A program made the translations under genes and the position numbers. The notes under the pieces are model-generated. The model ran no database searches. It worked only from the letters and a program-made list of their open reading frames with translations, and was not told where the DNA came from. From NCBI RefSeq assembly GCF_000003815.2, contig NC_049991.1, positions 11,752,917 through 11,816,916 on the forward strand: a stretch of DNA of 64,000 bases, in the 5' to 3' direction. The DNA is from Branchiostoma floridae. Its lineage: Eukaryota > Chordata > Leptocardii > Amphioxiformes > Branchiostomatidae. Positions within the stretch are counted from its first letter, which is position 1, and each line of letters begins with the position of its first letter. Of this stretch, positions 1 to 64,000 are shown piece by piece.

Positions 1-1506
1 AATACACCATATACATCACAAAATCTCTCAAAATTTTGACCAGAGTGAATACTTACTCCATGGTGTGAAGTGCAGCGGTTGCCAATGCAATCCGCGGTTC
101 TGTTATACGGCCATCCTGAAAGGATTTTCCTAGCAATGTGAGTTCACTTCGTCGTCGGTTGTGCATTGAGAGAAGAATGTCGTCCAGACAGAGGGTCGGG
201 GTTTTCTACACCATATCACTGCTAAATCACATATATTCATGCGCTAAAACTAAGATATATATCAAATACAACGTGAATGGATAGTTTTGAACAGTATAAA
301 TCAATGGTTATAAAAAAAATATATTTTTCTAATGTAGCTATGTTCCATTTTTGTCCATATATGAGATAAAATGATTTTTATGAATAAGAACTCTTTATCA
401 TACAGTGGGCAACAGTGCGGCAGTACATACGGAACTGTGGCTGTGCTGCGGCAGATGTTGCATCAGCCGGTGGTAAGGTTCTGACGTCATGAGCAGGATC
501 ATGTGAGAGCTTTCAGCTGATTGGTCAGGCCAGGCGCCAGCCACGTGGACTGTGGCGGACACCTAGGAGAAAGTGAAGGTCCAAAGTACAGATGAGGATA
601 GAGCTTTGGCGTATGTTTGTTTTGTTCACGTGAAACCTGGGTACAAAGTATCGGTCAGTAACCTCAAAACGGCGTCCTTCTTTCCGTTACATAAAATATA
701 CGGTCGTTTTCAGTTGGCAGTTTATTCAGCTATCAGTGTGAATGTCCTTGGTCAAAATTACTTTTATTATTGTCCGACTCTGAGTATGGAGGGCATACCT
801 CGCTGTATTTCAGCCATCGGTGAGAAAATGCCACGTACATTGTCTACAACTGCAGCAAAGAAATGCCAAGTCACGACTCTTGCGGCGCAGTATGTGTATA
901 TAATGCGCCCGACAATGCAGGAGAGGTGTACCATGTCAGACCTCAGGCGCCTTTCAGAACACAATGTGTCACACCTATATAAAGGTGGTGAGCCACAGAC
1001 AGGTACAGGTGAATGGCCTGGTGTGTACTTTACAATCTTTACAGGTGGTGTATGTACCGTATGGCACCACTACATTCAAATTGGCGGCCTTAGATAAGCA
1101 CTGGATCATTGAAATTTGGCGTAAAGTAACGTTACAGAAAAAAAAAGCTAAATTTTTATCATTTGTCTTGTCTATTAAGATTTTCTTTTCAAAAGGAAGT
1201 GATAGATATAACAAATACAGCAATTGTCACAAAACTATAAGTTGTCATGTACTGGTATAAAATGGATCTGAATGGCAGTGCGTGCGTGCTCGGTTTGTGG
1301 GTGTGCGCACGCGCGCGTTAGCACCTGCATTAGCACGTTAGTGCACATGTAAGTTTTATCCAAGTGCAGTTTCAACCATCTCGAAGAACCTGACATGGTG
1401 ACATTTTACCAACCCATCCCTTCCGCCACCACAGGATCCTAAAACATTCAAGGTTGAGCGGAACTCTGATAACAGCTCTATAGTTATAAACTAGTGCTAA
1501 AACACT

Positions 1507-1640
1507 ACTATGAACAAGTTTTTAAAAAGATTTTACTATGAACAAGCTTTTAAAAAGTTTTTACTATGAACAAGTTTTTTTTTTTTTTATTTTACTACGA
1601 ACAAGTTTTTAAAAAGTTTTTACTATGAAGTTTTTTTAAA
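1507..1640. repeat. Short minisatellite, about four imperfect units
   Basis: The unit TTTTTACTATGAACAAG plus a TTTTTAAAAAG tail recurs four times with small length changes and one long T run. Confidence 0.75.
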
Positions 1641-2619
1641 GTTCGATGGTCCTTCCCACACCGTTTTTCGTTGTATCCCTTTGGTTACACAGGAAACTCA
1701 ACTCAACTTTACTGTCACTGTGTTCAACTCTTATACTCTTCCTCATGAGTACTGGGTGCAAAAAGATCAAAATTCTTACCGTCTAGAGAGAGTCAAACCC
1801 TCCGACCTTGTGAGCTTTCCAACTACTAGTATCTTACGTCTTCTTTTTTTTACTCACCTCTGGCATATCAAAGCCCCTTTATTGCTTGTGATAATAATGT
1901 GCTGTCTTCTTGTTTTCTGCTTGCTACTCCTTTTCTTTTTATTCCCAACGGGTTCTGATAACGTTACGAACCACAAAAGCATACACACGCCGGTCACAGA
2001 GTATACTGAGTCTATAGTATGGTTTGGAATCCAATTTGCTTCTTGAAGAGCCCTTGTGTGGCCTTGTATCCCGGATTCAACTACCTTTGTAGGACGACGG
2101 TCCTTGGTGTAACGCAAACTACTCTGTCCCTCCCTGCAATGTAGGACGGGCCGTAAGAAGCGTGATTAATCAGGCTAGGATTCCACCAATAGTATCAATT
2201 AAACCAGACGTTTTTACTTGTGCCAGAAGAACTCTACTTTACTCTACTCTACTCTAGTATCAGCCGATCAATGGCCTTGAAAAAAGTGTACATTTATATA
2301 AATTTGTAAATAAGTAATGCATGTGGTTTTATTGACGTACACTGAGTACCTTTAATCGGCTTTGCCTTTGGGATGGAAGTTCAAGTTAACTACCCCCTTG
2401 ACGGGGCGGGCCAGCCAGAAACGTTATGCCCTTCCTCCCAAGATCTACTTGAAAACGTTTTGTTGTGCTGTCGCGTGCCGCGGGTCGATCAAGCGAACCG
2501 CAGCATTTTGTCCTCCCGGTCGTTGACCCATAAACTATGCCAGCCGTGGTGGGCCCTATACTACTCTCCAAGCAGAGGTTAGGCTCCGGCTGTTTTGTTT
2601 TTTAATCGTTTTTATCGGG

Positions 2620-2678
2620 CTTTCTATTTTGTATTGTATCTTGCTGTTTTGACACAAGATACAATACAAAATAGAAAG
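2620..2678. repeat. Perfect inverted repeat, 24-bp arms, beside the assembly gap
   Basis: Arms at 2620-2643 and 2655-2678 (starting CTTTCTATTTTGTATTG) are exact reverse complements around an 11-nt spacer. It lies 25 bp before the N run. Confidence 0.85.
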
Positions 2679-2703
2679 CGACTGGTGCTGTTCTAGCAGG
2701 GAC

Positions 2704-2803
2704 NNNNNNNNNNNNNNNNNNNNNNNNNNNNNNNNNNNNNNNNNNNNNNNNNNNNNNNNNNNNNNNNNNNNNNNNNNNNNNNNNNNNNNNNNNNNNNNNN
2801 NNN
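2704..2803. other. Assembly gap of 100 Ns
   Basis: Exactly 100 unknown bases, a common placeholder for a gap of unknown size. Hairpin-forming sequence flanks it on both sides. Confidence 0.99.
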
Positions 2804-2814
2804 ACAACGTTTCT

Positions 2815-2904
2815 TGCCTGGTATCCAGCCGTATTATTGCTCCCTTGTCTCTTCTATTTGCGGAGAGGACAGAAAAGACTCGGGAGCTATATTACGGCCA
2901 CGCT
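2815..2904. mobile_element. Hairpin MITE, same family as the copy at 17257-17356
   Basis: Starts TGCCTGGTATCCAGCCGTAT and folds back on a diverged complementary half that contains GACTCGGGAGCTATATTACG. The same 11 bp (ACAACGTTTCT) lie on both sides (2804-2814 and 2905-2915), as expected for a target-site duplication. Confidence 0.65.
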
Positions 2905-3138
2905 ACAACGTTTCTGGCTACACCGTTATCTGACCCCCTTTTCTGAATGAACTGATAGCTCATAGCCTGTGTTGTAGGAAAGGTCTAGATCTCGTTGCCA
3001 GGGTCTAAAAGCCCTTCTCTCCATCTGTAAGGCTGGTCAGACGCGTCTATGTATACAAAGCAATCTGCAATGCTCAAAAGTTGATCTTAATATTTTGATA
3101 AGGATTTGGAAGGGAGTGTGTTCAAAATCAAGTATGAA

Positions 3139-3163
3139 TATGTATGTATGTATGTATGTATGT
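3139..3163. repeat. TATG tetranucleotide microsatellite
   Basis: About six perfect copies of TATG in a row. Confidence 0.9.
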
Positions 3164-3254
3164 GTTCAACTTCTTGGTTCAACAATATCGAATTTATATA
3201 GGATAGGGCGAATTTCATTTAGTAGTAGGTGCTAGGTTCATATGCCCCGTGCCG

Positions 3255-3331
3255 CAGAAATAACAAGGAGCTTTCCTAGCTCAGAAACAACCCCTCACAC
3301 GCAGTGCGTGGAAAGCTCCTTGTTATTTCTG
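3255..3331. repeat. Perfect 22-bp inverted repeat with a 33-nt spacer
   Basis: CAGAAATAACAAGGAGCTTT (plus CC) at 3255-3276 is exactly complementary to 3310-3331. Either strand could form a hairpin. Confidence 0.85.
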
Positions 3332-3900
3332 AGCCATCCTCCAACGAAGGTACATTCAACGGCCGCTGGATGTCCCTGCGTAGGAGGATGTTTCTGAGTG
3401 TTCAGTCGTTACAAGATCTAACAAGAGTCTAATAGGGCTGACCGCCAAGGACAGAGCGTCAGCACTTAGTGGGTCAGGGTCGGTACCAATGAATGTTTGT
3501 GGCTGTAGGATGAAACAGACGTTAACCTTCACTAATCGCTCCCAGCCCCTTGTCGAAACGGACTGACGGACTTGGTCTAGCCTATCAACATGGACCGTGC
3601 AAGAGCGCCACCTGTCAAACGTTACAGAAACAGCACCATGTATGACTATATTTCGTGGACAGTGCACGAGCGCCTCGTGGCGGACGTTAAAGGAACAGCA
3701 CCGCACCTTACATATCAGGCAGGTTTGTTTGTTTTTTTATTTTCAAACGCCTGGGTAGCCTATTCAGTTTAGAGAAACTGGTTTTCAATAGGGCCCAAAT
3801 TCTATCATAGCAAAATTCATGCAAATAACGCGATTGTTCGACATTCCATCACTCAGGAGTTGCTTTGATTTTTAAACATTTAATTGTCACCATTTCTTCA

Positions 3901-6701
3901 CCACTTTTATTAATAATGCCACAAGGCATATGCATATTTCTGACAGCCATTGAACGCATGATTTTGTTAGTGTGAACCTATATTGGTGAAAGCTCAATTG
4001 GTCACTTTTCACTGAGGTCGATGCTCTTCTTTTTTTATTCAATGAATAGTTTATTGTGACCATCCACAAAGGTACCACTTTAATCAATTTCCACATCGAA
4101 AACGTTTTGGGAATACATTAGGGAATTGCAGAATACGATAATTAGGATGAGTGTCTAACTTCCTAAGCTTACTCCTGTCATTTGTTAAAATGTTCAAGGT
4201 AACTTCAATAATTGTGACAGCTAAAAAATGCCACACATGAAACCAATGGCAGGGCAGGCTAATCTAGTACATTGTATACACAGCTTACTAATGATGCAAA
4301 CTGCAAACCAACTACAAAAAATGACAAACAACAGCATAGTTTGAAATATTAGAACCTACAAAGGATAATTTTATTGATTTAGGCATCTTTAACTTACAAA
4401 AACAGTTCATAGTGTGTGAGGCATGTCTATAGTAAGCCATCCAAAGTTATAAAAGCAGTTCCTTTCTACCATCTTCATGACATTATTCCTTATCTGCAAC
4501 TGGCTTGGACAGTCTTTCCACTTCAAGAGCAAAAACAAGCTGTCTTGTCTACCAGGTTACCAAGCCTATCTCATTTCATCTGGAAATTCTGATTCCCTGG
4601 TTATGTCACCATACCTATCTTACAATATGTCACTTTAATAAAAGGAAAACAGCCTAGAGTGTTTTTTGTTTCTTCTACATCTAATTGCATGATAGAGCCC
4701 ATTTGACTCAGGTCCAGACAATTTCCTACACACAAATGCAAAACATGTACAGAGCTCTAGAGCATCTATCTTTGAGATGGTGCAATATCTCTGCAGTTGG
4801 TATGGAGTCAAAAAGATTAAATGCACCTTCTGTAAGCTTTAAAGACAATATAAAGGGGTTCCATGCTTTCAAGATGTAAAGACTGATTGAAAAAAAAATC
4901 TTAGAAGAGATGAAAGTGTTTCACAGTGATAAAAAATGCAATGTGCCTTTAAACATAGACATAATACATAAGCTATACAGTAGGTTTTTCATCTGAAAAA
5001 ATTCATTTCACCATGAAAAGTTGTCTACTAATTATGCAGCCTACAGCTAATCAGTATATCTTATTCCCAAGCAGTGAGTAAACTTTTGCTACTCAGATGT
5101 CCTACGGACATGTATCTAAGTGTATCTCCAATCAATTAATTTATGTAGCCTCTTGTTCTTAGCTACAAAGATGCTAACCAAAGGACTGTGTAAATGAAGC
5201 ATTACCTAACAAATGTAAGGCTACACAAGGGCAAATATAGATATCTCTGAATATCTAACTGTTACAACTCACCATCAAATCATTTTTCTTTCCAACCATC
5301 ATTGAGAAGTTTGCACAGTACTCCAGGTGAACACCTTAATACTTTGATGTGACACAGCTTCAGGTATTCTCTGAAGAAAAACATTTCTTTGGTACGAGTA
5401 GTCGTAATCTTCAGCTCGAAGCTTCTTTCAAGAGAAAAACAATTCTGGTTGAAGCAGACATGATTGGATTGCCTCCAGCAAACTTCAACATGCTTCAAAT
5501 ACATAAACATGTGGTTTCTTATTCATAGATATCTGTAGCAAAAACAGCTAGCTCCAGGTGAGTATGTTCTACAATGTCTAACTCAGTATGTGAAACAGTA
5601 TAGTCTGACTAGCTTGGGTTTGGGTTTTTCACCCAAGAAAGATAACATGCAAGTGTTGCTTTATGGTAAACAGAAGAGAGAAGAATTGGAGGATAACATA
5701 CACAAGCAAGGAACCCCAATGTCACACACACAACACGTTAAAAACTACTAGAATAAATAAAATTGCAAACAAATTTCTAAGGTCTGGGAATAGCAAATGC
5801 ATGGTGAAAATACCGCTCATAAATTAGACCATAATTCTTAAAGGCAGTATATTGTAGATAGAACTGAAATATTATGCTGATGTATGTTTCAAAGTCTAAT
5901 ACCAACATCATAACTGTTTAAATATGGACAGCCTTCTGACAATGGTCACCACTCCTACATTTTTTCTTTATCCAAAAAAAGCAGTAGAGAATGCATTCTG
6001 TTCAATTAACACTGGTGGCTTGGTGTGACAAATTTGGCATGAGATTTTCAACATTTGCTCCATAGATAAGAAGACACCACATTTGACAATTACAATTTTG
6101 GTACTGTCTTGGCTGAGTGTTTCTAGTCTTCCCTCAAGCTCTCTTTGCCTGTCTGACAAACAGATGTCTGAAACAGACTGACTCCAATTGTTCTGTTACA
6201 AATGATAGATCATTTTGTATGAAAGTATGACACAATGATTCATCAATGAGGCAGACCTAGCCAGGCTAGCCAAGACAGCACAGGTGTAAGGATGTATCTC
6301 CAGCCTTTTCCCTCTTCTACAACATGATTTATGTTGCACTATTAGCAATACTACCACAAAAGTGTCCACCGACTGACAACAAACTAAAACTGATATGTCC
6401 CTACAAGCCTATGCTTTGAACTAAAACACACATGCACATGGCAACAACATTATCCATTAAAACCACTACTATCTTGCAGGTATAGACTCAAAAATAATGG
6501 AATGCAGCTAATATGAATTTCTCCCACAAAAGACAGTGGGTTATGTAGATGATTTCCTTCTATATAGTTACAATGTAGGCACTATGCAGATTAGATCAGC
6601 TTCTCATATACACTACGGCAATGTTGGCAGAAGTTGGGGAAAAGGCTGGTGAAACAGGAGCACGAGTTACAACAGGTAAAATTTTGCTAAGAGCAGTTGG
6701 C
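3901..6701 (-). other. AT-rich region, probable 3' UTR and downstream flank of UNK
   Basis: No convincing coding segment. It follows the UNK stop directly, is AT-rich and contains minus-strand AATAAA motifs, as expected for a long 3' UTR. Its true extent cannot be told from sequence. Confidence 0.4.
4370..4375 (-). terminator. Possible poly(A) signal for UNK
   Basis: Minus-strand AATAAA about 2.3 kb beyond the UNK stop. Another copy lies at 3906-3911. Either would imply a long AU-rich 3' UTR covering roughly 3.9-6.7 kb. That would fit the lack of coding signal there. Confidence 0.25.
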
Positions 6702-9700
6702 TCATAATGTGGGTACTTGAGGCAGTACGACAGTGGACCTTTGTTGTATTTGAAGGTGACAATAGGGGCATTCCTTCTGTACCGGAGCACAGATCTCGCA
6801 CATGACGTAGTGATTGCAGGGCATGACGGCCACACAGCGATTCCTCTCCTGACATATCAAGCACTTCATCGCCTGAAGCTGGTAAATAACCTACAGGGAG
6901 ATACATGTACATTGTTTGATTAGCTGTCAATCACAATAAACAGTGTAACATGCAACAAGAGAAAGACATGGCCATTTGATGAAACATATAAAGCAGTTGA
7001 TAGAGAAGGCTAAACTGCTTGAACAGATGAAAAAGAAATTCACAAATTAAAAATTATGTATACTATGATAGAAGCAAAGATATTTGCCTAGCTGCTTTTG
7101 ACCGTCAGAAATGACGTTTGAGAAGGAAATTTGTAGTTTGTCTTCACATGCAACAAGCTGTAGGCATAAGTAGTTGTCAAGTGTTGTGGCAGTGGAGAAT
7201 CGGAATATCCAAACATAGCAAACCTTCATCAGAGATTCTTGTTAAAGTCAGATAACCCTGTTTCATGTTATACAAAAAATGGAGATGGAGAGATTTTCAC
7301 CAAAATTTGATACAGCAGGCCATCCCATCCACCCAACCAACCACCCATATATTTTGTAGACCTTACACTTTCTTAAACCACACCTCACCTTGTCTAATCT
7401 CTCCAGATCTTGCCTCAGTTGTTGCTGATAACTTCTCAATGTTGTAAGGGGAAGCTTCTCCATGTCGGACAGCTTTTGCAAAACGTGTAGATGTGGCCCG
7501 CCACTCAAATTTTCTATGTCTTTTCTCAGCACTTCTGCTTGGTTTCTAACCTGCATACAGGGAAACAATAGACAATGTTTAGAGGATGATGAAACATGTA
7601 ATCCTCCTTAATCAATGGACTGCCCATCTTTTACTTAATATAGATTCTACTAGATGGCGATCACTGAGGTGCTGCACAGTGACCAAAACTAGTTATGTGT
7701 GACCCTTATTTTCAAAATTGGAACATCATTCAAGATGCAATAAAGAAAATATAAAACAAAACAAAACATAAAAAAAAGTTGCTCCATATTTACGAAATTT
7801 GTCAGGGATCTGTAAAATTTTTGGTCGCTCAGTGGTCTCAGTCTCTCGTGTAAAGGGGGTGAAACTTAAGCACACACAGGAAGATGAGTTGGAAACAATA
7901 TATCTACTTGATGCTCACCTCATCTCTTTCCACTATTGCCTGTAACTTTTCTTTTTCTGCAGCTTTGGCCTTTTCTGCATATTCAGATGCCTCCTTCTTC
8001 CATGCATCGCATGCCTGTCAAATAAAATAACAAACAGTCATGACATGAAGACACGAACATGGATTTTGACAAATCAAACAGAGTAAAAACATATTTTTCT
8101 TGCATACAGGAGGGATCTGGAGATAGAATAGGATGGTTTCTCACAATGTAGTGCTGACCATGGTTGTGGGTGGTAGTGAGAAGGCCCTGAATGTCTGACA
8201 GAGGCATAACAGAGCAGAAGAAACACAGTCAGGGCTGCCTCCAGATTTACCGGTAATTTTTTTTCTGTCACACTGATTGTTTGGGAGCCCATGTTGTTGA
8301 TTTTCCTGTTAAACGTGTCATTTTGAGCTCACGAAAATAGATTTTCATGTCATGAAGTTTAGATGTTTGGGACGGATGTGGACATATTTTTTCCGTCCCA
8401 ACAAGCAAATTTCCACCCTGGGACGGAGGGACAGGTCCTGGAGACAGCCCTGAACACAGTGAACATGTCTCACCTGTTTAGCCTGCTGCCAGGACTCCTC
8501 CCAGGACTGGAGTTTTGTTCTACACGCGTTGAGCTCGTCCTGTAGCCTCTGCACCTCGCTGTTGGTAGAATTGGTAGATGAGAATGTGGAGTGGCTGCCC
8601 CCGACTGACAGCAGGGGGGAGTGAGGCCCTCGTGTTGAGAAGTTCTGTGAGCCCAGGTCCATGAACCCTAGTGACCTCATCTCAGGGGCAGGCTGGCTAA
8701 GGAAGGCTGCTGCTGCCTGCAGTAGAACAGAGCAAAACTGCCAAGGTTACAACAGCAAGAATAAAACTGATATACTTCTAAAAAAACAGATTAAAAAATT
8801 CTCATATATCCTGATATACTTCTAGTTTATTCCACTGGAATTCTAACATTGCAATACAATGCGCTTCCCACGATAGGCAATATTGCTGATATTAGGTGCC
8901 ATCAGTTGACCATAAAACATATACATTTATGTATAACTTAGTCTGGATCAAAAAATCTCTCTAGCGTTGCATAATCACTTGAAATTCCTATTATAAATAA
9001 AATACTAGTAATATATATTCCAGTGGTCTAAGCCTACTTATTATCAAGGGCCCATTTTCAAAGCAAACAAGATAACTGTGATCAGCTATCTTGTGCATCA
9101 ATGAATCAGCAGATAAGTCTTTTATGACAAAAAAGATACTTCCCCCACCAATCAGTGCCCAGAAGAGAGACTGACCTGTTCTATTTGCTGCTGTTGGTGC
9201 TGTTGCTGCTGGATGTGCTGTGGTACAAAGGCAGGGGGCAGCTGTCCTAGTGGGGAGGGGGGTGACTGGGAATGTGTGGATGACGCTCCTAAAGACCCTG
9301 GGATGCTAACAGGGGTGGAGCCGGCCCCGCTCAAAATGCCTTGACTCAAGGAATTTGATAAGGAGTTGGACCCCATAAAATCTGGAAGAAGAAAAAAAAA
9401 CAGCCGTCAATAGTTCCATCAGGTTGGTAAGTCACTGACAAGTTCTCCGAACACAACTTTTTACACAACACAACGGGTTTACCTACGGTAGCCAACGTTT
9501 TGGCCATCGTCTTCAGGGGAATACTGACAGACGGTCACCAAAACATTGACTAGGTAAAACAAGTATAGGTTGTGTAGAAAGAACTTATCAAAGAAACAAA
9601 AGAGTCTTGAAGAAGTGACAAACAATGAAATTCAGGAAGCCTGTAGCTCCTAATAAGGATAACAAAAGGTGGTAAAACCAAACACAAGGAACACGAAGAA

Positions 9701-12700
9701 AAAACACATATTAACAGACTTTCTTGCTACTGACCTAGCCCTAGTCCTGTACTGGAGCTGGCTGCAGAGCCTGACTCGTTGTCCAGTTCTTTATCTATTG
9801 CTGACCCAACATCAAAATCATCCAAGTTCATGTCCTCTAGAGCAGAACCTACATGCAGCAAGGAAAACACCAGTCAGTAATACACACAGTTAAAGGCATC
9901 ATCTCAATAATTGGATTTGTTCACTCAAAATGAAGCAAAATCCCAACAAACTCAAAATCAAATGATTAAAACAGGGTCTTCTCCTTGGATTTTTAGTGTG
10001 CTATACTTCTAACATGAATTATAAGGAATTGTGAAACTATTGGATATCCAAAGAAGCAGTTAACATTCAAATTTACTAACTTATATAGTACATTAAATTG
10101 AAATACAATAAGCACCCTTAGATCTCAGATAGACTAAGCAAAAAATTTAGATTTTGACACTTTCTTGTACATATACATTTTGCACTACTACACAATGCAT
10201 ACATGCACCTTTTCACATTTCTTTCAAACAATATAGCCAGTATAACCACCCTTTGGCATAACACAAGCAGGCATGTTTAAGAGAGTTTCACACTGGTCAA
10301 GTTATTTCCACATACCTACAACAGACTCCACGGTATCAGAGGCAGGATAAAAAGGCCTAGCTGTTGGTGTTAACGTTGATGACGTGACCATGGTGGTCAT
10401 GGATGATAAAGAACTAGACAGAGGTCCTGAATTGTGGACTGACGTCACGACTGCCGTGGCGGTCCCCAGGAGGTTTTGCTTCCTCCTGAGCTTCTCCTGT
10501 TCATCCAGGCTCGGGTCGCTGTCAATCAGCTGCAGCTGCTTCTTCAGCTGGGCCTGGAAATGGAACGGATTGGTCCATAACTGCAACGTGCGAGGGGAAC
10601 AAAAACAAAAGATGTAGCAAAGCAAATAGTGAAGGCAGGACAATGCTGAAAAATGTATCCCTCTCCTTAACTTGACAAGATGACTAAGGAGCTGTGCTCC
10701 AAGGTTTAGCATGCCAAGGTCCAAAAGATATTTTTTTACACAGAATGAGATATACTTAGAATGAGATAAACTGTTATCAAGAGATTGAGGATAACTAAGA
10801 TAAAATAGCTTTTATGAAAAAGACATTACGGTGGTAAGCAAAAAATCTTTTACCTTAAAAACTTCTACATATTTGATGTATATACTTACTTATTTCAGCC
10901 ACAATTCAAACAACTTATATGCAGATATTCCCATTCAAAAATCTATTCAATGCTCCACACTTTTGCAATATGAACAAAACTTCTTGCTTATTCCATACAG
11001 CGCTCTAGCCAGCTCGAAATTTTTATCCGTCAATCAATTCCCACAGACGGGAAAATTCTGCTAAAAATCTTTTTTTTAATCATCACGTTCAAATTTCCAT
11101 CAACTGCAAAAATGTCTACCTCGTGCGATTGATATCACGCCCTCCAGCATATAGTGCCCCCAGAGGATAGAATAATGGCGCTGTTGGTTATATTAATTTT
11201 AAAGTTTACGAAAGTTAACTGATGTTGTCATTGGGAGAAAATATGACGCCACGCTGACATTTTGTAATTATACAACTTTTATGTGAACAATATAGCATCG
11301 TGTCTGGGCCTTCTCCCCGCAAATCAAGGCGCTAAAATCAACTCCGGATCGTTCCCACCGCTTGCATGCCGGGTATACAAATCTGACATTACGTAATGTA
11401 CTTGTTTTTTCCAGCCACGTGTAAACACTACAGGCCTAACCTGACTGTCTTCCCTCTCCGACCCTGGTGCCTTCTGGTACGTTGACCCTGACCCCAGCCC
11501 GGTGTCGGACGAGAAGCTACTGCTGGTGGAGGAACTCTGGGAACGGGGTTTACTGATAGGGTTCAGGCTGGGCGGGGTCAGAGACTCACTGATGGAGCTG
11601 AACACGCCCGACACAGGGGCTGAGATTGGCACCTGGACAGAAGGGCACAGCTAAAATAAGTCTTCAATATAACAAGTGACAATAGCGAGTGACAACACCG
11701 AATGAATTGTTACATGTTAATAAGGGTAAGAGGAAATGTGGTGGGAGAAATATTTGTGTGCAGTGCGGTTATGCTATACTAGTTAGTTGGTTGAAAGGTG
11801 CATTACACAGGCACGTTCGTTTGTTAACTCAGGCCGTTGTAGTGCCATGCAGCACATAGGGCCAGCGGCAAGTTTCCTTGCTGTTTCAGTCGCTGGGTAT
11901 ATTTTTACAGAGAGGGGTTGCTAGTTGTTCCCCTAAACATGCTTGAGGTACCTTTCTAATACACAGGAATCCCATTTTACGTCCCTTCCGAAAAAAACGT
12001 CCCAACCAAGATGCGCTACCAATAATTGAACCAGGGTCTCGCAGTTACCAATTAATTGGAACCAGGAGCTCAACTGTGAGGCTGCTCCTGGTTTAGCTAC
12101 AGGGACATCCCTCACATACATGCACAACTTGCACAAGACACAGAGAGCTGCAGACATGTTGTGCTGCACAGCTGATCAGTTTTTTTCCAGCAATTTTGAG
12201 GAAAATCAGATGAATCGAAAGAATTTACTGCAAGGTTTAACACCTTTCAACCAGGTTGACTGTACAAATATCTACCACGACACTTCTACAGCTGACTATA
12301 CCTGCAGACGTAGTGTTGGCCTGTGTACTAGTGGGAGGTGGTTATTGAGGGACCACATCTGGTGTGGAAGCAATATGAATCAAAGAGAAATCATCAGAAT
12401 CAAGGACAGTATGCACTTTAAATATGCATAACAAAAAGGTAGTCACATGCTGTCATAGTAGGCTTCATCAAATCATTTCAACAAAATACAGCAAAAGCCA
12501 TGTAGAAAGGATAAAAAAAATCATTGTACGTAAACATTGTTAATTGATCACAGTTGGTTGAGGCAGCAGAATAATAGAAAGGAGCTGAAGTGGATTTGAT
12601 GTGTGGTGTCAAAGTGGTGATGTTATAATGATTACATTGTACAGTATGTAGGTGTGAACGCATCTTAGCATTTCAACATTTGTAAACACTTGTTGATGTC

Positions 12701-15700
12701 CTTTTGCACAAAAAATTAATGTCTTTAGTACCACTATAAGTGACAATGGACTAGGATTAAAACTACCAGTGTCTCTCTATATGAACAAGAGTTTTGCTGT
12801 CGGAAACAGGAGAAGTCTAGCCACAGGTGCAGTTTTGCCCCTGGCTGTGAAGTGCTGCACTTACGGCCACCCTTGACATTTTATACATGCAATGTCTAAT
12901 ATCTTCATAACACCTCCACGGATTACATTTGTATGTTGGGTATCTGGATTAGCACATATGAATGTCAATAATGGGAAAGCTATACATATCAACCACTACC
13001 GACTATGAGATCAACGACTACCTGTGACAGTATGTAAGGCTAGAAGGGTGTGTTCTCACCTGTGACACCTGTGCAGGTGTGCCTATGGGGAGGGGAGGGG
13101 CAGACGAGGGGATGGGGATATCATCCAGGCCAGTAGAGGAGCCGGCTGTGTTGTCTTCTGCATGTGGGGAGAAAGTCATGGTCAAAACACTCAGAGAAAC
13201 CTGACTTGACTTATCAAGTGCTGTGATTGGTGTATATTCTTAACAGTTTTTTTTGTGACATTGCAGCAATTCTAGCAACAAGACAGATATAGACATGTGC
13301 TGACAGGATGGTTTCATGGTCTAAACACTGATCACTTAATCTTACAGTATTGATGATGAGTGTTATTTAACTCCATGGTTAAGATAACAGAATTTCATGT
13401 CAGATACATGTATGCCAAGTTTACCACTGTGGCACTGCACACAGATCATAACAAAGACAAGCTGCAAAGTTTGTTGAACTAGCTGCTGGAAATCTATACA
13501 GATATGTTTTTTTAGTTTACCATCCTCCTTGTAGTGAACTGATGCTCAAACATTGGACATAGATAAAGAAGAATAAAGAGGTAGTAAATGTAAAGCAGGT
13601 TGCAGGAAAATATCATTCACCATCACCATGTAGCAAGTCTGCAGCTTTCATTGGTATACATGAAGGTACAAGGGAGAGAGGCCCAAGATATTTATCAAAA
13701 TTAGGGTGAAATTTATCAAATGGGGGCAATTGAAAGCCACCACATAGATGTTTCTAGCCTAGGGGAGCATACTTGTTTTCATCTGCATGGGGCTAAATAT
13801 GTTCAATGATTACAGAAGATTGGAGAAATCACACACATTCACAGTCTTTATTAAGTGCTAGGATTATCATGCTATTGTAGTATGCTTTCAGTGTTCAAAA
13901 TGTCAGACTGCATTTGTTTCATCTGATCAGTAGGGAAGGAAGCAGGGTAAGGCCACCTGTGTCAGAAATATCTGGATATCTGTTCATTCTATGGAAGCTA
14001 CAGTCAAGGAGAACAAGAGCCACAACACAGAGATGTTTACGATAGTATCTACCATCATTATGATAGTAAATTTGTCAACCAAGAAATTCCATACTGACAA
14101 CAAAAATATAGGTTTGATCTACACAAAAAAGGTACAGACATAAACAGACAGATTAGATAGAACTTTTCTGTTATACATCAACCAAATAATTGGAGATTTT
14201 GGATAGGCATGTGATTATCGTGTTTTAGACTGTTGTTTTCCTATGACTGTTGCGTCTTCCTCTCATATGTACAGGTAAGAACGGGTCGCTTGCCTTGAAA
14301 GGGGGACGAGTCCAGCAAGTACATGTAGTCTCCTGATAGAGGGGTGAAATTCAAGGGCATTCATTCAACAACTCACAAGTAGGGGACTGCCTATCACAGC
14401 CATGTGATATCTAAGTAATGATACTTATAGGGGGTGGACACTAATTGATTCTACTACATGTATTCTACAGAGAGGACATGACACATACTAAAGACACAAG
14501 GGCTTATGTTGTTGCATGCAAGATGTATGTACGTATGTAGCCTGTATTATTATACTACACAAGGTAGCTTTTCTTGCAGAATAGCCAACTGGAATTCAAA
14601 AGACCAAAAAGAATCAATTATAATAATATATATTTACTGGAGACAACTAATCATGGAGTCTCGGTGGTATGTTCTTTCCGTTTTTGATCTGCAAACAGAA
14701 AATCTATGCGCAAAAACCAAAGGTTACATTGATGCTATGATCATTAGAAATAATGTTTCTTATTGCTGTGATAAAAACAAAGATGAAAGTAGACATGGTC
14801 AGACCAATTTTGTTTGTAAGGATAGTTTCAAAGGGGATTGGGGTGCTCAGAACTTTTTCGTAAACAACTTTCCAAAGGTCAAAATTCAATTTATTTTTTT
14901 TACACAAACTTTGGTAAAAACAAGAACTTTTTGGTTGGTTAGGGAAGGATACGGAAGACTCAATGGTAGAGATACTTACGTTCAACATGTGCAAAGGCAC
15001 AAAATGGTCCACGTGGACAATAATTTGTCTGCTGCATGTCGTTACATTTGGTAGACTTGTAAATCTGGAGGGGAAGAAAGAGATACAAGAAGATGAGGAG
15101 ACTGGTAAGAACAAATCAGTTACTCAATTTCAAACAAATCTCACTTGCTCTGGTTGGTCTGGTAATGTTGCTAACAAGAACAACATCAATCACACAAAAA
15201 CACATCAAAGTTAACTGTTTCACTAATAGATATGGGTTGACAGACTGATGACAAGTACAATCAATTATTCAACCTGTTTCTTCAGATCTGACACACCCAC
15301 ATACACTGGGTGGAAATCATGTTGTTATGGTGCATAGGACAATATTCTCCTTTTTCTAGTTAAAATGTCAGCTTTACCTCCTATCCAACCCCAACACCTA
15401 CCTGCCCACAAAACATGCTTGCACACACACACACACACAGACATGCTCACACACACACACGGATATACACACAAATGGACACACACACTCATGCACACAC
15501 AAATGGACACACACATGGACACACACACACTCATGCACACACATGCTCACACACACACACACGGATATACACACACATGGACACACACACACTCATGCAC
15601 ACACACACATGCTCACACACACACACGGATATACACACACATGGAGACACACACAGGTACATACACACTCATGCACTCACACACACACACACACTCCCAC

Positions 15701-18700
15701 TCCCACTCAGACAATACAGGCACATACCTCTGGGTGGAATTGCTGCTCTGTCCTAGTGTGACAATACTGACAGTTGTCCCCATTCTCACACAGAGATGGA
15801 TCCCCCCACTCATCACCATGCTTCACATTAGGACAGGGTGTGGACCTGCCAGCAAAAAAAACAAGAACAACATCAACAGGGCTCGAAATACTGGGTGCAT
15901 GTGCACCCAGGTGCACCCAAAATTGGAGCTGTGCACCCAATTATTTTCTGTGGGTGCACAGGGTCACTTGTATACATCATACTCTTGACATCTAAGTGTT
16001 AGAAAGATAATAAGAATGTTTGTCATGGTACTTGTTTAAGAATTTGGTAGTATGTAACTAGGTTTTGTTATTAGGTATTTCTGACATTCTACTTAAATTT
16101 AAGTGGTGCACCCAAAAGTTTTTTGGTGCACCCAATTTTTCAAGCTGGGTGCACCAGTGCACCTAATCCCAAAAACGAATTTCGAGACCTGATAAACATC
16201 AACATCAACAACAAATCAATTACCTGAAATGAAAATGATGAAAAGATTGAGGGTACATGTACTTGAGTCTCCTTTAGGCCATATTGATCTGATTATGTGG
16301 ACAACATCCATGTACATCAATTTGTGGCCGTATCAACATGAAAGGTTTTTGACCATACAAAGTAGCTGCAAAATGAGCAAATACATGCCATAAATTGCAA
16401 CAAAAAAATCTAAAAATAACTACTAATGTCGTAGAATGCCAAACTCAGTCCCAAAGTAAAAAAGAGGTGAAAGAATAAAATGAAGGATCTATTGTTTGGC
16501 ATACCATATTCTGTGTGTTCAGTCGTATGTTCAACCTTCCTGACCACTTAGATCTCATATTATATTATAATGGAGGCAATTTTTTTTACCAAATTTTTTT
16601 TTAATCGCCACTCGCACCAGATTTCGGGCTCCCAGAGGATGTCATTCATATAATCAAATGAACATGGCCTTAGACAAAACAAGGTATCTTTCTACAATTG
16701 AATGTCATTGGTTACAAATGTTGTACTGAGCTTGCTGAAGTATAGAAGGTTCAGATGCACTGTTCTCGGTGGATCTTACCTATACTTAAACTTGCGAGGA
16801 CTTCTCCTGCGATCTCTGGAATTGTGGTACTGTGGGCAGGCATACCCCTGTCGACAGAGCCTGGGCGGTCGTTTGCATGATTCTGTCTTGTAATTTGCTA
16901 AAACAAAGTTGGTATCTGGCAAAAAGATTGGTTTAGAATCAGTAAACATATCATGGCAATAATCAAAATACTAGTTTTACTGTTATAGAATAAGTTTAGA
17001 CATTGCTACCAAACAATTTTGCTTTCGCTTCTTTGTAGTCAAACCTTGCTACTTGCCAGGGAACTGCAGGTTTAGTACATCAAGGACAAGGGTGCTAATA
17101 AACTTGAGTCTTGACAAGACTTGTTACTTGTCTTGTTCATATCATCTATGAGTTGAAAAGTTAAAGGTCACAATGAATTCAAAGGTTGGCTTTTATTTTT
17201 CCTTGTCAGGATGACTGAAGAGTGAAGACATATATTTTCTAGCTTTCCAGAAACCTGATAGCCTGGTATCCAGTCGTATTGTAGCTCCCGAGTCTCTTCT
17301 ATCCTCTCCACAACAGAAGAGACTTGGGAGCTATAATACTGCTGGATACCAGGCTAGAAACCTTACACAGGGTTCAAAATTACAACAACAACAAAAAGTA
17401 TCCGAAAATGTTTGTACGTTGTACTCACCATTCCACTTTGGGTCTTCATTAACTATCATATTCTTTTCTTGTTTCTCCGGCAGGGAGAGCCCATTCGTGT
17501 CGGAGGGATTATTCCCCGGTGTCTGCTGCTGAGCCTGCAGCTCGCGGATATCGTAGACCGCAGGCCGGAGGTCGTGCGGGCCGTGTGCAAAAGCACAGTG
17601 GGGCCCGTTTTTCACACAGTAGCCTCTACTATCTGTCTCATGTACGCAGGTACTGGTTTTGTAGTAGCGTAGGTGATATCTTCGTTCTGTGTCCCCGGCA
17701 GTACGGTGTAAATAGGGGCAACTGCAAATGGATTACAAGATAAAGGTCAGAAACACGATACAACTTTCACTCCCAACAGCGTGGAAACAAAATACCACCT
17801 TTGGAACAAGGATAACCATGGGTTATAGATCAGGTAAGATATTGTATAAAAGGGGGATCTTTCTCAAAGAAGCCACATAAATATAATCTCAGGGTGTGAC
17901 TGGCATGGCACATAGATTATTAGATATATCATACACATGATAACAACGAAAGTACAACTAAATCAAATAACTAGTGGCCCTTCCACTAATAAGGTGATAA
18001 GGTGCAATAAACCCTCAACAGATTGTGTAACAGAGACAACATGGAGACATAGTACATGGGGTTACGGGTAGCCTGACAAAATCATGCTACTAGTAGCCAA
18101 CCCAACAGTTACAAGGATATATCATAAGAGTGGACACTACAATAGCCTGATTAAATCTCGCTTATAGCAGCCCGCCCAACATCCGCCGCCCCCCCTGCGG
18201 GGAGGGCCAGTTACAGCCCTGGACAGCAATGTTTGTGTTACACAGACTAGACACTACAAGAGGTGCATACATTTGAACAAAGCTTTGCTACATGTATATA
18301 TTCTTTCAATTACACAAAGTATGGCCAACAAAAAAGCTTCCTACATGTCTAGCTAGACTTGTGTAGCTATAGCAAACATGTATGCCATCCCTATAAACCA
18401 TTCCTTCCACAGTTGAATGCAAACATGAATCAACTGTTTCAGACATTTCAATTAATGCCATATTTCAATCACAGGCATAATTTGTGCAGATTCACGAAAA
18501 CTTATCAAAGTGTACCGAACAACCTGCTGGTTATAATAATGACATTTGCCAAAAAATGGCTCTGTACACATTCATCACTGATTAATCTAATAAATTAATG
18601 TATTGCTATGAACATTACTTGATTTATCTAGCAGTTGAACCAGCCATTACTATCCAGAGGAAGGCCACATTAAAAACCTTTAATTAATACCCACCGATTT

Positions 18701-21700
18701 ACTATCACAGATTCACAGTTAACCTAATGCACAAATACCTTTTCACCTGTAGAGAAATTACCTGTTGTGTCAGTTTTTCTCAGGCAGGTTAGGAAGATAA
18801 TTGCAGGTCAGAAACAATTACCGGAATTTCCCACCACCTTCATTTTCCTTCCTACACCGACATCTTGTACTCTACATGTTTATATTGGTTACAAAGTCTG
18901 TAGTTACAACAACAGGTTCCTTGCTGGAGTTTTTGCATGCCGTGATCTTCCCCCACATTTTCTCTTTTCCAAGAAAGAAGCTTTCTCCATATTCATATGC
19001 AATCAAGGGACACATAATCCTAGCCCACCTGCTCCCACCGTGGTGCCTACAGTACATGTATGTCAGTGGAAAACTAATCCACATATGCATGGCTCCCAAT
19101 GTAGGGTGCATATGCACACAAAATTGGAGCTGTATACCAATTTCTGACTGAGGACGCACCTACAATAGTTGATATTTTGTACGCACCTACAATTGTTGAT
19201 ATTTTGTACGCACCTACAATTATAGATATTTTGCATGGTTAAAGATGGTACACATATTCTTGATAGCTCAAGTGTTCAAGCTATGACAGAAAGGTATGTG
19301 ATTATGTTTTCCTGACATTCCACTTCATTTTATATTGTACACCCCAATTTCATAAATCTAGATTTTGAGGTTAGATGCATCAAAACACATGTTCTCAAAG
19401 AAATCATTTCGAGCCTTGCCATAATTGCACAGTACTGTATAAATCAAATCATATGAAGCAGTCCGATCCAGTTGTCTACATTTTTCACAGAAAGTAAACC
19501 AACAATTTTGGGACATTTTGTTTTAGTTGGTAGATCTAAAAGGACAAGTACTTGTCTCTAAACATCTGAGAAGTAAATACAAGTGTATACTTCTTGAAGT
19601 TTTCAAAACAAATTTCTTTTCCGGCCAAACATTTTGCAAACAAAGGCTGTGATATGAGAATCATAAGATACTGACAATAGCTGACAACACACAATATATT
19701 TTGGTAAAATCAACCTCCTTGGTAAAATCTACAAGTCTACCTGTCAATTCTGTAACTAACATAAATGACAACCTCACGAAGGTCAGAGGAACACACTGAT
19801 GACCGAGAAGTAAATTTGTTTGTCTGGAAACTGTAGCTTGTCATATTTTACCTGGCTTACAGCACACCTTGAAAGTCTGTTCCAACAGTACAACCTGGGT
19901 CTCAAACTAACCACAGAGAGATCTGCAATGGTGTTCAAACAAAGCATAACACTATGAGCAGTAGGTGTACTTCCTGTGTATGAGATCAGGTACACCCCTT
20001 CGCATATTTGACAAGGACAGGCACGCAACAGAGAGCATAAATTGGAATATAGAACAAAGTACCCACCTGTTACACCCGCCCAGGCCAGGTACATTTTGTA
20101 ACCATATACTTTGGACCAGAAAAAATGACTGGCCCCGTATGGCTCTTACGATGGAGGTACTAGGTACAGTTACCTACTAGACAATGATCGGATAAAAGCA
20201 AACAAAGGTGGATGTATCCAAGAAGGTAAGCCATGTGAAAGGCATTTCCCAGGCGACTGAGAGAGCTTTCAATTCTACATTATTTGTACTTATGCATTAC
20301 GTTCAATAGAGTCATTTGTTCCAACAAGCTACAGTGTATATATAACACCATCATGTTACAGTATCTCGGCTCCTCTGTGACTGGGATTGCTAGATAGCAC
20401 ATCGCTGAATACTGACAGAATGTTGTAAAGGTTACCGCAAATCACTACAAAACGTCTACTAGAATACTATAGAGACAACAAAATAAGCCCAGAACATTTC
20501 TGTACCTATAAGTTGACAATTCATCTACTGTCTCCTACAAGGAATATATTGTATCGTGTGAATATATTGTATCATCAGCACCTGACGATGTAAACTGTAA
20601 TACACCACACCTAACGATACAGAAGTAAGAGGGGTACCTGCAGTTCACAGCCACCAGTTGCTTCTGTACATGTACAGCATTCTTCACTAGGGTCTTGTTC
20701 AGTACAAGACAGTGGCCCATACACAGTGCAGGTGAGACTGGGAGGCCTCTGCGATCTGTTCCCAACCTCCCATTCATCCCTACTGGCCTGTCGATTAGTC
20801 TGCAGTGTGCTCCAATATACACCCTGCCCTTATACATACATGTAAGCAATTATCCCACAACAACATCACAGTTCTGCAGGTCTTGATTGTCTGGGCTCCT
20901 TGTCATCGTTTTTTATCTCGGCGGAATGGATAATGCAACAATGTGTATCTTTCAACCCGCAGCCGTTGGCAAGAATAAAGGCGCACACTATGATATGAAA
21001 GGTGTCATACTGCCTGCAATCTTTGATCGTCCTATGATTGTCTGAAACTGCCATACACTCTGCGAGTTCAGGGACCACCTCAAGAGTTCATATGCCTGCA
21101 CTAGGCAACATTTTGTAAGTACTTAAACTTAAGCAATCTTGGGTGCTGTGTTGAAATTCAGGACAGCTAACTTGTGCATAAAATGGTAAATGACAATTGT
21201 ACATAGTCTTGAAAATCATAGGCCAGTTAGACTCATATAAACTTGCACTGGTACACTGTGAGAACTTGTGAAACATTGGTAAGTTCAGTTTTAATTTGAA
21301 ATAACAAGATTTTGTACATACATACCATTGTCTACTTGGTCAGTATTTTATGTCAAGAATACATTTTTGAGAGCAGCAATTAGACTGATAACAAGTGCTG
21401 AAGCAGCGGATGGTAAACAGACCACCTGTGTCTTATGTTTCATTCAACATACTGGTGCTGCACACCTTCTGCCCAGCACTGATTACTACAGTTGTAGCTG
21501 TAACCTGATACACACTGTACATCTCCAATCAGTGCTCCTGGGCATGTCCGAATCATTTTCTTACCTAGAGATGGCTAGGAAGCTATCCTATGAATAACAT
21601 GGCACAATAATTATCACCGGAAAAATACTTTTTTTCCACTCATCTTATGTATGTGTATATACATGTGCCTTATTTCTAGGTTAATTAAATTTCCAACAAT

Positions 21701-24700
21701 CTCTGTCAATTTTCTTTTTTGCAATTGCAATCATACTGTGGCCTCATTTTTTTGTCATCAATATACATGTAGTATCTGGACAAAATATAGGTTAACTGTT
21801 TGGTTTTCAACATTTATGAATTCTAACTTTTCCCTGCTGCCTAACTCTACAACTGATGCATATTTGGAGCCAAAACAAAAGGCTACTTCTGCAGGGAGAA
21901 TGTTCATATGGTTATCTGTTTCTATGAATGATCATGCCAATGACCAAACACATACTCAGTACTAGTAGGTGTGGGTACGGGTACTGAAAATTCAGGTCCA
22001 TGTACGGTCCAGGTCCAACCTAAACCTACAATAATTGTTTGTGAAAACTTGTGAATGGGCGATACTCAATACCAACGGATTTTGTTTGGTGGGATATCCG
22101 AAATCTACTGGCATTTTAAAATCCACTGGCGTTTTAAAAACTGCCTCTGTTTCATGCCAAGTTTGACTGTCGAAACTTGGTAAAATTGACTATTAACTGT
22201 GCTATACTCTACGTAACGCTGTTGTTGTTTTCTTGGACCGGTAAGCCAAAAAAATGTGAATGCCTACAGTATAATCTGTTCATTTTCCAATCGGTGAAAA
22301 ATCCAGTCCACTGATTTTTTTTCTGGACCAGTCCAATAAGAAAAATGGTTTTGTTCCGTTACGGTCCTCTAATACGTAGGAAGAAAAAAACTTGTCCACT
22401 TCCAATACAAACATGTCTGACATTTATCGAAAATTTCACTGGGTTCCTTTTCCAGATTTGGGCTCTTTCAGAACTACAGGATGAAGTTTAGTGATAATTC
22501 AAATGTCAGGATCAAATGTCTCAACTATACATATGTCTCCTAGCCAATACTCAACAGTACTATCTACCTGCACACATTTCCATTTAGTCTTTGATACTGC
22601 AAAGAAATACACTGCCAAGCTTCTCTTATCTAAGCTATTGGCAATTTTCCCAAGGTAAAATAATATGATATTGACTTGTGAGTCATACAGAAATACTGGA
22701 TGTCACACCTAATATACAAACCTCCACATGCTACAATACTGAAACAATATCTAAAACATATCTAAAATGTTTCTTTACTACTTGTAAGGTTTGATATAAC
22801 GTTAGTAGTTATGAGTCATCGTACATGCCATTTAGATTTGCTGTGATATGGAACCCAAAGATTGAGTCAGCATGATGAAATACATTATTTATACTGAAAA
22901 CAAAATGGCAAACAGTATTTTGAACTATGACCTTTCTTTCAAGGCCACACATTTGATTTTCAGGGAAACTATCGAAGAGTAGCAGCACTATGGACAACAT
23001 GCTTACAATTTCTATCAAACAATAATTACAATACACTTTATCAGAATGAAAAAAATTGACCATATGATTATAACTGATTGGATTGATCTACCATGTCTGT
23101 TATTGTTTTCTTCAAATCAATATTTAGAGGAAAAACTCATATGGTTATCTTACAGTATTTCAGACTTGGTTTAATGATTATTCCTTCTTTATCAGAAAAT
23201 AGAAGAGTAAAAACTACACGTTGTTTTAGAATAACAACAAATTGCCAGTTGTCCACATTGAAATGCAAATGTAATCTTGCAACAAAAACCCGAGGTTTAA
23301 AAACAAGATCTATAAGAGACAAATTTATTATCACATAACTATTTACCATATACTCAATACTTTGCGGTGGGTAACTGGCACTGAGACATGCGTTATATAC
23401 TTTGTTTCCTTTGAATATGGTAACCACATCTCAGAATGTTACCATTCTTGATTTTATTAAAAAAATATGTATAGGTGTAATTCAACTAGACTAGTTGCTA
23501 GCGTACCCATCATAGTTCAAATAATGTTTCAATATCCCTGTCTTGTGAGCTGAAGGGGCACTCAACACATGCTATGTCAGGTTTGGTAACATAACCAGCA
23601 ATGATGAACAATTGCATTAAAACATTAAATGTTTCCTCTACCCTAATTTGGAGTAAGCAATCATGAATCGCTCACAGTGAGGAGCTTTCCTTACTCACAG
23701 GTACCACCACTGTGCTTGCCTAACTTGCTACTGCTATATACAGTACATGCTGGATGTTACACAGTTAGGCAGATGTGCATGTCTACAGGAAACTAGGGTT
23801 AGCTGACAAACTCTCTGGACTGTTCCATTTACAGGGAATACAAGGAACATACTTGAAAAATATATATTCATCTAGATTTGAATCCACTGCAAACTTCCAA
23901 ATTATAAATATTGTATTCTTACTCACAAAATAAGCATATTCTTCTTTTGAAACAAAGGTTGAGCCACCTCAATATTTGAAATGGAAAACTCCCAAAAAGT
24001 CCTTAAAATAATTCCTTTTTCTGGCATGTATGCCTGTGTGTGTTCCATTTGTTAAGTGTACTCTATTTAGACCTACTGTGATCTGGCCTTCCTTAGTCTA
24101 AAACATGCCCTGCTAAACCATTCTCACCTGGTTTTCCCATGTTGGGCCATTATACTGGCAAAAAATTACATGAGCAGTTGTTTCAGTGCCTGCAGAAGTG
24201 ATTACAAGTAAGTATATGTGACATTACTGAACTGTAGTACATGGGAATGAGACAGCTAGTACTTTCTGCTGACAATAGTAACATACGTTCACATTGTAGA
24301 AAAACAGTTGTCTTCTTGTAGTTTAGAGACCGCATGACAACAATGGTTGACAACAGTTATCTGTGACAAGTTCCAAGAATATATCGTACTGTAAGACTAT
24401 TGATGACAAATTTCAGATATCAAATGTTAACATTGATTACTATACAATGTAGAAGAGAAAAAAGGAACTTCTTAAGTCCACTATACATTAAAAAATTGTT
24501 GAAATCATCTATCTATTCTTTCTCCCATTCTTTCTTCAAATATAATGCTGATAATCATCATATAGAAGAAACTAGGTCATATACATAATGATTTAGTTCA
24601 CTAGTTACATCTAATACAAGATAGTATAGGATCTTGTAAGTTACAAGTCTGAAGACCCTACACTATGGATAACTGGTTATGATCACCTTCAGATACAATG

Positions 24701-27700
24701 AGAATACGAAACACCAAAATCCCTCTTACTGTAGTTAATACATTTGTACCAAAAACCTTTTTTGGCAAAAAGGAATAGGTTGAGGTGCCTATGAAACTTT
24801 TCTGGTATACCTGACTCCAATAAAATGTAGAAGTTTATTATATCATTATGGATCTAGTGCTGATGAAGAAATGTTTAAGAGCTTCATATGACTAATGAGA
24901 TTTCATATGATGTTATAGACAGATGTTCCTAATAACCACAGAACTTAATGACAGCACAAAGCTTATATTGGTGGTTTGTCTACCTTGGGCCATGACCTAG
25001 ATAAATCATATTCATCTCCTACTTTTTTTACTAATTAGCGTGAAAGCAATTTACATATGAACCCCGAACTCTGACCTCCTGCAACCAGCAAGCTAGCGCC
25101 AAGAAGCGATGGGCGATGTGTTTCTGTTCACACAAGGAAAACAACGCCACAGACTAGTCTCAGACTCCGGGTCCCTGGAAAACTGTAGAAACGCGGGACG
25201 CGTGCTGTTCCCTAGCCGGCTATACTCCTCTATACAAGGGTAGCGATAACTCCTTCAGGCTTAAACTCTCCGGAGCGCTTATGTGAGATTGGCGGGCTGA
25301 CTGACTTGGCTCCCCGAACAAAACTCGCTAGCTACCTGGTCCTGGCTGGCTACCAGGGTATCCTCTGGCCAGTTTACTCCTCTATCTGTTCCATTTTTTA
25401 CAGTTTTCCAGCGACCTGGAGTCTGGTAGAGACTAGTCACAGACCTCGCCGGGCAGTAGAGAGCGGTCATATGTCCATCTCAAAGGTTGATGTACGACAC
25501 AGCCATAAAATATCTGTTGCCAAACGCCCTAGGTCTGTTCTCAGGAAGCAAAAAATGTCAAAGACGGACGACTTTGGCATATGTCACTGTCGTATGATCT
25601 GAAATTTTCCTTGTGTGAACTGGCCCTAAACTGAACTCAGTCTTACGGGACTGGTATCTGATTTGATACTAGTAAGTTTGAGGAAATAACAATATGATAA
25701 GAGTGATTAAAAACCCATAGACATATACAAGGGGAACTGAGAAAGACAAATCATATGATACATTACTTGATACACAATATGAATTTCAATGTCTCAGGAA
25801 AGCCATTGAAGAATATTTCATACCTGTCCATTTATCACTAAAAAAAAATTGCCTGGCATGCGAAAATAAAAGAAACAAATCTTGATTTTCCTTCATCATA
25901 ATATGGAGATAAAAACAAACACACTTGCTTGATTTCATAAAACATGTACATCACTAGTCAAAGAAAAGAAAGCAATTAATTCCACACTGAGAGAGATAAT
26001 TACATTTTCAAACTCCCTACAACGACATTATTGTATATCCAACTGCTGAAGGAACATTGAACCCGGACGATAATTAGATTTTCTTTTACGCTGCTATTAA
26101 TCTAATCATAGTGCGATCACGATTTGTTTACATAATGATTTGTTGCCAAATCAATGACAGAAATACAAACAAAACCCCAAAAGTACTAAATAGGAATAAA
26201 CAACACAACTAAAACTGTGTCCAACAACCTATCTATATTTTTCAAATTAACAATGAATTGGAGGGGAGTGCAGATATGACCACTACTCCTATTACTTTTC
26301 AGACACTATTGAAATAGGATCACAAAAATACCATATCCAATTTCACACAAAAATACTACCATGGAGTGTCATAAAACAAGACAGAGAGAACCATTAAGTG
26401 TTATAGACTGTGAAAACGTTTATACATAACCGAACCGAATGGCAAAGCATTAATAACCTCGCTCCGATGCGACCTAGTTGGCCCCAATGCAAAATATTTT
26501 GGTCGGCCCACGTCGATGCCAACAATAGCACAAATGTAAACTTCCTGTTTTGGTTCACGACCCTGGTTAACCCTAGCGCCTTCTATCACGTAAAAACACC
26601 ACCTGTGTAGCAATTATAACTTCTTAAAGAAACTAGGGGAAAGATCAATGCAGTAGGGATGACTTAAGTAGTCCCAGATGGATATTTCGGAAGCCTGAAG
26701 AAGAAAAACAAGAGCAAAACCGTCCCAGAAGATTTTTGAATCAGGCCCGCCATTTTGGATAGCGATTATTGTTACGCTGAATTACGTCAACATTCTTGAG
26801 GAAACTTCTTGTTTTGGAGAGTCTTGAGTTGGCTTTTGGGTGTTCAGAAATTAGAATATCTTTCAACAAACCATGAGATATTTGGAAAAGCTACTTTGTA
26901 TTTAGCCAATACAAGGTTACGAGCACAATTAACAACTACGTGACCCCAAACACACAGACAGGGACAGGGACATGGTGACCTCAGTGGTCTGACAACCCGC
27001 CAAATTCGTAAAATTCAGTGAGCACAGAAATCAAAACACAACAGCTCAACCCACACAGGAACACGTGGAATAATTCTCACTCTCCTAAACACCATATAAT
27101 GTCCGGAAATCCACCAAACTTCAAGAGTTTGGCGTAGAAAAAGCAAGTCCGGAAGCGAAAGTAGCGGGACTTTCCCACTACGATATGAACTGAAATCTAC
27201 GGCGGAAATGGATACGATCAAAAACGCCAAGGTTGTAAAATCGACATAAAAGTCCATATCTGCATACCCTACATCTCCCAAGACACTATTATTACTTTTA
27301 GACTGAAAAATTTGACACCAAAGGAACAGAAAAATACTCCAATATTGCTTTATCCCTTCTGGCTTGTACTACTGTTTACAGTGTCAGAAAGTAGTAACAA
27401 ACGCAAATGTTTAGCCACTAAGTTTGCTCTAGCATATCAAGCAAATCGAAGGTTTTAGTAAGCCAACGAAACCACAGGCTGATAACCAGTGTAATAGAGA
27501 CCACAGGGAAATACTTGATATGTTTGAGGATGGCAAAATTCCTGCTGTCAAACACTTTTAAGATCAGGTCAACGTGTAGTAAGCGATCGGGAAGTTTGGA
27601 GGAGGGGGAGGGCCGATGTTTTGGCGGCCAGTTGAAATACACTTTTACTCACTCGTCTCCGTTGGGACAGATGCCTGACTGCTCGTCAAATTTGTCACAG

Positions 27701-28025
27701 TAGATATCTGGGCTATAGTTGAAGGTCCCGTCTCTTCTCCTGATCGGTCTTCGTCGCCTCTGGTTCATAAAATGCCAGTGGAAACAGGTAAAGGGCCGAT
27801 GTTGTTGACACTTGTGCTGGAGAAAGTCCTGACACTGCTGCGTTCTGAACTCCTTCAAATACCTGGCGAAAACAAGCACGGATTAGCACCAAACTCACCA
27901 CACAACACCCTGAAATGGTCTCAGAAAAGAAAATACTGTCGTCGAGATGCTTACATGTAGTGGAAGGGTTTTTCGGGAACATTTTGAACGACGGCAGCTG
28001 CTGTTTTGTTGTCCTCCGACGGCAT
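6702..28025 (-). CDS. UNK: Unkempt-family RNA-binding protein: six CCCH zinc fingers, coiled coil and RING-like C-terminus
   Basis: Fifteen coding exons join in frame to 819 codons: 27955-28025, 27653-27862, 17429-17721, 16780-16915, 15728-15845, 14980-15064, 13060-13157, 11441-11632, 10316-10580, 9735-9848, 9176-9381, 8474-8716, 7919-8014, 7389-7550, 6702-6872. All have GT/AG borders with matching phase. Residues about 30-305 hold six CCCH fingers, ending with CPRGPFCAFAH, in the order and spacing of vertebrate UNK. A low-complexity Ser/Pro/Gln region follows (Q-rich near residue 590), then a Glu/Lys-rich likely coiled coil (about 650-763), then a RING-like Cys/His module starting MKCLICQERNR. 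Known family role: cytoplasmic binding of short U-rich/UAG motifs and translational repression in neurons. The start (28025) has AAG before ATG and leads into PEKPFHYMYLKEFR, conserved in the family. Vertebrates have UNK and UNKL; this appears to be the single pro-orthologue. A microexon may be missing between 6873 and 7388, because vertebrate proteins seem to have about seven more residues before the RING. Confidence 0.93.
8230..8452. mobile_element. hAT-like MITE inside a UNK intron, 8-bp target duplication
   Basis: The ends are CAGGGCTGCCTCCAG and CTGGAGACAGCCCTG (one mismatch between the inverted repeats). Flanks carry the same 8 bp AACACAGT at 8222-8229 and 8453-8460. Length is 223 bp and no coding capacity is visible. 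The 8-bp duplication and CAGGG-type ends fit the hAT superfamily. Confidence 0.85.
15420..15712. repeat. Long CA-rich compound satellite in a UNK intron
   Basis: ACAC runs are interrupted at regular steps by GGATATAC, ATGGAC, CTCATGC and ATGCTC, so a higher-order unit of roughly 60 bp repeats several times. It ends 16 bp from the donor end of the UNK exon 15728-15845. Confidence 0.9.
15877..16191. mobile_element. Inverted-repeat element with GTGCACCC-rich ends, UNK intron
   Basis: Ends CAGGGCTCGAAAT and ATTTCGAGACCTG are inverted repeats with one mismatch. Internal GGGTGCAC/GTGCACCC motifs recur near both ends. AACATCAA lies directly left (15869-15876) and again 3 bp beyond the right end (16195-16202), so the duplication is near-exact. 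About 315 bp, noncoding. Confidence 0.7.
17257..17356. mobile_element. Hairpin MITE with about 42-bp arms, inside a UNK intron
   Basis: TAGCCTGGTATCCAGTCGTA opens the left arm. The right arm ends GCTGGATACCAGGCTA and is complementary over about 42 bp with a few mismatches and a 14-nt loop. GAAACCT flanks both sides (17250-17256, 17357-17363). Confidence 0.75.
19088..19418. mobile_element. Diverged copy of the 15877-16191 element
   Basis: Shares GGTGCATATGCACAC and AAAATTGGAGCTGTA near the left side and ATTTCGAGCCTTG at the right with the element at 15877-16191. The middle is diverged, with a short tandem repeat of CGCACCTACAATT. Confidence 0.55.
21965..22380. mobile_element. Diverged copy of the TAGGGCTGGGTACC element
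   Basis: Starts TAGGTGTGGGTACGGGTACT, contains CAGGTCC blocks and a GGACCAGTCCAATAAG segment, like the intact copy at 57013-57440. The right end is degraded. Confidence 0.6.
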
Positions 28026-31000
28026 CTTGGCTAACAACACGGACGCGCGCCCACCCAGCCGCAAGGACTCACGGGAAATCTGGGGGTCACGAGTCAAACG
28101 TAGTATAGTATGTGCAAAGTCAATATTATTTTCAGGAGGACAGAATATACAATAAAGATATATTCGCGATATTGGACGTATTGCTATTCCTAATACTCGA
28201 TACCCCAACTAACCACAATGTAGTGTTACATCACTGATAGCCTTTCATGAGTTGAAATTTATGCCAGTGAAGCAGGTGGCTGTTGATATCATGATGCTGA
28301 TTTTAACCTTTTTTCCTGATTGCATATAACTCAGGATTGGATTTAATCAAGGACATTATAAAGAGCCCATGGTAACCAGCCTTCAATTTGTTTTCATGGC
28401 TTTTGTTTAGTGGCATTGTGTGCTGCAATCGGTATCAAAGATTTTGCCTCAAAGGATTTAAAACTGCTGTGTTCGGATGTTGTCACAGCCCATTGGGAAA
28501 GCACTTTACACATCTTTCCTCACTTCACTCAGGTGTAAATGAGTATGTAGCTTTGGTTAGAACCATTAGGATAAGGTGACCCACTCATAAAAGTTCTATT
28601 TCCAATTAAGACAAAATTTCATTTTAAAGTGTACATGACATGTACATTCAAAGTCGTAGGTATTTGAACAGCAAGAAATCAGAATCACTCTGTGTTGTGT
28701 GCCCCAAAAATGTAATGGTGAAACAATACAAGTCAAGAAATGTATGAGAACTGTCTAGGTTTGAATTGAAATGAGATGCAAAAATAATCAAAGCCGTTAT
28801 CGTGTTTTTTTTCCAAACATCTGACCAAACAGAGATTTTGAGTTAGAATGAGTTTTACATATTAAGCAGATTAGCAGAATAAAGCCAAAAAGGCTGCTCT
28901 CCAGGCTATTCAAAATCTGCCTAGAGTTGACTACCGGTACTCAGCAAAGTGCTGGCCAAAAGGGATGTCAAATGAGGAAGTAAAGGAAGACACGTCAAGA
29001 GGGCATGGCCCTTAACATCCCTCACTGGAAGAGGAGGAAATGACAGTGGAATTGGAACAGCAAACAGTAATGAAGAATACAGACAGGAGGTGCATAGAAT
29101 TTGTAACATTATTTACAAGATCTATGTATATGATGAAAGATATCTTTCGAAACACTCAGGAAAAGGACAATGGCTTTGTTGAAATCATTCCTTGTACGAA
29201 GAAATAAGCCTCAGACTTACCACCTACAGCATTGTCTTAACCTCCTTGTTGACACCAAGGTTATTACTAAAACATGTGTACTGCAAGTCAAGGGTCTCAT
29301 TAGGGGTGGGTACCAGTACAGGTACAAAAGGAGGTTACATAGGATTCCTTGTTTCTACCAAGTATTACTGTCAATAGTCCACAGGAAGTTAGCCTTGTAG
29401 GACTTTAAAACACAAGTGGGAGTTGAATACTCCACAAAAGTGATTTCTTTGCAGCAAAATATACCATAGTTTTCAGTATTGTCCATTCACATTAGTTCTC
29501 ACATACTGAATCACTGGTCCAGGTTCAGGTCTGGACCTGGACCTAATCCTCTGGACCCGACTTGAATTTTCTGTACCGTTACCCACCACTAGTCCTCATT
29601 GATCCCTGATGGACGAACATCACTGCAGCAATTTGGCATGAGCCTTTGTAACTTTTCATTTTACAGGGAAATGATGAGACTGGTAGCAAAAGATAGGAAT
29701 ACCAAACTTCAGCACTGGAAGTTGAAGTGTGTATAAGATTAATTTAAAAGAAATAGAAAAAATCAAAAGCATCCCCTAGCAGTCAGTCCGGCAATTGCAG
29801 CTGCTGACTTTATATCTTACCATTGTTGGGTACCAACAAGTTCCAGCTGGTGGTGATTGCTGCCTTTATGTAGGACATATGGTCTATGTGAAGATATGAT
29901 AGTCATATACTAACTGACTAATAGAATGGTATAACTGAACATTCGGTGCCTTATGAGTGAGAAAATATTATGTACCTTGAAAGTATTCAGTGTCTTAACA
30001 CGTGCAAATGTTACACATTTATTCTGTAGTCTTGAATATTGCAATTATTGTCAAACAGAACAAAAACTGAAACAGTTACATATCTCAAACGCTTTAAGTA
30101 GGGTAACCTTACTTTGTAATTTCAATAACATTTTAAATAACCATAAACAATATAAAATCATAGAGTATAGACGTTTGATCTCTTGTCTCCAGCCACTATC
30201 TTCAGGTTTCGCGGCAAGCCAGAATAATTGTAGTGCCATTATATAAAGTCTTTCCATACAGATTGCAGCAGGTGTCAAGTATAAGTGGGGAGATCAGCAT
30301 GTCCTTCATACACATATATTTAACTCTACTCATTCACATGTCACTGACTGTAGCATTCATCATCATTAGGAAGCTGAACATTTCTACAAGAATAACTTCT
30401 GAACTTGAACAAGCAAAATGGTTATAATGTCTGTAAGTCAAAGCTCTGCTTTCCTATAAATACAATTAGGAACTCATCATTTTTCCTCCTCCTAAGGCAA
30501 ATGAAGTATAATCAACAGCATGATAACACTGTTTCTAATATAGTTTTCCCATTGTCTACCTGTCAAAATGTAATGAAATATGAATGACAGGAAGTGGCCA
30601 TTAACAATGCCTGTAGAAGCATATAGAAGAGAATGACAAAAGGTGTTGTTATGAAAGAGATGATGTATGACATAATGCCATGTCTGGCAGGCATGATTGA
30701 CAAGATAACTCATCTCCAGTTATCTAAATCTGTGTGTTTAAATATTCAAGAGGGCCAATGGTGAAGCATTTTGTACACTTTTTTTCAGGAAATGGGATAT
30801 TATATGAATAGAGGGCAATATGGCACCTTACACAATAGGCCAGGTAAGGACTATCCATATTAAACCGTAAAGGGGTAACTGCATGAAATGAAAAGAAATA
30901 AAAAATGTCAAAATGTTTCAGCTGCATCAAGTTTCTTATTAATGCTTTATCATCTCTCATTATAGGAAATACTGCAATTACTTTTTAAAAATTCCTACTA

Positions 31001-31189
31001 TAATTTATATTACATTTCAGTGAGCTGTTTCATGTAGTTTTTCATACATGTTTATCTATCATGATGCTAATTCCACAAGTCCCTGACAAATACAGAAACT
31101 CCTGCTAACTGTAGTGGGCCTGACTAGGCCATGTCTCCAAACAGACAAGTGTTAATCCCACAGGCCTGTCCATGCAGCAGCTGACCACA
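28026..31189. other. Intergenic region between UNK (5' side) and TOP3A (3' side)
   Basis: About 3.2 kb. The first 200 bp beside UNK are GC-richer and probably carry its 5' UTR and promoter. The side next to 31190 should include the TOP3A 3' UTR. One dispersed element lies at 29301-29591. No other gene is visible. Confidence 0.6.
29301..29591. mobile_element. Shortened copy of the TAGGGCTGGGTACC element
   Basis: Begins TAGGGGTGGGTACCAGTACA, ends TTACCCACCACTA, and carries GGTCTGGACCTGGACC inside. Flanks GTCTCAT and GTCCTCAT are similar but not identical, so it is an older insertion. Confidence 0.65.
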
Positions 31190-34100
31190 TCAGAACTCTT
31201 TGTTGCGACATCCACGTTTGGTGTGACCTGTAAGGAGAAAGCCTTGTTAGTATTTAGCAAGGTCAACAGGCAGCAGCTGCCTTTATCATTGTTGAGTAGA
31301 AGTTGAGGTACTGCCTGATAATATTAAAATTGTACATATTTTCCAATATGTGAAGACATTGTGTCCATTATCATTGTAGTAGCCAAATAGATGTGTCTAA
31401 AAATAAATGATTTTGTGGTGTGAGGGTGAATGTTTCAGATTTTCAGCAGTATTTCTTAGTACATGACAACAGTGAATTGAACATTTCAGCCGATCGCTCG
31501 TGGTTTTAGACTTTAGGTATGTATTCGTATGTAAGTCTGATCTGTACTTGGATGTTATTGTATCTGTTTATGTATTTGTATATACATGTATTGTATGTTT
31601 TTTATTGCATGAACCCTGGAAGATTAGCTCACTCTGAGCTAAAGGGTATCTCAATAAACTCAATGCACAAGCAATAGGGAGAGTACATGTATCCCCACCT
31701 ATTTCCCCACAGGCACCACACTTCGGAGGCTTCCTCTTCCTGGAGTTTTCCTGATCCCAGTCTCCATCACTGCTGTTGCTACGGTTACCCCTGCCACGCC
31801 CTCGACCTCCCCGGCTGCCCCGTCCTCGACCCGTTGCTCCCTGAAAACCTCCTTAAATGATAAAGATACACATGTGCAAATCAACACAATGTAAGAATCA
31901 TTTCTAAATATCCTGTAGCCAAAATACACAAATGCTGATACAGTACATTAACACAGACTCATCAATGGCATTGCTGATTAGATTTTTTCGCCTTTTTTCG
32001 ACTTTATTCAGATCCACTTTTAGCTATTACAACATTATTTATATTATATTTTGTACCTAAAGAGAGTGGATTAAAAAGCTCTGCCTAGGTTATCTGAAGG
32101 ACAAATACCAAGAATTCAGACAGGAAAACAATTCAACTAATACTTTTGATGCCAGATGGTGTAAGCAGTGTTACTCATTTGTACATAGGCTTTTCCAGTC
32201 TTCAAATTCCATTGTTTGGTCTGTTGTTAAGTCAGATACTTTCTACCTTAACACATACATGTACTTCTGGAGATGCATGTGGATATAGAGCGCGATATTT
32301 ATATGTACTTATGTTCTTTGCATTATACAGTCTGTTTTTTCTTACTATGGACCAGTATGTGCCTATAATAAAGAATAAACTTAAACTACTGTACCTCTGA
32401 AGCCGTCTCCTGCCCCACTGTTATCAGGTGCATCTGCCCACTGGAAGAATCCACACTGCTCACCCCTGGGCTTCACACAGGTGTGGAACTGCCGGCCCTT
32501 GTTGTTGCCCTCCTTCTGCACCGTTCTCCTGCGGCGAGAGAAACGCAAAGTTTAGTAATGGGAGGAAGCCACAATAGTCAGTGAAGTCTTTACTGGCCTC
32601 AGACATTTTGGAAAAACTTACATAAGCACTTCATAATATTCAATCCAAAAAAACAAAAAACTAGAGATCTGATGTGATTTAACCTTCTTCCTGCTGTCTA
32701 ACTCCATAATCAATACAATTTAGGGTGCCAAACAGCTACTTCAGCGTGCTAAAGGTTACCGTGTATTAAAATATAAATAACAGGTCTTAAATTCAAATTA
32801 TATATGTACAATTGGTACTTTTGCCAGGAAATCCAACTCGTGTAGTTGGATGAATGGCACAAATTGTAGCAACTTTACAAACCATTTTTCTGTTAGTTGT
32901 GAGGTCTGTACTTCCGACTGTGGTGGTTGAGAATAAAAGGTTTAGCAAAGTATTGTCTTCCTTTGCAACAACTGAATAAGGTGAATCCTGAATTTTCAGA
33001 TATGTCAACCCTAAACTCCTCACAATAGTGATAAGTTAACTCACGTCACACTAGGCTGCCCACAGTTACATTGTGGAACATCTCCATCAAAACCATCTCC
33101 TCCAAATCCATCTCCCGATGAGTGGCTCTGTCTGTCCCCAAATCCAGGCTGGTTGTTAAAGTTGCCATTGCCACCATCCCCTCTGGCATTGTAGGTACTT
33201 CTGTTGTTGTGATTGTTGCTGTTGTAACTGTTGTTGGAACCCACACTGAAGGCATCCCCTGCGGATGGTGCGTTGTCATCAGCCCAGAGGAAGAAGTCAC
33301 AGGGGTTGTCCATACGGCTGCACTTGTAGAACTGTCGACCTTCGTAGGCAGAGCAACAGCATATTTAACAGCAAATGAGGTAGGAAACTAACAAGAGGTT
33401 ACGCTAATGGTAAGATCGTAGGCAAGGTCCAGGCAATGGGTGAAAAATAGAAGTACTAGTGCTCAGGCCTTGGGAAAAATCCTTCATTATCCTTCATTTA
33501 ATAGGACAAGCAGCATTTTTTACTTCAATAGGAAGCAGGCTGAATAAAAATTCTAACTGGACGCTATGTGACTCCACTGCCCACCAAAAAAAAGTCTAGA
33601 ATGGGCAGGTTTTCTAGGGAGATGGGAAACACATTTTTTCCTGGTCCTCAGTCAGTGATATAAGCATGAATTTTGGCATGCTAAAGCCCAAGTTATATAC
33701 TCAATATCAGGTCTGGAGCCATTATACTTCCAGGTAGCCATTACAAAAAGTATGTTTCTTAGCAACAGTTGCTGGAAAACAAATTTACATTATCAAAGAG
33801 CTGTATTCACAGATTACCATCAAAGACATTTATTAACAGACATGATGACGTGTATTTGGGACTGTTAAAGACGTACCACAGTTGTTTCCCTCCTTCCGGA
33901 CTGTCAGTAGCCTGGCGTTCTGCCCACAGATACACACCACAGCATTGCCATCACCAGAACTGAAAAAAAAATGTCTTGAAGTTTATTTCCTTTGACATAA
34001 GATCGCAACAGAGGTCACATAAATATTTACCGTGTGCATATGGCAGATGACCTTTTAAAACATTCTATCAGTGTGGCAAAGGTGAAATTCTATATTAAGA

Positions 34101-37100
34101 AGTAGAAACACGTCATCACGTAAACAAGATTATTTTACCTTTGCACAGCTCCAAGGGGAGTGCGTCCTGAGTCTCCAACACCAAGAAAGCCCATATTGCT
34201 CTGGTTACCAGTGTGAAAGTCTCTGGTGTTGCCAGCACCTCTATTGTTCCTTCTATCGTTACTTCCCCCTCTGGCAACACCAGGAGCATTCCCCCTGGCA
34301 ATACCACCGCCTCCTCTTGGGGGAAATGGACCACCATTGTTTCCACCCCCTCTAGGAGGTGATGGGCCATTCCCTCTGGTGTTGCCCCTCCCTCTTCCAG
34401 CATCTCCACGGCTCGGTTGGACAGGTCGGCCTCGACCACCACCACCTGTTTGATGGTAAAACAAAAAGGCTCAATTCAAGGCAACATGTACATAATCACT
34501 GTTGCTCTTCAAGTTGTTATGGTTTTGGTTTCGGTCATCATGGTAGCACTAGTTTCAGTTACAGTTTCTAACAAAATCAATAGCCTTAAACAGTAGAATG
34601 ATCCAGGAAAAGTGGCCTGAAAAGACTTATAATACAGCTTTTAGACGACAGTGCATTTTCAAAGGACTTTTCATAAACGCATTTTTATACTTTTTACAAT
34701 GAAAAAGGCTCAAAAGCATGCAAAATAGGCCATTTCCCTGCATTTCGAAACTTGATAGAAAACTTACCAGCACCACGGTGCTGCTGTTGCTGAGGCCGGA
34801 GGTAGTTCAGGTTGAACAGCTCACATACAGTCTCATCACAACCACCAATACAGCCTAAGTAACTGAAGGGGTGCAAAGTAACAATTTTATAAGAACTTAC
34901 ATTCTAATTCCAAATTGATGTTACAGACAGTTGTGCCAAGTGGAAGCAGCTATATTGAAACTCATGTAACCTGACAGACATACAAAAGAGGTCAAAGAGA
35001 AAACATCGTTTGGGAGAAAAGCTAAACTTACTTTTTATACTAAGGACCTTCAATGACAAGACAATACTAGCATAGACATGAATAGTCTGTCCAGTTACCA
35101 GTAGTGTTTACTTTGTTTACAACATGTTCACTGTTTGAGATATACTGTACTTACTCCAGAGGAATAATGGGTGGAACAGACCCCCTCTTGAACTTAAACT
35201 TGATCTTGTGAACTGGTCCAGGCTGACACTGCACAGAAGGAAAGGTGCAGGTTATTACTTTGGTCTGATGTCTTTATAACCAGGTTATAAGAAACATGGA
35301 GACAAAAGTACGTCCTGCTTAAAACAAGTTAAAGAAAGCTGTGTGAAAAATTAGGGTGAAGCTTGATGATAGAATTTTACATTTGGCTAAGGATTTACAT
35401 ACATGCAATCATATTTTATAATACAGTATACTGCATACATTGTTGTTACATATGCATATTGTTACGTGGTTCTTGTTATTATGCACCGACACTTTTTAGA
35501 AAATCTCTGGTGAAAAGTGAATTTGAAGCTCTCACTTTCATGATTTCCTCGTATACGATTGGTAGATAGGTATGAGTAAAGCTATCCTGAGTAAGCCCTG
35601 GTGTACGTACCCTTGTGCAAATGGCTTCATCACGTGTCGCCTCAAGAACGTTAGCAGGGAACCAGGCAACAGCTCGGCAGTCGGGGTAACCCATGCAACT
35701 CAACATCAGCCTGTGAGCAGGTCACAATGTGTTAGAGACAATCATATCCGTATTACTCCAAACAGCTTAGCTGTTATCATTGCATATCTATTATGAACAG
35801 TCAACCTTATTGCAATACTGACGGGGTCTGTACAACAAAGACACCTGCCAATTTGCTTGTAAACTGCAGAATCACACCAGGAATCAAATTTGTCGATGAA
35901 GGTTAGACATCCAGGTAATAGATACAACACATATCCAGTTGCTCGAGTAACTGCTTTATGGCAGGACTCAAATTAAAACTACCAGGCCAGTATCTTTACT
36001 GCTAAAAATACATCAACCTCTCCTGGCTTGTTTGTTTGTTTTATTAGGATCTCCATTAGCCTGGTTGTGACCATTTACATGTAGGAAGGGGGACTGGTTT
36101 ATGGCATATCAATGGCTGGTGAGCAATTTGTTATGTGAGTAAACAAACAAAAATGAGTAAACAATAAAAAGCTCCACAGCAGTCCCTACCCGCCGTCCTT
36201 GCGTGTCTTGATGACCATGCTCTCTCCACACTGGGGACAGGGGCGGACAGGGGGGGACACCTGGACTGGGTTCATATCTGCAGAACAAAAACTATGTAAA
36301 TAAGACTGAACCTGCACACCAACTGTATAGTACAGGAAATAAACTTAGAATTGAAGTTTCAAGCCAGTACAAAAGACTCTCTTTACACAACAAGAAAGCA
36401 ATTCCCATTTCATACTTCCTGCTTAGCAACAATGGTTTACGCACGTATACTAAATGCATCTAAATGTCAGTTAAAAAGTTATCGCAAAAATAAGATGTTC
36501 TCCATCAAAGCCATTTACTTAAGAAATAACATAAACATTGCCCTACCTTGTTCTGCAAAGGGTTGTGCTTCTCCAAAGTAGGTTCCAAGAGCCTCATCTA
36601 ATTTCAGGGCCTGTAATTTTGGGGTAAAAATAAATACATGTAATATATTCTTATTTACGGTTTGCTGCCTTCAAAATACATCAACGTTAAGAATACATAA
36701 CTTTTTAAAGATACATTTAGCATGTAATGTATTTCCTCACCTGTGCACAAGCCTCAATGAACACCTGCTTGTACTTTTGTACCTGCTCTGCTAGCACAAC
36801 TGGGAAGGAAACACAAAAATAAAGAAATTATGAGAGAGGGTCACACAAATGTCTGAAGAACCAACAAGGCTAAACCTGTACCAAATGCTTTAACCAGAAT
36901 ACAGCTATGACACAGAAGTGGAATAAAATATATCAAGACAACAGCATTTGTGTCTAAGATATACTTTCTCCTTGGCCTCACCTTTAGGGTCTTTCCTTCC
37001 TTCACAGATGAGCTTCAAGTCAGCCTCTAGCTCTGCCCTCAGATGGGGTTTAGACATCTCATAACCCATGGCATCATAGCCTGGTGAAATACATAAGTTT

Positions 37101-40100
37101 ACTGAGCAACACACTCCGGCAGTCCATTTTATTCTGCTAAAACTACTAGTACATCAAATAACCTGACTCATTGAGATTACACAATGAAGCTATACATAAT
37201 CACATGTAAAGCTGCTTGGACAATACACATAAAACAGTACTATATGCAGAATTGAATAGGTATAAAACAATGTTTAACAATACATCATTGCTACAATGGA
37301 ATTAGCGACATTAGTACCTTCCACGAGCCCCATGCCAAGTTCCCCGGGCACAAATCTGCCATCCTGTTGGACACCCACATACATCCTGGACTTGATCGTC
37401 TCTATGTGTTCAGCATGGGTGGCATCTGTGCCTGAAATACAAGAAGACAAAGAGCACTGTCAGCATGCAGGTGTGTACTAGTACTATAAATTCATTCACT
37501 TTGAAGGCGGTTTCATTTCATGATAGGAGGGGGAAAGGAGATTTGTGTTTTTGAATTTGTGATTGTAATTATTCTGAAGTACAGGGGAGACATATTTCAT
37601 GTGTCATGAATTCACAGTAGACCTCAGAAACAAAACCAGTGTAAAAGTTAGAATGCAAGAAAAGCAGAAAAGGAAATACTAACAGAGGATGATTTTCTAA
37701 GTACAATGTATAAACTATCCACTAGTACAGCAAGTGGACTCTCTCCGTGGTTGAGAGAATAAGGCCAGGGTTGCTTACCGATCCCATGTTTATCCATCAA
37801 GGCAATCAGATCAGCCTCAGTCAGCAAGGGAGGGGGGCTGGTCTGTCCCTGGAGCATCTGTGGAGGTGTGGGATGGAAATACATGTATGTCAATCTTGAA
37901 TAAAACATAAGATTTTTACAACTACTTTACATCAAAACTCCACCCAGCTGCTCATACTGAGAGAAAAGAAAACAAGATTTTTACAGAAACTTGACACTTT
38001 GGAACAAAACTTCACCCAAGCTGCTCATATCAAGAGTACATCTCACCTCAATTGCTGAAGGCTGGAAGGTTTCTCCCTGGTTAAACACTGGGATTACCTG
38101 TGCAACAGAAACATAAATCATCATTTGTACTTGTGATAGTAAAAGACAAATTGAATGTAAAAAAGATTCCCTGTGCTTACAGAATATGACTATTTGAAGG
38201 AACACTGTGCACTGAGCCTTAACAGATAGTGAAAATATGTTAGAAAATGTTTAAAATCTATTCACCTTTGCATTCCACTTGTCATAGGGATAAACATCAA
38301 GGTAGTTTCTGGCAATGATCATCAGGCCTTGTGCAGTGAACTATGAAAGAACAAGGACAGAGGCTTAAATGGACATAGAATGCACAAACCTACTATCAAC
38401 CAATAACTGTGCGCCATGAGTGAATAAAGTTGAACTAATACCATTGACCATATTCCATTCAGGAACAATATCATAAGTATACAATGCATAAGTTATCTAA
38501 GCAACTTGATAGATCTTATAAAACCTATCCAGTTACTTGATCAATTTGTGTATTGTATATAATTACCTGGGTGTCTACCATTTATCAACATAAAATACTG
38601 GAAGTGCATTGTGAACCGACCTTCTCTCCATTGATGTCTATCTCTACTGTTGTCTCTTGTCCCTGTGCATCTTGAGACAGACAGGCCAGAAAGTGCCGAA
38701 CTATGAACTCGTACAGTCTCTTCTCGTTACCCTGAAAGGGAATGGATGATCATTGTCCTTAAACTGGAAGATAACTTCTTCAAACAGAAAATTCATTCAT
38801 ATTGCAGACCATTTTTTCAAGAAACAAACTATGATTTACATTAGTTTTGTTTTTGTAATTAACAGATACCCACATCTTCACAACTGATGAACAATCATTG
38901 AGATATACCTGTAGATTATCAGTATATTTTGTCGGATGAATGGGAGGATGGGCATTATCAGTCTTGTTTCCATTGCGTGGGTTGGGTCCCCTCTGCAGCA
39001 CCCCTGCAGCAAACCCTCCCCAGTCTGGGTCCACTGTCTGCAGCTGCACCAGACCCTGCAGGTCTGTGTCCTTGGAGAACTTGTTGGTCTCAGTACGGGG
39101 GTAGCTGATGAAACTGTGGGAAAGACACTTATGTCCAGTTATTTTTGTATGGTTAGTGCACATTACATGTAATATTACATATGATAAATAACATATACAA
39201 GGTGTTGAAGGGGGCCATATGAACTGTTGAATAGCCAGTGAGTAGTGTTGGAAAATATTTTCTATGTATCAACACTGTTACATGTATTTGAAAACCATTG
39301 TTCCAACCTGGACTAGACGCTTGATAACTGAACAGCCTATTTGGTTTTCGCATTTGAATAAAAGTTCAAACAGTCAAAATTAGCAGCCATGTTTCTGTTG
39401 CCTCCCATCTAAACATTCATATGCAGGATTGCAAATCTTGATAAGAGAAAGAAAACCAACCCCTGGTTGTACAACTTCTCTGCTATCTTCATGGTTTCCT
39501 TGGCGTTGATTCTCAGCTTCCGAGATGCCAACTTCTCAAGTTCCACAGTCTCTAAAGGCTGTGGTCTCCACTTGCTCTTCGGACGACTGTTAACACTGAT
39601 CACTCGGGCAATCGGGTTTTCCATCACAATCTGGTACAGAACAAGACATGCCGTATGGTTGAACAGACGGTTACGCTTCCAGTTGAAGTCCACCCTGCCG
39701 TCCTCTGTCTCGTGGGAGACCTTCAATTTGTGGAACATTTCTGGGATGAAGTTCTGTATTGCCTTGTACCGCTCCACAACAAAACCTAGCGTGGGGAACT
39801 GACAGCTGCCATAGCTAATGACCTGATCACTGAGGACATTGGGAAAGATCTTCTGCAGCCTGAGCGTCTGGAATCGTGTGAAGGCGGCACCGATTCTAAG
39901 GTCCAGCTCCGATCGCACGTTCACAGCATCCGATGACCGATAGTCTGGTTGTACAAGGTTGCAACAGGCGGATATTATTGACTGAGGTGTGAAGTCAGAA
40001 AAGCGAGCACGGTAGATTCTGATGTTCGGTTTGACTGCCTTACAAACATCGATCACCTCAGTCCCGATGTTCTCTCCCTCCCGATCACAGTCCGTCCATA

Positions 40101-40914
40101 TCACCAGCACCTGACACTGCCTAGCCTCTCGTTCCAGCGTCCGCTTGATGTCCTTAAACTGATCAGGGCAGTGTTTCTCCACACCTGCATCAAACAAGGC
40201 CACAGGCTGACAGCTGTGCCATTTTTGGTAGCTGCCCTTGAAGTCCAGTTCTAGGAGGTGACCTGACACGGAGGTCATGGACATGGAGCTCTGCTTGTTC
40301 AGAATGTTGAACTCAAACTCGTAGATCTTGTTGAACTTGGAGAAGCCTTCTCGTCTGCGGTACCTGTAACAGTGATTAAAAAAAGACATTCCCACCATGA
40401 ATAAAAATTGACTAATAACAAGATCAATACAGTTCAAATACAGTAATATTGGCATACTCGCAGGACGATCCTGTCAATAACAGCAATTCCGCATTGCTAA
40501 CTAGTTGATCATGCTAATCGCTACTTCTTTAAAAGTTAACCCACAATGCCAGAAGTTTAAAAGAGTTTTATTTATTATTTAATATTAACGCTATGTTATA
40601 CATATATAAAGTCGTTAAATGCAGGGATTCAGGGGATAAATAGCAAACTTAAAACAAGAGCCTTACCTGCCATTAGACAGTACGTCTGCTATCGCCTTCG
40701 CTGCGTCGTTTTTCTCGGCGACATTCAGAACTTTCTGTGTCCGTCCGGCCATAGTTCTGTGGAAGGATTTTGTTGTTGTTCTCAGAAATAATTTGATCAC
40801 ATTGATTCTCTTGATCACCAACACACTGCTAAACATAACAACCCTGGAACCTATCCCCCTCCTCCGAATAACTGCACAAATCCCCAACAGATGTACGCGT
40901 GTTTTAAAAGCCAA
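31190..40914 (-). CDS. TOP3A: DNA topoisomerase III alpha (type IA), with a candidate mitochondrial leader
   Basis: Twenty-one coding exons join to 1124 codons: 40667-40914, 39461-40363, 38909-39113, 38621-38731, 38266-38340, 38047-38097, 37779-37857, 37318-37431, 36982-37080, 36741-36799, 36547-36610, 36190-36277, 35611-35710, 35155-35228, 34768-34862, 34139-34445, 33877-33959, 33045-33339, 32395-32528, 31699-31851, 31190-31227. The Toprim acidic motif is in [14 protein letters not shown] (exon 2). The catalytic tyrosine is in [10 protein letters not shown] at the start of exon 3 (about residue 388). After the core come two four-cysteine zinc modules, an RGG-rich linker (exon 16), two GRF-type zinc fingers (about residues 899-940 and 1009-1050), a second RGG stretch and a final CCHC knuckle ending RNKEF. 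Known role: passes single strands in the BLM-TOP3A-RMI dissolvasome and decatenates mitochondrial DNA. The GRF fingers and CCHC end separate it from TOP3B. Exon 2 (903 nt) is unusually large for this gene. The downstream ATG at 40752 would give the nuclear form. Confidence 0.95.
31600..31664 (+). mobile_element. Probable LINE 3' tail in the last TOP3A intron
   Basis: TGAACCCTGGAAGATTAGCT and GAGCTAAAGGGTATCTCAAT end in AATAAACTCAA, the form of a CR1/L2-like 3' end. Only the tail is present, on the strand opposite to TOP3A. Confidence 0.45.
36021..36062 (-). mobile_element. Probable LINE 3' tail, minus strand, TOP3A intron
   Basis: On the minus strand GCTAATGGAGATCCTAATAA is followed by AACAAACAAACAAG, the short-repeat tail typical of CR1-like retrotransposon ends. 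Confidence 0.5.
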
Positions 40915-41320
40915 AGGTACCGATACCCGGTCAAAATCGCTTAATCAAACGATATATGACGGGAATGTCAAAATACTGGCGCGAAAAAAAAGTTTCAACT
41001 TGGCCGCCATTTTCTCTTACTGCACTGCGCAAGCGCCTGACACGTTTTGCGGTAAACATAAATTTTACGGCCCTTTAAAATTTAGTATTTTTCAGATTAT
41101 TCAGGAAAATTTTAGACTTTTTAGTTCAAGCACATTTCTAAACCTCGACTTATATGAAGAATTTGTATAAACGAAACTTCTTTTCGGGGAAATGTGCATC
41201 TCATCGAGGATATTTACGACAAACGCAAATTGGGCTGTTGCATAAGATAAACTGACGACATTTTCCGTAGCTTTGCAGAAACGTTAAATTTAATATTATA
41301 TCACTCCTTAGTAGGCAGCT
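40915..41320. promoter_or_regulatory. Shared head-to-head promoter region of TOP3A and the UQCC4-like gene
   Basis: Only 406 bp separate the outermost TOP3A ATG (minus, 40914) and the ATG of the UQCC4-like gene (plus, 41321). Both 5' UTRs and any promoter must lie here. I see no TATA box at the expected place for either gene. The right half is AT-rich. Several GC-containing blocks lie at 40975-41060. Both genes have mitochondrial products, so coordinated expression is plausible but not shown by the sequence. Confidence 0.6.
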
Positions 41321-42279
41321 ATGGCTGGAAGGTTACTGACTTCACAACTATATATCATCACAGAGAACAGTGGTATTAATACATTACTTCGGAGGTAAGT
41401 TACTAGTATTTGAAACAGTATTTTGTTCATACCCTCCCATGCGATGTCCTTCCGGGGATTCTGTCCTTGCCATGCGGTGATGTAACTTAAGTTATAACGT
41501 TACATGTAGGTATATATCATCACCATTGGCTATTTCTAAAGCAGTCACGCTCATAAAGTGTTACTTTGATATGACAGAATCTCACTTTTGACACTATTGT
41601 CAGGATCATTATGTTAATTACGATTATTGACAGGATTATTTTATTGATTTTCTCACAATTTAACCATTAACAATATTGATGCTGTTATCTAAGTGTCAAA
41701 AGATCATGGCCCAATATTTTTTCTATATTGCTATCAGGTAAATTCAGGTCTCCAATTTATACCAATTCATGGACATCTAGTAAGTTTGAAATGATTCCAA
41801 GAAGTTAACATTTAAGGAGTATAGATTACAATTTGAAAATCAATTCTTCATCTGAAATAATGAACATTCTTTCTTTTTTCAGGCTCCTGCGCACGAAGCT
41901 GCTACCACAGTACCAGACCCTCTCCACTGCTGCAGCAAGACATGCCAGGAAAACAGAGGACCCCCCAGGGGAGGAGGATACAGGACCCCTGAAGTTCACC
42001 ACCAGTAAGGGTGCTCAGTGGAAGGTGGCGCAAACTATGAACCTGAACAAAAACCGTCCAATCAGAAAAATCATCCCTTTTTCCCTTACCTTCACAGCTA
42101 TCCTGCTGTACTTCTGTGTATTCCGCAAGGAGTCGTGGTTGGATGAGGAACTGGACAAAAACTTGTATGCCAGGATGCCAGGGTTATTACCGCCAACAGA
42201 TGAAAATGAGGGTACTGACAGTGTTGCTGTTTCAGGACAAGATGTTGCTACAACTACTAATGTTACACCTTCTACATAG
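41321..42279 (+). CDS. UQCC4: Small single-pass mitochondrial protein resembling complex III assembly factor UQCC4 (C16orf91/CCSMST1)
   Basis: Two exons, 41321-41394 and 41883-42279, give 156 codons with GT/AG borders and phase 2 continuity; the acceptor follows a strong pyrimidine tract. The N-terminus is basic and low in acidic residues (MAGRLLTSQLYIITENSG), compatible with a mitochondrial presequence. The core PLKFTTSKGAQWKVAQTMN resembles the PIEFSSSKA..W.V..TM core I recall for human UQCC4. One hydrophobic segment follows, around IIPFSLTFTAILLYFCVF, then an acidic motif RKESWLDEELD. The C-terminus after that is Thr/Ser-rich and probably unconserved. Known family role: assembly of respiratory complex III in the inner membrane. 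It starts about 400 bp from TOP3A in the opposite direction and is tail to tail with the H3.3 gene. The match is by eye, so identity is likely but less secure than for the larger genes. Confidence 0.78.
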
Positions 42280-42469
42280 CGAATTTTGTATATCTAAATT
42301 ACTGATGTACCTATAGGCTGAAAATGTTGTTGTTTTGTGAATTTTTGCTTTAAGTTATATTTGACTCATAAAATATAGAGGTGTAAATAATTAATAGGCA
42401 ACATTAATTAATGTGCTGAATGAAAAAAGTGAATAGATCTAGTAGAGGGCAGGGGAGAAACATTGAATA

Positions 42470-42658
42470 CTGTAAATGTAGAAACTTTCGCAGTGGTTTA
42501 ATGTTCCGCAGTGGCGGCTTCACTGTGAACTTAACACCACCGCGAACATGTTTCCATTGCAGTAAGAGACAGTGCATGATTTTACCACGAACCATCGTGA
42601 AAAGTCCTTTTCCCTGCTACTGTGAAATTATATACCACGAACTTAAAAACATTTACAG
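42470..42658. mobile_element. MITE with CTGTAAATG ends and TA duplication
   Basis: Outer ends CTGTAAATG and CATTTACAG are exact inverted repeats, each flanked by TA (42468-42469, 42659-42660). Inside, CGCAGTGGTTTAATGTTC and the opposite ACCACGAAC-type segments form imperfect subterminal repeats. The TA duplication fits the Tc1/mariner group. Confidence 0.7.
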
Positions 42659-43771
42659 TATGTGACTCGGATAACGTCCTTGCTCAGACTGTATTAAACT
42701 TTATAATAGTCCATGTACAAGTGCGTAAACCTGGTCCTCAGGCTGTTGTCATCATTTTTGTATTGAGAACCAAGAAATTAAATAGATGTGTCCCTTTCTC
42801 ACTCTCGGGTAATTTGTTCGTGAGTGGAGCGATCTGAAGCAGTACTCCTATTACATACAAGGGGGAGCTTTAGTAATAACCTTTTTTTTTTTGTCAATTG
42901 TTGTCTACATATACAGCTCAACTTCACTAGTGTTGACATTGATATACTAGGCAGTGCAAATAGATGAAAGCTGGTTTTTGCTTTACACTATCCTTTAAAA
43001 AAAAGGTGTCAACTTCGCTTTTGTGAGGGTTCAAAAAAAGGATCATTTGCCTTTTGCATGCCTGATCTGTAGCTATGTTCATGTTACAAATGACAATGAA
43101 TATTACTCATGGGCAAATCATGAAATTCCTTTCAGTTGATTTGTAAGGACTGTCATAATAACAGCTGATAATTGAAGTAAGCCAGTAAAGGCAGTGTTGT
43201 GACAGTTGTTGGAAAGTGATAAGGCAAGACAAAGAGCCAGGTGGACATTTGGTACCAGCCTGAGAAGTAATGAAGGGATGTTGGATGTATGTAACTTAAA
43301 GTTGATAAACATTGTTTGAAGACTCAGCGGCCCTAACTATAAGCTCATCGGTGTCTTACCTGCCTTATTAAAATTTCTTACCTATAAAGGGCAGGTATCA
43401 TACTGGTATTTAGATTAAATGCTAACACTGGCAAAACACATGAGCTCTATTTTGTTCAACCAACTACTTTACCTCAATAGCTACACTCGTGTACTTAATT
43501 GCCAAACAAATCCCTTTTGTAGGAACAGAATCCGGGTCAAATTCACGTTTTCTACGCATAACTATGTGCTGGAGTAGAATTGGCATTTACATTTTCAGCA
43601 GGTGTTTTGTTTCTCTGTACTGTTTCTAGGGGAATTTCCAGATAGCTGTGACAGTTTAAATTATCCAACAAGAAAAGAATAGCAATCTTCAAAAGGCATG
43701 AAGATTTATCAACAGACCTATGCTTAAAACAGTGAACACTCAACGGCCAGATATAGTGTGGAAGGTGAATG

Positions 43772-43777
43772 TTTATT
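43772..43777 (-). terminator. Probable poly(A) signal of the H3.3 gene
   Basis: Minus-strand AATAAA, 635 nt beyond the H3.3 stop codon. It is the canonical hexamer in the expected direction; the cleavage site cannot be seen from sequence alone. Confidence 0.4.
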
Positions 43778-44411
43778 ACAGACATCTACATAGATGCGAC
43801 AGACAACACAGAAGTGACAAGAAGGTACCAGTACCTCAGCACTTAGTGGGAGGCTGATCAATGTAGTAAAACCTGATTTTGTTGTAGTCTCAAAGCTGCC
43901 AGTGTCACACAGGAAATTGTAGAAATCTATCTTGTATCCCTTGACTTCAAGTCTTTTTTGAACAGTCAGTTTTACAGTTTACAGAGATCTAATAGTGCAT
44001 ACTAAGTACAATATACAGTTTGACAAGACATCAGAATACATGTTATCTTTTTGTATACCAAAGAAACCATGGATGAACTTAATAGTAACATCCGATAGAC
44101 CCATGATTTCTTAGGTAGTAAATACACATACATAACACTTATATCATTCGGAATCAGCTCATTCTGAGACAGAAGCATTTGGCAGGTGTCAGGATGGGCT
44201 CATTTCAAAGCAGTCCTCTAAATACATACACATAATAAAAAAGTTTGCACCTCAATCACGATTCAAAGTTCAAAATGCTTCATGATCACCATGGTATAAA
44301 AATTGTGGATCTGGGTCTAAAACTACAGTTTGTAAAGAGTTCCTGTCTCTGCTCGATGATCTACATGACACACTAACACTGATATCTACAGATGATGGGG
44401 ATGGGATGTTT

Positions 44412-45150
<739 letters not shown>

Positions 45151-46166
45151 TTAGCGACGAACCTAGAATACAAATGCACAAAATTTTGTAAGCCTTTATA
45201 TAACACGCCCAAGACAACATAAGCTCACAAAAAGGTGTGAAGCAGACAACTTTACATTCGCGAAAGAAAGGGACACAGCTGAATGGAATGGCGCCCGACA
45301 CCCGAACATTTCCCCAAATGATTTACATAACAAGAGGTTTAATTAACCAGGACGCGCCAAGACGCTACGCGCCAAAACGAACGTCTTCTATTTAAACATT
45401 ATCCACTAGACAAGTGTATACAAGTTCAACAGCATGAACGACGGCACTGAGATACAAAAACAATGAGCGTGGAAACCTTTCCGCCTGAGGTCAAACTAGC
45501 GAGCCTTTCAGCTTGTCGCGACAAGTGTAATCAATGCCATATGCAAATTCGGCAACACTAAACAACCGGAATTTCGCAATTATACCCACCACGTTTCCAG
45601 AAAGTACAAAATATCAGTGATACTTCTGATTCAAACTGCTGTTAGTTGTCTTGGAACCATGTTTCACAATAATTTGTATACACAAACAGGGCACTACGAA
45701 TAGTCAGGTCGACGAAAATCAGACATAAATGGGCACTGCGAAGACGTAACAAACGAACCCGCCAGGAAAACCAGGTTTATATCTTGAAGACAAAAGCCAT
45801 TTCCTTCGTTACGTCGGTTTTGGGCTTCATACTACTACACACGTGCTCATATTACGCTGCAATGAAAACTTACTACCAATTCAACATTTCTCTTGTTATT
45901 TCAATTTTACAGTCTACTCTAGATAAAACCGAATACACAAATGAGGGCCTGGAATGGGGAAAAGCTTGGTTCGCTCCGTTTACGTTCAACCGTTTTTGTA
46001 TGGCGGGTGAATGGTGATACAAGCTAAACCTTGATGTTTCCCAGCCTCCTGTAAGCATATTTCGTCCCCATAACAAGTCAAAGACGTCTCAAAATAACCC
46101 TGAGAGTGTACGGAACACTTAAATATAACATTCAGAAATATAAATAAAGCAAAACGTGCATCTCAC

Positions 46167-46273
46167 CTGAAAAACTGAAAGATAACACAGAGATTGAAGT
46201 CAAATTCTCCGGCCAGACAGGAATAATGTGACAATGTCCTGACAGTTTTTATACCACCCGTGACGTTTCGTCA
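46167..46273 (-). promoter_or_regulatory. H3.3 core promoter and noncoding first exon: TATA box, CRE-like palindrome
   Basis: On the minus strand a TATAAAA lies at 46246-46253, with a likely start about 30 bp downstream near 46220. The noncoding first exon ends at 46167 (TTTTTCAG then GTGAGATG). Just upstream, 46261-46273 reads TGACGTTTCGTCA, a palindromic arrangement of two half CRE/ATF sites. The 5' UTR intron spans 45163-46166, and 33 nt of leader lie in the ATG exon. Confidence 0.7.
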
Positions 46274-46321
46274 TGTGACTAAATTACAACTCCTCGTTGG
46301 AAGCCAACATTCTGCCATTTG

Positions 46322-46438
46322 ATTGGTCAGCTTGCAGGCATACGTGACTACTGATTGGTTGAATTATATCATCGACGATTGGCTAGAAGGGAGCAACTTC
46401 TGAGCGCCTATTGGTTCAATTATCTCGAATGTGATTGG
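46322..46438 (-). promoter_or_regulatory. Cluster of five CCAAT boxes upstream of H3.3
   Basis: ATTGG occurs on the plus strand (CCAAT on the minus strand) at 46322, 46354, 46378, 46410 and 46434, at spacings of 24-32 bp. Regular NF-Y sites are typical of histone promoters. The cluster lies between H3.3 and LMF1, so it could also act on LMF1. Confidence 0.65.
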
Positions 46439-47094
46439 ATGATCAGGGATACCTCAGGATCCGTTTTTCTGCACGAAGCTCGGGCCTTTCGTGTGCGTTG
46501 AGAACGGACGTCGGCGGAAACAGGGAACACAGAAACTAACGCTTGAGCAAAGGCAACATATGTCATGTGCACCAGCTTTTATCAATGTTTCTATGAAGTG
46601 TCATTTGCCATTGCCAAAACCATAACTCCGTAGTGACTCGACTCTATTTTTCAATTTTGACAATGATGTTACAAATGGTGACAATACAAGATCCTAAATC
46701 CTTCGAAGCTGCAGGTACCGATTGATCCGATAGACGGCAGTTTCACACAGACTCACACGTCAAGCAGATGTTCGAAGGTTTATTTTTGGCATCTTTCGAG
46801 AGTGCAGAGATGCATAATTTAATTCTCTCGTCTCGCGGGACAAAGCATTTGCTGGAAAAAATGCTACTTTTGAAAAAGTGACCGCAATGTGTAACACTAC
46901 TTTTTTTTTAATTTCATAACGTTTATATAATAATTATCTGGGGCGTGTACTATGCTCTTTACAATGTCTTTGCAATTTCCTTACTTGAACCGATGAACTT
47001 GAATAAAGAAGCTTATGCTTCTCACCTAATATTTTCTGTCAGTGTCAATCACAAATTTCGTCATCATCTTTAGCATCATTTTATCATCATCAAC

Positions 47095-50000
47095 ATGGCG
47101 GCGTCCACGTCGGACGGCACCGCCTGTCCTGATTCAAACGTTTACGAAGGCCTCAGACACAGGAAAACACTGCAAGAAACTACTGATGAAACCAGGTACA
47201 CAGAGGAGAACACAAAGAATATGTCAGAATCATCGAAAACCAAGAAATCCACCTCTGTGCACCTGGAGACGGGTACATACTGGCTGACTCGGATCGTGTT
47301 CCTCAGGTCTCTGGGGCTCATTTACTGTGAGTTTTAACGTTACATAATTTGTTTCGTCTAAGCATTGAAGCTACTTTTCAACGGGTTCACTGGAAAGAAT
47401 GAGCAAGGGAATAGATAGTCATTTGTAGGTGACTTTGTACAGCCTTGGTGCAGCTAAAGGGACAGTTTATGACTCTTCATAATTTGTGGAGAATATACTT
47501 TGTTGTTGTTTTGAGACGTGTCCAGTAGTTGGCTGAGGGGGCGGGACTACAAATTATGTTTCCAGGTTGCGTGTACCCACGATATCATTATGCAATATTA
47601 ATCAATTTAATCAAGATCCCTGTGTCTGCTTTTATACACCATCTTTTTTTTTTTTTTTTTTCAAAATTATGTACTTGAATCAAGAATGCAGACAGCATTA
47701 GTGGATGACAATGTGTCTCTCCTGACTGTAGTCGTTGCCTTCCTGGTGGCCCTGCATCAGAACAAGCAGCTGCTGGGGACAGATGGCCTCCTGCCTGCTA
47801 ACCTGTACCTGCAGAGGGTCCAGCACCATGTCACAGCAGACCCCACACAGAGCGCCTGGAGCCTGGTGCCCAGTCTTCTCTGGTGGGTGGACTGGGAGAC
47901 GGACCTGGATCTGTGGTTAGACAGGTGAGCAATAGGGAAGCCTGTTACATAGTCTACTATGATGGTACTGGAAACGGGCCTGCATCTGTGGTTAGACCTG
48001 GATCTGTGGTTGGGTATAGATAGTGCATGTCTTCAGCCTGGCACCCTGTCTAGTGTGGTAGAGTTGGAAAAGTTTTCCAACCCCATTACTCTGGACAGGG
48101 TGCTAAGTTAAAGGAATTTAGGTTCTGTGGATGTAGAGTCAGTACATATCTGTAGGCACGTACTTTGTCTAATGCGTTGGTTGGACTGGGATAAAAATGC
48201 AGGATCTATAGCTAGTATCAACTATTATAGTGAGTATTATTCTATAGGCTGATAGACATCCTGGTCATCATTCAAAGTTGGTATTATGGCAATAACACTA
48301 AACTGACTTAACTGTGACCAAAGATAAAAAGATACACATTAGCTTAGTGTGTGGGAGTTATTAGGAAAATTTAACAATTCATTCTCTGACATGATCTTTT
48401 TTTCTTGTGGCAATAGGTACAAATTATTAGTTGAATTACTATGATTACTTGGTTTTAATTTCTAACAGCGTGATGCTCATCTGTTTAGGTTGGCCTACAT
48501 AGGAGTGGCTCTGTCCTTTATCGTCATGGTTACAGGATGTGCCAACATGGTGATCATGGCAGCACTGTGGGTTCTCTATCACTCCATCGTCAACATTGGA
48601 CAGAGATGGTAGGTACAAGATATGTACTCATCAGATTTGTGACTATACTTGGAAAGAAAAGACTAATACTCTGGGAGATTCTGCAATAACATATGATTAT
48701 TGGATTAGTCATGTAGAAAATCCACAGTTGAAGTTAACAATCGACATTAGCTTCTTCTTCTCCTTTTTCTTAAGAATTCTTTTTCTTCTTGAGTCCATGA
48801 TTTTCACTGTAATATCTCCCAATTAAAATGGCAAGCTTGATTCAGATGTGAGATGAGTATGTACTTTCGACAGAGTCAACTGAATCTCTGCATTCATGAT
48901 CTTCCCAAAGGTCTTTACTGTGCCATAATTTATGTATGTAGAACATAAAGTACAGTATTACTTTAGCTCCTGCAGTGCTACCTGCACCACATCTTCCTGC
49001 TCTTCCTCTTGTCTTTTCAGACACAGGCTCTGTGTAAAGCTCAGGTAACTAACAATTTCTTATTCTTTTCTCTTTTGCATCATTTCAGGTATTCCTTTGG
49101 TAAGTGACATTCTGATATCTTCAGGTTAGTTTGGCAAGGTGATAATTTTAAGTAGGGTGGTAAACGAAACTATTGTTATTGTTAGTATGTTTAAGATCAT
49201 AGTACAGTATCCATTTAGCATTTCTAGAACTATCAAGGCTAATGCCAATCAAGCAATGATAAGTTCTTTTTACACTTCATTTGTATTGGACATTTTGAGA
49301 TTACTTTAATAGGACCATCTTTTACATATTTTTCCATATTTTCCAGGCTGGGAGTCCCAGCTCCTTGAGACAGGTTTCCTGGCCATCTTCTTCTGCCCCC
49401 TCCTGACGCTCCACCCCCTGCCCCGGTCAACCCCCTCGCCCTGGGTCATCATCTGGGGGTACCGATGGCTCATCTTCCGCATCATGCTTGGTGCTGTGAG
49501 TAACATCATAACTACAGATACAATACTATAGTCATTAGGATGCCACTTACATACTACAAATGTAGTACATTGATTACCTTGGACCTGAAAGACAGAATGA
49601 GAGACAAGCCATACTGACGAGTGAATTTCATTGATCATCCAATCCAACAGAGGGAGGGTGATGATGATGATAATAAGTATGCCACCATATGTAAAGGAAT
49701 TTTGTTATGTTCAATTAACTGAAACATTTTCAGCTAAACTGTTGACATTGTCATTTCAAGAAGTATAAGCCTCGTCTTAGTCGAATTATTTTCCTTACAT
49801 CCAGGGCTTGATAAAGATCCGTGGTGACCAGTGCTGGAGAGACCTGACCTGTATGAACTACCACTACCAGGTCAGTTTCAGTAGTCATTAATTATTACAA
49901 TACCTGATGCCAAAATACACACACAGAGTAAGGAACATGTTTTTGTATCAAAGGACCCAAAGAACAATAAGATGATTGAGTTACTGATAAAGAACAATTG

Positions 50001-53000
50001 GCAGTATTCTACTCATATTGGGAAGCCTTTCTATACTAAACATTGTAAATTCAGAACATCTGCACAGTTTGTATTAGCCAAACAATAAATTGATAACATT
50101 ACCTCTTGTGCTGTGTCGTGCCTCGCCAGACCCAGCCAGTGCCCAACCCAATCAGCTACTACCTGCACCAGACACCAGAGAACATGCACAAGTTTGAGAC
50201 TCTGTCCAACCACTTTGTGGAGTTGGTGGCACCTTGGTTCATCTTCCTAACTCGTCCCTTCCGTTTCACCTGTGGGTTTCTCCAGATTCTGTTCCAGGTA
50301 CATAGACTCTGACCACAGTTTTCTGTTTTGTGCATTTGTTGTTTGATGATTTGAAGCAATGACAAAAAAGTGTCCTTTACCCTGCTGACATTCCTTGGCC
50401 ATACTGTGGCAGCTTTATTTTTTTGTTTATTATCTAGCTGGTTGCATGTTACATCAATTAAGGTTGGATATCCAAGAAATAAGATAAGAAAGCACAACAT
50501 AAGACTTACTCAAGCAACTGGACAGATTTTGAAAATGGTTAGACATTTCAGGTAACATGCATTGGCATAATACCGGTAGTAAGACTTATACCGGTAGATT
50601 AAAAATACTGGAACTTAAAGAGATCTACACATGCAACAATAGTTATTTCTGAGCTGTGCACACTTCAGACATCTAGGTGTCCAATACACCATTTACAAAG
50701 CATCAATAACAATGCATTCGAAGACAAAGTTTTCAGTATACTTTTTTTTAAATTTCGGGGTAGGCAGCTCGTCGTGGGACGAACACACTGTCACATTCAT
50801 TGCCAAATTTATATAGATCACAATTACACATGCTCACGGCACAAGACGAACATGATTCAACAACAATCTTGAATTTCTGTTGGTGACCTACAACTCATGT
50901 AAAAGTGTGAAGAACCGTTGCATAATAGCCCGGATCTACGACTGAATGGGCAAAATTGAACGTACGCAGCCATTTTCCCGCCATTTTTATATCTACGCTA
51001 GCAGTGAAGTGTTAGGTCATAGCGGTTGTGACGGACAGAAGTTAAATGAAAATTCTTGACAGTATACGTCCGTTTTCTCATGACATATTGTATGCTCATG
51101 CAGGTTTATGTTTTATGCATTTACTGACAGAAAAGGAAGGAACATCAGAGGATGTATAAATGTACATAGCGGCAGCTAATTGTGCCGTGTTTCTTCCTAC
51201 CGGTATTTTGTACCCCCTCCCAACCAAGTGCCCGTTCGCCGTGTAATTCCGCAGCGTGTTACAATTACAATATTACGCTTTTAGCAGGACAAGAGTGGCA
51301 GAAAAGTTACACAGAAGAAGTGGCAAGGGTAACCTATAACAGCAACATGTAACTGGAGAAAATGATGCGTTGACAATTTGTCAAATCAGTATGGCTAGAG
51401 AAATCGTCGTAAACGTACCGGTATTATGATAATAGATGTTACATTGTGGCTTCCACTCTCTTTCATCGATCACTGGCAAAAGGTACTGCATGCTACTTGA
51501 AACATCTGACCATTTCCAATATCTGACCAGTTTCTTGAGTAAGTGTTACCTTGTGTAAGTATATGTTTTTTTATTGTTTTTTATTATCTGTGTTATTGAC
51601 CTCTGTTATTCTTTATTCCCAGGTTATCCTGATCATCAGTGGGAACCTGAGTTTCCTGAACTGGCTGACCATCCTGCCCAGTATCTGTAGTTTTGATGAT
51701 GCCCACCTGGCCTGCCTGTTCCCCAGCTGGAGAGGGGGCACCAAGTGGCAGGTGGCACAGATCCAACAGGAGGAGAGGAGTGGGAGGGCACCTCCTCCTT
51801 CATGGGGTGAGAGGACAGTGTTTACGTGTTTCTTGTGTATTAACTGTTTGCTTTTTTTAATTTACGATTGAAACATACCATAGGTTGTATGCAATGGACA
51901 GAACGTTGACCAAACATCCAGCAGAAACAGTGATGAATTCCACTCCTACTACAAGACAACAACACCTGTACATGCCTGATAACACATTGCCATGCTAGTC
52001 AAGGGTTAAAAGGTTATTGTTGATGATTGACTAAGCCACTGATCATTGGTAAATATTAACAATTTGCCAGTCAACATGACCACCCAGAGCTCATTCAGGG
52101 ATGGTATCAGTTTAAAGTATATTGAAGTTAACAATTTGGGATTACAAGTTCTACACCATTTCTTTCAATATGTCGGATTTGACCTTCACTTCTATTCCCA
52201 GGACAGCTGGTCCGCCGTGTGGTGCACGTATCCCTGGCAGGCCTCATCATTTACCTGAGCCTTCCCGTGGTACAAAACCTGCTGTCCCGACGACAAGCCA
52301 TGAACACTTCATTTGACCCCCTCCGATTGGTCAACACATATGGTGCCTTCGGAAGGTAGGTGGTGGCTTCTAAGAATAGACAGAATCATATAGATGACTT
52401 GAAGTTGCAGCTCTTTTTGATTGCTTTGTCCCAATATCTTTTAAAACCTCATTTCTTAAACTCCCTAAGACTATATGTTAAAAACTATGTTCCATGTTAT
52501 GTGTCTTTGCTTACATTTCCAGTGTCACTAAGGAGAGGACCGAGGTGATATTTCAAGGGACCTATGCAATGAACCCAACAGACCCCAGTGCAGTATGGGA
52601 AGAGTATGAGTTTAAGTGCAAGCCAGGAAACGTGACGCGAAGACCGTGCCTGATCTCACCCTACCACTACAGGCTGGACTGGCTCATGTGGTTTGCCGCT
52701 TTTCAGGTTGGACACTTTTTCAGTCGGACAACTGTTGAAGGTTTTGAAAGAAGCACAAGAGGAGTAAAGCAATTTGTTTGGATAAGATCTAAGTTGGGAA
52801 GACTACTGGTATTAGTTGCAGCTGATCAAGGCATATTCTGTCCAGGCAAGGGGTGCAAAAATTGCTCAGATGGTGATAGAAGCTTAAGCATAAAACTAGG
52901 CACAACTGTGTCATATCAGAAACAATTTAACAGATTTTCTGGTCCTGACAAACTGTCCTTTAGATACCAGTACCTGTTTCCAGTCTGAGTCGGCAGTCTG

Positions 53001-54049
53001 TCATTGCTCGTTCATTCTCGCCATTATCAGTTCCCGCCGCAGTCCATTCCTGTGCAATCTGTTCCAACCGCAATCCTGTCGCAATACATCCCTGCCACAA
53101 TCTGTCCCTGCCGCAGTTGGTCCCTGTTTCAATCCATCCCACTGCTATCTGCTTTCACAGTAAATTTGATATGTTATAAGTAATATTCATATGTCATAGA
53201 TGCCATTTTGCTTTAGAAGATACAGCAGGTAAATTTTGGGGGTGTACCCACTGCTTTATAGTATGATCACCAAAGGGTTTAGGGTAAGTTTATAACAGTT
53301 AACCATCAAGGAAGTCATGTCTTTGCACAAAGTTGACCGGATTTTTTTTTTTACCATTTTTCCATACAGAATTACAACTATAACAACTGGCTGGTTCACC
53401 TGGCAGCCAAGCTCCTGGTTAACGACCCTGGTGCAGAGTCATTGATAGCACACAACCCATTCCATGGGAAGCAGCCTCCAAGGTTGGTGTTGATTCAACT
53501 ATGTTTTGTTCAGGTTTTATCCCACAAGAAGTATGTAATTATGCAGGCTTATCTGTTTGTGTAATACTGTGTTGCTTACCACAGAAGTTAGCAGTTAAAA
53601 TTCCATATACATCTTGTTGTGGATTCATGTTTTATGAGTTATGTAAACAAGTTTTGGACATCACTTTTATGTCATTGACAAGAGAAGAAGGTTTTGAAAA
53701 TTCTGAAAAAGTTCCAGTCCAATAATGCCAAAGGAAAATATTGATCTACCAACCTAATGAAATTAATTTTGGATGTATTTAGATTGTTGCTGTATATGTG
53801 TATACAAGTATACATGTATGTGTATGTATAGTCAGGATTACCCTTTTGACCAGTCTCACCCCACTTTCCAGTTTTATCCGAGCTGAACACTACAAGTATA
53901 CCTACACGAAGATCGGCAGTGCCGCAGCAAAGGAGGGGAAATGGTGGAAGCGGCGGAGAATCGGAGAGTACCTCCCCGCCGTCTCACTGGGCTCACTGAA
54001 CCAGTACATCAAGCAGCATGGCTGGAACATGCCTGCGATCAAACAGTGA
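47095..54049 (+). CDS. LMF1: Lipase maturation factor 1, multi-pass ER membrane protein
   Basis: Twelve exons give 583 codons (human LMF1 has 567): 47095-47326, 47732-47924, 48489-48608, 49089-49099, 49347-49495, 49805-49870, 50130-50297, 51623-51806, 52202-52355, 52523-52706, 53370-53482, 53872-54049. The N-terminus is hydrophilic and Thr/Ser/Glu-rich. The family signature runs through TYWLTRIVFLRSLGLIYF, VAFLVALHQNKQLLG, WYSFGWESQLLETGFLA, GLIKIRGDQCWRDLTCMNYH, TLSNHFVELVAPWFIF, GNLSFLNWLTILPSI and EEYEFKCKPGN, ending basic (KEGKWWKRRRIGEYLP). Known role: folding and dimer assembly of lipoprotein lipase, hepatic lipase and endothelial lipase in the ER. Exon 4 is a microexon of 11 nt whose removal would break the frame. 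Sequence between exons matches LMF1 rather than LMF2 where I can recall both, but a single pre-duplication orthologue is possible. A transposon-like element sits in intron 7 and a related one just downstream. Confidence 0.93.
50553..51441. mobile_element. 889-bp terminal-inverted-repeat element in LMF1 intron 7 (copy A)
   Basis: Starts TAACATGCATTGGCATAATA followed by CCGGT, and ends with a diverged inverse of that. Most of it is the reverse complement of 54345-54997. It has about 235 bp in the middle (50910-51143) that the other copy lacks. No coding frame seen. Confidence 0.8.
53020..53150. repeat. Imperfect 18-20 bp tandem repeat in LMF1 intron 10
   Basis: Units of the type TCCCTGCCGCAATCTG recur about six times with changes. 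Long frames through it are a by-product of the repeat. Confidence 0.7.
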
Positions 54050-54344
54050 ACATTAGAGATACACATGTGTCATCATATGGGAGCAGGTAGCAATGTGAGC
54101 TGTATAAAAGTACTGTGAATGCCTTTTTCTCCTGCTTAGCCCATATATATATATATATCTGGGATGCACATAGAACATGCCTCTATGTGGGTCCAGTATC
54201 TTTATGGGTTTAGGGCATTTCTTCAGCAAAGCACATCAATTGTGGAGGTAAATCTGCTGCAGCAGCACAAAATAGGTCAGGTTTTACTGATCTGATTAAT
54301 TAACCAGCTTAGGGGGGTTCAATATTTAAAAAAAAAAAACTAGT

Positions 54345-54997
54345 TAACATCCATTGGCATAATACCGGTCGGTTTACTGCAATTTCTCAAGCAATGCTAA
54401 TTTGGCAAATGATCAACGCATCATTTTCTCCAGTTACATGTTGCTGTTACAGCTTACCTTTGCCACTTCTTCTGTGTAAATTATTTTGTCTCTCTGGTCC
54501 TGCTAAAAACATAATATCGTAATTGGAACACACCGCGGAATTGCACGGAGAACGGGCGCGTGGTTGGAAGGGGGTGCACTATACCGGCCGAACGAAACAC
54601 GGCACAATTAACTGCCGCTATGTACCTTTATACATCCTCTGTTGCACTTTTACACGAGTTGTAGGTCACCAAAAGAAATTCAAGATTGCTGTAGAATCAT
54701 GCTCGTCTTGTGCCGTGAGCACATGTGATTATTATCTACAAATCTGGCGATGAACGTGACAGTGTGTTTGTCCCACGACGAGCTCGCCTGCCCCGAAAAT
54801 GACCTGAAAACTTTTGGCCTTGTTGTCTTCGAATGCATTGTTATCGATGCTTTGTAAATTATGTATTGGACACCTAGATGTCTGAAGTGTGCATACCTCA
54901 GAAATAACTATTGTTGCATGTGTAGATCTCTTTAAGTTCCACTATTTTTAATCGACCGGTATAAGGCTTATGACCGGTATTATGCCAATGCATGTTA
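54345..54997. mobile_element. Inverted copy B of the LMF1 intron element, TTAA on both sides
   Basis: Left end TAACATCCATTGGCATAATA, right end TATTATGCCAATGCATGTTA: long inverted repeats. TTAA occurs at 54344-54347 and 54995-54998. It is the reverse complement of copy A with an internal deletion of about 235 bp, and lies about 300 bp after the LMF1 stop. Confidence 0.82.
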
Positions 54998-55576
54998 AGT
55001 CTGTGGTGATTTAATTACACTGTATTACAAAGGGAAAATGGACTGTTCATATGGTGGTATTATGTTTGTGATAGAGCTGTTGTCACATACTGTATGGTAA
55101 TGTAAACACCATTGGTTTTGAGTTTGTGGTGGTCATCACAAAAACTGTAAACATAAAACCACAATGAACATTTTAAGTATAGGATGGTGCAATACTTAAA
55201 GATGATCAGACACACATTCAAGTCTTTAGCTGTGCCCACTTGTAGACAGAGGTAAAAAAAAATGTGAGAATGTAACTTTTTGATTAGTAGAACTACACAC
55301 ATATTATCATGAGAAAGATAAATTATAGCTTTCTTATTGTGAAATTTTCTTAGCATGTCATACAGCCAGATATTGCAAAAGATTGTCAGTCATATCTTAC
55401 TTTTGTACACAAATATCTAGTACCTATTTGTTTGTTTAACAAATGGTTCATTTTTCTTCTGATATACTGTTTATGTTGTTCAGTCATGTACTAGCTTGTT
55501 TTTCTTCCTCTACACTTACTAGGTTGGAATCATTCTGAATTTGGTCAGGTGTAAACTTGGAGCTGATATCTGTGCC

Positions 55577-55996
55577 TAGGGCTGGTTACTGGTACACCAC
55601 AAAACTGATTTTTCTCATTGGAGCGGTCCAGAAAAAATTCGGTGGACCGGATGTTGGACCGATTGGAAAATAAACTTATTATATGATCAGGCATTCACAC
55701 GTTTTCAGGGTTATCGGTCGAGGCAAATAACAAGAGCAAAGCAGGGTAGACTCTGTAGTAATATTTACCAACTTACAATCAATTGTACAGAGCTAGTTAG
55801 CCTTGTAGGATTTTTAAAATGCCAGTGAGAGTCAAATACTACACAATACAGATTTCCCTGTAGCAAAATGGACCATTGTCTTGAGTATCGTCCATTCACA
55901 AGTTTTCACAAAATGAATCAGGTCCGGACCTGGACTTGATCCTCTGGACCTGAACCGGACGTGGACCTGAATTTTCTTTACCGGTACCCACCCCTA
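55577..55996. mobile_element. hAT-like element, TAGGGCTGG family, with target duplication
   Basis: Starts TAGGGCTGGTTACTGGTAC and ends GGTACCCACCCCTA. TCTGTGCC occurs at 55569-55576 and, after one extra base, at 55998-56005. It contains the family's GGTCCGGACCTGGAC and GAGCGGTCCAG blocks. Confidence 0.78.
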
Positions 55997-56190
55997 GTCT
56001 GTGCCTGTAAACTTCAGGTGTAACCAGATACTATGTCAGTTTTACCATCCATGCAGTGACGAAGGATATAATAGTGAACTTTGACGAAACTGATATTTCT
56101 CAATCTATGTCATATCTCTTCTCCCTGCTACCAAATGCCATAACCAATACAAATTCAGTGCCAAACAGCTAAAGAAGGATGCTGAATAAG

Positions 56191-56535
56191 ACCTTCAGAA
56201 GATCAATAGCCTACCGTGGCCCCTATGTCTGGAACAACCTACCACCAGACACACGTACGGCTCCAAATCTGACCAGCTTTAAGAGACTCTTGAAGTAAAA
56301 GTTATTGACCAAAACGAACGGACACGGACTATGAACACTGAGCCATCTGCACCACTATATGTTTTGTACAATGTATGTGTAGTGATATAGGTTGATGAAT
56401 CTAATAGTACTCAATATAAATCTGTATTATATTTTATATGACCCTGACCTCCCTCATGACCTCAATGAAAAGCGGCCTGCTGGCCGATTTGAGCTTCTCA
56501 TGAATAAACAAAGGTTCAAATCAAAAAAAAAAAAA
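56191..56535 (+). mobile_element. 5'-truncated LINE: end of reverse transcriptase ORF, 3' UTR, poly(A)
   Basis: 56191-56298 reads TFRRSIAYRGPYVWNNLPPD and continues to FKRLLK and a TAA stop, the characteristic end of CR1/L2-like retrotransposon ORF2. A 3' UTR follows, ending AATAAACAAAGGTTCAAATC and 13 As (56523-56535). The rest of the element is absent, as usual for target-primed insertion. Confidence 0.8.
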
Positions 56536-57012
56536 TTAACATAACCTTTGCATGTACTCAGCTGGATAGAACTTTTAAAGGAAGGGAATGACAGGTTTTA
56601 TCTTGCTGTAATTTGAACAGGAAGGCTGTGACAGACGTTTATCAACTCTGGATGAAGGTCTACAAGTATAACGATGTTTTAGATGTCTACCAGTCATGTT
56701 GATCAGAAGTTTTTCTAAGGCTAAAGAATGAAAATTTCCTAGTGGCCATAAGTTCCCTGGTCCAATACCACTCTCTCTGTTATGCATTGTTTTTATGAAG
56801 TTGTAAACTGGGTAGAAACACTGGAATACAATACTGTATATGGTGCACAGTAGATAAGATGGACGTGTAGCTTTATTCATTCAAAAGAAAAATAGAAAGG
56901 TGTAACTGTATGACTGTTTAGTTAGAGTCTGCAAAATGGAATCTTGAAACTTTATTGAAGTCTTTATTTGAGACAAATGTATATATTTATGTATGTATGT
57001 ATGGCTGTCAAC

Positions 57013-57440
57013 TAGGGCTGGGTACCGGTACAGAAAATTCAGGTCCGGTTCAGGTCCAGAGGATCAGGTCCAGGTCCGGACCTGAACCTGGACCTGATGC
57101 AGTATGACTCATACCAATCGTCCATTTCACTACAAAGAGATCTATTTGGTGGAGTATAAGACTTACACTAGCGTTTTAAAATCCTTCAACGCTTACTGCA
57201 CCTGTACGATTGGCTGTAAAACGTGGTAGAAATTTACTATAAACTCTATTCTACTTCACTCTTGTTATTTTCTTCCACCTGCAAGCGCCAAAACGTGTGA
57301 ATGCCTGATAAAATAATCTGTTAATTTTCTAATCGGTCCAACATCCGGTCCACCTAATTTTTTCAGGTCCGGTTTTTCTGGACCGGTCCAATAAGAAAAA
57401 CCGGTTTTGTACCGGTACACTGTACCGATACCCAGCCCTA
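57013..57440. mobile_element. Intact hAT-like MITE, TAGGGCTGGG ends, perfect 8-bp duplication
   Basis: Ends TAGGGCTGGGTACCGGTACA and TGTACCGATACCCAGCCCTA are inverted repeats with one mismatch. CTGTCAAC is duplicated exactly at 57005-57012 and 57441-57448. It is 428 bp, has no coding frame, and is the best-preserved of four copies in this window. Confidence 0.88.
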
Positions 57441-57722
57441 CTGTCAACTATGAGTTTCTCGATGCCCTAGCATTGTGTTGTGCAGTTTAGCTACTGTCAC
57501 CTGTGTGACTGTCACCTATGAGACCAAGAAAAAACAGATTTATCATCATCAGAAAAAAAAAGCTTTTGCTCCAAGCTTTTCTCCAACTGGAAACCAGAAT
57601 TCCTACCTGGCCGTAGGACGTTATATCATAACGTCCATGCCTGGCCAAAGAAGAATCTACCGCACCTGCAGTACTACATGTTGTCGCCAGGTTGCGACCA
57701 ATGAGAAACTACTGTTCTACAC

Positions 57723-57774
57723 AAGACTAAGCACTGATAGACATATTCAATATGTCTATCGGTGCTTACGTCTT
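57723..57774. repeat. Near-perfect palindrome about 0.4 kb before the RdRP leader
   Basis: TAAGCACTGATAGACATATT and AATATGTCTATCGGTGCTTA pair around a single base with one mismatch. AAGAC/GTCTT extend the outer stem to about 25 bp. Confidence 0.8.
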
Positions 57775-58199
57775 ATATAATTCTTGGTCTGGAATAACGT
57801 TAGGTAAGGTTTATAACATTAAAGGCTAAAGGAAGGTACCTGGTTTTGCTTGTTGTTTCAGTAAAAACATCTGTCACTCGTACAAGAGCAAAATACCAAT
57901 GGTTTCGCTCCCAACGTCATGGTTTCGTGTCCTGACAGTTTCGGTCGTTATGTTGGACAATGGGGTCAATGCGAAAGGGGAACACCAATGCGGTAGTGTC
58001 GCTATTTATCCTGCGGGGAATCCCCGAGAAGGCAACGTTTGACAACAGAAACCGCGAGGCGAAATTCATTACCACAGCACAAGGGCATCATTTACAAGTC
58101 TCCGGTATGCAGTAGCGTTCTGATCTTCACTCTGCTTTGACTGGTCGATTTTTTATTTCTCCCTCAAACCCCAACGATTTGTTTTGATACGTTGCGTGT

Positions 58200-58451
58200 A
58201 TGGACGTCGTCTCTAATACACTGAAGGTGAGCCTCCTACGTTTTTATCCTTGATGAATGTTGTCACTCATATTTTAGAATAGGATATCATGTAACGTAAC
58301 AATGTATTTGGGGGAGGGTAAGCAACAAGAAAGGTAAGTATCAACACTCGATCTTTGGATATCGGGACTTGCTTTTGTGTCAGGTGGACTTATGGTGTCA
58401 CTGAATCCCTGGGCATTTTTTTTGTATTTGCAGATCTTCACCGTTGAGTAA
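58200..58451 (+). promoter_or_regulatory. Candidate spliced 5' leader and 14-codon upstream ORF of the RdRP gene
   Basis: A 5' exon can end at 58226 (AAG then GTGAGC) and splice to 58434 (after TTTGTATTTGCAG). An ATG at 58200 would read MDVVSNTLK across the junction and stop with TAA at 58449-58451, 11 nt before the main ATG. If this exon is used, the message carries a short uORF that could dampen translation. Splice sites are clear; use of the leader is inference. Confidence 0.5.
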
Positions 58452-58462
58452 AAGCGATCAAA

Positions 58463-61400
58463 ATGAAGCGAGGTGGTCATTATAAACCCCACTGCACCGT
58501 GACAGTCCAGGTCAGCATACAGAGTAGGGACCCGGCGGCCGCGCACTACCGCCTGGAGTCGTACCTGCTGCGGTATGCGGACATCAGCAGGGACCCGCCG
58601 CCTAGAGTCGTCAGCACGCCCGCTGCAGCTCAGTACGAGGACGCGGTGGTCAACCTGGAGTTCACCTTAGAGCCGAGGCACGGGACAACCCCGAAACTGT
58701 TTTTTGCTGACCTGAGGCGGCGATGGTGCGCGGACCCCCCGAACTGGGAAGGAGACAGCCGGCCTTGGCTCACAACAAATCAACGGAACACCTGGTCTGG
58801 GTCTGAGACAGGCATGAGGGCCATACCATTACATGACCTGGAGTGCGCCGGCTTCTCGCTAGGTGCGTTTGTCGGAAGGAGCACGTTCGTCGGCCACTAC
58901 GACACAGACGACTTGGTCCTGGACAAGACGGTGTCGTTCGAACACGACCGCAGGTTGATGACCGTGACCTTCCAGCCTTACGTCGACCTGCCGACCTGTA
59001 GGTTTGAGGTCGGCTACAAGGAACTGGAGAAAACCGTTCTGGTCCACCAAGATGGTGACGTCACCTGCCTGTTCTTCTTTCTCAAATACCCGCTGAAGGT
59101 GGGTGGAAAACACCACATACCTCCAAGAATAAGTTCCAACAGGGCGTAGCCTACATATAGATGACGCAAGTTCTAAAAGTTTCGGAAAACCCCTCTGGTA
59201 ATCTTTCATACTGTGACTTAGTACAGCCTATCCCCTTGTTTATCCTGCACAATATGTTGGATGATCCTATAGCTAAGCCGCTTATACTTGTCTATTTCGG
59301 TATGTAAGTGAATGTATTTTCACTTAAAAAGGTGTGCGAAGTAGAATATGAACTAGACTTTTTACTGACAATTTTACTGTGAAGTGCTGCCTTTTCCCTT
59401 ATTTATCCTGCACAATATATTGAATGGCGTCCTAAGCCGTTTTTAGTTTTTCTTTAGTCCTGTACGAAGTAGAGCTAGGAGGAACCAGATACAGCAGAAA
59501 GACAGCACTGCAGAAAGGACATGACAAAGATAAGCTTCAGTGCCATGTACTAGAATATAGGATTGATTCTAAGCCCGGCAATCTTAGGTTCTTGTTTCTG
59601 CAAGTAAGGCTGTTTATTATTGCATTTTCTCGTTTCTAAGGTATATGAAGTGGAAGAAGTGCTCGTGATTTTCCCCAGACTCAGTGACAGCCCTGAAGAA
59701 AAGGTGACCCGAAAGATCAGCTTTCACGGCTGCTCAAAGAGTACATTGGGAAACTCCTCCTGCCTGAAGCTCGTTCTCCCCGCCCGACAGAACCCCCAGG
59801 ACGTCCTGAGCCGACTGTGTGGGAGGGGCAGCTTTACCGCGCACTACGTCTCCGTCACGTCACTCCCCGCACCTGAGACGGCAGGTAAGGAGGCGGACAT
59901 GCTGACCGGCGTGGCGTTCAAGACCAGCTACGCCTTCCGCGCCCTCCTCTCGCGCGGCTTCACCGCCATGGACCAGGTGACGGACGCCTTCATCCGCCAG
60001 GTGAGACGTCTGGACAGGGACCGAGGGGAGGATGTGGCCGCCGATATTCTGTACCGTCTGACTCACGTGCTGGAGAGAGACAGGTAGGCTTTCATGGTTC
60101 GCTCTGACGTTCATTATACACTATATACAGTCGCTTCTCTGTGGATGGCAGAAGCGAACTACTACCCGGATGGTACCCAGGCTAGCTAGTGTTTAGTTTT
60201 ACTTGAAGAACGTCGACAGTTCATTCGCACCCCTAAGGACTTTGTCGCGTCCAAAGACCCTTTGTGTTTGAGCAAAAGTTCCCTATCATGTCGCTTACCG
60301 AAGCAGATTTTTTTTTTCAAGTCATGAGTTAGAACCTTTTACCGTTAGGTTTGCCAACATCCAAGCGGTGCTTGACTGCCTCCTGGCCGCCCGAGATGTT
60401 GAGTTGGGCCGACCGGAGACACTCCCGGCTACTCTGCAGGTGGTGGCCAGGGTCATCGTCACGCCGACAAGACTCGTCTTTCTGCAGCCGGAAATCATGT
60501 ACGGAAACAGGTGGGGACAGTGCAAGTCTGCGTCTAAAACACTTTTAGAGTTCCGTGTGCTTGCAGTAGGGTTACCCCTATATGAAGAAGCAGGAATCTG
60601 TAAAGGGAGTAGAGCATGTGTAGCATTGAAGTTTTGTATCATAGTATTTAAGTCTACAGGTACCATTGCTCGACCATGGCACCGCACTAACTGGGTGTTA
60701 TTTGCGACTGTCGCAGAGTTTTGCGGGAATTCGGCACAGATCACTTCCTCCGCGTGGTGTTCCGAGACGAGGACTTCTCCAAACTTCAAGCAACTGGGAC
60801 CGGTAGGGGCAATGGTGATGAGGAGGAGAAGATCTTTGTTCGCGTCAGGAAGGTGTTGAAAAAAGGGATCAAAGTCGGCAACAGGTGGGTTTGACGTATG
60901 GTATATTGGAATTTGATTTACTGTTCTGGTTATACCGTTCTTGTTTCCGCTCTCTTCCGTGCTTTAATACTTGTACTAGTTATAGTCTGACAGTCTGACA
61001 AGATTTGTTTCAATTGGAACTACATGTGTGACGAAATTTTACAACTTGAGCCAAAGATTTAATCAATTGTACATCCCATGATTTAGATTGGTAACAGGGT
61101 CTTTCCTTGGTGCTGAAATGGTGGTCGGCACAACAGTCCCTGTTGCTCTGTTTATTCAAACTGCTTTTTCTTAATCAAGATGTGATGCAGACCCTAAATG
61201 CACTAGGATTTACCCTTTCATTTTGTATAAATGTGTGAATTGTACAAATTAAGTATCTTTGACAAATGACAGGCCACATGATCAATGGGACATGCGGTGG
61301 TCAGACCGTTTGAATTTTTACATCATGACCGGGGCCTCATATTTCCGCCTTGACGCTGTACTTGTAGGTTGTACGAGTTCCTGGCGGCGTCTAACAGCCA

Positions 61401-64000
61401 GCTGCGGGAGCACGGCCTGTGGTTCTTTGCGTCTGACGGCAGGAACAGAGCGGACTCCATCCGGGATTGGATGGGAGACTTCAGCAACAGCAGGTCGGGC
61501 TTGTAATCATTCTCTTATCGCCAGTGTTTAACTGTAGAATTAAAGTTATAGAAGAAGCAGCCATAAATTTTAGGAACAGGTCGATTCCATAGCCTCCATA
61601 GGAGGCTCTCTGGACCGGACCGGCAGTACAAACGACCGAATTCAAAACGAAATGGCCAGCAAAAGTGTATGATGAGAATAAAAAAGACGAAAAGGGCACA
61701 GAGAGCCTGCTATGGAGGCTATCGATTCCAGTCGTTCGTCAGAATCAGCAGTTAAGCCAGGAGGAGAGTTCCACCTCGCCATTTTGTTGGCCGAATTCCG
61801 TATGTTTTGAAGAAACTGACTTTCTCATGATAAGCACATTTATTCAAGTACAGCGTGTTGTTAAGTCTTGAGAGTATACACTGGTTGACATCCACATTAG
61901 AAAGTCTTGGAATAGCTGTAAGATTATTGACACCCTCTGACTTGCCGCAGGTGCCCGGCCACCTACCTGGCCAGGATGGGTCAGTGTTTCTCCACCACGG
62001 AGTCCAGCGTCACAGTCCGGCCGGGACAGGTCAGCAGGATCGCCGACATCGAGGGCGGGCGGGACCCTGACGGCAAGTCCTACTGCTTCTCCGACGGCAT
62101 CGGCAAGATTTCACGGGACCTTGCTAAGGAGGTGTGTAATTCTAGTGTTAGCCCTGTATATGTAGCTAGCTGTATCTATCGGTCCTAGCTCCGTTCGCTC
62201 CTTGGATCGCTTCCCTGCCATCACTAGATTGACTGGAGCTACTTGATGGATTCCAGGCTGAGGAACACGGGATTACTTCAGCAACAACTTGTATCCTTTA
62301 ACAATGTTTAAGATGATGTTCGTGTCTTAGCGTCGACGTAATCTGCATACTTATACTGTGGTATTATCTATTATCTAAATAGCACGTAGAGCTCTAGACA
62401 ATGTACGACTATTTCTTAAACGTTTCTTTCCTCCTTTCCCAATGCAAAGGTGTGCGAGAAGACCCAGCGAAGCCATGAGCCCTCAGCCTTCCAGGTGAGG
62501 TACGCGGGAGTGAAGGGGATGCTGGCGGTAGACCCCACCCTCACCGGTCTGGCCATGCAGTACCGCAAGAGCATGGAGAAATTTTCCTCTGAGCACAACA
62601 ATATTGAGATTTGCTCCGAAAGTCATCCAGGTGCGCTTCCTTCATTTTACGTGATATAGTAATTGAATATTTTTTTATATAATTTAGCTTACCTTCACGA
62701 ATCGGAAACTATTGTTTTTGCTCAGTGTCTTCCTCTTTTGCCGTTCCAAAGAAATACAAATGTAAGGTCAATGACCTTGCCTAGACCACTATCACCATGG
62801 TTACATCGCTACGGTGTTCGATTTCATTAAGTAGCAAGTGGTAGGGCAGAGTTGAAGGGGTTGGAGGGACCTAGCCTTATTTATGAATGTATTTGAAAAA
62901 AGAATATAGAAGAATGAATAAACAGCTTGGACAGTAGTTTACTAGGCTAGAGGATGTGAAGGTAAATATCATGTATTTGCTTGCAAATGTTACCTTTCTA
63001 GTTGAGATATTCTTTCAGTCGTGTATTGTCCATGTCAAGGCTACACCGGGTTTAACTATTTTGTTTTCAGCGCGGTTTTACCTGAACCGACAGATCATCT
63101 CCATCCTGTCGGGACTGGGGATTCCAGACGAGGTTTTCCAGGTCCTTCAAGAAGACCAGCTGCGGAAGTTAGCCAGCATGTTCCTGTTGGAGAATCGGGC
63201 CGTCGACGCGCTGAACCAGCGGGCGCAACTGTCCGGAGTGCCGTACCAAAAGCTGTCCAACTGCGGCGTCTACATGACCAGCGAGCCGTTCTTTAAAGGC
63301 ATGCTACGGAGAGTTTACAAGAGCGGCATCGGTAAGAAGGTTCGCCACGTTGTTCTCGCCCAGTCTTTCACCCACGTTTCCTATGTTTTCTATGATATCT
63401 TACGCGCACTGTAGTTACATGTTTGCCCTACCTGTCATACTTGACATTTTATAACCTGTAGATATGGCCAAAATATGCATTTTGACGGCACCTATCTAAA
63501 TTTATTTGACCATGCACAGGGGACACTCGAAGAAAGGCCAGGATAGAGATCCCACCCGAGTACGGACGGAACATGTTGGGTGTCCTGGACGAGACAGGCA
63601 CACTTGAGTATGGACAAGTCTTTGTCCAGTACACGGAGGATATCACAGACAAGGGTGGCGAGACCAAAGTGTTGACAGGAGATGTCGTTGTATCGCGGAA
63701 TCCGTGTTTCCACCCGGGAGACGTACGGAAACTCAGGGCAGTCGACGTCCCCGCACTGCATCACATGGTTGACGTCATCGTCTTCCCCTCCAAAGGACCG
63801 CGACCGCATCCTAACGAAATGTCGGGAGGAGACCTGGATGGAGACCAGTTCTTCGTCACCTGGCACCCTGACCTGCTATTCCAGCGCCCGAATGCAGACC
63901 CCATGCACTTCAAGGCACCGAAAAAGATAGAGCTGGAGATCGTCACAATCTCCGACTTGCAGAATTTTATCGTTGACTATATCAAGAGCGACATTTTGGG
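58463..64000 (+). CDS. Cellular RNA-dependent RNA polymerase (eukaryotic RdRP family), 3' end beyond the window
   Basis: Nine exons run in frame for about 880 codons and continue past the window: 58463-59098, 59641-60083, 60349-60510, 60717-60884, 61368-61493, 61951-62131, 62450-62630, 63071-63331, 63520-64000. All have GT/AG borders and matching phases. RdRP-family blocks appear in order: RLVFLQPEIMYGNRVLREFG (exons 3-4), LYEFLAASNSQLREHGLWFF (exon 5), ATYLARMGQCFSTTESS and YCFSDGIGKIS (exon 6), PSAFQVRYAGVKGMLAVDP (exon 7), and the catalytic acidic motif GGDLDGDQFFV (residues 824-828 at 63831-63845). This is the double-psi-barrel QDE-1/RDR/EGO-1 type, not a viral right-hand polymerase. The first about 300 residues are not recognisable to me. 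Known role in other eukaryotes: copying RNA into dsRNA or short antisense RNAs that feed Dicer/Argonaute silencing. Its job in chordates is unclear. The start follows AAA and an upstream in-frame stop. Confidence 0.95.
61590..61720. mobile_element. 131-bp MITE with 9-bp target duplication in an RdRP intron
   Basis: Ends TAGCCTCCATAGGAGGCTCT and the inverse AGAGCCTGCTATGGAGGCTA match at all but one position. TCGATTCCA is duplicated exactly at 61581-61589 and 61721-61729. A 9-bp duplication is typical of Mutator-like elements. Confidence 0.85.

Follow-up and report, generated by a model that had tools for sequence, protein, structure and literature searches.

The question raised by this locus is whether the genome of the lancelet Branchiostoma floridae holds a resident and working gene for an RNA-dependent RNA polymerase (RdRP), and what such an enzyme would do in a chordate; a cellular RdRP is not known from vertebrates. 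Within the window—the whole stretch of 64,000 nucleotides that was analysed—the positions 58463–64000 of the forward strand contain nine exons, the joining of which gives 879 stop-free codons. The open frame of exon 1 begins at 58448, immediately 3' of an in-frame stop. The exons are as follows:

58463–59098, forward strand: RdRP exon 1, residues 1–212, with the start codon at 58463 and a phase 0 junction
59641–60083, forward strand: RdRP exon 2, GT-AG, in agreeing phase
60349–60510, forward strand: RdRP exon 3, where the PF05183 match starts near 60458
60717–60884, forward strand: RdRP exon 4, joined frame, GT-AG
61368–61493, forward strand: RdRP exon 5, joined frame, GT-AG
61951–62131, forward strand: RdRP exon 6, containing the FSDGIGKIS block
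62450–62630, forward strand: RdRP exon 7, joined frame, GT-AG
63071–63331, forward strand: RdRP exon 8, joined frame, GT-AG
63520–64000, forward strand: RdRP exon 9, truncated at the window end and extending in the assembly to window-equivalent 65411
65595–65792 (window-equivalent), forward strand: RdRP exon 10, outside the window, carrying the stop codon (host assembly)

All eight introns within the window are bounded by GT-AG and, as a control on the model, shifting the exon-4 acceptor by two bases introduced 16 stops. Identical exons were returned by a spliced aligner restricted to GT-AG and supplied with the own protein as template, which is a consistency check and not an independent proof. 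The full gene in the host assembly consists of 10 coding exons encoding 1415 residues and ends at window-equivalent 65792. The original prediction of a nine-exon RdRP gene with an intact DLDGD motif therefore holds for the frame, the domain and the motif, but its nine exons are incomplete, the assembly giving ten.

The domains and motifs recognised in the predicted protein are these:

58925–59856, forward strand: PH_met_RdRP domain (PF25359), residues 155–284, spanning intron 1 (hmmscan)
63831–63845, forward strand: DLDGD catalytic motif, residues 824–828

The search of the joined protein against Pfam, proposed earlier as a check, matched the eukaryotic RdRP family PF05183 at residues 397–879 (E 2.1e-158; 529.1 bits against a cut-off of 23.8), the match reaching profile position 582 of 582 once the rest of exon 9 was added; the gene is thus almost certainly one for a cellular RNA-dependent RNA polymerase. 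The N-terminal 300 residues, previously described as unrecognised, do include a recognisable part, since residues 155–284 match PF25359, with E 1.5e-6 and 28.3 bits on the joined protein, barely above the 27-bit cut-off, and with 16.9 bits, under that cut-off, on exon 1 alone. A search of the PDB with a profile of the N-termini left the first 212 residues unmatched except for 4epc at chance level (E 0.061). The AlphaFold2 model of exon 1 from a single sequence, with a mean pLDDT of 42.6, is too low in confidence to be usable; the strand-helix-strand-strand-helix order over residues 12–100 (block means 49–69) only hints at an RRM-like fold. A DUF7752 region is also present, and both it and the last exon, which is short, have counterparts in the paralogues. 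By eye the last exon appears KH-like; a Pfam search of that exon returned nothing.

Concerning structurally characterised relatives, the best PDB matches were the RDR2 chains 7eu0, 7roz, 7w84 and 7w82 (E 3e-99 to 1e-93), which are Arabidopsis and maize proteins. They align to residues 392–879 and share the DLDGD motif, two RDR2-type sequences being 41% and 39% identical to the window protein over the polymerase domain including the motif, whereas residues 1–391 remained unmatched and the N-terminal profile matched the polymerase part only. QDE-1, a fungal RdRP, belongs to the same family around DLDGD (5fsw, E 8e-26) but is a much weaker match, the better of its two stretches covering residues 736–847. 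RDR2, a member of the RdRP-alpha clade, outscores QDE-1, and the gene is probably of the RdRP-alpha type; the eight-sequence tree had the two RDR2-type chains as its sole outsiders. The outside sequences used here were PDB chains only, the animal RdRP clades being taken from PMC6396948.

The gene is not alone in its genome. At least five further RdRP loci were found in the assembly, and DLDGD is kept at all six loci found; in B. lanceolatum, by contrast, the active site was described as intact in three of six candidates, with a caution about defective gene prediction (PMC6396948). The window gene is one of three RdRP genes grouped on one chromosome, its nearest paralogue being convergent, with a stop-to-stop distance of 1.1 kb, and intron positions and phases—determined with the full C1 model—are common to the window gene and the paralogues. 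PF25359 is above the cut-off in the convergent neighbour (38.5 bits), below it in the C1 paralogue (25.7 bits) and the third C13 gene (19.9 bits), and matched in the C8 paralogue only at E<1. The RdRP locus on C4 probably carries an AAA_12 domain, in likeness to one RdRP gene of B. lanceolatum (PMC6396948).

The gene resides in a 22.4-Mb contig, and the same window carries histone H3.3, LMF1, CCSMST1, UNK-type and topoisomerase genes, so that the two neighbours named earlier, H3.3 and LMF1, are both confirmed. A contaminant, a recent horizontal transfer or a viral capture could be invoked because the family occurs only patchily among animals (PMC6396948), but this is of almost negligible probability in the face of the animal neighbours, the size of the contig, the shared introns and the six loci, as well as of a QDE-1 score far under that of the RDR2-type chains; moreover, viral and prokaryotic contigs, scanned with two peptide patterns each time, gave no confirmed relative at that sensitivity. 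Contamination and viral capture are rejected on the strength of neighbours, introns, paralogues and these scans, and the view of an old resident animal gene is supported by the contig, the neighbours, the paralogues at five other loci and the introns shared with them. That RdRPs occur in amphioxus is, as had been acknowledged, not new: six genes per genome have been reported both in B. lanceolatum (PMC6396948) and in B. belcheri (PMC12373286). The gene is therefore ordinary in kind, a member of a family already known from lancelets; what the present analysis adds are the at least five more loci in this assembly, the convergent neighbour and a tract in exon 9 common to both genes:

63545–63863, forward strand: putative gene-conversion tract, 319 columns, including DLDGD, common to the convergent neighbour

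Over this tract, 296 of the 319 alignment columns (93%) are identical between the window gene and its neighbour; dS is 0.38 over codons 720–840 and saturated elsewhere, the codon limits having been chosen after inspection of the profile. The Fisher test depends on these limits, the shuffle scan does not. The best identity run was reached in none of 5000 shuffles, and the topology of the eight-sequence tree, which includes the two RDR2-type chains, differs over the tract. Because of this identity amid saturated synonymous sites and the change in the tree, we attribute the tract to an ectopic gene conversion that involved the catalytic core of the two neighbouring genes, a reading drawn from sequence comparison; the phrase 'gene conversion' is absent from the main text of PMC6396948. 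A constraint acting at the DNA level, or an assembly error, appears very improbable as its cause. It is true that the tract spans a strongly conserved protein segment and that fourfold sites identical with the third C13 gene are slightly elevated there as well (25/50 and 22/47 inside, 85/265 and 91/247 outside), but the window gene and its neighbour stand far above that level, with 47 of 55 fourfold sites identical inside against 77 of 243 outside, and with 86 of 105 degenerate codons identical against 46/93 and 44/92 in the comparisons with the third gene. As to an assembly error, 23 of the 319 columns differ between the copies, which is too many for a collapsed duplicate. The C1–C8 pair shows a single local run of 37 identical degenerate codons out of 40, reached in 17 of 5000 shuffles; synonymous identity is thus uneven along other pairs, too.

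A protein that is expressed but has lost its polymerase function, or a gene in decay, would agree with the RdRP product not being clearly detected in B. lanceolatum, for which the absence of any active expressed RdRP was raised as a possibility (PMC6396948), and with one of the six B. belcheri RdRPs being dispensable, as it is missing in 50% of individuals (PMC12373286, where a defence role is also suggested). The complete frame of the window gene, the motif at six of six loci and the purifying selection between the C1 and C8 paralogues make such a loss rather improbable. For that pair, dN/dS is about 0.20 overall and 0.12 within the RdRP domain, both models being cut at a selected donor site, with no stop codon, and thus having an incomplete C-terminus; the figure applies to the pair and not to the window gene, the synonymous sites of which are saturated against its paralogues. 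The motif kept at six loci together with the apparent exchange of the core between two of them likewise disfavours simple decay. The predicted enzyme is likely to be catalytically active, and identity, residency and activity taken jointly are just as likely.

As regards the use of the product, the sequencing of small RNAs with 5'-triphosphates, suggested earlier for this gene, already exists, albeit for B. lanceolatum, and lacks a secondary siRNA class: the RdRP genes of that species are transcribed with no siRNA class seen, and secondary siRNAs were not found in 24 small-RNA libraries, 5'-polyphosphate ones included (PMC6396948). An amplification of RNAi as in nematodes, with short antisense secondary siRNAs bearing 5'-triphosphates, would be compatible with the intact polymerase domain, but the missing class and the exon-junction reads, of which antisense ones made up 1.33 ppm and sense ones 94.2 ppm (PMC6396948), render it very unlikely, although both results come from another species. 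Less remote, though still unlikely, is a role like that of the tick RdRP1, a non-nematode animal RdRP with a known knock-down phenotype (PMC10062562), in which repeats and genes transcribed by Pol III would give rise, on either strand, to small RNAs of about 22 nt with 5'-monophosphates; such small RNAs are not known from lancelets. The siRNA searches in B. lanceolatum excluded reads flagged as rRNA, tRNA, snRNA, snoRNA and scaRNA, so that antisense RNAs derived from tRNAs were possibly filtered away; SRP RNA and RNase P, however, are unnamed in that filter, and the genome-matching reads that the filter let through showed no siRNA population (PMC6396948).

The most likely reading is that of a functional RdRP whose product is double-stranded RNA formed independently of siRNA amplification of the nematode type, the step in the pathway being one that we infer. 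This cephalochordate-resident polymerase, one of at least six paralogues, would bind metal ions by the DLDGD aspartates and synthesise RNA on templates of RNA, and both the N-terminal and the C-terminal arm may bring in templates or partners. Its double-stranded product would not enter an abundant pool of nematode-type secondary siRNAs and may, for that reason, serve under certain conditions or apart from the loading of Argonaute. The most plausible use is RNA surveillance or defence, a role that by analogy can be proposed only tentatively. More speculative, and unlikely at present, is the idea that the lancelet array forms a fast-evolving defence family with a shared engine and changeable arms, in which gene conversion would homogenise the core between neighbours while the arms diverge, each copy recruiting a different RNA and making double-stranded RNA for non-Argonaute sensors.

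Since lancelets keep about six RdRPs without a detected siRNA output, they are among chordates a good place to ask what RNA copying may serve besides RNAi; the retention of the motif and the apparent exchange of the core point to the specific genes and segments on which this may be tested.

The RdRP gene starting at 58463 comprises, up to the window end, nine exons (58463-64000) whose phases fit and whose 879 codons contain no stop, all eight introns inside the window being of the GT-AG type. Exon 9, cut by the window end, extends to window-equivalent position 65411, and exon 10 (65595-65792, window-equivalent) closes the frame, giving a full product of 1415 residues. The original prediction of a nine-exon RdRP frame with an intact DLDGD motif is thus borne out, the motif being located at 63831-63845, and the search of the joined window protein against the Pfam RdRP family, proposed as its check, matched PF05183 over residues 397-879 (E 2.1e-158). 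Pfam also recognised PH_met_RdRP (PF25359) at residues 155-284, at E 1.5e-6 and with a score that barely passes the cut-off, and DUF7752 in exon 9 (E 7.8e-10); exon 10 had no Pfam match, its look-alikes being seen, mostly by eye, downstream of the paralogues. The best PDB matches were RDR2-type chains of plant origin (four distinct sequences, E 3.3e-99 to 9.6e-94), whereas QDE-1, the fungal RdRP, matched far more weakly (E 8.1e-26). The gene is real, intact and resident.

With regard to its surroundings, the window has 158 frames that reach 75 residues; ten were run against Pfam, and the features recognised include the following:

17334-17732, minus strand, UNK-type zinc finger
33-40 kb, minus strand, topoisomerase and GRF zinc-finger exons, which we take to be TOP3A
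41809-42276, plus strand, CCSMST1
44773-45150, minus strand, core histone
52482-52985 and 53337-53561, plus strand, LMF1_C exons

When a second exon (44540-44415) is joined to it, the core histone spells the H3.3 sequence given as template; LMF1 and H3.3, the neighbours originally proposed, are confirmed. UNKL, CCSMST1 and LMF1 are all located in human 16p13.3, and the UNK-type, CCSMST1 and LMF1 genes (17334-17732, 41809-42276 and 52482-53561) together suggest a possible old synteny with that region. Upstream of the RdRP gene, a 428-bp stretch (57013-57440) bears 21-nt inverted repeats at both ends (95% complementary), with more small palindromes within, and looks like a small inverted-repeat transposon. 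A candidate 5' untranslated exon was seen by eye in 58200-58451 (donor after 58226, acceptor before 58434); it would carry a 14-codon upstream reading frame that closes with TAA before the start codon.

The assembly (513,431,437 bases in 431 contigs; the window being C13:11752917-11816916 of contig NC_049991.1) yielded by profile search at least 26 PF05183 matches at no fewer than six loci, both counts being lower bounds, while none of the 14 control genomes was matched by PF05183. The loci besides the window gene are:

C13:11819836-11826274, minus strand, neighbour RdRP, convergent to the window gene (PF05183)
C13:11981044-11987930, minus strand, third C13 RdRP (PF05183)
contigs C1, C8 and C4, one further RdRP locus each (PF05183)

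The gene content, together with these six RdRPs, indicates a cephalochordate. The DLDGD motif is kept in all six, and the coding sequences of the window gene and the neighbour end 1,128 bases apart. Of the nine window-gene introns, eight are common in position and phase to the third C13 gene, seven to the neighbour and two to both C1 and C8; GT-AG ends in the paralogue models are not independent evidence, because the spliced aligner takes GT-AG alone.

The window gene and its neighbour share 87-93% amino-acid identity in three segments inside codons 720-840 as opposed to 24-66%, by segment, outside. The same holds for fourfold sites (47/55 identical inside these codons versus 77/243 outside) and for amino-acid-keeping degenerate codons (86/105 versus 199/528); the best 40-codon run, with 37 identical, was matched in none of 5000 shuffles. 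At 63545-63863, 296 of 319 alignment columns are identical, and dS is 0.38 in codons 720-840, being beyond correction elsewhere. For the third C13 gene, the degenerate-codon count in this region is 46/93 and 44/92 identical, which shows no significant excess over the values for that gene outside; tight constraint on this DNA in general is therefore not indicated. Trees built on the RdRP domain, with two RDR2-type stretches added to the six loci, place the window gene beside the third C13 gene once the tract is removed (support 0.94), and beside the neighbour if nothing but the tract is used (0.86). The simplest reading of these sequence comparisons is that the catalytic cores of the two convergent genes have undergone ectopic gene conversion; among the open-access PMC papers listed by the literature searches, no mention of this for lancelet RdRPs was seen.

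Concerning selection, C1 versus C8 gave dN 0.19 and dS 0.955 overall, and dN 0.08 and dS 0.668 over the RdRP domain; the argument holds by family, not for the window gene itself, because its synonymous change is saturated. The C1 and C8 models (1802 and 1781 residues; locus stretches L015 5915-9112, and L018 1-2891 plus the end of L017) carry about 350 extra C-terminal residues compared with the window gene, the C1 extension having an Arg-Gly-rich stretch. These extensions had no Pfam match, and when they were compared by tblastn with some 3 kb of sequence following each C13 gene, only short weak matches appeared. At the C4 locus (L021 289-9264, i.e. G000:C4:19540289-19549264), UPF1-like SF1 helicase exons matching AAA_11 and AAA_12 lie downstream of the RdRP in the same orientation; three of four exon links tested for frame have a phase-compatible GT-AG pair, the fourth having none in the range tried. 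It is likely a single predicted RdRP-helicase fusion gene, whose counterpart would be BL02069, the one B. lanceolatum candidate with an AAA_12 domain in PMC6396948.

That study describes six RdRP candidates for B. lanceolatum, of which three keep their active site intact and two have a complete domain; it reports that the genes are transcribed, and divides animal RdRPs into alpha, beta and gamma groups, favouring vertical descent for alpha and gamma. Its 24 libraries, which sampled 5'-monophosphate RNAs, RNAs with other 5' ends and RNAs with modified 3' ends, are reported to contain no secondary siRNAs, reads from tRNA or from other ncRNAs of high abundance having been put aside (PMC6396948). 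In other articles, B. belcheri has six RdRPs, one absent from 50% of individuals (PMC12373286), B. floridae was among the reference proteomes when RdRPs were counted in rotifers (PMC7943196), and a tick RdRP is required for ~22-nt 5'-monophosphate RNAs from Pol III genes and repeats (PMC10062562). The B. lanceolatum negative leaves a gap, because a tick-like enzyme would contribute part of the put-aside class of reads.

The sequence establishes to which family the window gene belongs, where it lies, how its domains are ordered and that its motif is intact. As a member of the RdRP family, its protein would copy an RNA template into RNA in a metal-dependent reaction, the product, to judge from the other lancelet, probably not accumulating as nematode-type siRNA. 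Our preferred guess, a tentative one that we hold at rather less than even chances, is that the gene acts conditionally in RNA surveillance or defence. An RdRP of this kind is already reported from lancelets; what is added here is the finding that the motif is intact at all six loci, and the putative conversion tract.
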